Source of the DNA: Natranaerobius thermophilus JW/NM-WN-LF
GTDB taxonomy: Bacteria; Bacillota; Natranaerobiia; Natranaerobiales; Natranaerobiaceae
Assembly: GCF_000020005.1 (NCBI RefSeq)
Contig: NC_010718.1
Coordinates: forward strand, 2,624,001-2,688,000
Reading direction: 5' to 3'
DNA: 64,000 bases
Made by a program: the position numbers and the translations under genes. This document shows positions 1 through 64,000 of this stretch, piece after piece. Position 1 is the first letter of the stretch. Each line of letters opens with the position of its first letter. The notes beneath the pieces were generated by a model. It was not told the DNA's origin. It saw only the letters and a program-made list of their open reading frames with translations, and searched no databases.

Positions 1-1676
1 CATATAAAATGGTGGACACTTGTGCAGGAGAGTTTGAAGCCAATACCCCTTATTACTACTCGGCTTATAATGAAGAAAATGAAGCTATACCTCCTTCTGA
101 ACCGACCCACGACAAACGAGTACTGGTCTTAGGAGCAGGCCCTATCCGAATCGGCCAGGGTGTAGAATTTGATTACTGTTCCGTTCATTCCGTCATGGCC
201 TTAAAGGATTTGGGTTACGAATCCCTTATCATCAATAATAACCCGGAAACAGTCAGTACTGATTTCAATATTTCAGATAGACTTTACTTTGAACCCTTGT
301 TCACTGAAGATGTAAATAGCGTCATTGCCCAGGAAAAGCCCCAGGGAGTTATCACCCAATTTGGAGGTCAAACAGCAGTTAATCTGGCTAGACCTTTAGC
401 AAATGACGGTGCTGAAGTTTTAGGAACAAGTGTTTCAGATATGGATAGGGCAGAAAACAGAGATAAATTTGATCAGCTTCTGAATAAACTGGGAATTGAC
501 CGACCTAAAGGTAAAACGGCAACTTCTACCAAAGAAGCAAAAGAAATAGCTGATGAACTAGGATATCCCCTAGTAGTAAGGCCTTCTTATGTCCTGGGTG
601 GTCGAGCCATGGAAGTGGTTTACACCCCCGAAGATCTGGAAACTTATATGACCTGGGCTGTAGAAGTTTCACCAGAGTATCCAGTGTTAATAGATCAATT
701 CCTCCAAGGCATGGAAATTGAAATCGATGCTGTGTGTGACGGTCAAGACGTAATCATCCCAGGTATCATGGAACATATCGAGCGTGCAGGTGTACACTCC
801 GGTGACAGTATGGCCATGTTCCCTGCCAAGTCCCTGGATGAGATCACTCGGGATAAAATCGTCAGCTACACCGAAGCTCTAGCAAAAGGATTGAATATTA
901 AAGGAATTATTAACATTCAATATGTGGTATACAACGGAAAAGTTTACGTCATCGAAGTAAACCCCAGAGCCTCCAGAACTGTCCCCTTTATCAGCAAAAT
1001 CACGGGAATACCCATGGTTAAAATAGCTACCAAGGCCATGATGGGACAAAGTTTCCAAGATCAAGGCTATAAACCCGGCTTAATGCCTGAACCTGATTAC
1101 TATGCAGTGAAAGCTCCTGTATTTTCCTTTGCCAAGCTAACCAGAGTTGATACCAGCCTGGGACCTGAAATGAAATCTACTGGTGAAGTTATGGGAATTG
1201 ACTACGATTTGAACACCGCATTGTATAAAGCCATGCTGGCCAGTGGATTCAGTATCAACCTGAACGGCGGTGTCTTAGTAACAGTAGCCGATCGAGATAA
1301 AGAAGCAGTTCGTCCCCTAGTAGAGAGATTTCAAAAGCTGGGCTTAAAAATCTTTGCCACTTCTGGAACTGCAGAGTTTTTACGCAACCAGGGAATAGAT
1401 GTAGAACAGGTTCCCAAAATAGTTGATGAAAGCCCCAATATTATTGACTTAATTAGAGAAGGACAAATAAACTACGTAATCAACACCTTTACAATCGGCA
1501 AAGAACCAGCCAGGGATGGTTTTAAAATCAGAAGGGCAGCTGTGGAAAACGGAATTCCCTGTCTCACCTCCCTGGATACAGCCAGTGCGCTATTGACAGC
1601 CATGGAATCCCTGGATAGAGGCGAATCTAAACAAGTTAAGTCCCTGCAAGATTATCTAAAAGAATTATCTAACTAA
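1..1676 (+). CDS. carB: Carbamoyl-phosphate synthase large subunit, C-terminal part (partial)
   Basis: The reading frame is open from the left edge (frame starting at base 3), so the N-terminal half lies outside the window. What is visible is the second ATP-grasp half and the C-terminal allosteric MGS-like domain. Recognisable stretches are [17 protein letters not shown] at the domain junction, [36 protein letters not shown] in the ATP-grasp, [12 protein letters not shown], and [10 protein letters not shown] in the MGS domain. The enzyme makes carbamoyl phosphate from glutamine-derived ammonia, bicarbonate and ATP for pyrimidine and arginine synthesis, in the cytoplasm with CarA, whose gene is not visible. 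A strong hairpin follows the stop. Family identity is certain; whether it belongs to an arginine or a pyrimidine operon cannot be told here. Confidence 0.97.
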
Positions 1677-1692
1677 AACACCCTAAACACAA

Positions 1693-1751
1693 AAGCCCCG
1701 GGAAGCATATCAATAAGAGCTATTAGCTACATGTGATATGCCCCGGGGCTT
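1693..1751. terminator. Bidirectional terminator between carB and a convergent MCP gene
   Basis: AAGCCCCGGG at 1693-1702 pairs with CCCGGGGCTT at 1742-1751, and an inner GCATATCA at 1705-1712 pairs with TGATATGC at 1734-1741. Read on the minus strand the stem is followed by TTTT. It lies between convergent genes and can serve both. Confidence 0.9.
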
Positions 1752-1831
1752 ATCTTAATGTCTTAAATCCAGTTCATCCTGTGTGAACCTCTCATAACTA
1801 AAGGCACGAGAGTGCGTGACGAATTCTCCAA

Positions 1832-3803
1832 TTAGTATTTAAATTTAGAGGCTTCTTCTTGCATTTCCTGGGCTAACTTGGATAAATGCTCACTAGAACG
1901 AGCTATTTCTTCCATGGACGCCGTCTGTTCCTCAACCGATGAAGATATCTCTTCAGTACTGGAGGAATTCTCCTGAGCTATAGCCGATAAACTCTGAAGA
2001 GTATCTATGATTTCTTGTTTCTTTTCCTGCATCTGTGACCCGGTTTCATTTAAACTTTCAACAACTTGTCTAACCTTTTCGATACCCTCTGCAATTCCTT
2101 CAAATTTTGCATCGGCTGCTTTCACGTATTCGGTCTGTTCTTTGACTGTTCCACTAACTTCATCCATTGTTTTAACGGCAGTATTAGATTTATCCATTAA
2201 ATCGGCAACTATTTGTGAAATCTCCTCTGAATATTTATTGGAGTTCTCCGCCAGGTTCCTGATTTCATTGGCCACCACGGAAAAACCTGATCCTGCTTCA
2301 CCCGCCCTGGCTGCTTCAATACTGGCATTTAATGCCAGTAAATTGGTCTGTTCTGCAATATCTCTAATGGTATTACTGGCTTTTTCAATGTTATCGGCGC
2401 TATTTTTAGTTTCATTGATGATTCTAGCTATGTTTTGTGCTGAAGAATTACTCTCTTCAGTCTTGCTTGTCAACTGTTCAACGGCTTGTGAACCCTGATT
2501 TTTCAATTCAGTTACTTCTTCAACAACTTCATTTAACTGCCTGACATGGGCTTGTTCTTTCTCCACAATTTTGCCCAATTCCTCAGTACTGGCCGAAGCC
2601 TGTTCTGTACTTTCAGCCTGATTACTTGCTCCACTGGCAATATCTTCAACTGCCCGGGAAACTTCATTGGCAGCATTGGTATTTTCTGAGCTGTTAGCAG
2701 TTAATTCTTGAGAGGAAGAAGCCACTTGTTCTGATTTTTGTTCAATTCCCTGAAGTAATTCTGCTACATTTTGTCGCATACCTGTCACGGCTCTGGTTAT
2801 ATCGCCAATCTCGTCGCCTCTCTTTAGATATTTCATTGATTCAGCATCATCATTATAGGTGAAATCATAGTCACCTAATCGGCTAATAAGCTCTGTAAGT
2901 TCTGCAATTGGTTTTCCAGCTACCCTATTGACAAAATAAGACATTATTAAAGCTATTAGTACTGTTAATATCAGAGCAGTCATTATTACGGCCTGAGTGA
3001 ACTCAACATCCCCTAAAACAGCTTCATGGGGAACATCATAAAATAAAACCCAGTCCAATTCTTCAAGATACAAACTGCCTAGATAATGATCATCTGTGTC
3101 AATGACCTTGTCTTTTTCTTCCCATACTCTTCTCCAAATAATCATCAACTAACGTCTCTATTCTATCATTATTAGATTCTCCTTCTGTACCAGCAGCTAT
3201 AGTTCCACCTCTATCAACAATATATACAGAGCCAACATACTCTTCACTGATTTCACGTATGTACTCAGATAAAAATCCTAAATTAATATCAGCTCCTACA
3301 ACACTGTCTTCTAAAGGATATGACACTGTCACGGTATAGTCTCCACTTCCAGCATCTTCATATGGTTCTGTTATGAAAGTTTCACCATCTTGCATAGCCC
3401 CTTCGTACCAGACCCTTTCTCTTGGGTCGTAATCTTCTCCTAAATCCTGTTCTGGTTCTATTAACATTTCCCCATCTTCTGATCCTACATAAACATTCAT
3501 AATATGTTCATAATTATCCATATCCAAAATATTGCTATACATATTTCTTAATTCTTGTTCATCATAATCTATTTCTGTTTGTGAGTTGGCAAGACTTTCT
3601 ACCAAAATTGCTGTTTCATCAACTACTTCCATTATTTCTTCATTTGCTAAATGAACTTGACTTTCTATTTCACCTCTAACATACCCTCTCAAAGATGGAA
3701 GTGTATTAGTCACAACTACAAAAGATAGACCTATTATAGGAATCATAATCCCTATAATAAACATCATAAACAACTTATGACTAAGTTTCAACTTTTTTAA
3801 CAC
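1832..3803 (-). pseudogene. Methyl-accepting chemotaxis protein, dCache-like sensor, frameshifted
   Basis: Two overlapping frames together encode one chemoreceptor of about 655 residues. The first (GTG at 3803 behind a G-rich ribosome binding site, stop near 3099) has a membrane anchor at about residues 11-33 and the start of an extracytoplasmic Cache-type sensor. The second (frame open from about 3148 to 1832) continues the sensor, then has a transmembrane segment, a HAMP region ending [10 protein letters not shown], and the cytoplasmic signalling coiled coil with the hairpin tip [19 protein letters not shown]. The frames join by a +1 shift near GGAAGAAAAAG at about 3110-3122. If the shift is real, the product is a sensor fragment without signalling output; a sequencing error or recoding are alternatives. 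The C-terminal end faces a bidirectional terminator. Confidence 0.85.
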
Positions 3804-3830
3804 AACGGTCCCCCCATTCCTTTATGAAAT

Positions 3831-3850
3831 TTGTCTAAATTTGTCTAAAT
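3831..3850 (-). promoter_or_regulatory. Tandem decamer TTGTCTAAAT x2 upstream of MCP gene
   Basis: Two perfect copies of TTGTCTAAAT (plus strand) lie head to tail with exact 10-bp periodicity, 28 bp before the GTG start of the frameshifted MCP gene. Near copies with the same period occur before the c-di-GMP enzyme gene (7391-7410) and before the third MCP gene (9564-9583). This suggests a shared regulator site; the regulator is unknown. Confidence 0.5.
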
Positions 3851-3910
3851 TAAGAAGTGAATTGATTATACCATAAAAACCCAATTAATAACAAATATTG
3901 TTTTTACAAA

Positions 3911-3942
3911 AAACAGGCTTCTGATCAAATAGAAGCCTGTTT
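3911..3942 (-). terminator. Rho-independent terminator after HAMP-less MCP gene
   Basis: AAACAGGCTTCT (3911-3922) pairs perfectly with AGAAGCCTGTTT (3931-3942) around an 8-nt loop, and on the minus strand a T-run follows. It ends the transcript carrying the genes at 4016-7343. Confidence 0.93.
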
Positions 3943-4015
3943 GCTAGTTTAGACACTTATTAATTTCACAAGTTCAATTAAATTTTAGTTAATAGATATA
4001 ATTTTTAATTACTTT

Positions 4016-5497
4016 TCACTTAACATCCATACTTTTTGACAACTGGGATAGATCTGATATGACTGCTTCTAGATTTTGAATATCATCTTTAATGTTTTCC
4101 ACATTACTTGCCTGTTCCTGGGTAGATGCATTGATTTCTTCGGTATTTGAAGATGTTTGCTCTAAAGTTGAACTAATATTGTCCATAGAAGCTTCAACTT
4201 CTTCTATTGACGCCGATTGCTCCTCTGCACTTGATGCCACACTCTGAATTTCTATATCTAGTTCATGGATTGAATTAACCACTTCCTCCATTTTCTCTTT
4301 AACACTTTGAGATAGATCCAAAGCCTTATTTACTGGCTCTTCAGCACTTTCAGTGGCTTCTTTGGCCTCATGGGAGTTTTGAACAATTTCATTGGTTATT
4401 TCTCTAATTTCGTCAGTGGCCTGTGCTGATTGTTCAGCCAGTTTTCTGATTTCATCGGCAACCACACCAAAGCCTTTGCCATCTTCACCGGCTCTGGCCG
4501 CTTCAATTGATGCATTCAGTGATAATAGATTGGTTTGCTCGGAAATTTCATCAATCTTATCAACAAATTCTCTAACCTTATCAATTGAATCCACAGTTTT
4601 TTGAGTTTTCTCTAAAGTAGCTTCTCTTCCCTGGTTAACCACCTGCATTTGGTTAAAAGTTTCTTCCGCATAGCTTTTAGAAGTCTCTACATTTGATCTT
4701 ACGGTCGAACTTTTATCGGCAATGGTTTCCGACGATTCCGCCACACTCTGAGCAGACTTAGATATATCTTCAACTGCTTTTTTGGTTTCGCTAATTGTAC
4801 TAGCATTTTCTTGGGCTCCCTGGGCTACCTCATCAATACCAGAACTCACTTCACCCATGGCAGTTGAAACATCACTTATGTAGCTATTAACTTTTTGAGA
4901 AATTTCTTGGGCACTATCGCTTGTGTTATCAATTTTTTCTACCACCCTAGTTAAGTCTTCAGTTTTTTCCTGTTGGCTTTTAACAGCTATGTCAAGTTCA
5001 CTTTTAGATTCGCTGGCAATTTTAGTGACAAAAAATATTCCTATTAGAAACGCTACCATAGTTAGTATAGCAGTTATTAATTCTGCCGATGTTTGCGTAT
5101 TATATTGATTGTAAAAGTAATAGAAAATCAATATTACTGCAGATAAAGTACCAGAAATTAAAGCATACTTCCTATCTTGATATACAACAGCTATTAATAA
5201 TACCGGACACAAGGTCATAAAAGTAATACTGTATAAGCCAAAATAATTTGTAATTACATACAAAGCTAAAATTCCTATCAAGGCAATATATCTTATATAT
5301 AAGTCGTTACTATTTAAAAAAAACCTGATACCCACTATAACTAAAGTTATTAATGTTACTCCAATTAATATAATTATTTCTTCATTACTCCGATCACCCT
5401 CAAAGTATGAAGCCACATGTCCCATGATGTAAAATGTTGAAAAAACAACTACCAAAACCACTGTGAATAAATTAGCTTTCTTGTCTAAATTATTCAT
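4016..5497 (-). CDS. Methyl-accepting chemotaxis protein with polytopic membrane N-terminus, no HAMP
   Basis: The 493-residue protein starts with about six hydrophobic segments (roughly residues 10-165) in place of the usual two-helix sensor with an extracytoplasmic domain. It then runs directly into a long coiled-coil signalling domain with the conserved tip [20 protein letters not shown]. No HAMP or Cache domain is seen, so the stimulus may be sensed in or at the membrane. The ATG overlaps the last 8 bases of the upstream GGDEF/HD-GYP gene, so translational coupling is likely. The ribosome binding site lies in a GAGGGGGGG tract. A terminator at 3911-3942 follows the gene. The family is certain; the ligand is unknown. 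Confidence 0.93.
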
Positions 5498-7343
5498 TAA
5501 TGTTACCCCCCCTCAATAGCTCTAGAAATATTTCAACCAATTTTGGATCAAACTGAGTTCCCGCACATCGCTTAAATTCAGCGACAATTTCTTTTTCACC
5601 CATTGGCTCTTTGTAAGGCCTACCATTACTCATCACTTCATAAGCATCGGCAATGGCAGCAATTCTGGCCAGAAGGGGGATCTCCTCCCCTGATAATCCC
5701 CTGGGATAACCTGAACCATCCCAGTGTTCATGATGGGACAGGATTTCTTCGGCAACATGAGCAAATTCTTCAGTAGCTATAGCAATTCTGTAACCTATCT
5801 CGGGATGTTTTTTCATGATTGTCCACTCGTCTTCATTTAATGTCCCATTTTTAGTAAGCACTTCTTCAGGGATATTGATTTTACCGATATCGTGGAGGGT
5901 TATCAAAAGGTTTAGCCGGTTCAGTTCTGAATGAGATAAACCAATTTGTTTGCCAATTTCTCGTGCCATCATCAACATGCGCCGGGCATGGCTTTCTGTT
6001 TCAAAGCTCTTGGCTTCTAAGGCTTTTAAGAGGGCATTCACAACATCGCTTCGGGCACTTCGGCTCTCGGCCAGTTTTAACTTGTACATATCATTTTCTG
6101 CCCTAGTAAGAACTTCCATCATGTCCTCCTGAATACTCTCTTTAGTTGCCGTACCCACTGCCAGAGAGAGGGGGATGTTTTTCACATAAGTACCCTTGCA
6201 TTTATAATTTATTACCTTACATATGTCCCTAGCTTCTTCATCCGTAATATCCGGGAGTAGGATTACAAACTCATCTCCTCCCCACCTGGCAATTTCAGCT
6301 TTTTTACGAGATGATTCATCACATGATTCATGCAAAATCTGAGCTACCTTTAGTAACATTTCATCACCAACATGATGGCCGTAAGAATCATTAATCATTT
6401 TAAGTCCATTTAAATCTGCCATTATCACACTAATAGGGAAATAACTGCTACTTCCTTTTCGGGTTTCACCATCCAAGCGAGTTAGTTCACCTTCTAAATA
6501 AGCACGATTATACAGTCCAGTTAAACTATCGTGAAAACTTAAGTACTGAATTTTTTCATCCTTATTTCTGCGTACAGTAACATCTCGGGCTACTGACTGA
6601 AATTCAACTAGCTCACCCATGTCATTAAAAATAGGGCAATCAATCCAGTGCTGCCAATAAGCTTTCCCATCGGCACCGGTAACCTGATGTTCGTATGAAA
6701 GAACCCTGGGGTTATTCGTAAGGTTTTGATATTTTTGCCAAACTTTATCTCTTTCCTGCTCAGGGACAAACTCTATCCACTTTTTTCCCAGCAAATCATG
6801 TTTTGTCTGACCAAAAAAATTACAATAAGATTTGTTAACAAAGGTTAAAGTGGTATCAGGAAGCCACCTGCACACCAGCTCTAACTGCTCTTCTATTAAA
6901 GCCTGATACCTAGCCTTTTCCCGAAGAAGCTTGTCCTCTGCCCGTTTTTGCTTACTAATATCTATAAAAGAACCCACTAATTTTAAAGGCTTGCCCTGCT
7001 CATCCTCAACTAAAGAGGCAGACAAGTGAACATCAAACAATTCTCCATCTTTTTTTCGGGCAATCAATTCGCCAACCCAAGTCCCCTTTTCAAAAAGCTC
7101 ATCCAAAATCTTTTGGGTTTTGTCAATGTTTTTCCAAAACTCCAGAGCGGACCGGCCTAAAATTTCTTGTTCTTCTTCATACCCCCACAAATCTAAAAAG
7201 GATTGATTGACATAAGTGATATATCCTTCCAAATCCGTAAAGGCAATGGCATTAATGGACGAATTTATAGCCTGTTCTTTTACTTTCAATTCTTTATTTA
7301 TGTGGTCAGTAATTCTATTAACATCGCTTTTTAAGTCGTTCAT
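5490..7343 (-). CDS. PAS-PAS-GGDEF-HD-GYP c-di-GMP turnover protein
   Basis: A cytoplasmic protein of 617 residues without transmembrane segments. Two PAS domains (about 22-135 and 140-260) precede a GGDEF domain (about 265-430) with the intact active-site motif RWGGDEF, and a C-terminal HD-GYP phosphodiesterase domain (about 435-605) with [23 protein letters not shown] and the DAYEVM helix. Both synthesis and hydrolysis of c-di-GMP are therefore possible, with PAS domains setting the balance. The ATG follows a G9 ribosome binding region. Its stop overlaps the next MCP gene, pairing a second-messenger enzyme with a chemoreceptor. A c-di-GMP-I riboswitch lies about 2 kb upstream on the same strand (9301-9380). 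Confidence 0.95.
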
Positions 7344-7390
7344 ATACTAAGCCCCCCCCCACGTATAAATCTTACTAAATCAATAATTTT

Positions 7391-7410
7391 TTGTTAAAAT
7401 TTGTCGAAAA
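7391..7410 (-). promoter_or_regulatory. Degenerate copy of the tandem decamer before the GGDEF/HD-GYP gene
   Basis: TTGTTAAAAT followed directly by TTGTCGAAAA on the plus strand matches the 10-bp tandem motif TTGTCTAAAT seen before the MCP gene at 3803. It lies 48 bp upstream of the ATG. Confidence 0.35.
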
Positions 7411-7500
7411 TTCCCATAAATTTATTATAACATTTATTTTCTAAAATATTAATACTTGTTAATATTCTTACTAAAGTTTAAATTAGCATCATACAGTCAA

Positions 7501-7534
7501 AAAAAAACCTGACCCGAATAATCCGAATCAGGTT
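7501..7534 (-). terminator. Rho-independent terminator of the riboswitch-controlled operon
   Basis: AACCTGACCCGAA (7506-7518) pairs with TCCGAATCAGGTT (7522-7534), a 13-bp stem including G-T pairs with a 3-nt loop. On the minus strand it is followed by seven T. Confidence 0.94.
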
Positions 7535-7566
7535 GAACAATATTGGTTAAAATCATAAGATATCAA

Positions 7567-8532
7567 TCAAGCTTTTTGTGACAAGAAAGAGCCGCCTATA
7601 TTTCCCGAGACTATTTGATAGACATCTTCAGCTCCTTGCTGAATATTTGAAGCAAATTCCTGTCCACCAGAAACCATTTCCTCTTTGATTGTTGAAGCAG
7701 TTTGGGTTATATCTTCTCCAATAGAAACTGTATTTTCTTTAACATTTTCCCCTTCGTTTCTAACTATCTCGTAATTACTTTCAATATCCTCAATATGATT
7801 CTCTATTTCGGCATGTCCACTGCTAATTGTATCAGGAATTCTATTAAATGGTTCTTTAACTTCTGAAAACTCTTGGAATCCTTGGTAAACCCCGACGGCT
7901 CTATCTACAACACCATCCCCCTCTTTAAAGCCTTCTGCCACATGATTTACTCCTCGAGCTACGGCTCCTGCAGTTTTGGCAACATCTTTACCAACAGTAA
8001 CTGCAGTTTCTACCCCCGTTGAAGCTATATCTCTAGCTGAACTTCTCATTTCACCAGCAACATCTCGTATTTCTGTAGCACTTTCCCTTATCTCATCATA
8101 ACTGTGTTCAACTTGTTCTGCTGTCTTATTTACTTCAGTTTTAACATTGTCTCTAGTTTCCTGAATAGTTTCTGTAACTTCTTGCGTTGTTTCCTGAACA
8201 GTTTCTCCAATTTGAACTATGCCATCTTTAACCTGTTCTCCTACCGATACTGCTGTTTTTACAGTTTCTCTAGCAGTATCAGCAGCTGTTTCAACCCCTT
8301 CTCTAACACGAGTAGTAATTGTATCGATAACTCCTTTGTCTTCTTGATTAGTCTTCGTATCTTTAGTTTCTACCTCTTCTTGTGTTTTTTGAATTTCTTT
8401 TGCTTGTGTATTTTGCTGATCATCAACCTGTTTATCTGTTGATTTTGATTCTTGAGTTTGTTGGGGCTGGATTGATTGAATTCTCTCTGTAACTAACCCT
8501 GTTAACCTACCTCCTCCTTCAATAATAGTCAT
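7567..8532 (-). CDS. Low-complexity helical (apolipoprotein/LEA-like) protein, second gene of c-di-GMP riboswitch operon
   Basis: A protein of 321 residues with no signal peptide and no transmembrane segment. Residues about 20-70 are rich in Gln, Lys, Thr and Glu. Residues 70-320 are an almost continuous amphipathic helix with irregular 11-residue-like repeats of the type ETVQETTQEVTETIQET, as in late-embryogenesis-abundant, apolipoprotein or phasin-like proteins. No catalytic motif is seen. Its ATG overlaps the stop of the upstream CBM48-like gene (TAATG), so the two are translated together under the c-di-GMP-I riboswitch at 9301-9380. A desiccation or surface-coating role would fit the composition but is a guess. 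It ends before a strong terminator. Confidence 0.8.
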   Translation of the reverse strand: MTIIEGGGRLTGLVTERIQSIQPQQTQESKSTDKQVDDQQNTQAKEIQKTQEEVETKDTKTNQEDKGVIDTITTRVREGVETAADTARETVKTAVSVGEQVKDGIVQIGETVQETTQEVTETIQETRDNVKTEVNKTAEQVEHSYDEIRESATEIRDVAGEMRSSARDIASTGVETAVTVGKDVAKTAGAVARGVNHVAEGFKEGDGVVDRAVGVYQGFQEFSEVKEPFNRIPDTISSGHAEIENHIEDIESNYEIVRNEGENVKENTVSIGEDITQTASTIKEEMVSGGQEFASNIQQGAEDVYQIVSGNIGGSFLSQKA

Positions 8533-9212
8533 TAAACATCCCCCCTTATAGAATAATAACCTTTTTCTAATAATTGAAATTTATCTTCTAAAATAAATGC
8601 TCCATCCACAAACAATTTTAAAGTCCATAACCCGCAGGGTAGTTGATGCTTTGAATTTCTCAAATCTAACCAAAACCACAACATCTTTGTTTGAGTTTCT
8701 TTAGAATTAGTTTCAATAAGATAGTTTTCACTAACTTGAAATAAATTTCCTTGAGGTGTATACCATGCTGTAGTAATCGAATGAAGTCCAGTAACTTGTG
8801 TAAACAAAAACCTGGCAACAATTTTTTGATCCAAAAATCTATCATACTGCCTTTTATGATTCTTTATTGGTTTTTCGGACATTACTGAGGATAATTTATA
8901 CTCTTCAATATGGACACTATATTTTTGGTTATTGTACAACCTTTCCCCTCGTTCATTGATTATTATGACTGACCAAATCTGATCATCGTTGTCTAGCATA
9001 TAAATATTAGCTTTAGGATCATTAAGTCTCAAATTTCCATTTATTAAAAAGGCATACAAATGTTCACCCGGTGGCAGTTTTATCGTTTTTAACCAACAGT
9101 CTTTATCTTCTTCCATTAGCAAACTATTTTGATATTTAGTGAAATTTCCGATTATTTCAACATATTCTATCGGAATATTGGGATCTTTATCTAAACTTAA
9201 AGTAACTTCCAC
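8532..9212 (-). CDS. CBM48/AMPK-beta-like two-domain beta-sandwich protein
   Basis: A protein of 226 residues without signal peptide. Residues about 1-95 resemble the glycogen-binding E-set fold: an N-terminal beta strand, VEIIGNFTKY, WLKTIKLPPGEHLYAFLING and DPKANIY follow the order seen in AMPK-beta/CBM48 modules. Residues about 120-220 form a second Ig-like unit with W-Y-T-P-Q-G and P-C-G-L-W-T-L-K-L-F-V-D-G. No enzyme domain is attached. It is the first gene after a c-di-GMP-I riboswitch and terminator (9252-9380), so its expression should follow c-di-GMP. It is translationally coupled to the coiled-coil gene downstream. A polysaccharide- or protein-binding role is an inference from the fold. 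Confidence 0.75.
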   Translation of the reverse strand: MEVTLSLDKDPNIPIEYVEIIGNFTKYQNSLLMEEDKDCWLKTIKLPPGEHLYAFLINGNLRLNDPKANIYMLDNDDQIWSVIIINERGERLYNNQKYSVHIEEYKLSSVMSEKPIKNHKRQYDRFLDQKIVARFLFTQVTGLHSITTAWYTPQGNLFQVSENYLIETNSKETQTKMLWFWLDLRNSKHQLPCGLWTLKLFVDGAFILEDKFQLLEKGYYSIRGDV

Positions 9213-9251
9213 ATTATCACTTCCTTAGAATTACTTCTTTGAGAGTTTAGG

Positions 9252-9283
9252 TTAAAAAAAGCTACTTCACGAAGAAGTAGCTT
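9252..9283 (-). terminator. Terminator in the expression platform of the c-di-GMP riboswitch
   Basis: AAGCTACTTC (9259-9268) pairs with GAAGTAGCTT (9274-9283), followed on the minus strand by seven T. On that strand the sequence GAAGAAGTA just upstream can pair instead with TACTTCTTC inside the terminator stem, giving a plausible antiterminator. Confidence 0.9.
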
Positions 9284-9300
9284 CTGCTTACTTCTTCCTT

Positions 9301-9380
9301 GGCAACCCGACTGTCTTTTATTGACGTTTTGTCAACAAAAGACTCGTGGCTTTGCGCCCCCACCTCACGGCAGGTTTGCC
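9301..9380 (-). promoter_or_regulatory. Cyclic di-GMP-I (GEMM-I) riboswitch aptamer
   Basis: On the minus strand the aptamer runs GGCAAACC, a CCTGCC stem capped by the GNRA loop GTGA, then GGGGGCGCAAAGCCACG, a long variable stem with GTCTTTT and AAAAGAC arms, and CAGTCGGGTTGCC closing P1 with GGCAAACC. This follows the GEMM-I consensus, including the tetraloop and the GCAAAGCC core. A terminator with an alternative antiterminator pairing lies between it and the gene at 9212, so control is probably by transcription termination. Whether c-di-GMP switches expression on or off cannot be settled by eye. Confidence 0.93.
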
Positions 9381-9563
9381 ATTTTCAAGAAAGAATTATA
9401 GTATTTTAAATTAAAATATTGTAATATTGGTTCTGTTATTATTAACTTTCTAGTTAAATAGACAAAATCCTTTAGGACTATTGTATTATTTTTCCACACT
9501 ACTCTATAAAACATAAGAGAAAAGTTTTATAGAAATAATTTTAAAGTTAAAGTACAATATTAC

Positions 9564-9583
9564 CAGACAATATTAGACAATAT
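9564..9583 (+). promoter_or_regulatory. Tandem decamer before MCP gene at 9613
   Basis: CAGACAATAT followed directly by TAGACAATAT has the same AGACAA core and 10-bp period as the repeats at 3831-3850 and 7391-7410 (reverse orientation). It lies 30 bp before the ATG. The rest of 9381-9612 is AT-rich intergenic sequence that should hold the divergent promoters; no other site was recognised. Confidence 0.4.
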
Positions 9584-9612
9584 ATACCAAATTATAAGGA
9601 GGGAGGAAAAAT

Positions 9613-11331
9613 ATGAAAAAGTTAGTCCAAAGAAGTATTAAGAACAGGTTAATATCAGGAGTCGTAGCCTTGACAATTATTATGGTAGTTGCCCTAATAC
9701 TATTAAATAACTATACTATCGAAGATATAGTAGAAACCACAGTTAATGATAAATTAGAGGGAGACCATGAGATGGGACTAAGAGTCGTTGAAAACAACTT
9801 TAGCGGAAATTGGCATATATTAGGAGACGAATTATATAAAGGAAATGTAACTGCAGATGAAATGACAGGAACTTTAGATAATATCCAAGAAAGTACCGGA
9901 TCTGTAGCAACTATTTTCAAAGGTGACACCAGTGTGGCTAGTAATCTTACAGATAGTGAAGGAGAAAGGGCAATCGGAACTCAAGTTGATGAAGAAGTAT
10001 CCCAGACTGTTTTGGAAGAAGGAGAACGGTTTACTGGTCAAATAGAAATTTTAGGAACCCCCCATGAAGTTATGTATTCTCCTATAGAAAATCCCGAAGG
10101 TGAAGAAATCGGTATTTGGTTCACAGGTGTGCCCATTGATGATGTCAATAACTTGATCAATCAAGGAAATATGAGTTTTATTTTTTTCTCTTCCATAATA
10201 ATTATTATCGCCTTAATACTCTTTTATATTGCAATCAATAAAATTGTTAAGCCAATTAAAGGGTTGACCTCTTTGTTAGATAAATTTTCCACATTAGATT
10301 TATCATCAAGTGAAGAAGATAATACTAATAGTTATTTAAAACGTTCAGATGAAATAGGTAAAATGGCTAAAGCCATGATGAACATGCAAGAAGCAGTTGT
10401 ACAGTTGATTAAAAATATTAATGATAAATCAAACCAGGTCACTTCCTCGGCAGAGGAATTAAGTGCAAACGCCGAAGAAAATACCAGTGCAGCTAATGAA
10501 GTTTCAAAGGCAGTAGAAGAAATTGCTCAAGGTGCCACCAGCCAAGCCGAGAAAACAGATCAAAGCTCTAATGTTACTGAAGAACTTGGAAAAATCATTG
10601 AAAAAGAACAGAGCTGTGTAGATAGTTTAAATCAAGCTATTGAAGAAGTAACCAATAAAAAAGAAGAGGGTACTGAAGCAGTTAAAAACTTGCACGAAAA
10701 AACAAATGAGACTAACAGTGCCATCAAAGAAATCACAGAAGTAATTGAAAAAACTCACTCAAGAACCCAAGAGATTAAAGAAGCAAGTAGTCACATAACA
10801 GATATAGCTGAGCAAACAAACTTATTAGCCCTTAACGCCAGTATTGAAGCTGCTCGGGCAGGCGAGCATGGACAAGGTTTTGCAGTGGTAGCTAACGAAA
10901 TTAGACAACTTGCAGAAAAGTCAAATGAATACTCAGAAAATATCTTGAACAATATCGATGGGTTAAATAAACAGGCAAATGATGCAGTTAAAACAATGGA
11001 AAATGTAAAGCAAATAATAAAAGAACAAAGTGTTTATGTGGAAGAAACCGGTTCCAAGTTCGATGGAATTTCTAATGCCATAGAAGGAGTAGAAAGTCAG
11101 TTATCCGAACTCAATGAATTTGGAAAAGAAATGAATAATAAGAAACAAGAGATTATAAACGCACTACAAGACCTGTCTTCAATAGCTGAAGAAAACTCAT
11201 CAAGTACTGAAGAAATTTCATCAACTGTGGAAGAACAAACTGCAAGTATGGATGAAATCGCTTCAGCCAGTGAACAATTGACAAAATTAGCTGAAGAAAT
11301 GCAAGAAGAAATAAATAAGTTTTCGTATTAA
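9613..11331 (+). CDS. Methyl-accepting chemotaxis protein with single extracytoplasmic sensor domain
   Basis: A receptor of 572 residues with a perfect AAGGAGGGAGG ribosome binding site. A membrane helix at about residues 13-31 is followed by an extracytoplasmic domain of about 150 residues that resembles a single Cache (sCache_3-like) sensor, a second membrane helix at about 190-210, HAMP (to KRSDEIGKM-like sequence), and a full signalling domain with the tip [19 protein letters not shown] and paired methylation-type helices rich in [10 protein letters not shown]. It is a monocistronic unit divergent from the riboswitch operon. The ligand cannot be predicted. It is closely related in architecture to the frameshifted receptor at 1832-3803. 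Confidence 0.94.
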
Positions 11332-11420
11332 TAAGACTCATATTGCGATATTGACGGTCTTTTCTCCGTGCTCCGATTTTATGTGTGCCGTAGGAATAAG
11401 AATGATGACACTTACATTTA

Positions 11421-11454
11421 ATTGGGCTGTTCAAAGTTAATTGAACAGCCCAAT
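11421..11454 (+). terminator. Perfect hairpin downstream of MCP gene, no clear T-run
   Basis: ATTGGGCTGTTCAA (11421-11434) pairs perfectly with TTGAACAGCCCAAT (11441-11454) around AGTTAA. The position after the MCP gene suggests transcription termination, although the following sequence CTACAT is not T-rich. Confidence 0.55.
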
Positions 11455-11527
11455 CTACATAAAAGGCTACAAACCCTTAACAAACATTTAAATATGTTAA
11501 TAAATTAGATTATGTTCCTAGACTTAT

Positions 11528-11658
11528 TCAGAATGGGAGTGCACATAATTTTGTGTAAATAATTAACATTATCATTAAAAACAAAGCAATTCCGATTAAT
11601 ATAATATGCGTTTTGTTAATTTTTTCTTATTTAGATAACTATTTATTAAATTCGACAT
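11528..11658 (-). other. Candidate small membrane protein gene interrupted by a -1 shift
   Basis: ATG at 11658 follows AAAGGAGG at ideal spacing and reads MSNLINSYLNKKKLTK before stopping at 11596. The -1 frame continues without a stop as INKTHIILIGIALFLMIMLI and ends at 11528, which would give about 43 residues with one transmembrane helix. The shift falls in AAGAAAAAATT. The good ribosome binding site and hydrophobic segment support a real or recently real gene; decay, base-calling error or frameshifting are all possible. Confidence 0.35.
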
Positions 11659-11708
11659 CTTAAAATGCCTCCTTTTTATAAGTAGATTCGTTTTTACCTG
11701 GCACTATA

Positions 11709-11746
11709 ATAAGTCCGCACTAATTTTCTTTTAGTACGGACTTATT
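11709..11746 (-). terminator. Hairpin after NhaC-family gene
   Basis: AATAAGTCCGCACTAA (11709-11724) pairs with TTAGTACGGACTTATT (11731-11746) with one mismatch. The T-run is weak. It lies about 135 bp beyond the stop of the carrier gene at 11882. Confidence 0.6.
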
Positions 11747-11881
11747 GCTCTTAAAATTCCTTTTCTCTGTTGTAACTCATTGATTTATACAAGTTATACC
11801 AAGTTAATCAACTGTATACGCTAATTAAATGTAATTCGCTAGCTAAATGCTGTATTCGTTAACTTAGTCTGTAGGTGTTCA

Positions 11882-13198
11882 CTAAGCGCTATCTTCTGAA
11901 GGTTTCAAATTAGGTATACCTAAATATATTGCCAAAAGCACACAACCGAGCATTAAGAAATTGTAGTGCAAGTTCGGGATTATTGTGAGTGGCGAAATTC
12001 CAGCAAGTGAACCTGCCAGCAAGATTTGAGCCCCATAGGGAAGCATTCCCTGGGTTACTGATGCAAAAATATCCAGCATACTAGCACTTCTTCGCAGATC
12101 AACACCATTTTCTAAAGCAATATTCTTCGCCAAAGGTCCACTGATTATAATTGCAACAGTGTTATTGGCAGTACAAATGTCGGCAGCTGCTGATAAAGCA
12201 CCAATCCCCAGCTCTGCCCCTTTTCGAGTTTTGACCCGCCTTGATATTTGATCGACCAAAAAGGCCAGTCCACCTTCTTTTCGTATCATGGCAGCCAGTC
12301 CACCAGCAAACAATGACAAGAAGAAAACTTCGTTCATATCAGTAAAACCTTGATATGCGGCTTGAGACAGTTCTAAAGCTGTAAAATCTCCGTAAACAAC
12401 TCCAATTAGCCCAGCCAATACCAAACCTAAAAACAGAACAACAAAAACATTTACACCCATCAAAGCAAAGACAAGTACAAATATATAGGGTAAAACCTTA
12501 ATAATTTCAAAGGGATAATCTCCATCTAAAGCAGCAACATCACCGACAAATAGTAAAATAATCAAAGATATAATAGCGGCAGGGAGTACAATCAAAAAGT
12601 TCATTTTAAACTTATCTTTCATTTTAACTCCCTGGGTCTGAGTAGCGGCAATTGTTGTATCGGATATAATTGACAAATTGTCACCAAACATGGCACCACC
12701 AATCACAATTCCCATCATGACCGGCATAGAAACTCCAATTTCGGGACCCAAGCCAACGGCAATTGGCGCAACTGCACCGATAGTTCCCATTGAAGTTCCC
12801 ATGGCCAGGGATATAAAAGCACTTATCAAGAATAAACCAGGTAGCAACAGGCGAGCAGGCACCATAGTAAGCCCTAGATTAACAGTAGATTCAACGCCTC
12901 CCATACCTTCTACTACTGCTGAAAAGGCACCGGCCAGCAAATAAATCATACACATAATCACAATACCTTCTTCACCGGCCCCGTTAATAAAAGTCTTGAT
13001 CCGTTCATCAATTGTACCTCTTGCCATAAATACTGCTACTACAATACCAATCAATGCTGCAATAGGTGCAGGAAATTCGTAAAAGGCCATTTCAACTCCT
13101 AAATAAGTCAGAAACAGTCCTACACCTAAATACAAAAATAAAAACACAAATAAGGGTATTAATGCCCAACCATTCGGTTTAATTTCTTTTTGATCCAT
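11882..13198 (-). CDS. NhaC-family carrier (Na+/H+ antiporter family; possible methionine transporter)
   Basis: A polytopic membrane protein of 438 residues with about 11-12 hydrophobic segments. NhaC-family signatures are LAMGTSMGTIGAVAPIAVGL and GAMFGDNLSIISDTTIAATQ. The ribosome binding site is GGGGGAT-type before the ATG. The family includes Na+/H+ antiporters, which an alkaliphile would need, but also the MetT-type methionine carriers. The gene directly downstream of a methionine gamma-lyase gene on the same strand makes methionine or a sulfur product of that enzyme a plausible cargo. A hairpin lies between the two genes at 13292-13326, so they may not form a simple operon. The family call is firm, the substrate is not. 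Confidence 0.85.
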   Translation of the reverse strand: MDQKEIKPNGWALIPLFVFLFLYLGVGLFLTYLGVEMAFYEFPAPIAALIGIVVAVFMARGTIDERIKTFINGAGEEGIVIMCMIYLLAGAFSAVVEGMGGVESTVNLGLTMVPARLLLPGLFLISAFISLAMGTSMGTIGAVAPIAVGLGPEIGVSMPVMMGIVIGGAMFGDNLSIISDTTIAATQTQGVKMKDKFKMNFLIVLPAAIISLIILLFVGDVAALDGDYPFEIIKVLPYIFVLVFALMGVNVFVVLFLGLVLAGLIGVVYGDFTALELSQAAYQGFTDMNEVFFLSLFAGGLAAMIRKEGGLAFLVDQISRRVKTRKGAELGIGALSAAADICTANNTVAIIISGPLAKNIALENGVDLRRSASMLDIFASVTQGMLPYGAQILLAGSLAGISPLTIIPNLHYNFLMLGCVLLAIYLGIPNLKPSEDSA

Positions 13199-13291
13199 CT
13201 AGGTGATCCCCCTTTAAATCTTCATTGTCAGTAGTTTTGTAATTTTCTTACCAATTTCTTCAGATGGGTTAACAATGTAATGTAGGGAGGC

Positions 13292-13326
13292 GCTGAGGGA
13301 ATTGCAATAAATAATTATCCCTCAGC
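13292..13326 (-). terminator. Hairpin between methionine gamma-lyase and NhaC-family genes
   Basis: GCTGAGGGA (13292-13300) pairs with TCCCTCAGC (13318-13326). No strong T-run follows on the minus strand. It may attenuate readthrough from the lyase gene into the carrier gene. Confidence 0.55.
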
Positions 13327-13373
13327 CCCTTGGTTTTGTAGTTTGATGATATTTCTAAGGGTTTCTTTCTAAA

Positions 13374-14552
13374 TTACTGTTCCATTCCTTGTTTTAGGTC
13401 TTCGATAATATCATCTACATCTTCAATTCCTACGGAAACCCTTACCATACCATCGGTAATACCTGCTTTTTCACGTTCTTCTTGTGGAACTACAGAATGA
13501 GTCATGGATGCTGGATGCTGGATCAATGTATCCACATCTCCCAAGCTAACAGCCAATGTACACAACTCTACATTATTTAGTAGGTTTTTACCAGCTTCAA
13601 AGCCACCTTTTAATTCAAAGGCAATAATGCCACCAAAGTCTTCCATTTGTTTTTTAGCTAACTCGTGTTGAGGATGGCTTTCAAGTCCTGGGTAGTACAC
13701 TCTTTCTACAGCTGGATGTTCTTCTAAGAACTTGGCTACCTTCATAGCGTTTTCACAGATCTTGTCCACACGAACAGCTAAAGTTTTAATTCCTCTGAGC
13801 AATAGGAAAGCATCAAAAGGTGCAATAATACCACCTAAATCTTTTACTGTAGTCATTTTTATATCACCAATCAGTTCCTCGAAACCTACTACTATTCCGG
13901 CAACAGTATCTCCGTGACCACCAAGGTACTTGGTAGCACTATGAATTACGATATCAATTCCCATTTCTAGCGGTCTTTGAAGATAAGGAGTCATAAAGGT
14001 GTTGTCTACTACAGTTGTAATGTCGTCCTTTTCCTTTGCAATTTTCACAACTTCTTCCAGATCAGTGATGGAAATAGTTGGATTCGCAGGAGTTTCAGTA
14101 TAAATCACCTTTGTATTATCTTTAATAGCAGCTCGGATATTTTCAGGCTCACTGGTATCAACAAAAGTTACTTCAATGCCCCAGTTGGGTAACAACTCGT
14201 CAAACAGAGAGTGAGTACAGCCATATAGTGTATCTGAGGCCACCATATGATCTCCACAATTTAATAAATTCATCACAACAGCAGACACAGCTGCCATACC
14301 AGATCCTAATGCTATAGCATCATCTCCACCTTCTAGGTTAGCCATCTGCTTTTCAAGATTTTTTTGAGTTGGGTTACCCAATCTAGTGTAGATGTAGCCA
14401 GCCTCTTCACCGGCAAATCTAGCAGCTCCTTGTTCAACATTGTCAAATACAAAGGTTGAACTTTGATAAATTGGGGTCCTAAGAGCACCCGCTTCGTTCT
14501 TTTGACCTTCATCGGCATGGACAATACGAGTAGTTAATTTTGAATCTTTCAT
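13374..14552 (-). CDS. Methionine gamma-lyase (PLP-dependent Cys/Met metabolism family)
   Basis: The protein has 392 residues from the ATG at 14552, which has GGAGGTG at good spacing. A GTG 15 bases further upstream would overlap that ribosome binding site. The fold-type I PLP enzyme carries the lysine motif HSATKYLGGHGD and the segment DTLYGCTHSLF. Its Tyr-Gly-Cys-Thr matches the Tyr114 and Cys116 positions typical of methionine gamma-lyase and not of cystathionine gamma-synthase. It would cleave methionine to methanethiol, ammonia and 2-oxobutyrate in the cytoplasm. It is followed on the same strand by the NhaC-family carrier. A terminator-like hairpin sits in its leader (14713-14744). Family certain, lyase assignment probable. 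Confidence 0.87.
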   Translation of the reverse strand: MKDSKLTTRIVHADEGQKNEAGALRTPIYQSSTFVFDNVEQGAARFAGEEAGYIYTRLGNPTQKNLEKQMANLEGGDDAIALGSGMAAVSAVVMNLLNCGDHMVASDTLYGCTHSLFDELLPNWGIEVTFVDTSEPENIRAAIKDNTKVIYTETPANPTISITDLEEVVKIAKEKDDITTVVDNTFMTPYLQRPLEMGIDIVIHSATKYLGGHGDTVAGIVVGFEELIGDIKMTTVKDLGGIIAPFDAFLLLRGIKTLAVRVDKICENAMKVAKFLEEHPAVERVYYPGLESHPQHELAKKQMEDFGGIIAFELKGGFEAGKNLLNNVELCTLAVSLGDVDTLIQHPASMTHSVVPQEEREKAGITDGMVRVSVGIEDVDDIIEDLKQGMEQ

Positions 14553-15058
14553 TAAAAACACCTCCACTTATTGTATTTGTGTCATCTATTTATATGCAAT
14601 AACTGTGCCAGCTTCAATTAATTCGGCAAACCATTGGCTCTACTTCCCTATATCACAGGTTTTGACGAGTTTGGTTAATTTTTATTTAAAAAGCTGTGCA
14701 ATAAAAACACTTCCTCTTCTGGAAACATGCTGTTCCAGAAGAGGACTAGGTTTGTAAAGAAAGGTTTCCGCCGGAAATAATTCGTTCCATTTTACGCTAT
14801 GCCATGAACAAATTTGCAGTTTGAACACAGTTAAGCATTATTAAATAATCTTAACATTATTATAATAGTTTTGGGACAGCCATACTACTAGAAATTATTG
14901 AGATTTTTAAAATTCTAGCAGATTCTTCAAATTCCAGTTTTTTACTTTTCACCCTCTTTTTCACCTTCAAGGAGCAATATATACCTTATTTATAACATAA
15001 TGTATATTTCATTTCACTACGTAAAAAATAAAAAAAATTTATGGGAAGGATAATAATA
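14553..15058. other. Divergent intergenic region between methionine gamma-lyase and gerA operon
   Basis: It holds the minus-strand leader of the lyase gene, with a strong terminator hairpin at 14713-14744 and further pairing upstream of it (GTTC/GAAC arms around 14780-14815). TATAAT-like sequence at about 14855-14862 could start that leader. The plus half is AT-rich promoter sequence. No SAM riboswitch or T-box core was found. Confidence 0.55.
14713..14744 (-). terminator. Leader terminator upstream of methionine gamma-lyase gene
   Basis: CCTCTTCTGGAA (14713-14724) pairs perfectly with TTCCAGAAGAGG (14733-14744), and on the minus strand GTGTTTTTATT follows. There is no gene upstream for it to end, so it is probably a transcription attenuator for the lyase gene. 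Confidence 0.75.
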
Positions 15059-16621
15059 ATGTTAAACATTATACAAAAACTTATTAAAAAAAAACGTCCC
15101 TATATAATGAGTACAGAAAAATTAGATGATAGTAACAATACGAAAATAAGTAAAAACTTTAATTATAATCACAAACATCTTAAGAATATCTTCGAAAACA
15201 GTGATGACATTTGCTTCCGGAATTTTATCACTGATTCGAATGCAAATGTACTTACACTATTTATCGAGGGGTTAGTAAACGAAGAACTGGTTAATAGTGA
15301 CATTATTAAACCACTACAGTATAACTCAACTAAAGAGAAAAACACAGATGAAGCTTCTCCAGAGACTATCAAAAAAAGATTATTTACAGTAGGAACTGAA
15401 GTACAAACCAAAACTTGTTTCAATCAATTAATCGAAGAAGTATTAGATGGAAAAACAGCTATAATTATAGAAGGGCTTCCACAAGGCTTTATTATTGATT
15501 TAACTCAATGGGAAAACAGAGGAATTGAAGAGCCAATTAATGAGCAATCAATCAAAGGACCAAGAGAAGGGTTTACTGAAACCCTTCGAATCAATACATC
15601 CCAGTTAAGAAGAAGAATTAAATCACATCATTTTAAGATTCAACAATTTAGAATTGGTAAGCAAACAAATACAAATATAGCAGTAGCTTATTGTGAAAAT
15701 ATCGCTAATCAAACAATTGTCAATGAAGTAATTAATCGTATAAACAAAATTGATATTGACGGCATTTTAGAAAGTAACTATATCCACGAGTTAATTGAAG
15801 AAAGAACAATCACTATATTTCCGGAAATGATAGACACTGAAAGGCCGGATAAAGTAGCAGGACATCTCTTAGAAGGTAAAATAGCCATACTTACTGATGG
15901 TACTCCTTTCGCAATAATTCTGCCAGTTACATTAAGCGAATTTTTTCATACTCCTGAAGATTACTATACTCGCTATATTTTCTCCTTTGTACAAAGGACT
16001 TTAAGATTTGCTAGCTTTTTTATTGCTACTTGCCTACCATCTATTTATGTTCTTATGACAAAATTTCATTATGAAATGATACCTGTAGATATTATATTTT
16101 CAATTGCAGAAGCTAGAGAAGCTGTGCCTTTCCCACCACTGTTGGAAGTTTTGTTAATAGAAGTAATTGTAGAGTTTTTGCGTGAAGCAAGTTTAAGGTT
16201 ACCTGGGCCAATTGGTCAAACAGTGGGTATAGTAGGGGCCTTGGTCATCGGAGATGCTGCAGTTAACGCTGAACTTATGAGTCCAGTATTAGTAATATTT
16301 ACTGCTTTTAGTATGATATCTAGTTTTGTTATACCTAATTATTCAATGGCTTCTGCTCTGAGATTACTTAGGTTTCCAATTTTGTTTATGACAGGAATAC
16401 TAGGAGGTTTTGGATTTATGATAGCCTGGTTTTTAATAGCTACACATCTTTGTAACATAAGCAGTTTTGGAGTACCCTTTTTACAGCCAATTGCTCCTTT
16501 CAAACTTTCTGAACAACGTGACACGGTTTATAGAATGCCATTCAGGTGGGTTAGAAAACGCCCCAAAGCAGTTGCAAATAAAAATATCAGACGTCAAAAA
16601 GGAGTTGAAGAAGAGGATTGA
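15059..16621 (+). CDS. gerA: Spore germination protein GerA/GerAA family (germinant receptor A subunit)
   Basis: The product has 520 residues from the ATG at 15059, which has GGAAGGA at good spacing; the in-frame ATG at 15041 overlaps that ribosome binding site. A soluble N-terminal region of about 280 residues (with NVLTLFIEGLVNEELV-like sequence) is followed by a membrane domain with AREAVPFPPLLEVLLIE, LPGPIGQTVGIVGALVIGDA and NYSMASALRLLRFP, all typical of GerA subunits. It sits in the spore inner membrane and forms the receptor with the B and C subunits. The stop overlaps the TTG start of gerB. The germinant cannot be told. Confidence 0.95.
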   Translation: MLNIIQKLIKKKRPYIMSTEKLDDSNNTKISKNFNYNHKHLKNIFENSDDICFRNFITDSNANVLTLFIEGLVNEELVNSDIIKPLQYNSTKEKNTDEASPETIKKRLFTVGTEVQTKTCFNQLIEEVLDGKTAIIIEGLPQGFIIDLTQWENRGIEEPINEQSIKGPREGFTETLRINTSQLRRRIKSHHFKIQQFRIGKQTNTNIAVAYCENIANQTIVNEVINRINKIDIDGILESNYIHELIEERTITIFPEMIDTERPDKVAGHLLEGKIAILTDGTPFAIILPVTLSEFFHTPEDYYTRYIFSFVQRTLRFASFFIATCLPSIYVLMTKFHYEMIPVDIIFSIAEAREAVPFPPLLEVLLIEVIVEFLREASLRLPGPIGQTVGIVGALVIGDAAVNAELMSPVLVIFTAFSMISSFVIPNYSMASALRLLRFPILFMTGILGGFGFMIAWFLIATHLCNISSFGVPFLQPIAPFKLSEQRDTVYRMPFRWVRKRPKAVANKNIRRQKGVEEED

Positions 16622-17697
16622 AAAAACACGAAAAAAAAGATATAAGTCAATTCCAATGGATTACTATAATTCTTGGCATGACAATTGGTATAGGAATAAC
16701 AACATTACCCAGGGGGATTGCTACTGAAGCCGGTAGAGACGGATGGTTTTCTATTTTGTTGTCAACCTTGATAGTTATTATATATGCAAATATTTGCCTT
16801 TACTTTTCTCGCCTTTTTCCAGATAAAACTCTAGCTCAATCCAGCATAATAATACTTGGTAAGTTTTGGGGTACCATTCTGATCGTTATATATAGTTTAT
16901 ATGCCTTAACATTGTCCGGGTTGGTTCTTAGGTTTTTTATGAACATTGCATATGTGTATCTGGATATACAATATCCAATGGTATTTCATTTTATTATAAT
17001 TCTCTCTGTAATTATATATATAGCAAGAAATGGTCTATCAACTTTATCTCGACTCAGTGAATTAGTTCTTTTTTATACACTACCCCTATTCATACTTTTT
17101 TTAATCCCCGTTTCATTAGATAAACATATAAATTTATTACCAGTCTTTGAAGGAGGGATTGTAGAACCAGTTAAAGCTATACAGGAACCTCTTCTTGCTT
17201 TTCTAGGTATAGAAATTATATTAGTATTTTATCCTTATCTAAATAAGAAAGAAGATGATGCTAAACTAACCAATATAGCAATAATTATTACCGGACTTAT
17301 TTATACTTCAATCTTTATAGTCTCTCTAATGATGATGGGACTAGAGCAATTAAACCTGACTTATTGGCCATTTATAGAATATTTAAAAATTATTGATATA
17401 GCTGTTATAGAACGCATAGATACTTTGTTTATTCACTTATGGTTAGGCAAGGTAATTCTAGTTTCTTCCATTCAGTATTTTGTAGCTACTTTTTCTCTGG
17501 CTCACATAACAAATAAAGATTATCATGACATTTGGTCACTAGTGGCTTGGCCCATTGTATTATTTGTGGCACTAGTACCTCAAAATGTTCCTGAGACTGA
17601 AGAGTTTGCAGCTAACTTCACTTTATATGGAGGAGGACTAGTAATTTTAATTCCCATTTTGCTTATCATAACATGTAAATTGAGAGGTGTCAGATAG
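16618..17697 (+). CDS. gerB: Spore germination protein GerB/GerAB family (APC-type permease subunit)
   Basis: A polytopic membrane protein of 359 residues with about ten hydrophobic segments. The start is a TTG within ATTGA, overlapping the gerA stop, with GGAG ten bases upstream. N-terminal features include ISQFQWITIILGMTIGIGI and the TLPRGIATEAGRDGWF loop, which are characteristic of endospore germination permeases of the amino acid-polyamine-organocation fold. This subunit is thought to bind the germinant. It is followed without a gap by gerC. Confidence 0.95.
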   Translation: MKKHEKKDISQFQWITIILGMTIGIGITTLPRGIATEAGRDGWFSILLSTLIVIIYANICLYFSRLFPDKTLAQSSIIILGKFWGTILIVIYSLYALTLSGLVLRFFMNIAYVYLDIQYPMVFHFIIILSVIIYIARNGLSTLSRLSELVLFYTLPLFILFLIPVSLDKHINLLPVFEGGIVEPVKAIQEPLLAFLGIEIILVFYPYLNKKEDDAKLTNIAIIITGLIYTSIFIVSLMMMGLEQLNLTYWPFIEYLKIIDIAVIERIDTLFIHLWLGKVILVSSIQYFVATFSLAHITNKDYHDIWSLVAWPIVLFVALVPQNVPETEEFAANFTLYGGGLVILIPILLIITCKLRGVR

Positions 17698-18861
17698 ATG
17701 AGAGTTAATATAAATAAAAGTATAATAATTCTTATAATAATCTTTATTTTTAGTAGTTTAACAGCTTGTGATTTCGTTAACGAAAAAATTTTAGACGAAC
17801 TTTCGATAATTTTAGCTATGTCCTTTGATTCTAATCCAGAAAATGATAATGATGACTACAATCCCCTTCTATTAACCACTTCAAATCCGCTATTTGCCGA
17901 AGAAGCTAAAGAGCCTGTCCGTGTTAAGACAGTTCAGGGTCGAACAATAGGAAATGCTTTAGATAACTGGCAACAACATAGAAATAGATTAATGGCTTTA
18001 GGAAAGGTAAATATAATGTTATTTGGAGAAAATATCACAAAAGAAAACTTTCCTAATACAGTTAAAGATATAAGGCAAATTCCAGAAATTGATGCAACAT
18101 CTTTAGTTGCTTATCATCCTGGAAAAGCAAAAAATCTATTATACCAAAACCCTGTCGAAGACGGTAGAATAGCGGTTTTTCTAAGTGACATGCTAGAATT
18201 TGGAGCTGATGACGGACTAATACCTGAAGTTACCCTACATGAATTATGGACAGCAGTTTTAACAAAAGGTAGAGATGGATATCTCCCTAAAGTTGATCTA
18301 AAAGAAGAAGGTGATGAAATACCTTATATATCCGGGGCAATGGTTTTGACCGAAAATGGAAATAAGGCTACAACTTTGAATTCCGAGGAAACTAAGTTAT
18401 TAACAACCATGCTAAATGAAAAAGCCATTCCCTCCTTTTCCTCAAACATTTTTGTTGAAGAAGAAGAAGGGTTAATAGAGTATAGTGTTCAAAACACTGA
18501 TATGAACATTAATGTTGAATATAATAATGAAGTTTCTGTAGAAATAGATAATAACATTGAGGTTTACCTGGAAGAAGTACAAATCCCCGGAATTGAGATT
18601 ATAGATAAAAAAACCTTTGAAACTATAGCTGAATTTGTAGCCAAAGATTTTATGGATAATACACAAAATCTTATAGCAAAATTACAACGACACAAAAGTG
18701 ATCCAATAGGAATAGGGCAATATGTGAGAATACAACAGTCAGAATACTATTCTAAAGGCACTTGGAGAAATGATTATCCCGACATAGATATTGACAATAA
18801 TTATACTGTCAATGTTTTTAGAGGAAGCACCTTATCCGAAACCTTTAAGCTAGAGCGTTAA
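17698..18861 (+). CDS. gerC: Spore germination lipoprotein GerC/GerAC family
   Basis: A lipoprotein of 387 residues. The N-terminus has a hydrophobic signal with lipobox SLTAC, followed by DELSIILAMSFD and a segment with VQGRTIGNALDNWQ that matches GerAC N-terminal domains. The C-terminal half contains the family-typical region ending before LIAKLQRHKSDPIGIGQYVR. The ATG follows the gerB stop directly, completing a gerA-gerB-gerC operon. The protein anchors the germinant receptor at the outer face of the spore inner membrane. No terminator was seen before the insertion sequence. Confidence 0.95.
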   Translation: MRVNINKSIIILIIIFIFSSLTACDFVNEKILDELSIILAMSFDSNPENDNDDYNPLLLTTSNPLFAEEAKEPVRVKTVQGRTIGNALDNWQQHRNRLMALGKVNIMLFGENITKENFPNTVKDIRQIPEIDATSLVAYHPGKAKNLLYQNPVEDGRIAVFLSDMLEFGADDGLIPEVTLHELWTAVLTKGRDGYLPKVDLKEEGDEIPYISGAMVLTENGNKATTLNSEETKLLTTMLNEKAIPSFSSNIFVEEEEGLIEYSVQNTDMNINVEYNNEVSVEIDNNIEVYLEEVQIPGIEIIDKKTFETIAEFVAKDFMDNTQNLIAKLQRHKSDPIGIGQYVRIQQSEYYSKGTWRNDYPDIDIDNNYTVNVFRGSTLSETFKLER

Positions 18862-18867
18862 ATATAG

Positions 18868-18961
18868 TGACATTTTCCCCAGAACATTCTTGGGGTGACA
18901 AATCAAACTCTTAGAGTGAAACTAAAAAAATAACTGCAAAACAATTACATTACACCCTCTT
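18868..18961. repeat. Relic of an insertion sequence right end next to the intact IS
   Basis: GTGACATTTTC..AGAACATTCT.GGGGTGACA at 18868-18901 and AACAATTACATTACACCCTCTT at 18940-18961 repeat, in the same orientation, the right end and right flank of the intact element (20390-20459). This looks like what is left of a tandem copy or earlier insertion. Confidence 0.6.
18945..18961. repeat. Left copy of 17-bp direct repeat flanking the IS
   Basis: TTACATTACACCCTCTT abuts the left terminal inverted repeat and is identical to 20443-20459 on the other side, as expected for a target-site duplication of the long type reported for IS1202-like elements. Confidence 0.65.
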
Positions 18962-20442
18962 TGTCAATGTTCTTTGAAAATGTCACCTAAAAACGCATAA
19001 ATTTGTTCAGAGAAAATGTCACCCCCCAGGAAGGTAGACCGAGTTTTAAACTCGGTCCCTGGTATTTAGTATAGTATCTAAAAGTTCTTGATCAGTCAGG
19101 TCGTAGTTAAGATTTGTTCTTTCACTTTGTTTTCTCCAAGGGTGATTTTCATCTGGGACTATTCTATTTTTAGGTGATTGCGTTGTTTTAACTTTTTTGG
19201 TCATTTTAGTAGTTGAAGGCTTGTCCACAATTTGAGTTTCAAACACCATATCTTTATATTTTACTTTAACTCCAAATTTAGGATTAGATAGGACAGTAAC
19301 TTTAGATTTAGGAACCAGTTGACTATTTTTATCTAAAATTTGATAGTAACTTCCTTCAAAAGAGAAAGTGGCACTGTTGTCCACAGTTCTTTTGAATTTA
19401 GAACAAAGTATATGATCAAGATTAATATCTTGATTTAAACAGGTAAAAGCCGATAGCTCATTTTCGGGCTTTAGGGCAAATCTTTTATTAAAATCAGGCA
19501 AGAAATCTTTTTGTAAAAATTCATTAGCTTTCTCCATGGTAGTTATATTGTGTAGCTTAAAAAGTGTGGGCAGTCTGCTTTGTAAAGTATCAAAAAGCCT
19601 TTCAACTCGTCCTTTTGCTTGTGGAGAGTTAGCAGGTATAATAGTGACTCCTAACTCTTCCATAGCTGCACCAAATTGAGTAGGCTTAACTTGTTTACCT
19701 GCGAGCTGTTCATCAATCGAAAGCTTGTCCGATTTAGGTGATCTAAAAATAGTGTGCTTATCGCTATAAAGACTTGCAGGAATACCATAGTTTGAAATTA
19801 ACTGATGCATAATCTGAAAGTATCCCTCAAGACATTCATTTTCAACAAAAAATAATCCTAGCAAAGCTCCTGTGGCATCATCGATAGCAGCGTGTAAATC
19901 ACAATCAAAGCCAGTGTCAAACCAGTCATAAGGTGAGGCGTCTATTTGTACTAAAAGTCCCATTCTGTCCTTGCGTTTGCGTCTGTGGTGACTCTTACTC
20001 TTTTTATGTTTTTTAGGACTAGAAATTCCAGCTTTACTAAGAATTCTATGAACAACTGGCCTACTGATAGAGATTTTTTCTCGCTCGTTTAAAAGTTCTG
20101 TAAAATGAGTGAAATTTGCATTTGGGTATTTTTCTAACTTTAGAGAAATGATATGTTTTTCAGTACTTTCAGGAACAGAATGATCAGGCTTTTTACCTCG
20201 GCTTTTATGTATGACAAAACTGGGTCCTTCTAGTTGCACTCCTTTCTTCAGTCGTTTAATTTGTCGATCACTGAGGTTCAAAGCTCGTGCTGCATCTCTA
20301 ATGGTTAAGTAGCCATCAATTGTTTGATTGATAATATTTAGTTTTTTAATTTCTTCTTGGGTCATTTGATATGTCACCTTTTTAGTCATAGTGACATTTT
20401 CACAGAACATTCTAGGGGTGACAATATCACAGAACAATTACA
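18962..20442 (-). mobile_element. IS1202-like (ISNCY) insertion sequence
   Basis: The element of about 1.48 kb has 26-bp imperfect terminal inverted repeats: TGTCAATGTTCTTTGAAAAT.. at 18962-18987, and on the opposite strand TGTAATTGTTCTGTGATATT.. ending at 20442, both continuing with TGTCACC. Each end has a second inner copy of the TGTTC..GA.AATGTCAC motif (19003-19022 and 20390-20411), probably transposase binding sites. A 17-bp identical direct repeat flanks it. One intact transposase gene fills the interior. Confidence 0.8.
19046..20389 (-). CDS. IS1202-like DDE transposase
   Basis: The product has 447 residues from the ATG at 20389 (MTKKVTYQMTQEE). A longer frame to 20437 would run through the inverted repeat and is less likely. 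It has an N-terminal helix-turn-helix (IRDAARALNLSDRQIKRLKK) and an rve-type catalytic core. Candidate acidic residues lie in QIDASPYDWF, AAIDDATG and the SPQAKGRVERLFDTLQ helix. The C-terminal part is basic. The length and SPQAKGRVER motif fit the ISNCY/IS1202 group. The gene is complete, so the element could be active. Confidence 0.88.
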   Translation of the reverse strand: MTKKVTYQMTQEEIKKLNIINQTIDGYLTIRDAARALNLSDRQIKRLKKGVQLEGPSFVIHKSRGKKPDHSVPESTEKHIISLKLEKYPNANFTHFTELLNEREKISISRPVVHRILSKAGISSPKKHKKSKSHHRRKRKDRMGLLVQIDASPYDWFDTGFDCDLHAAIDDATGALLGLFFVENECLEGYFQIMHQLISNYGIPASLYSDKHTIFRSPKSDKLSIDEQLAGKQVKPTQFGAAMEELGVTIIPANSPQAKGRVERLFDTLQSRLPTLFKLHNITTMEKANEFLQKDFLPDFNKRFALKPENELSAFTCLNQDINLDHILCSKFKRTVDNSATFSFEGSYYQILDKNSQLVPKSKVTVLSNPKFGVKVKYKDMVFETQIVDKPSTTKMTKKVKTTQSPKNRIVPDENHPWRKQSERTNLNYDLTDQELLDTILNTRDRV

Positions 20443-20459
20443 TTACATTACACCCTCTT
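20443..20459. repeat. Right copy of 17-bp direct repeat flanking the IS
   Basis: TTACATTACACCCTCTT directly follows the right terminal repeat and is identical to 18945-18961. Confidence 0.65.
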
Positions 20460-20493
20460 TTGACTTAAAGATAAATATGTGTTATTGTATTAT

Positions 20494-20524
20494 TTGACCC
20501 CACCCCATAGGGGGTGGATGATAT
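20494..20524 (+). promoter_or_regulatory. Copper-responsive promoter with dyad operator
   Basis: TTGACC (20494-20499) and TGATAT (20519-20524) are separated by 19 bp. The spacer contains the perfect dyad CCACCCC-ATAG-GGGGTGG (20500-20517). C/G-rich dyads of this kind are CsoR operators, while the stretched 19-bp spacing is typical of CueR/MerR promoters. The roughly 130-nt transcribed leader to the copA start is not otherwise recognised. Confidence 0.6.
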
Positions 20525-20659
20525 AAATGGTAAGTAAATAGAAAGACCAAGCGAGAAGCGGTAGTCTGAGTTATAACTGTATAGCTATGACCGCATGTCT
20601 GCCAATTCGTCTGTCCGTTTATCTGCTCATCTCGTAAAATAGCAGGAAGGGGTGAAATA

Positions 20660-23170
20660 ATGAATAATACAACTTTAAAATTAACTGGTATGACCTGTGC
20701 CAATTGTGCACAGCGAATTGAAAAACAGCTGAATAAAACCCAGGGAACAAACAGTGCCCAAGTTAATTTTGCCGTTGAAAAAGCTTACATCGAATACGAT
20801 CCCACCCAAATCAGCGAAGATGATTTAATTAAAATTGTACAAGATTCGGGTTATGATGCTAAGTCGGAAGAACAAGATGAGAAAAATAAAAAAAATGTAG
20901 AACTTAAAATATCCGGTATGACATGTTCCGCATGTTCCCAGAGAGTGGAAAAGAATTTAAATAAACTAGATGGTGTCCATGCCAATGTCAATATCGCAAC
21001 AGAAAAAGCTACAATAACTTATAACCCTACAAAAACCAGCCTAAACAGCTTAAAACAAACTATCAGAGATACCGGTTATGATATTGTTGATGAAGAACTA
21101 GAACAAGAAATCGATCCGGAAGAGGAAAAAATTAAAGAAGCTGCCGAAAGAATGTGGTGGTCTGTTGGATTTGCCAGTGTAGTAATGATCATCATGATGG
21201 TTCACATGTTTGTAACACCTATTCCCTATTATATTCCCATTATATCTGTATTAGGTTTTCCGGTAATCTTTATCTTTGGAAGGAAAACACATCAAGCCAC
21301 ATGGCGCGCCTTAAAAAATGGCAGTCCCAATATGGACACATTAGTAACAATGGGTTCTGCCGTACCTTTTATTTTAAACTTTTTAGGGATCATACTGGGT
21401 CTACCCATTACTTCATTTATTGAAATGGCTACAACTATCATGGCCTTTCACATGATCGGTAAATTCTTAGAAATCAAAGCCAAGGGTAGAGCATCCCAGG
21501 CCATCAAAAAGTTATTGGAAATGGAAGCTAAAACAGCCCGCGTCATTAGAGATGGAGAAGAAAAGGAAGTCCCCATGGAGGAAGTGCAGGTTGGAGATGT
21601 GATGGTGATACGCCCTGGAGAAAAGATTCCTACAGACGGTGTAGTTGTACAGGGTGAAAGCAGCATAGATGAATCAATGGCCACAGGGGAATCCATCCCG
21701 GTAAACAAAACTGTTGAAGATGAAGTTATCGGTGCAACTATTAACAAACAGGGGATATTGCATGTTGAAGCCACAAAAATAGGTAAAGATACATTTTTAT
21801 CCCAGGTTATCAAAATGGTTGAAGAGGCCCAGGGTTCCAAGGTACCCATTCAAGAATTTGCCGATAGAGTTACAGGTTATTTTGTACCCGGAGTTATATT
21901 AATTGCTATAGCTGCCTTTATATCATGGATGGTCTTTCCCGATTTTCATGTATCAGTAGTAGAATATTTTGATTTTCCCTGGTCCACTATAGATTTACCA
22001 CAGTTGTCCCTGGCCCTACTGGCAACTATAGCAGTACTGGTAATTTCTTGTCCCTGTGCCCTGGGGCTTGCAACACCTACAGCCTTGATGGTAGGTAGCG
22101 GACTAGGTGCCGAAAAAGGTGTCCTGATCAGAAAAGGTGAAGCAATCCAAACTATGAAAGATATCAATATAATTGCCTTCGATAAAACAGGCACTATTAC
22201 CAAGGGAAAACCTGAGGTTACTGATGTCATAAACTACAATGGTTTTAGCAGAGAAGATATTCTCTTGTATGCAGGAAGTCTGGAAGCTTCCTCGGAACAT
22301 CCTCTAGGTGAAGCCATTGTGGAAACAGCTAAAGAAGAAAACATCACATTCCAGCAGGTAGAAAACTTTTCGGCAATTACCGGTAAAGGGGTACGAGGAG
22401 AGATTAACAATAAAGAAGTGCTAGTTGGCAGTCGAAAGCTGATGGCGGAAAAAGATATTGAACACCAGCATCTCAACAGTGAGCTAGAAAGATTAGAAGA
22501 TGAAGCTAAAACAGCCATGCTAGTAGCCATAGATGGTAAAATGGCGGGCATTGTAGCCGTTGCCGATACCTTGAAAGAAGACTCTATTCAAGCTATTGAA
22601 GAAATCGAACAACTAGGAATGAAAACCGCCATGATTACAGGAGATAACGAAAGAACAGCCAATGCCATAGCCAAAAAAGTCGGGATCAGCAGTGTACTTG
22701 CCGAGGTACTTCCCGACGGTAAGGTTGATGAAATCAAAAAGCTTCAAGATGAATACGGAAATGTAGCCATGGTGGGAGATGGTATCAACGATGCTCCGGC
22801 TCTAAAACAGGCAAATATCGGTATAGCCATCGGAACCGGAACGGATATAGCCATCGAAGCAGCTGATATAACCGTTATTCGAGGTGACTTAAGTGCAGTG
22901 GTATCTGGCATTAAATTATCCAAAGCTACCTTCAAAAAAATCGTAGAAAACTATTTCTGGGCCTGGTTTTACAATGCCATAGCCATCCCAGCAGCTTTCT
23001 TGGGACTAATTCACCCAATTATCGGGGCTGCTGCCATGGCAGCAAGCTCTATCAATGTAGTCCTAAACTCTACACGACTAAAGAAAGCAAAAGTAGACCC
23101 ATCTTACGATAGGGAGGATTTAAAAGGCAGTCATCACAAAGGTGAACAGTCATTAGAAGCTAAGGTTTAA
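20660..23170 (+). CDS. copA: Copper-translocating P1B-type ATPase
   Basis: A protein of 836 residues with two N-terminal heavy-metal-associated domains ([12 protein letters not shown] at about 10-21 and [12 protein letters not shown] at about 85-96). Membrane helices follow, then the metal-binding CPC motif ([18 protein letters not shown]), phosphorylation motif DKTGTITKG, and the nucleotide-binding region with [16 protein letters not shown] and [11 protein letters not shown] with these neighbouring residues points to Cu+ export across the cytoplasmic membrane. The ATG has AAGGGGTGA upstream. It is preceded by a copper-type operator and followed by its own terminator. No copZ or csoR gene lies nearby. 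Confidence 0.95.
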
Positions 23171-23240
23171 GTATAGAATCAAATTAATTATCAAAAGCAA
23201 TTTGTAAGACCACCTGTGTGTGAAGTTAATTAATTGAAAT

Positions 23241-23285
23241 AAACCCCACTCCATTTTGAGCCCGAAATCAAAAGGAGTGGGGTTT
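23241..23285 (+). terminator. Terminator after copA
   Basis: AAACCCCACTCC (23241-23252) pairs with GGAGTGGGGTTT (23274-23285), extended inside by TTTTGA/TCAAAA. Confidence 0.92.
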
Positions 23286-23377
23286 AAAATTTAAATTAAA
23301 AACTATAACTTCCCCAATTTTTTCTAGACAACCCCTTCCCCTTTTACAGGACTTTATGTTAGAATTCAATATAACAG

Positions 23378-23393
23378 TTGAACAGTTGTGCAA
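23378..23393 (+). promoter_or_regulatory. Candidate ArsR/SmtB-family operator
   Basis: TTGAACA-GT-TGTGCAA is an inverted repeat with one mismatch just upstream of the metalloregulator gene at 23427, where autoregulation is expected. Confidence 0.45.
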
Positions 23394-23426
23394 ATGTTAA
23401 CATCAAAAATAATTGGAGGGTTATCA

Positions 23427-23783
23427 GTGACCAAAAAAGATACATGTCAAGAGTTCTGTTTTGATAGTGAAGCAGTGGAGCATGTTCAAAAACATATGTT
23501 GAATGAACAGGATATTGATAAAATGGCTGAAACCTTTAAAATACTGGCAGATCCTACCCGGGTAAAAATTTTACATGCCCTGGCTCATAAAGAACTGTGT
23601 GTATGTGATATCGCAGTCACCCTGGATATGAAAGTATCGGCAGTTTCTCATCAATTGAGATTATTAAAAAGCGCCCGATTAGTTAAACAAAGGCGAGAAG
23701 GCAAGAATGTTTATTATCAATTGGATGATCACCATGTAGAGCAACTCTTTGAAAAAACACTAGAACACATCAAGCATCAATAA
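23427..23783 (+). CDS. cadC: ArsR/SmtB-family metal sensor, CadC-like
   Basis: The protein has 118 residues from the GTG at 23427, which follows GGAGGG. An upstream in-frame start at 23388 would lie before the ribosome binding site. The winged helix carries the alpha-3 metal site ELCVCDIA and the recognition segment VSAVSHQLRLLKSARLV. The N-terminal Cys residues in DTCQEFCFD correspond to the CadC alpha-3N cadmium, lead and zinc site. It should repress its own operon until metal binds. The next gene is the matching ATPase, 96 bp downstream. Confidence 0.9.
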   Translation: MTKKDTCQEFCFDSEAVEHVQKHMLNEQDIDKMAETFKILADPTRVKILHALAHKELCVCDIAVTLDMKVSAVSHQLRLLKSARLVKQRREGKNVYYQLDDHHVEQLFEKTLEHIKHQ

Positions 23784-23879
23784 CCGACATTACAGGATTC
23801 GGATTCAATAACTGCAGATACGCTTGTACTTGTTTTACTTTCTTAAACTTGTTGTGTTTCTGTCAAGGGAGGGGAAATC

Positions 23880-26054
23880 ATGAAATATTATTTGCGAGGA
23901 CTGGACTGTCCCAGCTGTGCAGCTAAAATAGAACGGAAATTAAATAACTTAAATCCAAATCCGAATCAAGAGATAAATATTAATCTTAACAATAATACTG
24001 TCGAATTGGACCCCGAATTATACGAGGAAGCTCAAAAAATAGTCGATGATATTGAACCTGGAGTGAAACTAATTCCCAAGGAAAATAACAAGGAACAACC
24101 CCATAATAACTATGAAGATGATCACAGTTCCAATTTAAAACAAGAATATTTAAAGATAATCATATCACTAGGATTACTAATATTTGGATTTATCTTTAGG
24201 GAAGAGCTGCAAAACACTCCATGGGCGATAGCAGACTATTCTGTATTTTTAATCGCCTATTTCCTGGTCGGCGGTCACGTTGTTATTTCTGCTGTTAAAA
24301 ATTTAGTTCGCAGAGATATATTTAACGAAAAGTTCCTTATGACCATTGCTACCCTTGGTGCTATTTTGATTCAAGAATTACCAGAAGCGGTAGCCGTTAT
24401 GTTGTTTTATGCAGTAGGTGAGCTATTCCAAGACCTGGCCGTTAATAAATCACGCCGCTCGATTTCTTCCCTATTAGATCTAAGGCCTGAGTTTGCCAAC
24501 CTTATAACTGAAAAGGGTACCGAACAGGTCTCTCCGGAACAGGTGACACCTGGCGATGTAATTGAAATCTATCCAGGAGAACGCATCCCCTTAGATGGAA
24601 AAGTTTTATCTGGTGAGTCATACATTAATGCCAGTGCCCTAACAGGTGAATCCGTTCCAGAAAGTGTAGGCCCCGGTGAACAAGTAATGGCTGGAACTAT
24701 CAATGAAAATAACTTGCTTAGGGTACAAGTCACTAAAGAATTTAATAACTCATCTGTCGCCAAGATTTTTGATTTGGTAGAAAAAGCAGCCGAACGAAAA
24801 GCTCCTACAGAAAAGTTCATCACTACCTTTGCGGCTTGGTATACGCCTGTAGTTGTAGGAGGAGCTGCAGTGTTGGCCACTATACCACCGCTATTGATTC
24901 CGGGAGCAGAATTTAGTGAGTGGATATACCGGGCATTGATACTTCTGGTGATATCTTGTCCCTGTGCTTTGGTACTATCCATACCTCTCGGCTATTTTGG
25001 AGGTATAGGAGGAGCATCGAGAGGAGGAATATTAGTAAAAGGTGCCAACTTTCTAGATGCCTTGATTGATGCCGATACAGTAGTCTTTGACAAAACAGGT
25101 ACACTAACTGAGGGGACTTTTCAAGTTGTCAAAATTAATCCCAAAAACGGATTTTCAGACCAAGAATTATTGAACTATGCCTCTACAGCAGAAATTTACT
25201 CAAATCATCCCATCGCCAGATCCATATTACACGAAGCAAAGCATAAGTTTAACTTTTCTAGGGAAGAACTCAAAGCTAAAGTTTTAAAACAGCGAGAAGA
25301 CAAAGGTTTCGGTGTAAAAACAACATTGTCAGATGGTAGTGTGATTTTAGCCGGCAGCGAAAAATTGCTGACAAAGGAAAGTATCAACATGGACTTAACA
25401 GATGAAAAAGACAATGGTGAAACTATCGTTCATGTGGCTGTAGACGACAAATACGTTGGTTACCTGATTCTTGATGATGAAATAAAAGCCGATGCGGCAG
25501 AGATTGTAGCCAAACTAAAAGCCAAAGGCGTTTCACACACAGTCATGCTCTCGGGAGATGAAGAACAAACTGCCAAGCGTGTAGCCAAACAACTGAATAT
25601 AGATAAATATTATGCAGGTTTACTACCAGAAGAAAAAATTGAGATAATGGATGAACTAATCGCCAATAAGACTGGAGATGAGAAAATATTATATGTGGGT
25701 GATGGCATCAACGATGCTCCCGTAATCACCAGGGCCGATGTTGGTATAGCCATGGGTGCGCTGGGAACGGATGCTGCCATTGAAGCTGCAGATATAGTCC
25801 TAATGGATGATAATCTAGACAAAATTCCTTTGAGTTTAGATGTCGCCCGAAAAACCCGACGAATTGTATTACAAAATATCGTCTTCGCCTTGGGAGTAAA
25901 AGCAGCTTTTGTATCCCTGGGAGCTTTGGGAATGGCGACCATGTGGGGTGCAATTTTTGCAGATGTAGGTGTAGCACTTTTGGCAGTATTTAATTCTACC
26001 AGGGCATTGAGAACACCGGGAAAGCTATCCCAATACAATTCTGATTCTGAATAA
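23880..26054 (+). CDS. cadA: Cd2+/Zn2+/Pb2+-exporting P1B-type ATPase
   Basis: A protein of 724 residues with one N-terminal HMA domain (GLDCPSCAAKIE), a short acidic and His-containing linker (NNYEDDHSSN), membrane helices, CPC in ISCPCALVLSIPLGYFGGIG, DKTGTLTEG, SNHPIARSI and [16 protein letters not shown]. The residues after CPC and the N-terminal DCPSCA motif follow the CadA/ZntA group and not CopA. AGGGAGGGGA lies before the ATG. With the upstream CadC-like sensor it forms a metal-inducible resistance operon. A terminator follows at 26085-26135. Confidence 0.93.
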   Translation: MKYYLRGLDCPSCAAKIERKLNNLNPNPNQEININLNNNTVELDPELYEEAQKIVDDIEPGVKLIPKENNKEQPHNNYEDDHSSNLKQEYLKIIISLGLLIFGFIFREELQNTPWAIADYSVFLIAYFLVGGHVVISAVKNLVRRDIFNEKFLMTIATLGAILIQELPEAVAVMLFYAVGELFQDLAVNKSRRSISSLLDLRPEFANLITEKGTEQVSPEQVTPGDVIEIYPGERIPLDGKVLSGESYINASALTGESVPESVGPGEQVMAGTINENNLLRVQVTKEFNNSSVAKIFDLVEKAAERKAPTEKFITTFAAWYTPVVVGGAAVLATIPPLLIPGAEFSEWIYRALILLVISCPCALVLSIPLGYFGGIGGASRGGILVKGANFLDALIDADTVVFDKTGTLTEGTFQVVKINPKNGFSDQELLNYASTAEIYSNHPIARSILHEAKHKFNFSREELKAKVLKQREDKGFGVKTTLSDGSVILAGSEKLLTKESINMDLTDEKDNGETIVHVAVDDKYVGYLILDDEIKADAAEIVAKLKAKGVSHTVMLSGDEEQTAKRVAKQLNIDKYYAGLLPEEKIEIMDELIANKTGDEKILYVGDGINDAPVITRADVGIAMGALGTDAAIEAADIVLMDDNLDKIPLSLDVARKTRRIVLQNIVFALGVKAAFVSLGALGMATMWGAIFADVGVALLAVFNSTRALRTPGKLSQYNSDSE

Positions 26055-26084
26055 ATATCTGTGATTATTTGATTATATTAACTA

Positions 26085-26135
26085 AAAACCAGCCAGGAAA
26101 AGTAAGCATTTAAAGTGAACTTCCCGGCTGGTTTT
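26085..26135. terminator. Terminator between convergent cadA and prepilin genes
   Basis: AAAACCAGCCAGGAA (26085-26099) pairs with TTCCCGGCTGGTTTT (26121-26135) with one mismatch and T-rich exits in both directions. Confidence 0.9.
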
Positions 26136-26184
26136 AATTTGTCTCCAAGTATGAGCTTTTATATTAATCTTGTTCATTGAATTA

Positions 26185-26562
26185 TCAATCGTTATTTCCT
26201 GGTTCCCAAGTTACTTCTACATCATTGACATCATCTAAATCCCAGTCAACTTCATCACAGTCAGGAAGTCTCAAATCATCTTCATCATCTACATCTATAT
26301 ATTTAGAAAAATCATCGAATTCGTCAATTTCTCCTTTATCTTCTAAATAGATAGCAGTTTTAATAGCGTTTTCCAATTGCTGCTTTTCAGCTCGGCAGGC
26401 CTCTTTTTCGGCTTCACCTATATAACTCATGACATTTGGTGCCACCAAGGCTATTAAAATTCCAATTATTCCAATGACTGCTATTAACTCAATTAAAGTA
26501 AAACCATTTTTGTCTTTAAACAGCCTTGAAACTTTATTATGTAATTTCTTTATAAAAATCAT
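26185..26562 (-). CDS. Type IV prepilin-like protein (pseudopilin)
   Basis: A protein of 125 residues with a basic leader ending KDKNG and then the class III signal and methylation motif FTLIELIAVIGIIGILIALV, so prepilin peptidase should cut after Gly20. The mature part has a helical stalk (APNVMSYIGEAEKEACRAEK) and a very acidic C-terminal region rich in Asp and Glu, with two cysteines that could form a disulfide. The ATG follows AAGGAGGGAATTAA. It is downstream of, and homologous to, the second prepilin gene. No assembly ATPase or peptidase gene is nearby, so it is either a minor pilin set or served by machinery elsewhere. Confidence 0.9.
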   Translation of the reverse strand: MIFIKKLHNKVSRLFKDKNGFTLIELIAVIGIIGILIALVAPNVMSYIGEAEKEACRAEKQQLENAIKTAIYLEDKGEIDEFDDFSKYIDVDDEDDLRLPDCDEVDWDLDDVNDVEVTWEPGNND

Positions 26563-26658
26563 TTAATTCCCTCCTTTTTATATGAGCAGTTCTGTTAAGT
26601 TATAAGAACTATCGTACTTTTACGAACAATAAGCCAACTACTTTTAAGCTGAAACCAA

Positions 26659-27150
26659 TTAAAAGGGCCATGGTAAGAAGGAAGGCCACCACGGTGGACT
26701 ATCATCGTCATTGTCTCCCCCATTTTCATCATTATCGTCATCATTTCCCCCATTTTCTTCTTCGTTGTTATCATTACCATTTTCTTTACCATTATCTGGT
26801 TCTGTCAACAAAGCATCCAGCATATCTGATAAGTCGTCATAATCATCACATGAGTCAGCTGGATTGCCATCTATGTATTTTTCAATTTTCGATGCAATTT
26901 GTTTACTATTTTCTGCCTCTAAGTCATCTTCCGCAATTTCTCCTGTGGCAATAGCCGTTTGCAAGGCATCACTCACCTGTTTTTTTGCCGCGTCACAAGC
27001 CATTTCTTCAGCTTCATTAATATAACTCATCACATTTGGCGCAACCAAAACAACAAGAATCCCAATAATAGCAATTACAGCTATCAATTCAATCAAAGTA
27101 AATCCACGGGGATTACAGACACAGAAATCTTTTCTAGCTTTTTTAAAAAT
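26659..27150 (-). CDS. Type IV prepilin-like protein, probable ATT start
   Basis: The first in-frame ATG, GTG or TTG falls inside the pilin motif, which would destroy the leader. The frame stays open upstream to ATT at 27150, six bases after AGGAGGG, reading (M)FKKARKDFCVCNPRG and then FTLIELIAVIAIIGILVVLV. I therefore place the start at the ATT (163 residues). The helical stalk resembles the neighbour (APNVMSYINEAEEMACDAAK). The C-terminus is a run of Asn, Asp, Glu and Gly ending in the aromatic, proline-rich tail SPPWWPSFLPWPF. It is upstream of the second prepilin gene on the same strand. The start codon is inferred and not proven. Confidence 0.82.
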   Translation of the reverse strand: MFKKARKDFCVCNPRGFTLIELIAVIAIIGILVVLVAPNVMSYINEAEEMACDAAKKQVSDALQTAIATGEIAEDDLEAENSKQIASKIEKYIDGNPADSCDDYDDLSDMLDALLTEPDNGKENGNDNNEEENGGNDDDNDENGGDNDDDSPPWWPSFLPWPF

Positions 27151-27320
27151 ACAGTTCCCTCCTTTTCTTAAATAAGTTTATAATACAATTTTAAATTATA
27201 GTCCTTGTATATAATCCTAGAATTCTTTTTAAGCTTATTTATAATTATTTAGGACTTTTTTATTAATGTAAATAGGTCTTGCGACTCTTTTTAGACAAAA
27301 ATCATTTTTTTAATTTGCTC

Positions 27321-27348
27321 TTGAATGTATTTTTGAATATGTTATAAT
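27321..27348 (+). promoter_or_regulatory. Promoter of THF riboswitch-folT unit
   Basis: TTGAAT (27321-27326) and TATAAT (27343-27348) with a 16-bp spacer place transcription start a few bases before the aptamer. Confidence 0.7.
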
Positions 27349-27356
27349 GGAAAAAA

Positions 27357-27456
27357 GTGGTAGAGTAGGTGTCTCGCGTTAAGTGCCAAGGGATGGGACG
27401 TTGCCCTTGGACGAAAGCTATTAAGAGCTGCGTTGGGACATCGCGTTCGCTATCAC
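27357..27456 (+). promoter_or_regulatory. Tetrahydrofolate (THF) riboswitch
   Basis: GTGGTAG (27357-27363) pairs with CTATCAC (27450-27456) as P1. Between them lie the conserved AGAGTAGGTGTCTCGCGTTA start, the AAGTGCC/GGGATGGGACGTTGCC core and GGACGAAAG, as in folE/folT THF riboswitches. It precedes a FolT gene, which supports the identity. Expression platform: CACATCAA at 27454-27461 shares bases with P1 and pairs with TTGATGTG at 27499-27506. Confidence 0.92.
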
Positions 27457-27519
27457 ATCAATAAGGAAAGAAAGTTAAGATTAACAAACTTCCTTCCTTT
27501 GATGTGGTAGAACTACCAC
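27454..27519 (+). promoter_or_regulatory. THF riboswitch expression platform hairpins
   Basis: A long stem, CACATCAATAAGGAAAG with CTTCCTTCCTTTGATGTG (27454-27506), overlaps the 3' strand of aptamer P1. A second hairpin, GTGGTAG-AA-CTACCAC (27504-27519), precedes AGAAGGAGG of folT. CTACCAC could also pair with the aptamer's 5' strand, whose sequence is the same GTGGTAG, so mutually exclusive states are available. Confidence 0.6.
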
Positions 27520-27546
27520 GTCAAATCAGAGAAGGAGGTTTTATTT

Positions 27547-28104
27547 TTGAAAAACTTTTTTAAAAACCCACATGCCCTGGCGATCATGGGGTTATTAGCA
27601 GCTGTTAATGTAGTTTTAGGATTGGTAACTTCGGGTTTTACGATCTCTTTTGGCGGAATAGCTGGGGTAAAAATTGGTTTAGGTGGACTACCCATTATTC
27701 TTGCTGGAATTTTACTCGGTCCGCTAGCTGGAGGTGTAGTTGGTATTGTCAGTGATTTGGTAGGATTTCTATTAGTACCTATGGGCCCTTATATGCCGCA
27801 TTTCACCTTAACGGCTGCATTAACGGGAATTATTCCTTGTTTGGTCCTAAAGCTTACTAATGGAAAGAGAGAGATACCAAGCTTTTTACACTTATTACTA
27901 GGAATAGGAATTGGACAAGCCATTACAACTGTTATTTTAGTACCCTATTTTTCATACATCTTATTTGGTCTGCCACTGTTGTACACAGTTCTCGGTAATG
28001 CTATCAGTCAGTTAATTAGTGTACCACTCTATGCCTATATTAGCTTATTTATTTTAAAGTCCTCAAAAATTAGATCCATGACAGACACCGCCTCACAAAA
28101 ATAG
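27547..28104 (+). CDS. folT: Folate ECF transporter S component
   Basis: A membrane protein of 185 residues with about six hydrophobic segments, starting at TTG 27547 behind AGAAGGAGG. The sequence pattern AIMGLLAAVNVVLGLV, FGGIAGVKIGLGGLPIILAG, GPLAGGVVGIVSDLVGF and PMGPYMPHFTLTAALTGI is that of FolT substrate-binding subunits. It would bind folate and work with the shared EcfA/EcfA'/EcfT energising module, which is not encoded here. The THF riboswitch directly upstream supports both function and feedback control. A terminator follows at 28162-28192. Confidence 0.93.
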   Translation: MKNFFKNPHALAIMGLLAAVNVVLGLVTSGFTISFGGIAGVKIGLGGLPIILAGILLGPLAGGVVGIVSDLVGFLLVPMGPYMPHFTLTAALTGIIPCLVLKLTNGKREIPSFLHLLLGIGIGQAITTVILVPYFSYILFGLPLLYTVLGNAISQLISVPLYAYISLFILKSSKIRSMTDTASQK

Positions 28105-28161
28105 AAAGCAAATTCCATTACGTTCTAAATTTACTAAGTGAGGTTATTTGTAAAGGCAATG

Positions 28162-28192
28162 ATAATAGGCAGGCCGATCGCCTGTCTATTAT
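28162..28192 (+). terminator. Terminator after folT
   Basis: ATAATAGGCAGGC (28162-28174) pairs with GCCTGTCTATTAT (28180-28192) around a short CGATC loop. Confidence 0.85.
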
Positions 28193-28235
28193 ATTCGCAT
28201 TTGCCATCAAACTGTTACTTTTTAGAACAACAAAA

Positions 28236-28277
28236 ACTGCACCCCAAAAGTATCCTATCACACTTTCGGGGTGCAGT
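28236..28277 (-). terminator. Terminator after flavoprotein gene
   Basis: ACTGCACCCCAAAAGT (28236-28251) pairs with ACTTTCGGGGTGCAGT (28262-28277). On the minus strand it exits into TTTTTG. Confidence 0.92.
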
Positions 28278-28293
28278 CTTTTAACTTGAATAT

Positions 28294-30093
28294 TTATTTA
28301 GAAACGTTATCTCCCGCAATTCTACCAAAAACTATTAAATCTGCTATAGCGTTACCACCTAAGCGATTGTTACCATGAATTCCACCAGTGATTTCACCTG
28401 CAGCATAAAGCCCTTCAATTATTTCACCCTCTGTATCAATAACTTGAGCTTCTTCGTTTATCTTAATTCCACCCATGGTATGGTGAATAGCAGGTGCCAC
28501 TTCTTGGATATAGTAAGGTCCTTCTTTTAATTCTAATAGATCACCACGACGATTGAAGTCTTCATCTTCACCTTGTTTTACATATTCATTGTATTGTTCC
28601 ACCGTATTTTTAAGTTCATCAACATCAATCTCAAAAAATTCTGCTGCCTCTTCAATAGAGTCAGCTTTAATTATCTGATCAGTTTCCTTCAGGTTTTCAA
28701 ATTCTGTCATGTAATTATCCATATTACTATTTTCTTTTATATGGTTGTCCCACATTAGATAAGCTACAGACCCAGTTTGATCTAAAATAGCTTCAGAAAT
28801 CACATCACGACGATCTAACTCTTCGACAAATCTTTCGCCTTCCTGGTTAACTAAAATAGCACCATCAAATCTAGTATCTGCAACATATGACAAGTGACCC
28901 GTTTGCGTATTACAAGTGGGATAAGTTTGAATAAACTCCATATCTACTAAGTCAGCACCTATTTCTTTTGCCATTAGAATTCCTTCACCAGTTGCTCCTG
29001 GAACATTAGTAGTATTATATCTATCGTCAATGTCTGGATTATACTTTTGAGTCATATCAATATTTGCACCAAATCCACCGGTTGCCATAATAACCCCATC
29101 TTCTGCCTCAATATTTGCTATTTCTCCTTCATGATCTTCCACTTTTACACCTACAACTCTACCATCTTCATCCGTAAGTAATTCTTTTGCTTCAGTATTA
29201 AATTTAATTGGAATCTCATCATCCAAAGCTCGTTCCTCTAAACTACTAATCAGTTCTAGTCCGGAGCCACCAATTGGATAAAGTGCCCTGGGCACTTCAT
29301 GTCCTCCAAAATGCATAAGATAGTCATCGACAAATTCTACACCTACATAGTCTTTCATCCACTCCGCATCTTCAGTTACATTTTCTGCTAGTGTTTGCAC
29401 AAGATCTTCATCTGCTTCATAATCTCCGCCTTCAAGGGTATCTTCAACAAATTGATCTACACTGTCATCAATATCTGGGTTTTCCTGAACCCAAGTGTTT
29501 GGAGCATTAAACTCTCCTCCAGATACTAGGGTGTTACCACCTAAATAAGGCATCTTTTCTAATAACACAACATCTGCACCTTGTGACTTTGCTTCAATTG
29601 CTGATACTAGACCAGCACCTCCACCACCAACTACTACTACATCATAGGTAGAATCAGCGATTTCAGAAGCACTATCAACTTCAACCATTTCCCCTTCAAA
29701 GTATTCTTCAGCACCTGCCTCTTTTAATGCATCTTCAACTGCACTAACTAGTGCTAAACTTGTGACAGTTGCGCCTGAAATGGAGTCTACATTAGTATTG
29801 TTGTTTTCCACAATGGCTGGGATAATTTCTTCAAATACTGGATCTGTTAATATCTCAGATTCTTCATGAGATAAAACTTCGATATCAGAGATATCTTCAT
29901 CTTCAATTGTAACCTCTACTTCAATTTCTGCATTGTGTCCATATGAACTTCCCTCATATGTACCTTCTTCTAGTGCCAACTCTTCCTCTCCTGGTTCCTC
30001 TCCTACTTCCTTATCTCCATTGCATCCCACGGAGAATGTGAACAGCAGAACAAATGTTAACATAATTAATAATAAGTTTCTCTTTTGAAACAT
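28294..30093 (-). CDS. Secreted lipoprotein flavoprotein reductase (fumarate reductase/flavocytochrome c-type, FMN-binding plus FAD domains)
   Basis: The protein has 599 residues from the ATG at 30093 behind GGAGGGGG. A lipoprotein signal ends at FSVGC. Residues about 45-130 form an FMN_bind domain with the flavinylation motif VDSISGATVTS, where ApbE would attach FMN through the Thr. Residues about 150-600 are the FAD_binding_2 reductase with VVVVGGGGAGLVSAIEA, MATGGFGAN, the arginine-containing FVEELDRRDVIS, HHTMGGIKI and NNRLGGNAIADL. These cover the main catalytic segments of fumarate, methacrylate and urocanate reductases. It lacks the heme domain. It probably reduces an enoate-type acceptor outside the membrane. 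The two-component genes directly upstream on the same strand may regulate it. The substrate is not determined. Confidence 0.88.
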   Translation of the reverse strand: MFQKRNLLLIMLTFVLLFTFSVGCNGDKEVGEEPGEEELALEEGTYEGSSYGHNAEIEVEVTIEDEDISDIEVLSHEESEILTDPVFEEIIPAIVENNNTNVDSISGATVTSLALVSAVEDALKEAGAEEYFEGEMVEVDSASEIADSTYDVVVVGGGGAGLVSAIEAKSQGADVVLLEKMPYLGGNTLVSGGEFNAPNTWVQENPDIDDSVDQFVEDTLEGGDYEADEDLVQTLAENVTEDAEWMKDYVGVEFVDDYLMHFGGHEVPRALYPIGGSGLELISSLEERALDDEIPIKFNTEAKELLTDEDGRVVGVKVEDHEGEIANIEAEDGVIMATGGFGANIDMTQKYNPDIDDRYNTTNVPGATGEGILMAKEIGADLVDMEFIQTYPTCNTQTGHLSYVADTRFDGAILVNQEGERFVEELDRRDVISEAILDQTGSVAYLMWDNHIKENSNMDNYMTEFENLKETDQIIKADSIEEAAEFFEIDVDELKNTVEQYNEYVKQGEDEDFNRRGDLLELKEGPYYIQEVAPAIHHTMGGIKINEEAQVIDTEGEIIEGLYAAGEITGGIHGNNRLGGNAIADLIVFGRIAGDNVSK

Positions 30094-30290
30094 ATACAAC
30101 CCCCTCCTTTTAACTTGTTATACATTTCTTAACACAACCAAATTATAAGCTAAGAAACGATTTTTGTATTTGCACAAATTTCAGGTTTTTTGACTTTTCT
30201 TTAAGCTTGTATAATAGAGTCAAGCCTTTAAAAAATTAGAGGATAAACCCTTAAATGATTCAAACACTTTTGGGACAACCTCTTCCTTTA

Positions 30291-31046
30291 TCATTTTATA
30301 TACTTGTTCCTATAATCAAGAGGTGACACCCCTTCATATTTTTTAAAAATGCGGCTGAAATAATGTTGACTTTGGTAACCAATTTTTAATACTATTTCAT
30401 ACATTTTTATTCCTGGTAGATCTTCTTTTAACAGTTCCTTTGCTTTTTTTATTCGAACTCTAGTAAGGTATTCTTTAAATGAATATCCCAGCTCTTCTTT
30501 CATAAGTGTACTTAGGTAGCTTTTATTAATATTAAAATTTTTTGCTATTTTTTCCAAAGATAAATCGGATTTGTAATAATTGTCATGTATATGTTCCATG
30601 ACCTTTTGTACTAAAAGTGAATAGTTTTTATTTTCATAGTAATTTTTGTTAATTTCTAAATCTGGATATTGAATGCGTAGGGCTTTATCAATATTTTCTA
30701 ATGTTTTAAAGAAGTCTGTTTTCGGAACAGGTTTCAATAAGTAATCAAATACCTGTAACTTGATTGCTTCATGAGCATATTCAAAATAATCATACCCTGT
30801 TACCATGACTAAGATAGCTTTTGGGTTTTTAGATTTAATTAATTTAGCCAATTCTAACCCATTAGATTCAGCAATTCTAATATCTAAAAAGAAGAAGTGA
30901 GGATCTTTATTATCTGTAAGTTCCAGGGTTTCTTGACTATTAGCTGCCGATCCTACAAATTTAAAAGGATATCCATATTCTTGGATCCATCTTCCAAACC
31001 CTCGACGGATTTTAGGCTCATCATCAACTACAACTGCTTTCCACAT
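30291..31046 (-). CDS. Response regulator, REC plus AraC-type HTH (YesN-like)
   Basis: A protein of 251 residues. The receiver domain (about 1-120) has the acidic pair VVDDEPKIRRG, phosphoacceptor Asp in FFFLDIR, Thr in MVTGYDYFEY and Lys in LLKPV. The C-terminal third is an AraC/XylS HTH pair (SLEKIAKNFNINKSYLSTLM, IVLKIGYQSQHYFSRIFKKY). The ATG lies two bases after the kinase stop, so kinase and regulator are one operon. The likely target is the secreted flavoprotein gene downstream. With the kinase gene broken, its phosphorylation is in doubt. Confidence 0.92.
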   Translation of the reverse strand: MWKAVVVDDEPKIRRGFGRWIQEYGYPFKFVGSAANSQETLELTDNKDPHFFFLDIRIAESNGLELAKLIKSKNPKAILVMVTGYDYFEYAHEAIKLQVFDYLLKPVPKTDFFKTLENIDKALRIQYPDLEINKNYYENKNYSLLVQKVMEHIHDNYYKSDLSLEKIAKNFNINKSYLSTLMKEELGYSFKEYLTRVRIKKAKELLKEDLPGIKMYEIVLKIGYQSQHYFSRIFKKYEGVSPLDYRNKYIK

Positions 31047-31047
31047 A

Positions 31048-32345
31048 TTAATCCTCTCCTTTCACTAAAGGAAATCTAATAGTAACTTTTGTCCAACCAT
31101 TTTCTACATCTATATTTAAACCATAGCTAGTACCATATGCTAACTGAATTCGCATATTAGTACTATATAGTCCAAAACCTATATTTTCACCTGGCTTTTC
31201 ATTTGTTTTCAAGGCATGATTTATCCTTTTTAATTCATCAAAAGATAGTCTAGACCCATTATTTTTAATAATTGTTACTAACTCATTGTTTTCTCTTATA
31301 AGTTCGAGGATAATTTCACATGTAGAATAATCTTGATTTTTGAAACCATGGAGAATAGCGTTTTCTACTATTGGTTGTAAAATAAGTTTTAAAATCTTGT
31401 TATCTGTTAAATTTTCATCGTACTTCACCTGATAATTTAGCATATCTTCATATCTAGCTTTTTGTAGGCGTAGGTAACTTTCTATATGATCTAATTCTTT
31501 TTCGATAGTAATATATTCATCACCTGAATTAAGACCAATTCGATAGAATGTACCTAACTCTTCTAAAAGTTCAACTGCTTCTTGTGAATTATCTTCTAAG
31601 ATAGACCATCTGATAGTATCTAAGGTATTATATAGAAAATGTGGTTTTATCTGGGACTGAAGTACCTTTAGCTCATTTTTGCGTTTTTGGTGATGCTCTT
31701 TATCTAAAAGATTAATAAGAGTTTTTATTTTTTGGATCATATTATTAAAACCAGCACCTAATTGTCCAATTTCATCTTTGTTATTATAGTTAAAGGTCAC
31801 ATCTAGATCACCTTGCTCTGCTTTTTTCATCAACTGTTGTAGATGTATAATAGGATTGGCAATTGATGAAGACAAAGCAAGAGAAATGATTATTAAAACA
31901 GCTATAATAATCCCACCAAAAACTATTATTGTTAAAATTAATTGATCAGTATCTTTGGTCATTTCAGACTTAGAAAAATCTATTCCCAGGGACCAGCCGT
32001 CTGTATTTGGAATAGGCGAATGAATCACTACCCTTTTTTCATCATCTGGTGTTTTAATAGTTTGGATACCTTCTTCACCTCTTAACATCTCTTTCCCCAC
32101 TTCTTATCATCATCCTTAGATATTAATGTTTCTGTTTCTGATAAAATTCTTAGTTCACAAATCCGTTGCTCTAGCCATTCCCCTATCTGTTCTGACCTAG
32201 CTGTAACAACCTGCTGATTCAGATCTTTTGTCAGTGGTATATTAGTGCTAGCTATTTGGTTTTTAATTACAAATACTAATAATAAGACAATAATAGTTGT
32301 AAATGATCCAAAGTATAATAATATTTTACTTCGTAGAGATCTCAT
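31048..32345 (-). pseudogene. YesM-type sensor histidine kinase with deleted sensor domain and frameshift
   Basis: Two frames carry the two ends of one kinase. The first (ATG at 32345 behind AGGGGAG, stop near 32102) has the N-terminal membrane helix and the start of an extracytoplasmic domain (RSEQIGEWLEQRICELRIL). The second (frame open from about 32100 to 31048) begins with the end of a dCache-type sensor (GKEMLRGEEGIQTI, HSPIPNTDGWSLGI). It continues with a membrane helix, HAMP, the His_kinase segment LQSQIKPHFLYNTLDTI with its phosphoacceptor His, and HATPase motifs (IVENAILHGF, IGFGLYSTNMR). Most of the sensor, perhaps 150 or more residues, is missing, and the frames do not match. An internal deletion best explains this. 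The C-terminal part alone could still be expressed. Confidence 0.82.
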
Positions 32346-32756
32346 ATTAACTCCCCTATCCATGAGTTTTCTACTTAAATTATAACTGAAGTCGACATAA
32401 AATGACAATCTAGGTCACAACTCAATTTCGGACAGGCATCTTATATAGTTGTATTATAAAACATTCAATGTGAGAGAATTATGTGGCTTTGGCTACATCT
32501 TAGCGAGTTAACAATAGAACTGTAAGCATATTACAAGATTAGGAAGGAATATTTAAAGCATTAATAGAAATTAAATTACATGAAATAAATTCCAAAATTT
32601 ACCCAACAATAAATTAACAAAATTTTTAGTGTACACATAAGCAAAAAATTTAATATTAGAAAATTAGGTCCTTATTAATTTACAGATGATGATTACAGAT
32701 AATCAGAAACACTTCGCCTCTGCAAACTAGTGGAGAGAATATCAATAAATTAATAA
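32346..32756. other. Intergenic region upstream of cobalamin riboswitch
   Basis: AT-rich sequence between the divergent kinase operon and the riboswitch unit. It must hold promoters for both, but no convincing -10/-35 pair or other element was identified. Confidence 0.4.
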
Positions 32757-32893
32757 GGTTAAATTGGAAGTTCGGTGAAAATCCGGCGCGGTCCCGCCAC
32801 TGTAATGGGGAGATTATTTTCTTATAATGCCACTGGAGAATCAAACTCTGGGAAGGCAAAAATAATCTATGAACCTAAGCCAGGACACATGCC
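32757..32893 (+). promoter_or_regulatory. Cobalamin riboswitch 1, before BTAD-type regulator gene
   Basis: The conserved cobalamin aptamer segments appear in order: TTCGGTGAAAATCCGGCGCG, GTCCCGCCACTGTAATGGGG, GCCACTGG, CTCTGGGAAGGC and AGCCAGGACACATGCC. A rho-independent terminator at 32988-33016 lies between it and the gene starting at about 33080-33136, so control by transcription termination is likely. Confidence 0.95.
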
Positions 32894-32987
32894 TAATTTA
32901 GTTTACCTTTGAACTACGATAGATAGGGAGGTGAACTGTGCATATTTTGAATTGATATTCTAAATCAAATATCTGATATTTACAGTT

Positions 32988-33020
32988 AACTTCCTCCTTT
33001 GTGAGGAAGTTTTTATTTTT
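32988..33020 (+). terminator. Terminator in cobalamin riboswitch 1 expression platform
   Basis: AACTTCCTC (32988-32996) pairs with GAGGAAGTT (33003-33011), followed by TTTTATTTTT. Confidence 0.9.
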
Positions 33021-33135
33021 AGTTGACATAACTTTTTTGTTCTTAAAAGTCACGAAATCGGAAGAAGGGGGTTAATTTTATGCGTTATGTTTTAAATTGT
33101 AAAATGGAGAAAAAAAATCCCTAGAAATATACACC

Positions 33136-33879
33136 TTGGGGCAATTTGAAATGAAGACAAATGAAGAAGCTTTTTCAGACAAACATAAAAGGTCTAATAA
33201 AGTCTGGGAATTGTTTAAGTTTTTGTTAATTAATAGGAATAAGAGACTCCATCCCAACAACATCGTAGAAGAATTGTGGCCAGATCAGGAGTATATCGAT
33301 CCAAAAGATGCAGTTAAATCACTTGTATATAGATTACGAAGATTATTAAAACAACATAAAAGCTTAAAGGATCATGTCTTCATAGACTCCTCACAAGGGT
33401 GCTACCTTTTTTATTTATCAGAAGATTCTTGGGTAGATATTGATGAATTTGAGAGTTTATCATTTAAAGCTAAAGAAAATAACCACAAGGAAAGGGAAAC
33501 AGCTATGTTTTATTATCACAATGCAATTTCCCTTTATAGAGGTACTTTTTTATCTGAATATCCCTGTAAAAGTTGGGTCTTTCCAATTCGCCAATATTAT
33601 CGAAGGTTATACACAAATAATTTAATTGATCTTGTTGAATTATTAAAAGAAACAGAAGAATATCGAGCAATTCAAAATCTATGCGAGAAAGCTTTTATTA
33701 TTGATTTGTTAATAGAAACAGAAAAAATCCATGTACACTACATGGAGGCCCTGGTAGCCGAAGGACAAGTCGCTGATGCCTTGTCACATTTTGATTTTAT
33801 TAAAACAGTACTTGAAAAGGAATTAGGTATTGGTCCTTCGGACTATATGACGGAATACTATAAGTCATTAAAAAGATAA
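33136..33879 (+). CDS. OmpR-type wHTH plus BTAD transcriptional regulator under B12 control
   Basis: The frame encodes a winged helix (RSNKVWELFKFLLINRNKRL, VEELWPDQEYIDPKDAVKSL, VYRLRRLLKQ) followed by a bacterial transcriptional activator domain (about residues 95-245) as in SARP/DnrI-like regulators. The true N-terminus is unclear. Sequence SLEIYTLGQFEMK before the TTG at 33136 is typical of the family start, but the in-frame path upstream meets TAA at 33100. The well-placed ATG at 33080 is out of frame unless the A8 tract at 33110-33117 gains one A. The gene follows cobalamin riboswitch 1 and its terminator. It probably activates or represses nearby cobalamin or metal genes; the target is inferred only from position. 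Confidence 0.8.
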   Translation: MGQFEMKTNEEAFSDKHKRSNKVWELFKFLLINRNKRLHPNNIVEELWPDQEYIDPKDAVKSLVYRLRRLLKQHKSLKDHVFIDSSQGCYLFYLSEDSWVDIDEFESLSFKAKENNHKERETAMFYYHNAISLYRGTFLSEYPCKSWVFPIRQYYRRLYTNNLIDLVELLKETEEYRAIQNLCEKAFIIDLLIETEKIHVHYMEALVAEGQVADALSHFDFIKTVLEKELGIGPSDYMTEYYKSLKR

Positions 33880-33987
33880 TCGATAATAAATAATTCAGTG
33901 TCACCTGATTGTCACCAGTATAACACCAAAATAACACATCTAAATGATAAATTACAGTTACAGTAATAAAAAAATGAATACCGAAAT

Positions 33988-34142
33988 ATAACAGGTGCCT
34001 GTAAAAAGGCTTAAAAGGGAAACCGGTGAAAATCCGGTACGATCCCGTCACTGTGAGCACGAGTCGACCCCATTATTCCACTGGCGAAACGCTGGGAAGG
34101 AGGGGAAGATGATGACTGTAAGTCAGGAGACCTACCTGTTAT
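33988..34142 (+). promoter_or_regulatory. Cobalamin riboswitch 2, before cobalt/nickel ECF transporter operon
   Basis: ATAACAGGT and ACCTGTTAT close the outer helix. Inside are GGGAAACCGGTGAAAATCCGG, GATCCCGTCACTGTGAGCAC, the ATTCCACTGGCG segment, GCTGGGAAGGAGG and AAGTCAGGAGACC, all conserved cobalamin aptamer blocks. Terminator-like hairpins follow before cbiQ. Confidence 0.96.
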
Positions 34143-34227
34143 ATTAGCTGCATTCCCTTCGGGTGAAAGGGCTGGGCTGCGCATAAAATGTCGCGGTAGT
34201 ATTCACCACGGCGTTTTTTTATGGACT

Positions 34228-34265
34228 ATTCCGGCTCTAGGTTATGAAGGCCGGATATTTTTTTG
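34228..34265 (+). terminator. Terminator in cobalamin riboswitch 2 expression platform
   Basis: ATTCCGGC (from 34228) pairs with GCCGGAT before a run of T at about 34257-34264. An imperfect CGCGGT..ACC..GCG hairpin with a T7 run (about 34191-34220) just upstream could act as well. Confidence 0.75.
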
Positions 34266-34401
34266 TCAAAAATCCTAGTCCGGTAGTTAACAGGCCCTGT
34301 CACCATTAACAAAGATTCACTTATTAATTATTAAGAAAAATTATAGTCAGGAGGTGACGGCCATAGTAAATCAAAAACCTTAAAAAGTGAGGGAAACATC
34401 T

Positions 34402-35148
34402 TTGTGCAGTGCTAAGAGTTCTTTTTCAAACCAAAATCAGAAAAACATAAACAACTATCATCCCTGGGAACCAAGGACAAAATTGGTAGCAGGAGTCATA
34501 TTTGTTTTCGGAACTATCAGTTTAGACAATATTTCGTTGTTATCAGCTGCCTTACTATTTTCAGTAGTCTTTGCCCTTTGTTCAGGTCTCAATCTAAGGC
34601 TACTCATAAAAAAACTATCTATTTTAATTCCATTTTTGGCTTTAATGAATATACCCTTGATTTTTGGAGCTGGATTCCCACTATCAATGGATCGAGTAGA
34701 ATTTGCAGCTTTGATTTCTTTAAGGGCCCTTACTTCTATGACTTTTACACTGTTTGTTTTTATCAATCAACCAATTGAGGAAATGCTTGAAGCCATGGAA
34801 CACCTTAAAGTTCCTTCTGTGATAACAACAGTAATTTATTTGGCATATCGATATGGATTTTTATTTATCAAAGAAATTCAAATCAATATGACTGCATTAA
34901 AGGCACGTCTTTTTACAACTCGTTTAAATAAATACACTTTAAAAACTTTAGGAGAGTTAGCAGGAGGAATATTTATTAAAGCTATTCATCATTCAGAGAT
35001 AGTTCATCAGGCTATGGCTGCTAGGGGTTTTCAAGGTAAAATACCTGTTGGCAAACCTGAGCCAATTAAAAAAACGGATATAATTAAAACAATTTTGCCA
35101 GTTTTATTCATGATTTTTCTGATCATTATTGAACAGGTGGTGTTTTAA
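34402..35148 (+). CDS. cbiQ: ECF transporter T component, CbiQ family
   Basis: A transmembrane coupling protein of 248 residues. I chose TTG at 34402 because GTGAGGG just upstream looks like its ribosome binding site; the GTG at 34387 overlaps that sequence. Four to five membrane helices and the coupling-helix motifs LRALTSM and AMAARGFQGK are typical of CbiQ/EcfT. It links substrate-binding CbiM to the ATPase. Its stop overlaps the start of cbiO. The operon is under cobalamin riboswitch 2, as expected for cobalt import used for B12 synthesis. Confidence 0.92.
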   Translation: MCSAKSSFSNQNQKNINNYHPWEPRTKLVAGVIFVFGTISLDNISLLSAALLFSVVFALCSGLNLRLLIKKLSILIPFLALMNIPLIFGAGFPLSMDRVEFAALISLRALTSMTFTLFVFINQPIEEMLEAMEHLKVPSVITTVIYLAYRYGFLFIKEIQINMTALKARLFTTRLNKYTLKTLGELAGGIFIKAIHHSEIVHQAMAARGFQGKIPVGKPEPIKKTDIIKTILPVLFMIFLIIIEQVVF

Positions 35149-35939
35149 TGGCCTTTGCTATCGAAATAAACGATTTAAACTATACCTACCCTGATCAAAC
35201 CCCTGCATTAACAGGAATTAATCTTAAAATTACAAAACAGAAAAAAACAGCCATTTTAGGTGCTAACGGTAGTGGGAAAACAACACTCATTTATCATATC
35301 AACGGTACAATTCAAAGTCAGGATGGAGAGCTGAAAGTTTTAGACAAAACTATTAATAAAGAAAATATCAATAACATACGTCAAGCAGTTGGACTTCTAT
35401 TTGACAATCCAGATAACCAACTTTTCTCAACTACCGTTTATGGTGATATTGCTTTTGGCCCTCGCAATCTCAATCTAGAACAAAACGAAATAAACAAAAG
35501 GGTGGAAATGGCCATAGAAAAAGTTGGTATTGAAAATCTTTCTGAAAGACCGCCATATAGTTTGAGTCTTGGTCAGAAAAAACGAGCAGCCATTGCTGGA
35601 ATTTTAGCCATGAAACCACAAATTTTGGTCTGTGATGAACCTTTTTCCGGATTAGACCCCAGCATATCCCTTCAATTAAGGGAAATATTAGATGATTTAA
35701 AAGAACAAGGGGCTACATTGGTTTACAGCACTCATGATGTTGACCTAACTTATGCATGGGCTGACGAAGTGGTTATTATGAAGGAAGGACAAGTTTTAAA
35801 ATCAGGGCCAGTAGATATTTTGCGTGAAGAAAGGCTCATGGAAAAGTCTGGCCTACCCCTGCCAATGTTGGCAGAATTATTTAAGCATAGTAAATACAAT
35901 CCACATACAGTTCAAGAAGCTTCGAGATTAATCACCTAA
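35148..35939 (+). CDS. cbiO: ECF transporter ATPase, CbiO family
   Basis: An ABC ATPase of 263 residues with Walker A GANGSGKTT, Q-loop region GLLFDNPDNQLFS (typical of ECF ATPases), signature LSLGQKKRAAIAG, Walker B ILVCDEPFSGLDP and the switch His in STHDVDL. It drives cobalt or nickel uptake with CbiQ and CbiM. It overlaps cbiQ by one base and is followed at once by an 11-bp hairpin. Confidence 0.95.
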   Translation: MAFAIEINDLNYTYPDQTPALTGINLKITKQKKTAILGANGSGKTTLIYHINGTIQSQDGELKVLDKTINKENINNIRQAVGLLFDNPDNQLFSTTVYGDIAFGPRNLNLEQNEINKRVEMAIEKVGIENLSERPPYSLSLGQKKRAAIAGILAMKPQILVCDEPFSGLDPSISLQLREILDDLKEQGATLVYSTHDVDLTYAWADEVVIMKEGQVLKSGPVDILREERLMEKSGLPLPMLAELFKHSKYNPHTVQEASRLIT

Positions 35940-35970
35940 TATCTTTTATGAAGAAACTTATAAAAGATAT
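35939..35970 (+). other. Perfect intraoperonic hairpin after cbiO, with tandem 14-bp repeat downstream
   Basis: ATATCTTTTAT (35939-35949) pairs perfectly with ATAAAAGATAT (35960-35970). TGAGTAGATATGAA then occurs twice head to tail at 35979-36006. There is no T-run, so RNA processing or stabilisation is more likely than termination. Confidence 0.55.
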
Positions 35971-36034
35971 GGATCTGTTGAGTAGATATGAATGAGTAGA
36001 TATGAAAAATAACCAATTTAAAGGAGGGTTTTTA

Positions 36035-36496
36035 ATGTTTAAAAAAGGGTTTACTTTAATTTTAGTTTTGTTATTGGGAGTGATGGTTTTTAGTGGCTGT
36101 GGTGAAAGCCAACCAACCGAAGAGGAAGCAGGACATTCTGATAACGGTGTGACCTTCGAGATTATTGACCGAAGCATAGATGAAGTCGTAGATTATCACC
36201 ATGATGACCACTGGCATTCAGGCCTGCCAGAAATTCCTTTAAACGATAATATTTCACTAGGTGCCAACATAATCGACGAAAATGAAGAAGAAATCGAGCT
36301 TGATGGAGAGCATCACGCACTAGGCATTGATTTTGCCGACGATGCCAATGAAGATATTGTAAGTTTAGATGAACACGGAGATCATGTGCATATCATAGGT
36401 GAAAAAGAGGGTGAAACCGAAGTTATATTCCAATTATTGCATGATGGCGAAGTTGAACATGAAACGGTACCGATTCCTGCAGAAGTCGCAAAATAA
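36035..36496 (+). CDS. His-rich metal-binding lipoprotein in cobalt/nickel ECF operon
   Basis: The protein has 153 residues from the ATG at 36035 behind AAAGGAGGG; an upstream ATG at 36002 is less well placed. A lipoprotein signal ends VFSGC. The mature protein is acidic and has metal-ligand clusters: YHHDDHWHSG, GEHHALG, DEHGDHVHII and LLHDGEVEH. No known domain name can be given with confidence. Its position between cbiO and cbiM, and its surface anchoring, suggest it binds Co2+ or Ni2+ outside the membrane and hands it to the importer. That role is an inference. Confidence 0.8.
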   Translation: MFKKGFTLILVLLLGVMVFSGCGESQPTEEEAGHSDNGVTFEIIDRSIDEVVDYHHDDHWHSGLPEIPLNDNISLGANIIDENEEEIELDGEHHALGIDFADDANEDIVSLDEHGDHVHIIGEKEGETEVIFQLLHDGEVEHETVPIPAEVAK

Positions 36497-36522
36497 CTTA
36501 ATTTATAAGGGGTGGTTTTAAA

Positions 36523-37128
36523 GTGCATATTGCCGATGGAGTACTCAGCCTTCCTGTAGTTGTATCTACTTTTGGCGCAACTGCAGCTGCCGTGGGATAC
36601 TCTGTTAAAGGGATCGAAGAAGAAGAAGTTCCAAAAATAAGTTTAATGGCTGGAGGATTTTTCGCCGTATCTTTAATCAGTATACCGGTGGGACCTTCAA
36701 CTATCCACCCCCTTTTTGCTGGTTTACTAGGGGTGATATTGGGGAAAAGGGCCCCTCTTGCCATATTTGTCGGACTTTTATTACAAGCAGTCCTCTTTCA
36801 ACATGGCGGTTTAACTACCCTGGGGGCCAATACGTTTATGCTTGCAGTTCCAGCTTTGCTTTCATATAAAATATACTATGGTATAGTGAACCGTGGTGCT
36901 TTATTTAAAGGCGCATTAGTTGGTGGACTAGCTGTGGTAATTACAGTAATAATTTTAATTTTGCTCTTATTACTGGCTAATTTCCAATTTACTGAGGGAA
37001 CTTTTTCTACAATTAATATCTTGGTCGTTGGGCACTTACCGTTAATTTTTATCGAAGCACTAGTTACAGGGTCAGCATTAAAATTAGTTGAACACTCGAA
37101 CCCGGAACTATTAAACATAGCGAGGTGA
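36523..37128 (+). CDS. cbiM: Cobalt/nickel ECF transporter substrate-binding subunit, CbiM/NikM family
   Basis: A membrane protein of 201 residues with about six helices. It starts at GTG giving MHIADGVLS, which fits the family: the free N-terminus, His2 and the later His in LFQHGGLTTLGAN form the metal site of CbiM/NikM. Further family sequence is PVGPSTIHPLFAGLLGVILG and APLAIFVGLLLQA. AAGGGGTGG lies upstream. The stop overlaps the next small gene. Cobalt is favoured over nickel because the operon follows a cobalamin riboswitch, but the sequence alone does not decide. Confidence 0.93.
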   Translation: MHIADGVLSLPVVVSTFGATAAAVGYSVKGIEEEEVPKISLMAGGFFAVSLISIPVGPSTIHPLFAGLLGVILGKRAPLAIFVGLLLQAVLFQHGGLTTLGANTFMLAVPALLSYKIYYGIVNRGALFKGALVGGLAVVITVIILILLLLLANFQFTEGTFSTINILVVGHLPLIFIEALVTGSALKLVEHSNPELLNIAR

Positions 37129-37136
37129 TAGAAATA

Positions 37137-37550
37137 ATGATCCAAGATAAGGGATTTAAAGTTATAGTATTTTGCTTAGCTTTGTTATTATTGCCTGCTG
37201 CACCCATTATGGCACATCTTATGCTAATTGAACCTGTAGAAGATGGCAAGATTCAGGTGGTATTCGATGATGACACCATAGCAAGTAATGCAGAAGTTAC
37301 TGTTTATAATGAAAACGATGAGAAAATTAAAGAGGGTGAAGTTGATGAGAATGGAAAATTTAGCTATCCTGAAGAAGCAGAATTTATCGTTGCAGATGAT
37401 GGGTTAGGACACCGCGCTGAACATGCAGTTGGAGAAGATTCCAACGAGCAGTTACCCCGCGAGTTGACCATAGGAGTTGTTTTAGTTGTACTTGCTCTCA
37501 TAGCAGGAATATTTAAATACCGTAGTTCAAAAAACCAAAAAAGTTCATAG
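37137..37550 (+). CDS. Accessory subunit of the cobalt/nickel ECF transporter, NikL-like
   Basis: The protein has 137 residues from the ATG at 37137 behind AGGTGA. A cleavable signal (LPAAPIMA then HLMLIEP) leaves a mature N-terminus starting with His. A small beta domain (about 70 residues, IQVVFDDDT..NAEVTVYN) follows, with GHRAEHA near its end, and then a C-terminal membrane helix and a basic tail. This layout matches the NikL-type extra component that replaces CbiN in some metal ECF systems. A terminator follows. Confidence 0.75.
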   Translation: MIQDKGFKVIVFCLALLLLPAAPIMAHLMLIEPVEDGKIQVVFDDDTIASNAEVTVYNENDEKIKEGEVDENGKFSYPEEAEFIVADDGLGHRAEHAVGEDSNEQLPRELTIGVVLVVLALIAGIFKYRSSKNQKSS

Positions 37551-37610
37551 ACAAATTAGCTTCTTTAAATTCGTTAAATTCAAATTTAAAAATTCAAATT
37601 ATAATTGTAA

Positions 37611-37650
37611 AAAAAGTCGGAGGCGAAATTCACTTAACCTCCGACTTTTT
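37611..37650. terminator. Terminator between the ECF operon and hypD
   Basis: AAAAAGTCGGAGG (37611-37623) pairs with CCTCCGACTTTTT (37638-37650). A and T runs make it work in both directions. Confidence 0.95.
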
Positions 37651-37734
37651 AACTATTCCTGCGACTTACTTAAAATCAGCTTATTTCCCCGCAACCTATT
37701 TTCCACCTATAAATCTAAAACCTCCAATTTATTA

Positions 37735-40125
37735 TCAACCTATGGAATGTTCTGTTCTTTTAATAATCTCATTTTGTAAGTTTTCGTTTAAGTTATTGAA
37801 ATAATCACTGTAACCTGCCACTCGGACAATTAAGTTCCGATATGAATCGGGATTTCTTTGAGCATCCTTTAATGTTTCGGCATCTACAACATTGAACTGA
37901 ACATGATGCCCATTCATACGGAAATAGGACCTAACCAAATAAACCAAGTTTAAAAGGCCTTCCTCCCCTTGTAATACTTGAGGAGTAAATTTAAGATTTA
38001 ACAAAGTTCCACCAGTTTTTATATGGTCCATTTTTGCGGCAGATTTCAAGGCAGCAGTAGGTCCTTCCTGATCTGCGCTTTGAACCGGTGATATACCTTC
38101 AGAAAGTGGAGTTCCCCTCAATCTTCCTTCGGGGGTTGCGCCGATAACTGATCCAAAGTAAACATGGCAAGTAGTGGGCAGCATATTTATTCTATAAGTA
38201 CCTCCGGTCATAGTTTTACGACCATTCACTGCATCGTAGAACCTTTGGAAAACTTCCTTCATCAAATCATCTGCAGAGTCGTCGTCATTACCGTACCTGG
38301 GTGTTTTGTTTTTCAAAAATCCTCTCATCTGTTTAAAGCCTTCAAAGTTGTTTTGTAAAGCTGTTAACAGCTCATTCCACGTGTAATTCTGTTTTTCAAA
38401 AATGTGGTGTTTTATGGCAGACAAACTATCGGTAATTGTCCCTATCCCAACACCTTGAATATATCTTGTATTATACCTTGCCCCACCAGAATTATAGTCT
38501 TTGGCTTTTTTGATACAATCATCGATTATGACTGAAAGAAAAGGTGACGGCATATATTTATCATATAGTTTTTCTATGATGTTGTTCCCTCGGATTTTTA
38601 TATCTATAAAATAATTCAATTGTTCATTAAAGGCATCTATTAAATCTTGAAAACTATCAAAGGTTTCAGGATCATCTGTTTTTAGTCCAATTTGCTTTCC
38701 GGATCTGGGATCAACGCCTCTATACAAGGTTAATTCCAGTATTTTGGTTAAATTAAAGTATCCGGTTAAAATATAACTTTCTTTTCCGAAGGTCCCCGCT
38801 TCTACACAACCACTAGTGCCGCCACATCTGGCATCAACCAAGTCCTTCCCCTGATTCAATAGTTCAGATATGACTGCATCAGTATTAAATACTGAGGGTT
38901 GCCCCCACCCTTTTCTGATGATTTTTCCGGCTTCTTTAATAAATTCGTTGGGATTTTGTTTACTAACCTGTATGTTGGTACTTGGTTGAACCAACTGCAT
39001 TTCATCTATTACTTCTAAAAGTAAGTAACTTACATCATTGACGCCATCAAAACCTTCAGGTGTCACTCCTCCGATATTGATATTACAAAAGTCTGTGTAA
39101 GTACCGCTTTCTTTCAATGTGGTACCCACTTTAGGTGGAGCTGGTTGATTGTTGAATTTTATCCAAAAGCACTGCAACAATTCTTTAGCTGAACCCCTTG
39201 TCAACTCTCCTGCATTTAAATCTTGTAAATAAAATGGATACAAATGTTGATCCAGTCTACCAGGGCAAAAGGAATCCCATGTATTCAATTCCGTTATCAC
39301 ACCTAGATGCACAAACCAGTAATATTGTAGTGCTTCCCAAAAATTACGCGGCGCTTTTGCCGGAACACGTTTACATATTTCTGCTATCTTTAACAACTCT
39401 TCTTTTCGATGGCTATCATCTACTTCTTGTGCTAACTCTTCAGCTATATTTGCATATCTTTGGGCAAATTCTATAAGGGCATCAATACAAACACGCATAG
39501 CTTTTAACTGTTCACTTTTTTCGTAAGCTTGAGGATCATTTATTTCATCAATATTTTTAAGTTCTAAGTCGATATCATCCCTAAAATCCAATAAACCCTT
39601 CTGATATATTTTCCCATCAGCTACTGTGTGTCCAGGAGCTCTTTGTTCCATAAATTCTGTAAAGATCCCCGCTTCATAACAGTCAAGCCATTCTCGGCTC
39701 ATATTATCAAATATCTTTTCTCTCATGGACTTTCCTTTCCAAAAAGGAATGATATCGCTGTCCTGTATTTTTTTAACAGTTTCGTCGACCTCAAAAAAAA
39801 CTTTTTCCCTGTCATGAATTATCTCTAAATCAGTGATGGAATGGGTACAAAGTTCGGGATAAGTTGGTACTTCTTGAGGTGCTGGTCCTCGTTCTCCCAC
39901 AATCAATTCTCCATCATTAATAGAAATACTCTTATTTTCTAAAATGTGTTTAAATGTTAAAGCTCTCAATATGGGAATTGACACATTGCCATCATATTTT
40001 TTGTAGGCCTGGGTTACAAGTATAGCGCGTTCTACCGATACTTTAGGATTCTTAGAGACACTTTGTTCCCTGAGTTTTTTAACACGGGGACTCATGCTTT
40101 CAGAATTCCTACTATTATTTTCCAT
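37735..40125 (-). CDS. hypD: Glycyl radical enzyme, probable trans-4-hydroxy-L-proline dehydratase
   Basis: A 796-residue PFL-like enzyme. Gly771 in RVAGYSDYF is the radical site and Cys440 in GGTSGCVEAG the thiyl residue. Counting along the sequence, Phe158, His166, Ser340, Asp345, Phe346, Cys440, Glu442, Tyr456, Thr651 and Gly771 all sit exactly six positions after the residues I recall for the HypD active site (F152, H160, S334, D339, F340, C434, E436, Y450, T645, G765). This supports dehydration of trans-4-hydroxyproline to pyrroline-5-carboxylate in the anaerobic cytoplasm. Its activase gene is directly upstream. No proC lies nearby, although P5C reductase would be needed to make proline. 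The numbering is recalled and not looked up. Confidence 0.85.
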   Translation of the reverse strand: MENNSRNSESMSPRVKKLREQSVSKNPKVSVERAILVTQAYKKYDGNVSIPILRALTFKHILENKSISINDGELIVGERGPAPQEVPTYPELCTHSITDLEIIHDREKVFFEVDETVKKIQDSDIIPFWKGKSMREKIFDNMSREWLDCYEAGIFTEFMEQRAPGHTVADGKIYQKGLLDFRDDIDLELKNIDEINDPQAYEKSEQLKAMRVCIDALIEFAQRYANIAEELAQEVDDSHRKEELLKIAEICKRVPAKAPRNFWEALQYYWFVHLGVITELNTWDSFCPGRLDQHLYPFYLQDLNAGELTRGSAKELLQCFWIKFNNQPAPPKVGTTLKESGTYTDFCNINIGGVTPEGFDGVNDVSYLLLEVIDEMQLVQPSTNIQVSKQNPNEFIKEAGKIIRKGWGQPSVFNTDAVISELLNQGKDLVDARCGGTSGCVEAGTFGKESYILTGYFNLTKILELTLYRGVDPRSGKQIGLKTDDPETFDSFQDLIDAFNEQLNYFIDIKIRGNNIIEKLYDKYMPSPFLSVIIDDCIKKAKDYNSGGARYNTRYIQGVGIGTITDSLSAIKHHIFEKQNYTWNELLTALQNNFEGFKQMRGFLKNKTPRYGNDDDSADDLMKEVFQRFYDAVNGRKTMTGGTYRINMLPTTCHVYFGSVIGATPEGRLRGTPLSEGISPVQSADQEGPTAALKSAAKMDHIKTGGTLLNLKFTPQVLQGEEGLLNLVYLVRSYFRMNGHHVQFNVVDAETLKDAQRNPDSYRNLIVRVAGYSDYFNNLNENLQNEIIKRTEHSIG

Positions 40126-40129
40126 GGGT

Positions 40130-41062
40130 TCACACCTCCATTTCTACAGTCAAACCAAATTGTTTCAGAAGTTTATGAGTTTCAAGCAAATCACTCCCCT
40201 TTTGACTGGCAGTTATTAGTAAATCGCTTTTCTCTAAGCCAAGTTTTGAATATTTATCAAATCCATATTCATGAAATGGTATTAAATCAACTTGATTTAT
40301 TTTTAAAGTTGATAAAAAATTACCTATTTTAGTCAGTTCTTCTCTAGTATTGTTTATAGTTGGTATAATTGGAATTCTAACATTTATATTAGTATGTATT
40401 TGGTTCAATGTAGCCAAATTATTAACAATTCTTTCATTTGAAACTCCTGTTAGATTTTTGTGTTTTTCATCATCAAGAACTTTTATGTCATATAAGAACA
40501 GATCAACCAACTCATAAATTCTTTCAAAGACTTCCCAAGGAACATAACCCGAAGTGTCCACAGTAGTATGGATGCCTTTTTCTTTCAAACGACACAAAGT
40601 TTCATAAAGAAAATCTACTTGCATTAAAGGTTCTCCACCTGAAAAAGTTACCCCACCTTTGGATTCTTCAAAAAATACTTTATCTTTTTCGACCTCTTCA
40701 ATAACTTTATTAGCAGTCATCTGTTCACCTATCATTTCTATCGCATTTACAGGACATGACTCCTGGCATATTGAACATTTTTTACACTTTTCTTGATTAA
40801 TTTGGGTACTATTTTGTTCGGTAAATATTGCATTTTCCGGACAAATTTCTTGACATAAACCACAATCCATGCACGAGTTATGATGAATTAACAATTGAGA
40901 TTCAAATGCCAATCCTTCAGGATTATGGCACCATTCACATCTCAAAGGACAACCTTTTATAAAAACAGTAGTCCTGATTCCAGGGCCATCATGAATTGAA
41001 AACCTTTGAATATTAAAAATATTCCCTTTGAACTTTTTGGTCTCTTTGGCCTCGTTATTCAT
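40130..41062 (-). CDS. Glycyl radical enzyme activase (radical SAM, two extra 4Fe-4S clusters)
   Basis: The protein has 310 residues from the ATG at 41062, which has GAGGTGG upstream; an ATG at 41077 overlapping the previous stop is an alternative. It starts FNIQRFSIHDGPGIRTTVFI, then the radical SAM cysteines in KGCPLRCEWCHNPEG. A ferredoxin-like insert follows with CMDCGLCQEICPENA and CKKCSICQESCPVNA, then GGVTFSGGEPL for SAM binding. It installs the glycyl radical on the neighbouring enzyme. The gene ends 4 bp before the hypD start, so the two are one operon. Confidence 0.95.
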   Translation of the reverse strand: MNNEAKETKKFKGNIFNIQRFSIHDGPGIRTTVFIKGCPLRCEWCHNPEGLAFESQLLIHHNSCMDCGLCQEICPENAIFTEQNSTQINQEKCKKCSICQESCPVNAIEMIGEQMTANKVIEEVEKDKVFFEESKGGVTFSGGEPLMQVDFLYETLCRLKEKGIHTTVDTSGYVPWEVFERIYELVDLFLYDIKVLDDEKHKNLTGVSNERIVNNLATLNQIHTNINVRIPIIPTINNTREELTKIGNFLSTLKINQVDLIPFHEYGFDKYSKLGLEKSDLLITASQKGSDLLETHKLLKQFGLTVEMEV

Positions 41063-41073
41063 AGCAAACCACC

Positions 41074-42012
41074 TCATAACGCAACAAAAAAGTTAACCAG
41101 AATCGGAACTAACAAAGAAAGAATTAGTCCGTTAAAAAAAGCTATTGGTATAAATTCTTTCCCTGCACTTTTAGAAATGATAGGAAGAGTTACGTCCATT
41201 GTAGTTGCACCCCCGGGGGCTATTGAAACAACTCCACCTAAATATTTGGCTATAATGGGAGTAAAGATAATTGCTAAAATCTCCCTGAAAATATTGGCTA
41301 AAAAACCGACTGCACCTAATAATGGACTATGCACTTCAGAAATGATAACTGCAGACAAACTATACCAACCAAAACCCGAAGCAAGGGCTGCCCCCTCATT
41401 CCAGGTTATAAAATCAGTGAATAATGCTAGTACAACACCCGCTAAAACAGTGCCAAAAACCACTCCTAAAGGTGTTGCCAAACAAAGAATTAAAAATTTT
41501 ATACCCTGATTTGTAATATTTTCAAAAACAGACCTGGACATGCCCAAGTCCAGTCCAACACCGAATAATAACATCCCTAATATCCAGGTAGTAAGACTGT
41601 CCAGCACGGGTAAAAACGAATCTGACACAAAGAGCCAACCAAAGATCGTCCCTGCTATTACCAGTAAAACTAAGATAACTGTAAAAGTATATTCGGCACC
41701 AGTTTCATCCCATTCATCTTCTTCATAATCTACTTGTTCGGATGAAAACTTTAAATTTACAACTTTATTTAATCCAAACAAAACAATCAAACTTCCAATG
41801 ATTGTAACCACTGCTATAACAAATGCATAAGCCCCTAAATTGCTTAACTCCTCCATCACTTCAGGGTCAGCTCCCAATCTAATTCCCATTACAAATAACA
41901 ATACATAAATACTACAGTTGATAATTTTACTAATAGGGATATTGGTTACTTTAGAAGGCAATTTTAAAGAAATAATCAAACCTACTATCAAAGGTAATAT
42001 AATCCACCACAT
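41074..42012 (-). CDS. LysO-family (DUF340) membrane transporter in the glycyl radical operon
   Basis: The protein has 312 residues from the ATG at 42012 behind GGAGGGAAAGC; a TTG at 42027 overlaps that site. It has about eight to ten hydrophobic segments. Family features include LLFVMGIRLGADPEV in the N-terminal repeat, MLLFGVGLDLGMSRS, SGFGWYSLSAVIISE, NIFREILAIIFTPIIAKYLG and APGGATTMDVTLPI, all as in lysine exporter LysO. It is the first gene of the operon with the activase and hypD. Here it might move hydroxyproline, proline or a product, but no sequence feature fixes the substrate. Confidence 0.85.
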   Translation of the reverse strand: MWWIILPLIVGLIISLKLPSKVTNIPISKIINCSIYVLLFVMGIRLGADPEVMEELSNLGAYAFVIAVVTIIGSLIVLFGLNKVVNLKFSSEQVDYEEDEWDETGAEYTFTVILVLLVIAGTIFGWLFVSDSFLPVLDSLTTWILGMLLFGVGLDLGMSRSVFENITNQGIKFLILCLATPLGVVFGTVLAGVVLALFTDFITWNEGAALASGFGWYSLSAVIISEVHSPLLGAVGFLANIFREILAIIFTPIIAKYLGGVVSIAPGGATTMDVTLPIISKSAGKEFIPIAFFNGLILSLLVPILVNFFVAL

Positions 42013-42076
42013 TTGCTTTCCCTCCAAACTTTGTTGTATCTAATACTGGCTACTATCTTCTTCCATGCAAGGATAT

Positions 42077-42121
42077 CTATATCCTTTGGGTTATTAAAAT
42101 TTCTGTGAAGTCCTCATACAT
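42077..42121 (-). other. Possible 14-residue leader ORF before the LysO-family gene
   Basis: ATG at 42121 has TAGGAGGTG at good spacing and encodes MYEDFTEILITQRI followed by TAG. It lies 65 bp before the LysO-family start. It may be a leader peptide or chance; no terminator was seen beside it. Confidence 0.3.
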
Positions 42122-42290
42122 TAATACACCTCCTATAAGTTATTAAAGATCTTCATTCTATATATTCATGCAAGAATTATTCCAAAAAAAATATTTGCAA
42201 CTTTTTTATGCTAACTGACGTCTTATAATATAGAGCCATAAAGTATTAGTGAGCCAAATATATTTAAAATTAGACAGGGGGTCAAATATA

Positions 42291-42863
42291 ATGAGCAAAA
42301 TACTTACCAGCAAGTTCAACAAAACAGTTTTACTGTCAATCTCACTTGCATTATTCTTAATTTTTGTAGGATGCGCTAGTCCTGAAGATGAAGAACAAGA
42401 ACCTGAGGAAAATGGAGAGCAGGAAAATGCCGAAAATGTTGCAGGAGAACAAAATGGCATCTATAAAGAAGATGAAATCAAACTTTATTTTATTAAAGAC
42501 ACAGGAACCGAATTTGTAAAGGTCTCGGAAACCAGATCTGTTGATAAAGTAACTCCTGAAGAAACTATGGAATTATTTTTAGAAGGGCCTGAAAATGAGG
42601 ATTACTTAGGGGCCGGCGCTGCAGATGTGAGTCTACTGGGGGTTACAATGGAAGAAGGGCTAGCCAGTGTAGACTTTTCTAAAGAACTGTACGATATGAG
42701 CCTGGGACATGAACCTGAAGCAAGATTTGTGGATAGTATTGTTTACACATTAACTCAATTTGATGAAATTGAAGAAATACAGATATTAGTTGAAGGTGAA
42801 ACTGCCGAGCCGATATCTGGACATATTGATATATCTGAACCACTATCTAGAGAGAACAGTTAG
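42291..42863 (+). CDS. GerMN-domain lipoprotein
   Basis: The protein has 190 residues from the ATG at 42291, with ACAGGGGGTC upstream. A lipoprotein signal ends IFVGC. A Glu-rich linker (about 25-55) leads to a GerMN domain (about 60-185) with KLYFIKDTG-like start, TPEETMELFLEGP, GLASVDFSKELYD and VYTLTQFDEIEEIQILVEG. The domain is known from the sporulation protein GerM and other envelope lipoproteins. It is a single-gene unit with its own terminator. Confidence 0.88.
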   Translation: MSKILTSKFNKTVLLSISLALFLIFVGCASPEDEEQEPEENGEQENAENVAGEQNGIYKEDEIKLYFIKDTGTEFVKVSETRSVDKVTPEETMELFLEGPENEDYLGAGAADVSLLGVTMEEGLASVDFSKELYDMSLGHEPEARFVDSIVYTLTQFDEIEEIQILVEGETAEPISGHIDISEPLSRENS

Positions 42864-42904
42864 GTCTATAACTTAATTTTTACAGTTCATGAATCGTCCT
42901 AATA

Positions 42905-42933
42905 AATAAGTCGGGATTACCCGACTTATTTTT
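42905..42933 (+). terminator. Terminator after GerMN lipoprotein gene
   Basis: AATAAGTCGGG (42905-42915) pairs with CCCGACTTATT (42920-42930), then TTT. Confidence 0.93.
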
Positions 42934-43017
42934 AGGCGTTCTTAACTAAAACAGCTACATACTATATTTAAGTTCAGCAATTTGTTTTTTTGCTTTAGTC
43001 GCTCATCTTCTTCAGGT

Positions 43018-44259
43018 TTAATATCTTCCTTCTTCAATAATCTCCACCGTTTCATCAATTAGCTCCTGATAAGTTTGTGTCTCTACCTCAATATCGGGTT
43101 CAGTGCCCACATAACTATTCTTACCATCGGCATTTAAACCTAAAAACCCTTCAAATTCGACAACTAATCCACTGTTGGGAAGAGAATATAACAAACGTTG
43201 AGGACCGTTCATTCCACCACCACGAGTTCTGGTACCGACTACCGTTGCCAAGTCTGTTATTCTAGCAAAATTTACTAAGCGATCAGATGCCGAATAGACA
43301 TACCTGTCTGTTAATATGAAAATTTCTCCGGAAAAATCCAGAGGATCTTCAGGTTCAATAGTTTTTTCTTTCCAAATATAGTCTTCAAAGTTTTCTTGAA
43401 TATAGTCGGGTAAATCTTCATATCCTGGATACTCTTCTATATCGTCTATATTATAATCCTCCAAAACTTTGTGTTCTAAGAAATAATTTGCCAAGTCTCC
43501 TCCTTTGGAAAACAAATACGATTTATAGTCAACCTCCTCTAAATTATAAAAAATATCTTGCCAATGCAGCATACCTCCCTTATTACCTCTAATATCAATT
43601 ATTAAATAAGGATAATCACTAATTTCTTCCATAAAATTCCTAATTTCCTCGCTTGAATCAATCATAAAAGAATGTATTTGTAAATATGCAATTTTCCCTT
43701 CTTCGATAATTTCGGTGTTTATATTAACTACTCCATCCTCTAAATATTGTTCTTCTTGTGGTAATTGTTCAGGGTCAATATCGTAACCTTTCTCGTTAAA
43801 TATTTCCTTCCATCCTTGATATTTCTTGTCTGCGTGTTCATAAATATCCTCAAATTGTTGTAATCTTTCCGGAATTGAATCATACTCGGGGTTTGAAAAA
43901 TATGTTTCGGGATCGTGTATGCTCAAATGAAAATCATCGATAACTCTTAAACTATTATACATTTGTTGATAAAACTCATAATTATCATCTGTATCCTTCA
44001 CAGATGCCTTAAAGTGAGCTTTCATATCCAGCCAATCAGTATCTATATCGTATAAATTGACATAATTTTCTTTCATTATATTGTACATGTATTTAAAGTC
44101 CTCGACTTTTTCTTCTTCAGTTAGTTCTTCTAATTCAGTTGGCTCTTCCTTTGGTATTACTTCATCAAATTCTTGCTCACTTTTCTCTGCGTCCTCACAC
44201 CCGCCTAACAATGTAATTATAAGTCCCATCAAAATAAGACAAAATAGTTTTTTGACCAT
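43018..44259 (-). CDS. S41-family peptidase-like lipoprotein, copy 1
   Basis: The protein has 413 residues from the ATG at 44259, where GGGAGG precedes it; the ATG at 44274 lies in that site. Lipobox LLGGC. An acidic linker (about 20-50) is followed by a helical region with KVEDFKYMYNIMKENYVNL. The S41 core is in the C-terminal half with LIIDIRGNKGG and RYVYSASDRLVNFARI..VVGTRTRGGG, where the first Ser of SAS is the likely nucleophile. The usual Lys of processing proteases is absent, as in S41 proteins using a tricorn-like arrangement. No PDZ domain. It is a tandem paralogue of the next gene, nearly identical at both ends. Confidence 0.85.
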   Translation of the reverse strand: MVKKLFCLILMGLIITLLGGCEDAEKSEQEFDEVIPKEEPTELEELTEEEKVEDFKYMYNIMKENYVNLYDIDTDWLDMKAHFKASVKDTDDNYEFYQQMYNSLRVIDDFHLSIHDPETYFSNPEYDSIPERLQQFEDIYEHADKKYQGWKEIFNEKGYDIDPEQLPQEEQYLEDGVVNINTEIIEEGKIAYLQIHSFMIDSSEEIRNFMEEISDYPYLIIDIRGNKGGMLHWQDIFYNLEEVDYKSYLFSKGGDLANYFLEHKVLEDYNIDDIEEYPGYEDLPDYIQENFEDYIWKEKTIEPEDPLDFSGEIFILTDRYVYSASDRLVNFARITDLATVVGTRTRGGGMNGPQRLLYSLPNSGLVVEFEGFLGLNADGKNSYVGTEPDIEVETQTYQELIDETVEIIEEGRY

Positions 44260-44323
44260 CGCTTTTCCTCCCATAACGCCAAAAAAATATTAATTTAAAC
44301 TAATCAAGTCTGGCATTAATATG

Positions 44324-45544
44324 TCAATATCTTCCTTCTTCAATAATTTCCACCGTTTCATCAATTAGCTCCTGATGAGTTTGTGTCTCTACCTCAATAT
44401 CGGGTTCAGTGCCCACATAACTATTCTTACCATCGGCATTCAATCCCAAGAACCCTTCAAACTCGATTAATAATCCACTGTTGGGAAGAGAATAAAATAA
44501 ACGTGGAGGACCATTCATTCCACCACCACGAGTTCTGGTCCCGACTACCGTTGCCAAGTCTGTTTTTCTCGCAAAATTTACTAAGCGATCAGATGATGAA
44601 TAAACATTCCTGTCTGTTAATATGAAAATTTCTCCGGAAAAATCTAGAGGATCTTCAGGTTCAATAGTTTTTTCTTTCCAAATATAGTCTTCAAAGTTTT
44701 CTTGAATATGGTCGGGTAAATCTTCATATCCTGGATACTCTTTTATATCGTCTATATTATAATCCTCCGAAACTTTGTGTTCTAAGAAATAATTTGCCAA
44801 GTCTCCTCCTTTGGAAAACAAATACGATTTATAGTCAACCTCTTCTAAATTATGAAAAACATCCTTCCAGTATCGCTGGCCGCCCAAATTACCTCTAATA
44901 TCAATAATTAAATAAGGATAGTCACTAATTTCTTCCATAAAATTTCTAATTTCCTCGCTTGAATCAATTTCAAAGGAATTTATGTGTAAATATGCTATTT
45001 GATCTTCCTCAATAATTTCGGTGTCTATATTGGCAGCTCCACCCTCATATCTTTTCTCTTTTTCTTCATCTCGTAGTTGTTCAGGGTCAATATCGTACCC
45101 TTCCTCGTTGAATACTTCCTTCCATCCGTGATATTTTTTGTCTGCAAATTTAATGATCTCTCCTGATCCTAGCTCTTTAGAATAAAACATTTTGGGGTCA
45201 TATATACCCAAATGCAAATCATCGATAACTCTTAAACTATTATACATTTGTTGATAAAACTCATAATTATCATCTGTATCCTTCACAGATGCCTTAAAGT
45301 GAGCTTTCATATCCAGCCAATCAGTATCTATATCGTATAAATTGACATAATTTTCTTTCATTATATTGTACATGTATTTAAAGTCCTCGACTTTTTCTTC
45401 TTCAGTTAGTTCTTCTAATTCAGTTGGCTCTTCCTTTGGTATTACTTCATCAAATTCTTGCTCACTTTTCTCTGCGTCCTCACACCCGACTAACAATGTA
45501 ATTATAAGCCCCATCAAAATAAGACAAAATAGTTTCTTGACCAT
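44324..45544 (-). CDS. S41-family peptidase-like lipoprotein, copy 2
   Basis: A protein of 406 residues starting at an ATG behind AAGGGGGATAAAAAGCG. Lipobox LLVGC. The first 110 residues match copy 1 except for one residue (V for G before the lipobox Cys). Residues of about 112-200 then diverge strongly (DPKMFYSKELGSGEIIKF against DPETYFSNPEYDSIPERL), and the rest is again close to identical, with LIIDIRGNLGG and VYSSSDRLVNFARK..VVGTRTRGGG. A tandem duplication followed by gene conversion at the ends or exchange of the middle would explain this. The substrate is unknown. Confidence 0.85.
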   Translation of the reverse strand: MVKKLFCLILMGLIITLLVGCEDAEKSEQEFDEVIPKEEPTELEELTEEEKVEDFKYMYNIMKENYVNLYDIDTDWLDMKAHFKASVKDTDDNYEFYQQMYNSLRVIDDLHLGIYDPKMFYSKELGSGEIIKFADKKYHGWKEVFNEEGYDIDPEQLRDEEKEKRYEGGAANIDTEIIEEDQIAYLHINSFEIDSSEEIRNFMEEISDYPYLIIDIRGNLGGQRYWKDVFHNLEEVDYKSYLFSKGGDLANYFLEHKVSEDYNIDDIKEYPGYEDLPDHIQENFEDYIWKEKTIEPEDPLDFSGEIFILTDRNVYSSSDRLVNFARKTDLATVVGTRTRGGGMNGPPRLFYSLPNSGLLIEFEGFLGLNADGKNSYVGTEPDIEVETQTHQELIDETVEIIEEGRY

Positions 45545-45857
45545 CGCTTTTTATCCCCCTTCACAAGAACATCATGAAATTGACCCATGCATTCAATTAT
45601 GGATTTTTTCTTATTCCAAAATTTCACCTAAATTTCAACTAATTAACCCAGCTGATTGTTCCCCAATATATTATTTTCATTGCACCCCATTAATTTCCTT
45701 ATTTTTCTAATTCACTTATACAATATGAGCCTGACACCTTTTAAATTAATCTAAAAATCCTAGTATGTTTTTAAATATCCAATTAGTTTATGTAATTAAC
45801 CATCAAGTGAATACCCTACCCCTAGGTACATCTAATGCTACAAATAATATAACTCCC
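45545..45857. other. Intergenic region, no feature recognised
   Basis: 313 bp of AT-rich sequence between the S41 copy 2 start and the tenA stop. No terminator, RNA or credible gene could be identified. Confidence 0.5.
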
Positions 45858-46526
45858 TTAAAACTTCCATTCTTCTAATATATGTGCCATTTCCCAGAAC
45901 ATTGCCTCGTATTTGCTGCTTATTAGAAAAGCCTGTTTCATACTTTCCCATTCTTCCTGACCAGCTTCTTCAGCAAAGTATTCCATAAAATCTTTTCCCC
46001 ATTTTGCGAGATCAGCAAATTCTTGTGAAGAGTACATTTCTATCCAATGTCTATAAGGGTTGGAGCTGCTAGTATCCCCTGTTTGTTTCAAATTACTTCC
46101 AATTTCATAAAAACCCCATAAACATGGCAGTAACGCCGCTACAGTTACTCCAACAGTTTCATTGGCAGAGGTTCTAACTAGAAAATCCGTATAAGCCTGA
46201 CAAGTTGGTGACTTACTAATCTTTTCTAATTCTTGAGTATCAATTCCAAATTCAGCACAATAATCTCTGTGTAATTTCATTTCAGTGTTTAATATTCCAT
46301 CCATTAAACTGGCAAACATCTGCATCTGTTCTAATTTTCTAGCTTTACCACCAGCTAAAGCGAATACCCGGGCATAGTCTTTTAAATACAGATAATCCTG
46401 CTTAATCCAAAAGATAAATTTTTCCCTTTCCAGGTTCCCATTGCCTATTCCTTTAATGAAAGGGTGCTCATGCCAACCGTCCCATACGTCACTACCTAAT
46501 TCACGCAATGTTTGACAATAACTCAT
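45858..46526 (-). CDS. tenA: Thiaminase II/aminopyrimidine aminohydrolase
   Basis: An all-helical protein of 222 residues with TenA-family sequence: WHEHPFIKGIGNGNLEREKF, WIKQDYLYLKDYARVFALA, ILNTEMKLHRDYC, and TVAALLPCLWGFYEIG followed by NPYRHWIEMYSSQEF. A Cys lies in the CLWGFYEIG segment where the catalytic Cys of TenA sits. It hydrolyses aminopyrimidines from degraded thiamin to HMP for salvage. It is the last gene of the thiamin operon, separated from thiM by a structured 209-bp spacer. Start ATG follows GAGGTGATATC. Confidence 0.94.
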   Translation of the reverse strand: MSYCQTLRELGSDVWDGWHEHPFIKGIGNGNLEREKFIFWIKQDYLYLKDYARVFALAGGKARKLEQMQMFASLMDGILNTEMKLHRDYCAEFGIDTQELEKISKSPTCQAYTDFLVRTSANETVGVTVAALLPCLWGFYEIGSNLKQTGDTSSSNPYRHWIEMYSSQEFADLAKWGKDFMEYFAEEAGQEEWESMKQAFLISSKYEAMFWEMAHILEEWKF

Positions 46527-46636
46527 GATATCACCTCACAAATTATATTTTTACTTTTAATAAAAGGTAGAGCAGGCCCATATGCATCAAGGTGCACCAA
46601 GTGCCGACCATATACACAGAGATACAAAAGATGTTT

Positions 46637-46697
46637 CTGCATCCATCAGGATGCTTCATCATACGACGAAAGTGCGACGAAGCGCATCGAGATGCAG
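46637..46697 (-). other. Large imperfect stem-loop in the thiM-tenA spacer
   Basis: On the minus strand CTGCATC (46697-46691) pairs with GATGCAG (46643-46637). An inner helix forms from GATGC.CTTC.TC and GATGAAG.CATC. The spacer around it is less AT-rich than its surroundings and has more GCATC/GATGC motifs. No TPP or other known riboswitch core is present. It may be an RNA processing or stabilising element, or a mobile repeat. Confidence 0.5.
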
Positions 46698-46735
46698 CCA
46701 TACGCGATTTTAACTACTTGCGCACTACTTATATC

Positions 46736-47557
46736 TTATAACTCAGACACATTCCCCCTCTCTTGCAATTCTTTACTTGTTAAAGCCGCCATGTGATCAA
46801 AGATTTTAACTCGAAAACTACCGAGATCAGTTGAACTAGAAATACTCTCTTCAGCCATCTCTCCGACAACTCCCATGGAAACAGTTGCCGCTATTCCAGC
46901 TTCCCAGTCATTATCTGAGGCCCCGATAAAAGCACTGATCAGGATTCCTAGCATACAGCCCGAGCCCGTAATCCGACCTAATAAAGGTGTTCCATTGCTA
47001 ACTTTAACTGTTATATTTCCTTTTGTAATTAAATCTGTTTTTCCCGTTGCCAATACCATTGTGTTGTATTTCTCAGAGAGCTCTGAATTGACCATTTGAA
47101 TGTCCTCACCCAAGTCCAGGGAGTCCATTCCTTTTCCATGACCTTTGCGACCAGCAAGGCATTTAATTTCAGCATTATTACCTTTGATGCAGCTCACATT
47201 GTAATTAGTCAGTAAATCTTTCACCAAGTCCAGCCTGCTTTTTATGGCCACAGCACCCACCGGGTCTAGAACAATTGGTATTTCTAATTCTGAAGCTTTT
47301 TCTGCTGCCAGATAAATGGAATCCTTGTGTTCTTGATTTATTGTACCGATATTTATATAAAGTGCTTTAGCCAGGGGCACAAAATCAGATACTTCGTCCC
47401 TACTCTCACACATAGCCGGTGAAGCGCCGGCAGCCAATGTAATATTAGCGCAATCATTCATTGTGACATAATTAGTAATAGCATGGACTAAAGGATTTTC
47501 TTGCCTAACTTGTGTCAAATAAGTTCCCAACTTAAAATTAGAATTGAATGTACTCAT
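46736..47557 (-). CDS. thiM: Hydroxyethylthiazole kinase
   Basis: A ribokinase-fold protein of 273 residues with family motifs VRQENPLVHAITNYVTMNDCAN, GASPAMCESRDEV, IVLDPVGA, CIKGNNAEIKCLAG and RITGSGCMLGILISAF, the last holding the catalytic Cys/anion hole. It phosphorylates hydroxyethylthiazole for thiamin salvage. The ATG overlaps the thiD stop by 4 bp. Confidence 0.96.
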   Translation of the reverse strand: MSTFNSNFKLGTYLTQVRQENPLVHAITNYVTMNDCANITLAAGASPAMCESRDEVSDFVPLAKALYINIGTINQEHKDSIYLAAEKASELEIPIVLDPVGAVAIKSRLDLVKDLLTNYNVSCIKGNNAEIKCLAGRKGHGKGMDSLDLGEDIQMVNSELSEKYNTMVLATGKTDLITKGNITVKVSNGTPLLGRITGSGCMLGILISAFIGASDNDWEAGIAATVSMGVVGEMAEESISSSTDLGSFRVKIFDHMAALTSKELQERGNVSEL

Positions 47558-48381
47558 GCATTTAATTCCTCCTTTTCTTGCACTTCTTCATCTCCTATTG
47601 ATGAATGCAAGAGTACTTTTGAACCTTCACCGATTGTAAAACTATTATTAATGGCTTGTGTAACGTATTTTTTAGCTAATTTTATGCTAGTTAATAGATC
47701 ATCTGTTTTACTCAAATATGCACATATAGCTGATCCCAGGGTACAACCCGTTCCGTGAAGACTGCCAACGCCCACTCTTTCAGCTGAAAATGTGTGATAT
47801 TCATCTTCCCAAAAGAAATGATCAGTAGCGTTTCCACTTGTATGTCCACCCTTGATTAATACGGATTTTGCTCCCGCTTCCTTCAACTTATGAGCTGCTT
47901 TTTGTAAGTCTTTTGAATGGTCAATGTTTATGCCAGTCAATATCTCTGCTTCGGGAATATTAGGAGTGATGATATCAGAGATGGGAATAAGCTTCTCTAG
48001 CAAAGTTGATACTGCTTGTCTTTCTAGTAGTAAATCACCGCTTGTAGCTGCCAAAACAGGGTCAATTACAATCCAAGGTTTCGTTGAAAAAGAAGCAAGA
48101 TTATCGGAAACGGTTTCAATTATTTGAGCATTTGAAAGCATCCCCGTCTTTACTGCAGAAATTTCCATATCCTCCGCCACTGACTTAAATTGCTCTGCCA
48201 CCAAACTAGATTCAAGATGAACAGCGTTTTGTACCCCTGCAGTGTTCTGGGCAGTCACACCTGTTAGCACGGTAGTTCCGAATACTCCTATAGACTGAAA
48301 TGTTTTTAGGTCAGCTTGTATTCCAGCACCACCCCCAGAATCAGAACCTGCAATGGTCATAACTACTTTTGTTTTAGACAT
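47554..48381 (-). CDS. thiD: Hydroxymethylpyrimidine/phosphomethylpyrimidine kinase
   Basis: A protein of 275 residues with the ThiD start VVMTIAGSDSGGGAGIQADL, then TVLTGVTAQNTAGVQ, AVKTGMLSNAQIIE, IDPVLAATSGDLLL, TPNIPEAEILTG, VLIKGGHTSGNA and LHGTGCTLGSAI with the catalytic Cys. It phosphorylates HMP and HMP-P in the cytoplasm. It is part of the TPP riboswitch-controlled operon thiW-thiD-thiM-tenA. Confidence 0.96.
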   Translation of the reverse strand: MSKTKVVMTIAGSDSGGGAGIQADLKTFQSIGVFGTTVLTGVTAQNTAGVQNAVHLESSLVAEQFKSVAEDMEISAVKTGMLSNAQIIETVSDNLASFSTKPWIVIDPVLAATSGDLLLERQAVSTLLEKLIPISDIITPNIPEAEILTGINIDHSKDLQKAAHKLKEAGAKSVLIKGGHTSGNATDHFFWEDEYHTFSAERVGVGSLHGTGCTLGSAICAYLSKTDDLLTSIKLAKKYVTQAINNSFTIGEGSKVLLHSSIGDEEVQEKEELNA

Positions 48382-48428
48382 ATAATCACCCTTTTTTGTT
48401 ATAGTTGTTTATGAGAAACAGAAAGAGA

Positions 48429-48472
48429 AAGCCCCGCTAAAGTCCCGCTAAAACCCCACTAAAGCCCCACTG
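48429..48472. repeat. Four tandem 11-bp repeats between thiW and thiD
   Basis: AAGCCCCGCTA, AAGTCCCGCTA, AAACCCCACTA and AAGCCCCACTG run head to tail. The last unit with its flank (GCCCCACTGCTTTAACTGCG) resembles the reverse complement of the IS605 end hairpin at 51147-51166. Confidence 0.7.
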
Positions 48473-48502
48473 CTTTAACTGCGAGAATATATAGGGGGTA
48501 TA

Positions 48503-49018
48503 TCAAAGATGATCTGTCATGGAAATAGATCTGTCTCCCCGGACCCTTTCTAATACCACACTCAAGCCAACTCCTATGAATGCCCCAACAATGGCACTTA
48601 TGGCAAAGGGTGGAATATAAAAGTAGATCACAGCTTCATGGCCTAGGATCAATCTGGCAATAGGGACTGATAGCAAAGCGCCAATAATAGAAGTGCCGAA
48701 TACCTCTCCAATAAAAGCTCCGTAAGGGCGCTGTCTAGCCATTTTAAAACCTATTCCGGCCAGTAAAGCCCCTGCCATACCACCCGGAAAAGCAAGTAAA
48801 GTTCCGATACCCAAAATATTACGTAATAAACCTATCATAAATGCGATCAGAACTGCTGGACCTGGACCGAGAAATATACCGGCAATTACATTAATAGCGT
48901 GCTGCATAGGATAAGCTTTAGCGAAACCAGCTGGAAACCAAATCAAATGAGATGTAAAGGTTCCAATAGCGATTAACAAAGCCATCAAAGTTATTTTACG
49001 GGTGTTATTTTGTAACAT
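48503..49018 (-). CDS. thiW: ECF transporter S component, ThiW family
   Basis: The protein has 171 residues from the ATG at 49018 behind GGGAGGTGG; a GTG at 49027 lies inside that site. It has about five to six membrane helices with KITLMALLIAIGTFTSHLIW, FAKAYPMQHAINVIAGIFLG, FPGGMAGALLAGIGF and GEVFGTSIIGALLSVPIARL, matching ThiW. ThiW is predicted to import a thiazole precursor with the shared ECF energising module. It is the first gene after the TPP riboswitch. Confidence 0.93.
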   Translation of the reverse strand: MLQNNTRKITLMALLIAIGTFTSHLIWFPAGFAKAYPMQHAINVIAGIFLGPGPAVLIAFMIGLLRNILGIGTLLAFPGGMAGALLAGIGFKMARQRPYGAFIGEVFGTSIIGALLSVPIARLILGHEAVIYFYIPPFAISAIVGAFIGVGLSVVLERVRGDRSISMTDHL

Positions 49019-49101
49019 CGTAGCCACCTCCCATGATAAGTCATGATATTAAGGCATGATATTAAGGCATAATATTAATCCATGATAATAATTCTGATAA
49101 T

Positions 49102-49130
49102 AAAAAAAGCTCCCGGGAAGACCGGGAGCC
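49102..49130 (-). terminator. Terminator in TPP riboswitch expression platform
   Basis: GCTCCCGG (49109-49116) pairs with CCGGGAGC (49122-49129). On the minus strand TTTTTTT follows. Confidence 0.93.
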
Positions 49131-49167
49131 GTATATACACTGTCTTGTTCTAAATCTTAGCCTACGG

Positions 49168-49260
49168 CAACCGCTCTCCCTTCGCTGGCATTAACCAGTT
49201 CAGGTTATGGGGTCGGTGTTTACCCTCTCAGCCCATTTTTGGGGCTCCCCCGGCGGTGTT
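49168..49260 (-). promoter_or_regulatory. Thiamin pyrophosphate (TPP) riboswitch
   Basis: On the minus strand: GGGGGAGCCCC, GGGCTGAGAGGGT, ACCCCATAACCTGAACTGG-type core, TTAATGCCAGCGAAGGGA. These are the diagnostic TPP blocks, closed by ACCGC/GCGGT. A terminator follows before thiW, so TPP should switch off the thiW-thiD-thiM-tenA operon by premature termination. Confidence 0.97.
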
Positions 49261-49373
49261 CCAATTCATTATAAAGTTTTTGCCATAAATTTTTTGCATA
49301 AATATTCATTATAAATTTTCTTAATATAAAGATATCATATTCGTTAATTTTTGTAAATTTAATCATCTCGACT

Positions 49374-49499
49374 TCAGATCAATTTTAATTCTTTTTTAAG
49401 ATCATCAATTTGTTTTTTAGTTAATCCAGTATATCTCATAATTTTATCTATTTTTTCTCCATCTTCCAACATCTTTTTGGCTATTTGGTTCGGGCGAAC
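49374..49499 (-). pseudogene. C-terminal remnant of an Rpn-family nuclease/transposase-like gene
   Basis: The minus frame reads IAKKMLEDGEKIDKIM and RYTGLTKKQIDDLKKELK before TGA at 49374. This is the characteristic C-terminal helix pair of Rpn (PD-(D/E)XK, recombination-promoting) proteins. The upstream coding part is missing; the IS605-type right end begins directly before it. Confidence 0.7.
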
Positions 49500-49545
49500 C
49501 GCCTTCTTGACATACTCCCACAGCTAAAGCAGTGGGATTCTGGGG

Positions 49546-50688
49546 TCAAGCAGAAACAGCCTCTATGATAGCAGGTCTTACGTTTCCTAACCCAATGGAC
49601 GATGCCCCGCCCATGTGTATATTAATTGCAGCGTTCAGATCTCTGTCAATTTTTAAACCGCAATCACATTCGAAAATTCTGTCTGATAGTTTAAGGTTTT
49701 GATTTATTTCACCGCACTTACTACAAATTTTTGAACTTGGATAAAAGCGATCTACCTTAACTACTCTAGAACCTTTTTTCTTGGCAACATATTCGAGAAT
49801 TTCAACAAAAGTAGAATATCCTAAGTCTTGAATCTTTTTACCCCACATCTTTTGCATAGCTTTCATGTTGAGGTCTTCAATAAAAATGTATTCATACTTA
49901 TCTGTTAGCTCATGTGCCAGTTTAAAGAAGTAGGCTCTACGCTGATTGACCACTTTCTTATGAAGTCTAAAAACTTTTTTCCTAGCTTTGTTTCGGTTAT
50001 TAGAGCCTTTTTCTTTTGAACTTAATTCTTTCTGTGCTTTCTTTAATTCCTTCAATTTGTGGTGATAATAGAATGGTGCTTCATATTTCGTACCGTCTGA
50101 TGCTACAAGAAATGTCTTCAAGCCAAAGTCCAAGCCGATGGAGCTTTTACCCTGCCTATCGGGGACTTCGATTTTTTCTTTAACTACAAAACAAATATAC
50201 AGGTCGCCTAAAGGATCTCGTTTTATAGTTACAGTTTTAATATTTTCTGGAAGCTCTCTGCTTTTACTGAATTTATAGACCTTCTTTCCGATTTTGATTA
50301 AGTTATCGTCAACATATTTCCAACCTGCTTGTTTTAAAGTGAAGCTTTTGTATTTTTTAATTTTTTTGAATTTAGGCGGTGAAGTTTTAATACCATGTTT
50401 CAAATTCCTAAAGAATAACTGGTATGCTCTATCTATTCTATCTACTATATCTTGAATTGCTTGTGAGCCTACTAGGTTCCAATGTTGATATTTGTCTTTT
50501 TTCTTTAATTTGGTTATGTGCTTCATTAACTGAAACTTATTTAAGTGTTTACCTGTTAGTTTATAATACCTTTTGTGGAGGGCAATGCAATGATTATAGA
50601 TAAGACCAGCTATATCTATTTTCTGATGAATATTTTTATTCTTTTTTGACTCGTATAACTTATACTTATAGGTTTTAGTTATAATCAC
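49546..50688 (-). CDS. tnpB: TnpB, IS605 OrfB-type RNA-guided nuclease
   Basis: A protein of 380 residues with the N-terminal helical/WED part (TKTYKYKLYESKKNKN, IYNHCIALHKRYY) and a C-terminal RuvC nuclease with Asp in SIGLDFGLKTFL, Glu in IFIEDLN and Asp in LKIDRDLNAAIN. A zinc ribbon CSKCG..CDCG splits the last two. The catalytic set is complete. It starts at a GTG whose G is shared with the tnpA stop. TnpB uses a guide RNA from the element's right end to cut donor sites left after excision. Confidence 0.94.
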   Translation of the reverse strand: MIITKTYKYKLYESKKNKNIHQKIDIAGLIYNHCIALHKRYYKLTGKHLNKFQLMKHITKLKKKDKYQHWNLVGSQAIQDIVDRIDRAYQLFFRNLKHGIKTSPPKFKKIKKYKSFTLKQAGWKYVDDNLIKIGKKVYKFSKSRELPENIKTVTIKRDPLGDLYICFVVKEKIEVPDRQGKSSIGLDFGLKTFLVASDGTKYEAPFYYHHKLKELKKAQKELSSKEKGSNNRNKARKKVFRLHKKVVNQRRAYFFKLAHELTDKYEYIFIEDLNMKAMQKMWGKKIQDLGYSTFVEILEYVAKKKGSRVVKVDRFYPSSKICSKCGEINQNLKLSDRIFECDCGLKIDRDLNAAINIHMGGASSIGLGNVRPAIIEAVSA

Positions 50689-51089
50689 TATTTACCCTCC
50701 TGGTCTTCGATATATTTACGAATAGTATCTTCTGATATATGACCGACCGACTCAACATAATAACTACGAGTCCAGAGTGAAGGCAGCCTTGATTTTAGTT
50801 CAGGAAACTCCTTACGAAGAATTTTGGCACTATATCCTTTCAGTTGTCGCACAATATAGTGTGGTGCTAAAGTGGGGTCTGCTTTGATAAACAAATGAAC
50901 ATGATCTGGCATAATAGTTAAATCTTGAATTTCTATCTCTAGCTCATTGGCTTTCTCTAAAAATAATTGCTTTAATCGCTGTTCAATTTTGCCAGTCAGT
51001 ACTTCACGTCTATATTTGGGGCAAAAAATGATATGATAACCTAAATTGTATACAGTTGTTTTGGTTGTAGTCCATCTATTTTTACTCAT
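50688..51089 (-). CDS. tnpA: TnpA, IS200/IS605 Y1 HUH transposase
   Basis: A protein of 133 residues with YNLGYHIIFCPKYRREVL, the HUH motif in TIMPDHVHLFI, and the nucleophile Tyr in the helix ISEDTIRKYIEDQ after RSYYVESVG. All catalytic elements appear intact. It catalyses single-strand peel-and-paste transposition. It overlaps tnpB by one base. Confidence 0.95.
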   Translation of the reverse strand: MSKNRWTTTKTTVYNLGYHIIFCPKYRREVLTGKIEQRLKQLFLEKANELEIEIQDLTIMPDHVHLFIKADPTLAPHYIVRQLKGYSAKILRKEFPELKSRLPSLWTRSYYVESVGHISEDTIRKYIEDQEGK

Positions 51090-51153
51090 ATTTTTATTAT
51101 AATAAAAAAATAGATAGTTGGCAAACAGTTAATAATAAACATTCATCCCACAG

Positions 51154-51744
51154 CTAAAGCAGTGGGCTTTCTGTTTGGTTTTTTCGTAAGCTTTTGCCCA
51201 TACCTGTATATTCCAAGCCCTCCCTTATATTGTCCTCATACTCAGGGTTATTGTTAAATCTCATGTTTTCCATTTCAAAGTGTGCATTTTGTACTGCATC
51301 ATTATCATTAGTCCACGGCTCAGTGATCCAGTTTCGATCTTCCAAACGACCTTCAGCTAGTGCATCGGGCGGAAATTCTTTGTTTGTCACTCTACTTTGT
51401 TCTGTGAAATCATCTATAAATTCTTCGGTTTGAGTGTCGTACCAGGGAACAACACCTAAATATCTATACTCACCATTTTCAACTTCATTGCCAGGTACTT
51501 CTTCTAAAACTCCACCTGCAATTACATTGTGTGGATCTTCTGTTCTGTCCATGTGTACTCCACCGGGATTGATCTTATAACGTGGATCATTTATGATATT
51601 TTCGTTAATATACTCAATTGCTCTTTCTGGATCCTCTGATGCTTCGCCCTCTGCTAATGCTGAATTAAAATTAAGAAAAAGAAATGATAACGCCAGAAGC
51701 GTTATCATAGATAATCTTAAAAAAGTTTTATCTCTAGCTGTCAA
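51154..51744 (-). CDS. Secreted protein of unknown function, C-terminus replaced by IS605 end
   Basis: A frame of 196 residues with signal peptide (LALSFLFLNFNSALA then EGEASED). The mature part is acidic with DPRYKINPGGVHMDRTEDPH, GEYRYLGVVPWYDTQTEEF and DRNWITEPWTNDNDAVQNAH; I do not recognise a family. The last dozen or so codons (LRKNQTESPLL) read into the left end of the IS605 element, so the natural C-terminus has probably been lost. It is downstream of the stalk-domain protein gene and may be cotranscribed. Confidence 0.75.
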   Translation of the reverse strand: MTARDKTFLRLSMITLLALSFLFLNFNSALAEGEASEDPERAIEYINENIINDPRYKINPGGVHMDRTEDPHNVIAGGVLEEVPGNEVENGEYRYLGVVPWYDTQTEEFIDDFTEQSRVTNKEFPPDALAEGRLEDRNWITEPWTNDNDAVQNAHFEMENMRFNNNPEYEDNIREGLEYTGMGKSLRKNQTESPLL

Positions 51745-51759
51745 AAGGTATCACCCCCA

Positions 51760-52635
51760 TTAATATCTGACCTCGATAGAGCTTCCACTCAACCCTACCT
51801 CTTGTCCATTAATATCAAAATATTCATGAACTATACTAGCCTCTTCTTGCATAAATTCGATATATTCCTCTACTTCCTCTTCGTCCTGAGTTCTTCGGTA
51901 AAGTATTCTTTTTGCATCTTCAATACCATCATCTTCAAAAACATTTACGATCCCATGAAAATTTTCACTGTAAGCATCATCAAAAAGAGTATCTTCATGA
52001 TTATCTTCATGTTCTACATAAGCCTTATCAATCTCTCTGTCTAATTCGCTATCACCCGTTAATGGCTCTACATCTTCTGGATCGGGTAGAGGATTGTTTT
52101 TGATTTCTTCTACTATGTCGTCTGACTCACTAGGTTCTTCCTCGTCCGTATCATCTTCTGTCCTTTCGTCCCAAATATAAACTGCGTTTTCATCACTTTC
52201 CCAGTCTACTTCTGCACCTAAACCTTCACTAACGAATCGCAAAGGTACTACTGTTCTGTTAGCACCTGTAATGGCAGGGGCGGTATCCATTGTCTCGGTT
52301 CTACCGTTCCTTTGATATGTATTTTGGCCAATGTGAAGTTCCATTTCTATATCTTCTCTTTGTACATCGACTCTATCTTCACTACCGACCCAATCCGCAT
52401 AACCGTCTAGGGCTTCTGTCACGAACCTTAACGGTACAAGTGTACGATTGTTTTCATCTATAAAAGCTGGCTGGTCTTGCAAATCTATTAAGCTATCGTT
52501 TACATATACGTCTACAACTTCCACTCCTGCTTCTTCCGCCTCTTGTTCCCAATCATCAATCGCACTTACCGCGGTTATTGATAAACTTAAAATTAACGCT
52601 GGGATTAATAAAACAGGAATAAATTTGTTTATCAT
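51760..52635 (-). CDS. Secreted protein with copper amine oxidase N-terminal (stalk) domain
   Basis: A protein of 291 residues with a signal peptide (LILSLSITAVSA). Residues about 35-150 hold the CuAO_N1-type repeat pair: VNDSLIDLQDQPAFIDENNR, TLVPLRFVTEALDGYADWV, MDTAPAITGANR and TVVPLRFVSEGLGAEVDWES. A Glu/Asp-rich linker and a helical C-terminal region (EVEEYIEFMQEEASIVHEYF) follow. No copper-oxidase catalytic domain is present; in Firmicutes this repeat is a common surface module of unclear binding function. It is related to the two larger stalk proteins at 55837 and 59493. Confidence 0.85.
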   Translation of the reverse strand: MINKFIPVLLIPALILSLSITAVSAIDDWEQEAEEAGVEVVDVYVNDSLIDLQDQPAFIDENNRTLVPLRFVTEALDGYADWVGSEDRVDVQREDIEMELHIGQNTYQRNGRTETMDTAPAITGANRTVVPLRFVSEGLGAEVDWESDENAVYIWDERTEDDTDEEEPSESDDIVEEIKNNPLPDPEDVEPLTGDSELDREIDKAYVEHEDNHEDTLFDDAYSENFHGIVNVFEDDGIEDAKRILYRRTQDEEEVEEYIEFMQEEASIVHEYFDINGQEVGLSGSSIEVRY

Positions 52636-52750
52636 AAGATCAAAAACCTCCTTTTGATTTAATCATCAAGAATTGTTTTACTTTTAGGCAGGAAATTTTT
52701 TAAAAATGCCGAAAATGTTCTAAAACTAAAGTCTCTTTTGGGAGGAACTT

Positions 52751-53083
52751 ATGAATATCAAAAAAGATATTAAGAAGCTTTGTAAATCCTTAAAAGAACA
52801 TTTTTCCCCTGAAGATATAATATTGTTTGGATCACAGGCGAAAAAGTTTAATGAGACCAGTGATATAGATCTTTGTATAATTATAAATACAGACAATAAA
52901 GACAAGATAGAAAACAAAATGAACTTATTTATTTATTCAGAAGATGGATTGGATTTTGAAAGATCAGTTGATTTAGTTTTATATACTTCCGAAGAATGGA
53001 AACAAAATATTAATGACTCTGCATCTTTTGCCAATGTAATATATCATAAAGGTGTATCTCTCTACGATAAGTTTAATTTATAA
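52751..53083 (+). CDS. MNT-type minimal nucleotidyltransferase
   Basis: A protein of 110 residues with the polymerase-beta-like motif ILFGSQAKKFNETSDIDLCI (GS..DxD) and a third Asp in SVDLVLY. GGAGGAACTT precedes the ATG. Such proteins usually act with a HEPN partner, as AMPylating antitoxins in MntA-HepT systems. No HEPN gene follows here: 53084-53340 holds only short frames. It may be an orphan or the partner may be lost. Confidence 0.85.
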   Translation: MNIKKDIKKLCKSLKEHFSPEDIILFGSQAKKFNETSDIDLCIIINTDNKDKIENKMNLFIYSEDGLDFERSVDLVLYTSEEWKQNINDSASFANVIYHKGVSLYDKFNL

Positions 53084-53342
53084 TTTAAAGTAACTACTAA
53101 ATTCAGTTCCATTCAATCCCTCAAAAAGGTTAAGTTGAAAATGGAAACTATTCAAAGTTTACTAGCATTTACAAGAGTTTATGGACTCTTAATGAATTTA
53201 CCAAATTTTATAAATTAGACAAGTTATCAAAAGTATTCCCCTGGGTAGATTAATATTTATTTTTATGAAAAAAAAGCCCACGAAGTCACTAAGTCAGTCT
53301 AACAATTTATAAGGATGGTTTTAAAAAATAAAAAGTCTGTTT

Positions 53343-53368
53343 AAAAAACCGGGGGGTTTCCCCGGTTT
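53343..53368 (-). terminator. Terminator after lipoprotein remnant
   Basis: AAACCGGGG (53346-53354) pairs with CCCCGGTTT (53360-53368). On the minus strand a T6 run follows. Confidence 0.9.
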
Positions 53369-53791
53369 AGGTTACTTCGTCAACTATAAACTCTTCTTTT
53401 ATAGTCAATTCTTTTTCTTCACTCTCATCTGTAACAAGCTGTTCTACGCGATATTTACCTTCTTGTAAGTCTTCTATGTCTTCTAGGGGAAATACTACAT
53501 GGTACTTATTTCCTTTATCCAAATTAACTCTGTTCTCATCGTCCCATTCGATATCGTGCTCGGCTGCTTTCCACTCATCCTGGGGTTCATCATAATAAAA
53601 TAACTGAAAGTCGGCAAGGAAAGGAATAGTGAAAACTTACTTCATCCCCTTCACTGTACTTGTCCTCTTCAAATACTATGTCACCGTCTATATTTATTTC
53701 ACCCCCACTTTCTTCATCGGTACCTACTTCTTCTTCTTTCGGATTGGAATCGGCTTCATCAGCTTCACCACCGCATCCTACTAGAAGGGCT
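53367..53791 (-). pseudogene. Lipoprotein gene remnant, no signal peptide and frameshifted
   Basis: Directly after the stop of the next gene upstream, the minus strand reads RALLVGCGGEADEAD, a lipobox without the preceding signal. It goes on as GEINIDGDIVFEEDKYSEGD until TGA at about 53605. A second frame resumes FQLFYYDEPQDEWKAAEHDI and runs to TAA at 53367, ending YRVEQLVTDESEEKELTIKE. The pieces look like an Ig-like lipoprotein that lost its 5' end by deletion and then frameshifted. Confidence 0.7.
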
Positions 53792-54586
53792 CTATTTTTT
53801 AAATATCTCTTCTAGTCCACCTTGATCATATATTACGTCTCGCAGCTGTTCAAATTGATCGTGGAGCTCCACTTGAAATTCTTTCTGTTCTTTTCCTGTA
53901 AGGCCATAATCGGGTACATCTGTACGTTCCCTATAAGCAAAGACTTTCTCACCATTGCTTCCCTTATCATCCTGACCTTCTGAATCATTCTGCTCCTGTT
54001 CTGCAGACTCCTCGGCGTTTTTAGGATATAATCTAGGTAGGGGATAGGCCCCTTCAGTAGAATCCTTTGCCTCTTGATACTCTTCTTCTGAACTAAAAAC
54101 AATGATTCTAAACATCCAGTCAGGTTCGACCTGAAAATCTTCACCCACATCAGGGCTATGATAAATTACAATCTCAGCTTCACCCTTAGATATATCTTGA
54201 TCGTCATAATTTTCAGCTACTTCAAACCTGCCTTCCCACTTCTCTGGAAACTCAAGGCGAAAATCATAGTCGGTATTTTCATAGGTCAGATTGTTGCTTT
54301 CTTGTTTATCTGTTTCTTTTTTATCATTTTCCTGATCATTTTCTTCTCCTTCAACTTCGCCCGACTCTTGATCTTTCTTTTCCGTATCGTCTGCAACTTC
54401 ATCTTCTTTCACTTCTTTTTCTATCAATTCATCTTCTCCCACTTCCGGCTCCGATGGGCCACATCCAATCAGAAAAGCTAAAGATATCATGGTTATAAGC
54501 ATTGCTGTGGTTATGATTTTGATGGGTTTAGATTTCCTTTCTTGCATAAAATTCTTAAAAACAACATTTTTTAGTCTCAATATCAT
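53792..54586 (-). CDS. Acidic lipoprotein of unknown function
   Basis: The protein has 264 residues from the ATG at 54586, with GGAGAG upstream; longer in-frame starts to 54628 overlap that site. The lipoprotein signal is unusual in following a stretch of about 30 residues, ending LAFLIGC. A low-complexity acidic linker (about 35-100) leads to a folded part with YENTDYDFRLEFPEKWEGRF, as in proteins that carry a PsbP-like or similar beta domain, then FRIIVFSSEEEYQEAK. No enzyme motif is seen. Its stop touches the lipoprotein remnant. Confidence 0.75.
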   Translation of the reverse strand: MILRLKNVVFKNFMQERKSKPIKIITTAMLITMISLAFLIGCGPSEPEVGEDELIEKEVKEDEVADDTEKKDQESGEVEGEENDQENDKKETDKQESNNLTYENTDYDFRLEFPEKWEGRFEVAENYDDQDISKGEAEIVIYHSPDVGEDFQVEPDWMFRIIVFSSEEEYQEAKDSTEGAYPLPRLYPKNAEESAEQEQNDSEGQDDKGSNGEKVFAYRERTDVPDYGLTGKEQKEFQVELHDQFEQLRDVIYDQGGLEEIFKK

Positions 54587-54801
54587 ACCTGAACTCTCCT
54601 TTCTCCATTCACCTTCTCCTCTTTCCACTGTGGAACAAATTCGCTGTTAAAGGACAGTATCTGTCCCCAGGGTTACCGTAAACGGTCAAAAAGCACCCAT
54701 AAATCTTTAATAAAAAAGTTCCTCAAATATGGACTCTAATATAAACCCTCAATAATTCCCTTGCCGCACCCCATCATATTTCCTTGTTACTTTTATTATA
54801 T

Positions 54802-55713
54802 TTAATACACTTCTTCCCCTTCTTTATTGGATAGCGAATAGAATGCATGGTACAAGCTAACCAGCAGAAATGTGGTTACCAATCCATAAAGTAGTGGAAT
54901 CACAAACATGCTAATTGCCATAGGAAGCATATTAAACACCATACCTACAAGTATTGTCAAAACTCCTATGGCTACAAATGAAGCCACATAAGTGAGTATT
55001 TTCAGTTTATTTTTAGAAACTTTCCTGATTGATCTACCTATGGCATCTGTTAACTTATCCATACTAGAACCCTCTACAAGCTCGAATTCGACAAAAATCA
55101 AGAAAAAAGCCAATAAAAATCCAAACAAATGATATAGTTGGCCAATAAACTCGACCTGGGCAGGGAAAATGCCACCCAGTATAACAGCGATCAATCCGAA
55201 AAGAATGGACAAAAGAAATATCGCCACAGCTAATAACAAGAAGAATCCGAGAAATTTTAAAAACAACTTCTTGCCATAGGCAAAAAACGCACTGGCCTGG
55301 GGAGATTTTCCCTCGGAGATAGCATCACGAACTATTCCCAAATAAGCCGGTGCCAAAAAAATTGATAATATAAAAATGAAAATTGTTGTACCAAGTATAA
55401 TCACGGCAGTTGCCATGGTCTCAGTTTGATTTTCCGTGATATCTCCTTCTTCACCGGGTTGTGGTTCTAAAAAAGCCCCTTCATTCAAAGGCGTTCCTCC
55501 AGGTGGAGATTCGGGAAATGCAAAATAGCCGAACTGTTCAAATAAATATTCCACACTCATATCTTCAAAACTGGGATAAAAGGTATCTATATTTAAAAAC
55601 AATGGTAACTGTATGATATTCAAAAGTATAATCAAAACCAGTGCAAATACTATTAACCCAGGATAACTCCTAAGAGTATCGTAAGACTTGGAAAACATCT
55701 TACTTATCGACAC
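54802..55713 (-). CDS. Polytopic membrane protein of unknown function
   Basis: The protein has 303 residues from the GTG at 55713, which has GGAGGTG at good spacing; a GTG at 55728 overlaps that site. About six membrane helices, with a Pro/Glu-rich extracytoplasmic loop (about 50-105) after the first. KMFSKSYDTLRSYPGLIVFA at the N-terminus and AIGRSIRKVSKNKLKILTYV near the end resemble membrane proteins of the glycerophosphodiesterase-linked or DUF-type families, but I cannot name one securely. It lies downstream of the stalk-domain protein gene. Confidence 0.75.
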   Translation of the reverse strand: MSISKMFSKSYDTLRSYPGLIVFALVLIILLNIIQLPLFLNIDTFYPSFEDMSVEYLFEQFGYFAFPESPPGGTPLNEGAFLEPQPGEEGDITENQTETMATAVIILGTTIFIFILSIFLAPAYLGIVRDAISEGKSPQASAFFAYGKKLFLKFLGFFLLLAVAIFLLSILFGLIAVILGGIFPAQVEFIGQLYHLFGFLLAFFLIFVEFELVEGSSMDKLTDAIGRSIRKVSKNKLKILTYVASFVAIGVLTILVGMVFNMLPMAISMFVIPLLYGLVTTFLLVSLYHAFYSLSNKEGEEVY

Positions 55714-55735
55714 AGAAAGCACCTCCAATTATCAA

Positions 55736-55783
55736 AATCCCCGCATCATAGGAATCTAAACGACTCCTAATAACGCGGGGATT
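55736..55783 (-). terminator. Hairpin between stalk protein gene and membrane protein gene
   Basis: AATCCCCGC (55736-55744) pairs with GCGGGGATT (55775-55783), with inner TAGGA/TCCTA. It ends just before the ribosome binding site of the gene at 55713 and has only a short T stretch. Confidence 0.6.
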
Positions 55784-55836
55784 ATTCTGCTTATTCTACA
55801 CTTAATTTTATTTTCGTTATAATCAGTAGATACCTC

Positions 55837-58191
55837 TTACTCTTCAATAGTGATCTCTTGGGTTGTTTCATCGTAGTCTACATAAGCATCATAGGCCTCT
55901 GCAAAAAATCTAATTGGAAGCAAAGTCCTTCCTGAATCGTCATCAACAAAGGGTGCTGTATCCATTTCTAAATCTTCATCGTTTACTTGAGCTGTTTTTT
56001 CTTCCAGATAGAAAACAACTGTCCTATCATCTCTCATGGCTGTTACAGATTGATCACTTTCATCATATTCCACATAGGCTCCCAGAGCTTCTCCGATAGC
56101 TCTAAAGGGTAGGAAAGTTCTACCTTCAATGGCATGAGGTGCTATTTCTAAAGCTTCATCCTCACCATCTACTGTGTAGTTTTCATCATCCAAATTCATG
56201 ATAATTTCCTTGCTTGGTTCTGGCTCTGGTTTTTCTTCCTCTTCTTCTTTTTCTAATACAACTGCTTCTTCCATATCATCATCTATTGAAATGGAGTCTT
56301 CATAACTATCATAGCCATCAGCTTCAACTGTGTATCTATAAAATCCTGATTCGATTTCACTAATTTCAGCGTAACCGATCATGTCAGTTTCATAGTCCTG
56401 GCCATCGATTTCTACTTCTGCATCTTCAATGACACTTCCATCCTGATCTTCCACGACAATAGTCAGGTCGAACTTTTCTTCTTCTTCCTCTTCTGTAAAT
56501 TCTAATTCAAAACTTCTCCCAAACCCTTGATCAGTAATAACTCTTAGGTCATAGACATCATAATCATCGGCCTCCACAGAGAAAGTGGCACGGCCAGAAT
56601 CAAAATCTTCTTCATCATAAACTGAAATATCATCAGGTGTAATTAAACGATAACCTTCTTCTCCGATAGCTCTTCTGCCATCTTCGTCAATAAAGGTCAT
56701 CTCAACTTCGCCGAACAGGTTTCCTTCTTCAATATCCGGTTCCACTTCTATCTCTACCGCTTCACCCGATACTGATAAAGTAGCGGTATCTTCATACCCT
56801 TCTTCGTCATGATATGCACTAATTTTTGTCTCTCCACCGTCTCGAATATTTATTTCACCGGAAGTACTGCCGATTCTTGCTACCGAGATGCTGTCCGAGG
56901 TAAAAACAATATCCTCATCATCAGAGTCGTATTCTTTTTTCAGTCCATCATCATCTACTAAATATACTGTGGCATACATATCTTCATCGTCGTCTTCGTC
57001 CAATAGAGCCACTTCTTGGCTCAGTTCCAGTTCAATATCGTCAAGTTCGCCAAATTCCGATACGGTTACATCTACTATGGATCTAAGAGTAGTACCAGTA
57101 ACCCTACCTTCTATTTCATAGTCCCCGGTCAGGTCAATTCTATCTTGATCCACAGTTACTTCAAACATCTGATAAGTGTCATCATCTTCATCTCGCACAT
57201 CAGATAGCGAGACCTCACGATCATCTTCTGTGTAAGTATCACCATCGGGATCAGTTACTTCAATGGAAATTTCATCATCTTCAGTAACTTTGTTGTCATA
57301 TTCATCATAAATGGCAAAGTAAACTTTAAATTCATCCTGACCATCTTCCACGAATTTAGTATCTCGATAGGCCTCTATACCGTCTATATCACCTACTTCA
57401 TCGATCCGAACGCGTCGCTCATTGGAGTAAACATCATCTTCTCCACCTTCATATATTGCTCTGTACCAAAAGTCGCCTCGCTCGGTCTTATTCAACCTGA
57501 GCTCTGCAATTCCATCTTCATCGGTTTCAATAGTTTCTATTTCTTCAAAGTCTTCGCCGTCCTCTTCTTCTTCAATGATAATATCCAAATCTTCACTGGC
57601 CTCGAAGTTACCATCCAAGGCCTCTACAGTCAGAATATAATCTTCGCCGACTCGCGGACGTCGCTCGTCTACATCCAATTCCAGATCTGTTACTTCGTCT
57701 GAAAGAAAGTTTATTTCCCGTGTTCCCCTTCTTACAGTTCTAATCATTTCTCGATCATCATCATCCCACTCACCAATTTCAATAGTGGCTTCACCGGGGA
57801 TTTCACTAGTAACTTCAAAGATAACTTCACCATCATCATTAGTGGTTGCATCTATTTCCCAAACTTCCCTATTTTCTTCTCTAGCCCTTCCTCGGATATC
57901 ATCATCCAGTTCTAGATTTTCAGTATCTCTATCTGAACTCACATGAAATACTACGTCTTCATCTTCCAGTACTGATCCGTCAGATTCTCTGAATCTGACT
58001 ACGAACTCTGCACCTTCATCACCTGTTTGTGGGTCTTCAGGTAATACGTCCCGGACCCTACTAGCGGCAAAACTAAAGTCGCCCAAGCTTTGTCCCATGG
58101 CAACTCCACTGGCCATGGTCAATATTATGGCTGGTGCTAAAATCCAAGCTATTACATTGAAAACAGATTGTTTCGCTCCATTCTGATTCAT
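55837..58191 (-). CDS. Acidic multidomain surface protein with C-terminal stalk (CuAO_N) repeats
   Basis: A protein of 784 residues with signal peptide (ILTMASGVAMG). The body is a chain of Ig-like beta domains with repeated phrases such as DEDGIAELRLNK and DEDDDTYQMFEVTVD. A carboxypeptidase-regulatory-like unit at about 595-665 (VIEDAEVEIDGQDYETD) precedes the CuAO_N repeat pair (TFLPFRAIGEALGAYVEYDE, TLLPIRFFAEAYDAYVDYDE). Asp and Glu dominate throughout, as in haloadapted exoproteins. It is a shorter paralogue of the protein at 59493, sharing the order of domains. No SLH or sortase motif is visible. Cell-surface location is inferred. Confidence 0.85.
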   Translation of the reverse strand: MNQNGAKQSVFNVIAWILAPAIILTMASGVAMGQSLGDFSFAASRVRDVLPEDPQTGDEGAEFVVRFRESDGSVLEDEDVVFHVSSDRDTENLELDDDIRGRAREENREVWEIDATTNDDGEVIFEVTSEIPGEATIEIGEWDDDDREMIRTVRRGTREINFLSDEVTDLELDVDERRPRVGEDYILTVEALDGNFEASEDLDIIIEEEEDGEDFEEIETIETDEDGIAELRLNKTERGDFWYRAIYEGGEDDVYSNERRVRIDEVGDIDGIEAYRDTKFVEDGQDEFKVYFAIYDEYDNKVTEDDEISIEVTDPDGDTYTEDDREVSLSDVRDEDDDTYQMFEVTVDQDRIDLTGDYEIEGRVTGTTLRSIVDVTVSEFGELDDIELELSQEVALLDEDDDEDMYATVYLVDDDGLKKEYDSDDEDIVFTSDSISVARIGSTSGEINIRDGGETKISAYHDEEGYEDTATLSVSGEAVEIEVEPDIEEGNLFGEVEMTFIDEDGRRAIGEEGYRLITPDDISVYDEEDFDSGRATFSVEADDYDVYDLRVITDQGFGRSFELEFTEEEEEEKFDLTIVVEDQDGSVIEDAEVEIDGQDYETDMIGYAEISEIESGFYRYTVEADGYDSYEDSISIDDDMEEAVVLEKEEEEEKPEPEPSKEIIMNLDDENYTVDGEDEALEIAPHAIEGRTFLPFRAIGEALGAYVEYDESDQSVTAMRDDRTVVFYLEEKTAQVNDEDLEMDTAPFVDDDSGRTLLPIRFFAEAYDAYVDYDETTQEITIEE

Positions 58192-58214
58192 ACCCTACTC
58201 CTCCTTATTTTTTA

Positions 58215-59342
58215 CTAGTTATTGAAAAGTGGCCCCCAAAACACAGGCCTATTAAATAATTGCAAATCTTTTAGGTTTTCATAGCGACTTTCCTCTTGTG
58301 GTTCTACACTTTCCATAGCTTCAAAATCTTCTTTAAGCTCCTGGTCTAGTTCATCATCGGCTTTTTCTACCTGAATATTGATGGGATCGTCAATTAGATC
58401 CACAACACTTTCACCATCAAAATTACTGCCTACTTTTAGCTCAAATTCTCCTTCTTCCAAGCTATCAACTGATAAACTTACATAACCGCTTTCATCAACT
58501 TTTTCTTTAAATTTCCAAATGTTATTGTTTCTATACGGCGGATCCGCTTCTTTGACTGGCGGTAATTTTCCGTCAATTATTTCAGGATTCAGAAAAATAT
58601 ATTCAAAATCCCGATCTGTTTGAACATAAAACTCCACTTGTTCGCCTTCTTCTAAAGATTCTCTACCTGCTTTAAATTCAATTTTGACCTCTGCGCCTTT
58701 ACGCAATCCTTTCTCTGCCTGCTCTATGGTTCGGTCTTTTACTTCCAAAGAACTCGCACCACTACTGTAATCAGCAATTTTCCTACCGTAATAAACTTCA
58801 ATATCTTTATGATCATCCATAGTTAAAGTCAACTCTTCGTCAACATATTCTACATCGTTTATTAATATATATTGAACGCGCCAGTCGGCACCTGGTTCTA
58901 AATCAAGTTTCACCTCTTGACCTTTTTCAAAAGTGTTTGAATAACTTCTATTCACTTCTTCACCATTTACGTATAAGCTACCGTTACCAATACAACCTAT
59001 ATTTAAATCGAAGGTATCATCGTCTTCTGAAATACTCACTGGAATAGAAACATCAGAATCACGGACCTGAAATGTTCCCTGGGCCGTTCTAAACTCATCT
59101 TTTTTAACTTCGTATTCGTAAATACCGGGAGTGATATCCTCAAAAACTGCCTTTCCTTCTGAACAAGTAGTTTTTTCTCTATCTTTTAAGATAACGGTGG
59201 CATTCTCCAAGGCCTCACCATCTTCTTTTGCTTGAAAAGTTACTTCATTTTCTTTATCCATAGCTACAGCTGTTCCCGTAAGCAATGCGGTAACAAGTAT
59301 CATAACTAGTGCAGCAGCTAATTTTCTGCTTACACAGGACAT
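58215..59342 (-). CDS. Secreted acidic protein with carboxypeptidase-regulatory-like domain
   Basis: A protein of 375 residues with signal peptide (ALLTGTAVAMD). The N-terminal domain (VTFQAKEDGEALENATVILK, TPGIYEYEVKKDEFR) is the same CarboxypepD_reg/PEGA-like unit found in the two neighbours. A second unit has a beta-rich NIGCIGNGSLYVNGEEV. The C-terminal domain resembles an Ig-like unit (GASSLEVKDRTIEQAEKGLR). It lacks the stalk repeats. The stop is 23 bp before the ATG of the downstream stalk protein gene, so the two are probably cotranscribed. Confidence 0.8.
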   Translation of the reverse strand: MSCVSRKLAAALVMILVTALLTGTAVAMDKENEVTFQAKEDGEALENATVILKDREKTTCSEGKAVFEDITPGIYEYEVKKDEFRTAQGTFQVRDSDVSIPVSISEDDDTFDLNIGCIGNGSLYVNGEEVNRSYSNTFEKGQEVKLDLEPGADWRVQYILINDVEYVDEELTLTMDDHKDIEVYYGRKIADYSSGASSLEVKDRTIEQAEKGLRKGAEVKIEFKAGRESLEEGEQVEFYVQTDRDFEYIFLNPEIIDGKLPPVKEADPPYRNNNIWKFKEKVDESGYVSLSVDSLEEGEFELKVGSNFDGESVVDLIDDPINIQVEKADDELDQELKEDFEAMESVEPQEESRYENLKDLQLFNRPVFWGPLFNN

Positions 59343-59446
59343 GGGGCTCTCCCCTCCTTTTAGTTGATATTCATTGGCACATGCAGCCCGTTACTGTGTA
59401 TCCTTCACTCCTGTAATTCCCCGGCCATTGTCTTATATCTAACAAG

Positions 59447-59473
59447 AAGAGACCGCCTTTCAGGCGGTCTCTT
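59447..59473 (-). terminator. Terminator after the large surface protein gene
   Basis: AAGAGACCGCC (59447-59457) pairs perfectly with GGCGGTCTCTT (59463-59473). It follows the stop at 59493. Confidence 0.88.
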
Positions 59474-59492
59474 CATATTTATCTGCATTTAG

Positions 59493-62400
59493 TTAGTTAA
59501 CGATTCTTTCGATTTCAATTTCTCTAGTGTCTCCATCCCAATCTACATATGCATCAAAAGCTTCAGCTACAAATCTGATTGGTAGTAGAGCTCTACCTGC
59601 ATCTTCATCAAGTTCAGGAGCAACATCCATGTCAAATCGGTCTCCGTCAACATATGCTGTAGTTGAATCTAGGTAGAATACTGCAGTAGTTCCGTCTAGT
59701 TCAGCAGTTACTGATTCGTCGTCTGCGTCCCAATCAACATCTGCGCCTAGTGCTTCACCAACAGCTCTGAATGGTAGGTAAGTTCTGTTGTTAATAATCG
59801 CAGGAGTTGCATCCATAGTGTCTACTTCGCCGTCAGTTATGATAGTTTCTGATCCTTCAGTAAGTGTGATGAAGGTTCTTACTTCACCTTCTTCTAAAGT
59901 AACAGTTTCTAAAGTGTCTTCTTCAACTTCTACTGTACCTTCGTAAGTTTCAAAGTCTTCTTTAGCAATTGTGTAGTCATATTCGCCAGCTTCTAGTTCA
60001 AGTACTGCTTCTCCGTCTTCATCAGTTACTTCTGTCATGTTAGCGATTTCAATTTCAGCGTCTTCTACAGCTACTTCTTCTTCGTCAAACACTTCAAAGA
60101 TTACTTCGTAAGTAGCTTCTTCAGTGAAGTCAGCTTCGAATGTCTTAGTCAGTCCTCTTTCAGTTACTACTCTGATGTCATATACTTCGTATTCTTCAGC
60201 TTCGATTTCGAAAGTAGCTACTCCGTCTTCGAAGTCTTCTACATCACTGTATGAAATATCTGCAGGTGAAATGATGTTGTATTCTTCGTCATCTTCGTCA
60301 GCAGTTCTGTATTCGTCTTGGTCGATCATGTACATAGTTACTGTTCCGTCTTTTTCACCTGGCTCGATATCAGTTACGATTTCTAGTCCTTCTGGGTCGT
60401 CACCTACGTAGAACTTATCTTCAGCTTCTAGTTCTTCGTCCAAGTGATAAGCAGTGATTGTAGTTTCGCCAGTGTTTTCGTACTTGATAGTAACTTCTGC
60501 GTCATATCTGTCAATAGTTGCTACTGAACCTCTGCTTGAGCTAAATACGATGTCATCGTCACTGTCTGCTTCGTATTCTATTTCCATACCTTGTTCGTCG
60601 ATTAGTGTAACTTCCATGATGTCGTCTGCATCAAATTCGTACTCGTCGCCCTCTTCGTCAACATATTCGTTAAAGTTAACGATTTGAGGATCCATTTCAA
60701 TTTCCATGTCAACGATTTCGCCAAATTCAGTTACTTTTACGTCAGTGTAAGCTCTGATAGTAGTGCCAGCTTTTTGAGCTCTTACTTCCCACCAGCCTTC
60801 TCTATCGTCTTCATCGATGTCTAATTCGTCCATGTCAACTTCTACTTCTAGTGCTTCTTCGTCAGTGCACCAAGTAACGGTTACACCATCATCGTCTTCG
60901 TCGTGTCTGTCTCCATCTACGTCAGTTACTCTCACTTCTAATTCACTTGGATTTTCGATATCGTTTCCATGCTCGTCATAAAGGTTGTAATATACTTCAA
61001 ATTCGTCTTCTTCGATGTCTGCATACTTAGTTTCTCTTTCAGCCTCGATTAGGTCAGCGTCTCCGGATCGGATTCTTACTTTAGTTTCATCCCACTCAAC
61101 ATCTTCGTCATCCATTTCGTCGCTATCCCAATCTTCTGCGATTGCACGGAATTTATATCTACCGGAGTCGTTCATTTCATAGTCTAGTTCAGCTTCGCCA
61201 TCTTCGTCAGTTTCTACAGTTCCAATGTTATCCCATTCGTCATCATCCCAGCCGTCGTCTTCGCAGTACTCAAGTTTTTCAAATTCTACATCTTCGTCTT
61301 CTACTTCCCAGTTTCCTGCTAGTGCAGTTGCAGTTAGCTCAACATCGTCACCAGCATCAAATACTTTGTAGCCATCAAATATTTCGTCATATTCGTCAAC
61401 TTCTAATTCTACTGCGTCAATATCTTCAGTTGATTCAAATTCGATTGTTACACCATCGATGCTAGTTTCTTCATCTTCGTATTTGTATAAATCAACATCG
61501 ATATCTCCTGGTACAGTTGAAGTCACAAAGAGGTCAAAGTCGCCATTAACAGCGTCTACTACTACTCTGTATTCTTCGTCATTGATTTTTGTTACGTCTC
61601 TTACATCGCCTTTATCTTCATTAATAGCTCCAGAGTCTTCGCTGAATACTACATAAAACTTGTGAGGTCCATATTCTCTGCTTCCGTCTCTGTCACGGAA
61701 TCTCGCTTCTATTTCAGCACCGTCTTCTTCACCGTCGCCGATTTCAGTATCTTCATCATAGTCTCTGATTTCAGAAGCAAATGCACTGTAGTCAACAAGG
61801 TCGTAGTCTACAACTTCAGTCATAATCACAAGTTCTTCGTCCATGTCTTCTTCTACAGTTACAGTACCTTCTGCCTCTCCATATCCTTCTTTGTTAACTG
61901 TGTAGTCATGGTCACCTTCTTTTACATCTTCAAATTCTACTTTTCCATCTTCGTCAGTTTCTTTAGTATCTACGTCTTCAAGCTCAACTTCAGCTGCTTC
62001 TAAAGCATCGCCATCAGTGTTTACTACATTAAATGGAACGTCGTACTCGCCTGGTAATTCTTCAACAGCTTCAAAGTCAGCACGAGCTGTGTGATTCTCT
62101 TGCTCAGCTCTTAGTCTATACTGATCTTCTACGTCAGGAGTGATTTCTACAGTAATTTTACCTTCTTCAGTTTCACCTGAAGCAGGATCGGCTATGTCTG
62201 ATCCGAAAGGTACATCAGTGAATTCAAAGTCAACTTTTTCATCAGCTTCTTCTACTACGTCTCCGGCTTCATTAACTAAAGCAAAAGTGATTTCTGAATC
62301 TTCGTCCACTACAAAAGTTTCTGGTTTTTCGTGAACTATAAGGTCAGCAACTTCGCTATCTTTTTCAAGACTGAAATCTACAGTCCTAATATCGTCAACT

Positions 62401-63023
62401 TCTACATCTCCAGTTTTACTTTCATAACCTGTTTTGTCAGCTTCGTAATCATATTCGCCTTCTCTTAAGTCAATAGTTGCTTCACCGTCTTCGTCAGTTG
62501 TAATTTGATCATCGTTAATGTCTATTTCTACACCTTCAAGAGCTTCGTCTTCTTCGTCAGTTATATCAAATGTAACAGTGTACTCAGTTGGGTCTATGAC
62601 ATCGATAGTAGCTTTCTTTTCTTCAACTCCATCCACACCTTTAATTGCCATAGCTTCAACTGTAATTTCTAATTCTTCACCATCTTGTAATGTCAAGTCT
62701 TCAAAAGTCATAACAACTTCATTGTCAGCAATTTTTTCTACACTTGTAAATTCTTCGTCATCAAGCTCTTCACCAAACTCCCAAGCCTCTGATGATCCAA
62801 TGAAGTCTTCATTAAATTCATATTCCTCATCGATTTCTAATTCTACTTCTAGTTCGTCGTAATGTCTTTCAGGAATTTCATCTTCTTTTGCTTCAAGGTA
62901 AACCGCCTCTGCTACTGAGTCACTTTCTCCATCATCGCTAGCGATAGCAATGCCGCTGAATAGAGTTAAAATCATGGCGAATGTTGTCATGAGTGATAAG
63001 GTCTTTTTAAGCGTGTTCGACAT
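59493..63023 (-). CDS. Large highly acidic surface protein, candidate S-layer-like protein
   Basis: A protein of 1176 residues, ATG behind AAAAGGAGGGAAAG, with signal peptide (MILTLFSGIAIA). Three carboxypeptidase-regulatory-like repeats recur (about 145-215, 330-400 and 985-1055), sharing the pattern D-A-E-V/I-E-I then T-D-E-D-G and EYDYT..K-E-x-(Y/F). Between them are Ig-like domains parallel to those of the 784-residue paralogue. The C-terminus has a CuAO_N pair (TYLPFRAVGEALGADVDWDA, LLPIRFVAEAFDAYVDWDGD). Asp and Glu are extremely frequent. The strong ribosome binding site, long leader, own terminator and size suggest an abundant envelope protein. There is no SLH domain, so the stalk repeats may provide attachment. 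The S-layer role is inference. Confidence 0.85.
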   Translation of the reverse strand: MSNTLKKTLSLMTTFAMILTLFSGIAIASDDGESDSVAEAVYLEAKEDEIPERHYDELEVELEIDEEYEFNEDFIGSSEAWEFGEELDDEEFTSVEKIADNEVVMTFEDLTLQDGEELEITVEAMAIKGVDGVEEKKATIDVIDPTEYTVTFDITDEEDEALEGVEIDINDDQITTDEDGEATIDLREGEYDYEADKTGYESKTGDVEVDDIRTVDFSLEKDSEVADLIVHEKPETFVVDEDSEITFALVNEAGDVVEEADEKVDFEFTDVPFGSDIADPASGETEEGKITVEITPDVEDQYRLRAEQENHTARADFEAVEELPGEYDVPFNVVNTDGDALEAAEVELEDVDTKETDEDGKVEFEDVKEGDHDYTVNKEGYGEAEGTVTVEEDMDEELVIMTEVVDYDLVDYSAFASEIRDYDEDTEIGDGEEDGAEIEARFRDRDGSREYGPHKFYVVFSEDSGAINEDKGDVRDVTKINDEEYRVVVDAVNGDFDLFVTSTVPGDIDVDLYKYEDEETSIDGVTIEFESTEDIDAVELEVDEYDEIFDGYKVFDAGDDVELTATALAGNWEVEDEDVEFEKLEYCEDDGWDDDEWDNIGTVETDEDGEAELDYEMNDSGRYKFRAIAEDWDSDEMDDEDVEWDETKVRIRSGDADLIEAERETKYADIEEDEFEVYYNLYDEHGNDIENPSELEVRVTDVDGDRHDEDDDGVTVTWCTDEEALEVEVDMDELDIDEDDREGWWEVRAQKAGTTIRAYTDVKVTEFGEIVDMEIEMDPQIVNFNEYVDEEGDEYEFDADDIMEVTLIDEQGMEIEYEADSDDDIVFSSSRGSVATIDRYDAEVTIKYENTGETTITAYHLDEELEAEDKFYVGDDPEGLEIVTDIEPGEKDGTVTMYMIDQDEYRTADEDDEEYNIISPADISYSDVEDFEDGVATFEIEAEEYEVYDIRVVTERGLTKTFEADFTEEATYEVIFEVFDEEEVAVEDAEIEIANMTEVTDEDGEAVLELEAGEYDYTIAKEDFETYEGTVEVEEDTLETVTLEEGEVRTFITLTEGSETIITDGEVDTMDATPAIINNRTYLPFRAVGEALGADVDWDADDESVTAELDGTTAVFYLDSTTAYVDGDRFDMDVAPELDEDAGRALLPIRFVAEAFDAYVDWDGDTREIEIERIVN

Positions 63024-63288
63024 GTAAACTTTCCCTCCTTTTGATTTTCCTTATGTTCCTTTAGAACATAAAGCTCTTCAGATCTAACAAGCAATTGGTC
63101 GACCAAAATCAATTGGCTTTGTGAAACGATTAAGCTTCCTTCTGACCTTCTCCCATTATCACCCCCTCTATAGGAGTATTTCAATATACTTATGCCGAGA
63201 TAGCTCGGCTGATACGCACTTTTATAAAGTTTTATGTATTTCTTAAATACATAAGAGAATTAAGCCAAAAGGCATTAACATTCGGAAA
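63024..63288 (-). promoter_or_regulatory. Long 5' leader of the large surface protein gene
   Basis: About 265 nt lie between the start at 63023 and the small ORF upstream. A perfect hairpin GCCGAG-ATAG-CTCGGC sits at 63194-63209, and AGAGGGGGTG at about 63170 precedes an 8-codon frame (MGEGQKEA). Long structured leaders are usual for stable S-layer mRNAs. TATAAA-like sequence at about 63223-63228 may be a promoter element. Confidence 0.45.
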
Positions 63289-63363
63289 TTACAGGAGGGA
63301 AAGATACACAGGTAACCGTCCACTGTTCAATCCAGTGGCCGCATGCGCCTTGTATCTAACCAT
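63289..63363 (-). other. Possible 24-residue small ORF or structured RNA upstream of surface protein leader
   Basis: ATG at 63363 lies seven bases after AGGAGG and encodes MVRYKAHAATGLNSGRLPVY plus LSLL. The same DNA can fold: GATACAAGG pairs with CCTGTGTATC, with an inner CCACTG/CAGTGG hairpin (63320-63338). It could be a small peptide gene or an RNA element; I recognise neither. Confidence 0.35.
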
Positions 63364-63984
63364 CTAAAAACCTCCTATTCAGTTATCAAAGAACTATTAA
63401 GGTATTAGTCCGCCTTAAAGTTATTAAACATCCCCGTATTATGGAGATGCTACATTTCCTCTAACATAAAGTATTCTAGCTAAATTTTGAAAGTCCTGCA
63501 TAATTTTAATAAATACTTTATTAATATGGTAACTACTATATTTTTTGGTTTATCAGGAAAATCATTCCTACGTCCATTCAGACGTAAGCCCCTTGGAGAA
63601 TGTTCCATGTTTTTTAAAATTTTTCAAAGAAAATTTTAAATCGTTTTTGTTTATCTTTCACTTTACCTCTTGTATAGGGCTGCGATTCAGCGTTTATTTG
63701 CTACTTCTAATGCGAAAAAGTATCGTGCGGAAAGTTTATGTATGATTTCCATTATTTACTTAACTCTCTGCTTATTATTTATAATATACGCTACAATTTC
63801 TGTCAAGGGTTTTAGTGGTAAATTTCACTATGTTAAAAATCGCTATAACTGGCTAGATATTGTATTTTTTAGCAGGAGTCAATTGTTTTGCAGAGAATTT
63901 ATAGTTTGGAGGTTTTTTCCTATCAATGAATAAATTATCAATAATAGCTTATCTATAATAATTTAATAAATGGAGTTGATTATT
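63364..63984. other. Intergenic region near right edge, no gene recognised
   Basis: AT-rich sequence. A small dyad TACGTC-CATTCA-GACGTA occurs at about 63570-63587. The open frames here lack ribosome binding sites and family resemblance. Promoter sequences for the gene starting at 63985 are expected near TATAAT at about 63954. Confidence 0.5.
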
Positions 63985-64000
63985 ATGACTGCAAAATACA
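63985..64000 (+). CDS. Start of a gene cut by the window edge
   Basis: ATGACTGCAAAATAC follows TGGAGTTGATTATT, a fair ribosome binding site. Only MTAKY is visible, so no function can be given. Confidence 0.4.

Follow-up and report, generated by a model that had tools for sequence, protein, structure and literature searches.

What does c-di-GMP control through a riboswitch that stands before two genes whose products form a pair of which no description was found in the family libraries or the literature searched? This question is raised by a locus of Natranaerobius thermophilus JW/NM-WN-LF that lies in a stretch of 64,000 nucleotides (contig NC_010718.1, positions 2,624,001 to 2,688,000; hereafter the window). 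The two genes, coding for a CBM48-like protein of 226 aa and a helical protein of 321 aa, overlap by one base (TAATG) and are translationally coupled (Table 1). A first-pass annotation of the sequence had described an operon of two uncharacterised genes that is controlled by a riboswitch and adjoins c-di-GMP and chemotaxis genes. This description was right, and both the GGDEF/HD-GYP enzyme and the chemoreceptors that it had placed beside the operon were confirmed. The span that it had given (7567-9380) covered the correct region but fell about 10-15 bases short of the 5' ends of the aptamer and P1.

Table 1. Features of the riboswitch-controlled operon and its neighbourhood (window coordinates).
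Feature	Position	Strand	Basis or remarks
Chemoreceptor (MCP) gene	4016..5497	-	Pfam; overlaps the GGDEF-HD-GYP gene
PAS-PAS-GGDEF-HD-GYP protein gene	5490..7343	-	Pfam; separate transcription unit beyond the operon terminator
Strong intrinsic terminator ending the two-gene operon	7506..7534	-	pattern scan
Gene of the 321-aa helical partner	7567..8532	-	start overlaps the upstream stop (TAATG)
Gene of the 226-aa protein, GTG start	8532..9212	-	AMPK1_CBM/CBM48-like N-terminal domain and all-beta C-terminal domain
Intrinsic terminator GCUACUUC-UUCGU-GAAGUAGC + U7	9254..9281	-	folding; arms 9281-9274 / 9268-9261, U tract 9260-9254
Antiterminator hairpin GAAGAAGUAAGC-AGAA-GCUACUUCUUC	9271..9297	-	folding, probability 0.98; arms 9297-9290 / 9278-9271
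Extended P1, 3' strand CAAGGAAGAA	9292..9301	-	folding; last 6 bases are the antiterminator start
c-di-GMP-I (GEMM-I) riboswitch aptamer	9297..9389	-	Rfam covariance scores and pocket letters
Extended P1, 5' strand UUCUUUCUUG	9386..9395	-	folding
Divergent chemoreceptor gene (sCache_3_3 + MCPsignal)	9613..11331	+	Pfam

Further chemotaxis and riboswitch elements were observed elsewhere in the window. A chemoreceptor appears to be split over two overlapping ORFs (1832-3148 and 3099-3803, both on the minus strand), one with HAMP-MCPsignal and the other with the dCache sensor, representing either a gene with a frameshift or an error in the sequence. Two cobalamin riboswitches (32739-32910 and 33976-34153, plus strand) lie about 1.2 kb apart, and a THF riboswitch (27359-27454, plus strand) and a TPP riboswitch (49159-49261, minus strand) were also found. 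A three-gene spore germination operon (15041-18861, plus strand; GerXA-, permease- and Ger(x)C-type) is followed by an ISNCY transposase gene (19046-20437, minus strand).

The first-pass annotation had proposed a c-di-GMP-I aptamer upstream of the operon, with an RF01051 covariance search as the check. Run over the site, RF01051 (c-di-GMP-I, the parent family) scored 67.0 bits (cut-off 35) and RF03167 (c-di-GMP-I-GGC) was the top Rfam family with 69.9 bits (cut-off 59; E 1.7e-14 with the 64-kb window searched), and the proposal was borne out by both models. The aptamer core consists of GGCAAACC, a GUGA tetraloop, GCAAAGCC and GGGUUGCC. At the equivalents of the pocket positions G20, A47 and C92, which we take to follow the Vc2 numbering, the window aptamer has G, A and C (GGCAAACC, GCAAAGCC and GCC, respectively). 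The name GGC presumably refers to a G at the A47-equivalent position. This feature is absent here, although RF03167 is the best-scoring family: the window reads GCAAAG at the pocket and keeps A, whereas the RF03167 consensus reads GCGAAG and has G. A cGAMP riboswitch was rejected on account of the G at position 20, and the Rfam matches to RAGATH-15 and CRISPR repeats were rejected with scores below cut-off. Because the pocket letters are canonical, we take the window aptamer to be an ordinary c-di-GMP sensor that resembles the GGC model at other positions, and its ligand is probably c-di-GMP. That it senses another ligand, as a member of the GGC variant class, would be in line with the higher score of RF03167 and with known GEMM variant RNAs of changed ligand specificity (PMC7266159), but is very improbable given the canonical A at the A47 equivalent and the c-di-GMP enzymes encoded by neighbouring genes.

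The genome, with a chromosome of 3,165,557 bases and two further small contigs, contains four GEMM-I sites. The three outside this locus precede one HD-GYP gene and two chemoreceptor genes, and one of these chemoreceptor genes adjoins another PAS-GGDEF-HD-GYP gene. The two sites that precede chemoreceptor genes, at locus L015 (9659-9743 and 16999-17081), are leaders of the OFF type; a distance of about 7 kb separates them, and a group II intron lies in the interval.

The terminator and antiterminator pairings claimed for the leader of the operon were both present by folding. GAAGAAGUAAGC, located just 5' of the terminator, can pair with the terminator 5' arm, and it begins inside the 3' strand of the extended P1 (UUCUUUCUUG/CAAGGAAGAA), which is fully paired. 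With the transcript cut off ahead of the terminator 3' arm, the window leader formed the antiterminator with a probability of 0.98, as compared with 0.73 (HD-GYP) and 0.38 and 0.95 (two MCP) in the other GEMM leaders at the same stage. All four leaders of the genome share the overlap between the P1 3' strand and the antiterminator as well as the competition of the antiterminator with an intrinsic terminator. When P1 was forced, the antiterminator was abolished in every one of them and the terminator then stood at 0.98-1.00 in three (1.00 and 0.98 for the two MCP leaders) and at only 0.33 in the HD-GYP leader. In the full-length window leader, the terminator was favoured with or without forced P1, that is, even in the ligand-free state, and blocking of the P1 5' strand gave only 0.53 versus 0.47; the decision must therefore be co-transcriptional and depend on kinetics. 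The pattern scan for terminators missed the riboswitch terminator, the U tract of which is probably consumed by stem extension. Since the P1 3' strand overlaps the antiterminator, c-di-GMP is predicted to turn the operon off, and the riboswitch would act as a transcriptional OFF switch at high c-di-GMP. At low c-di-GMP, the nascent leader would form the antiterminator and the operon would be transcribed. At high c-di-GMP, the ligand would lock P1 and with it the 5' half of the antiterminator, which serves as the P1 3' strand, so that the terminator would form and transcription would stop.

The first gene of the operon had been assigned to a glycogen-binding-fold protein without an enzyme, and Pfam supported this with a match of residues 17-86 to AMPK1_CBM (PF16561; 8.2e-10, 39.2 bits, cut-off 26.8), a family matched by 13 of the 14 members of the protein family. 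The C-terminal domain belongs to no Pfam family. It was all-beta in an AlphaFold2 model of low confidence (pLDDT 50.6), and as Foldseek returned nothing at E <= 0.001 for the modelled domain, no fold is claimed. In AMPK, two tryptophans stack on glycogen and a lysine belongs to the site. In a HMMER alignment to AMPK beta-1 (1z0n), the two tryptophans correspond to Tyr27 and Leu61 and the lysine to Ala54 of the 226-aa protein, and none of 14 aligned homologues has tryptophan at the second position. No signal peptide was visible in either protein of the pair. The 321-aa partner is a low-complexity, amphipathic helical protein. It had been called LEA/apolipoprotein-like: the helical character stood, with sub-threshold apolipoprotein-like coiled-coil matches (Apolipoprotein, 21.2 bits against 90), and the identification as a LEA protein was rejected since no LEA family of Pfam matched.

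Two readings of the pair start from these domains. The first-pass annotation had suggested a c-di-GMP-controlled surface, carbohydrate-binding or stress-coat system, in which the CBM48-like protein would bind glucan and the LEA-like protein would coat or protect. Such a role agrees with the AMPK1_CBM match above cut-off and with the amphipathic, low-complexity partner, but the missing signal peptide, the lost tryptophans, the absence of a LEA match, the predicted OFF logic at high c-di-GMP and the flagellar gene context in relatives described below all weaken it, and we consider it unlikely. Intracellular CBM48 proteins bind glycogen, and the pair might thus be a storage or granule-surface module made of an intracellular glycogen-binding adaptor and a phasin- or gas-vesicle-like helical protein. 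The partner has sub-threshold hits to PHA_granule_1 and GvpQ that point in this direction, but their scores of about 17 bits (curated cut-offs 95-100) could come from any amphipathic helix, the glycogen-site residues are not kept, and no granule genes were noticed near any locus of the pair; a granule function is therefore quite improbable.

Eight further clostridial genomes carrying the pair were found (G056, Anaerophilus, G635, G586, G625, G462, G414 and G402), in all of which a helical partner alignable with the second gene of the window directly follows the CBM-like gene. The full-length CBM-like protein was found in G056 (49% identity) and Anaerophilus nitritogenes (46%), and more distant homologues in the G052/G006 and g128 genomes. 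The named genome collection yielded nothing with the CBM-like protein as a single-sequence query and A. nitritogenes only with an alignment query; in the order of this species, 9 of 297 genomes encode the CBM-like protein at full length. Other proteins, most of them much larger, contain regions that weakly match the CBM-like part; these were set aside as ordinary CBM48 domains. Searches of IMG/VR and of plasmids were negative, so that nothing in them points to a mobile or viral origin. It had been proposed that the pair be looked for in other genomes together with GEMM aptamers. The pair itself is conserved in the eight genomes above, but among the pair-bearing genomes compared an aptamer directly precedes it only in the window genome. 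In G635, an aptamer lies 2.2 kb upstream of the pair; it was not counted as associated, because two genes and terminator-like hairpins intervene. In three pair-bearing genomes (G462, G635 and G586; loci L132, L133 and L134), a GEMM-I aptamer stands directly before flgB-flgC, as in C. difficile; these genes were named by reading the sequences.

According to the first-pass annotation, the genes of the pair were not typical GEMM targets such as those of flagella. The gene context in relatives does not support this view, nor does the position of the other GEMM aptamers of the genome before chemoreceptor and HD-GYP genes. In G414, the pair is located within a flagellar cluster in the order flgM, flgN, flgK, flgL, fliW, flagellins, GGDEF proteins and pair, followed by an unnamed gene of 132 aa, HD-GYP and flaG, and further on by fliS and fliD (flagellin, FlaG, one GGDEF and HD-GYP were named by Pfam; flgM, flgN, flgK, flgL, fliW, fliS and fliD by reading the sequences). 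Its sister genome G402 has the same neighbourhood. In a third relative, G056, the pair comes after a chemoreceptor gene, also named by reading its sequence. Most loci of the pair (those of G398, G586, G625 and G462) are not beside motility genes, no link of this kind was seen in Anaerophilus, G586, G625 and G462, and the pair of the window genome, which encodes two proteins with a Flagellin_N domain, is likewise outside the late-flagellar cluster. Flagellin is encoded by 16 of 17 genomes with the CBM-like protein, as compared with 151 of 297 in the background order. Within the 297-genome draw it is present in 8 of 9 bearers (Fisher p = 0.02, or p = 0.004 without the divergent bearer G509, both uncorrected for shared ancestry). 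The flagellin association is modest, and the evidence on flagellar context was gathered after the fact.

In an alignment, the partner proteins share a short N-terminal stretch, e.g., MKITNNVNLNATVI, and their last residue is alanine, in most cases with leucine or an aromatic residue before it. A pattern for the protein start, M[KR]I[TNQ].N, chosen after viewing the sequences, occurs in only 6 of the 461 distinct ORFs of the loci compared, namely two flagellins, FlgL and three partner proteins that are close kin; the window partner itself does not start with M[KR]I[TN].

Some members of the family are organised differently. In G151, G178, G203 and G461, the CBM-like gene stands at the end of cassettes that are present in up to three copies per genome. 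Their partner proteins have a disordered or helical N-terminal part and differing C-termini, and are followed by genes for membrane or TM-TPR proteins that differ between cassettes. These variant cassettes (loci L035, L037, L038, L039 and L123), with their membrane or TM-TPR genes resembling immunity genes, look like an effector-immunity arrangement and were recorded as candidate loci of this kind. At a further locus (L077, 3349-7042, plus strand), genes for a GH24 lysozyme with a disordered N-terminus, a putative immunity protein, a small helical protein and a two-TM protein were observed; a few genes from the lysozyme, a relative of the all-beta C-terminal domain is encoded as a protein of its own. 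It could be argued from the toxin-like variable C-termini, the differing membrane and TM-TPR genes, the several copies in some genomes and the proximity of the C-terminal-domain homologue to GH24 that the whole family is an adaptor or chaperone with the cargo of an interbacterial effector system, the window pair being a reduced member. Neither Pfam, PHROGs nor NCBIfam matched a toxin family in the partners (GH24 occurs in the separate cassette only), and partners of the window type are helical throughout and have no variable tail; we regard this origin of the window pair as unlikely. A combined reading, in which the CBM48-like protein would be a dedicated chaperone or adaptor for proteins exported by the flagellar type III system, with variable effectors and immunity genes in some lineages and c-di-GMP switching the module off here, is conceivable and has a low probability.

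Considering the predicted direction of the switch together with the gene context, we favour, at somewhat better than even odds, the view that a c-di-GMP-I OFF switch governs a two-gene operon of the swimming state and that the products of this operon form a conserved module associated with flagella and chemotaxis. The most likely role of the pair is that of a motility-state module repressed by c-di-GMP, with its flagellar link resting on context. The CBM48-like/all-beta protein and its helical partner would probably form a complex that acts within or at the flagellar/chemotaxis apparatus; the helical protein is a candidate substrate of flagellar export. Through its riboswitch, a gene pair that would otherwise be anonymous can be assigned to the c-di-GMP response, and its occurrence in other genomes suggests a place, open to testing, in the clostridial flagellar/chemotaxis regulon. 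Should the flagellar link hold, the pair would be an accessory of clostridial flagella that is conserved but undescribed, and its family may have branched off into effector delivery.

The system can be compared with several known ones. The 226-aa protein is matched by sequence to the profile and the solved structures of the AMPK beta glycogen-binding domain and CBM48 (PF16561, PF02922), but unlike these it has replaced the glycogen-contact tryptophans and is fused to an unnamed all-beta domain, without an enzyme or kinase partner. With late flagellar export substrates (flagellin, FlgL, FlgM), several partner proteins share the short M-K/R-I-T/N N-terminus and, in two genomes, the pair shares the flagellar gene context, whereas no flagellin or FlgM family matches the partners. 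The class-I c-di-GMP switches of C. difficile are OFF switches, including one before the flgB flagellar operon (PMC11477304). The window riboswitch resembles that of the flgB operon in its aptamer family, in its OFF logic, which is predicted here, and in having a motility-state target. The C. difficile switch targets genes of the flagellar basal body, whereas the window switch targets the two-gene module. The pair adds a new target to those of a switch type that is already known.
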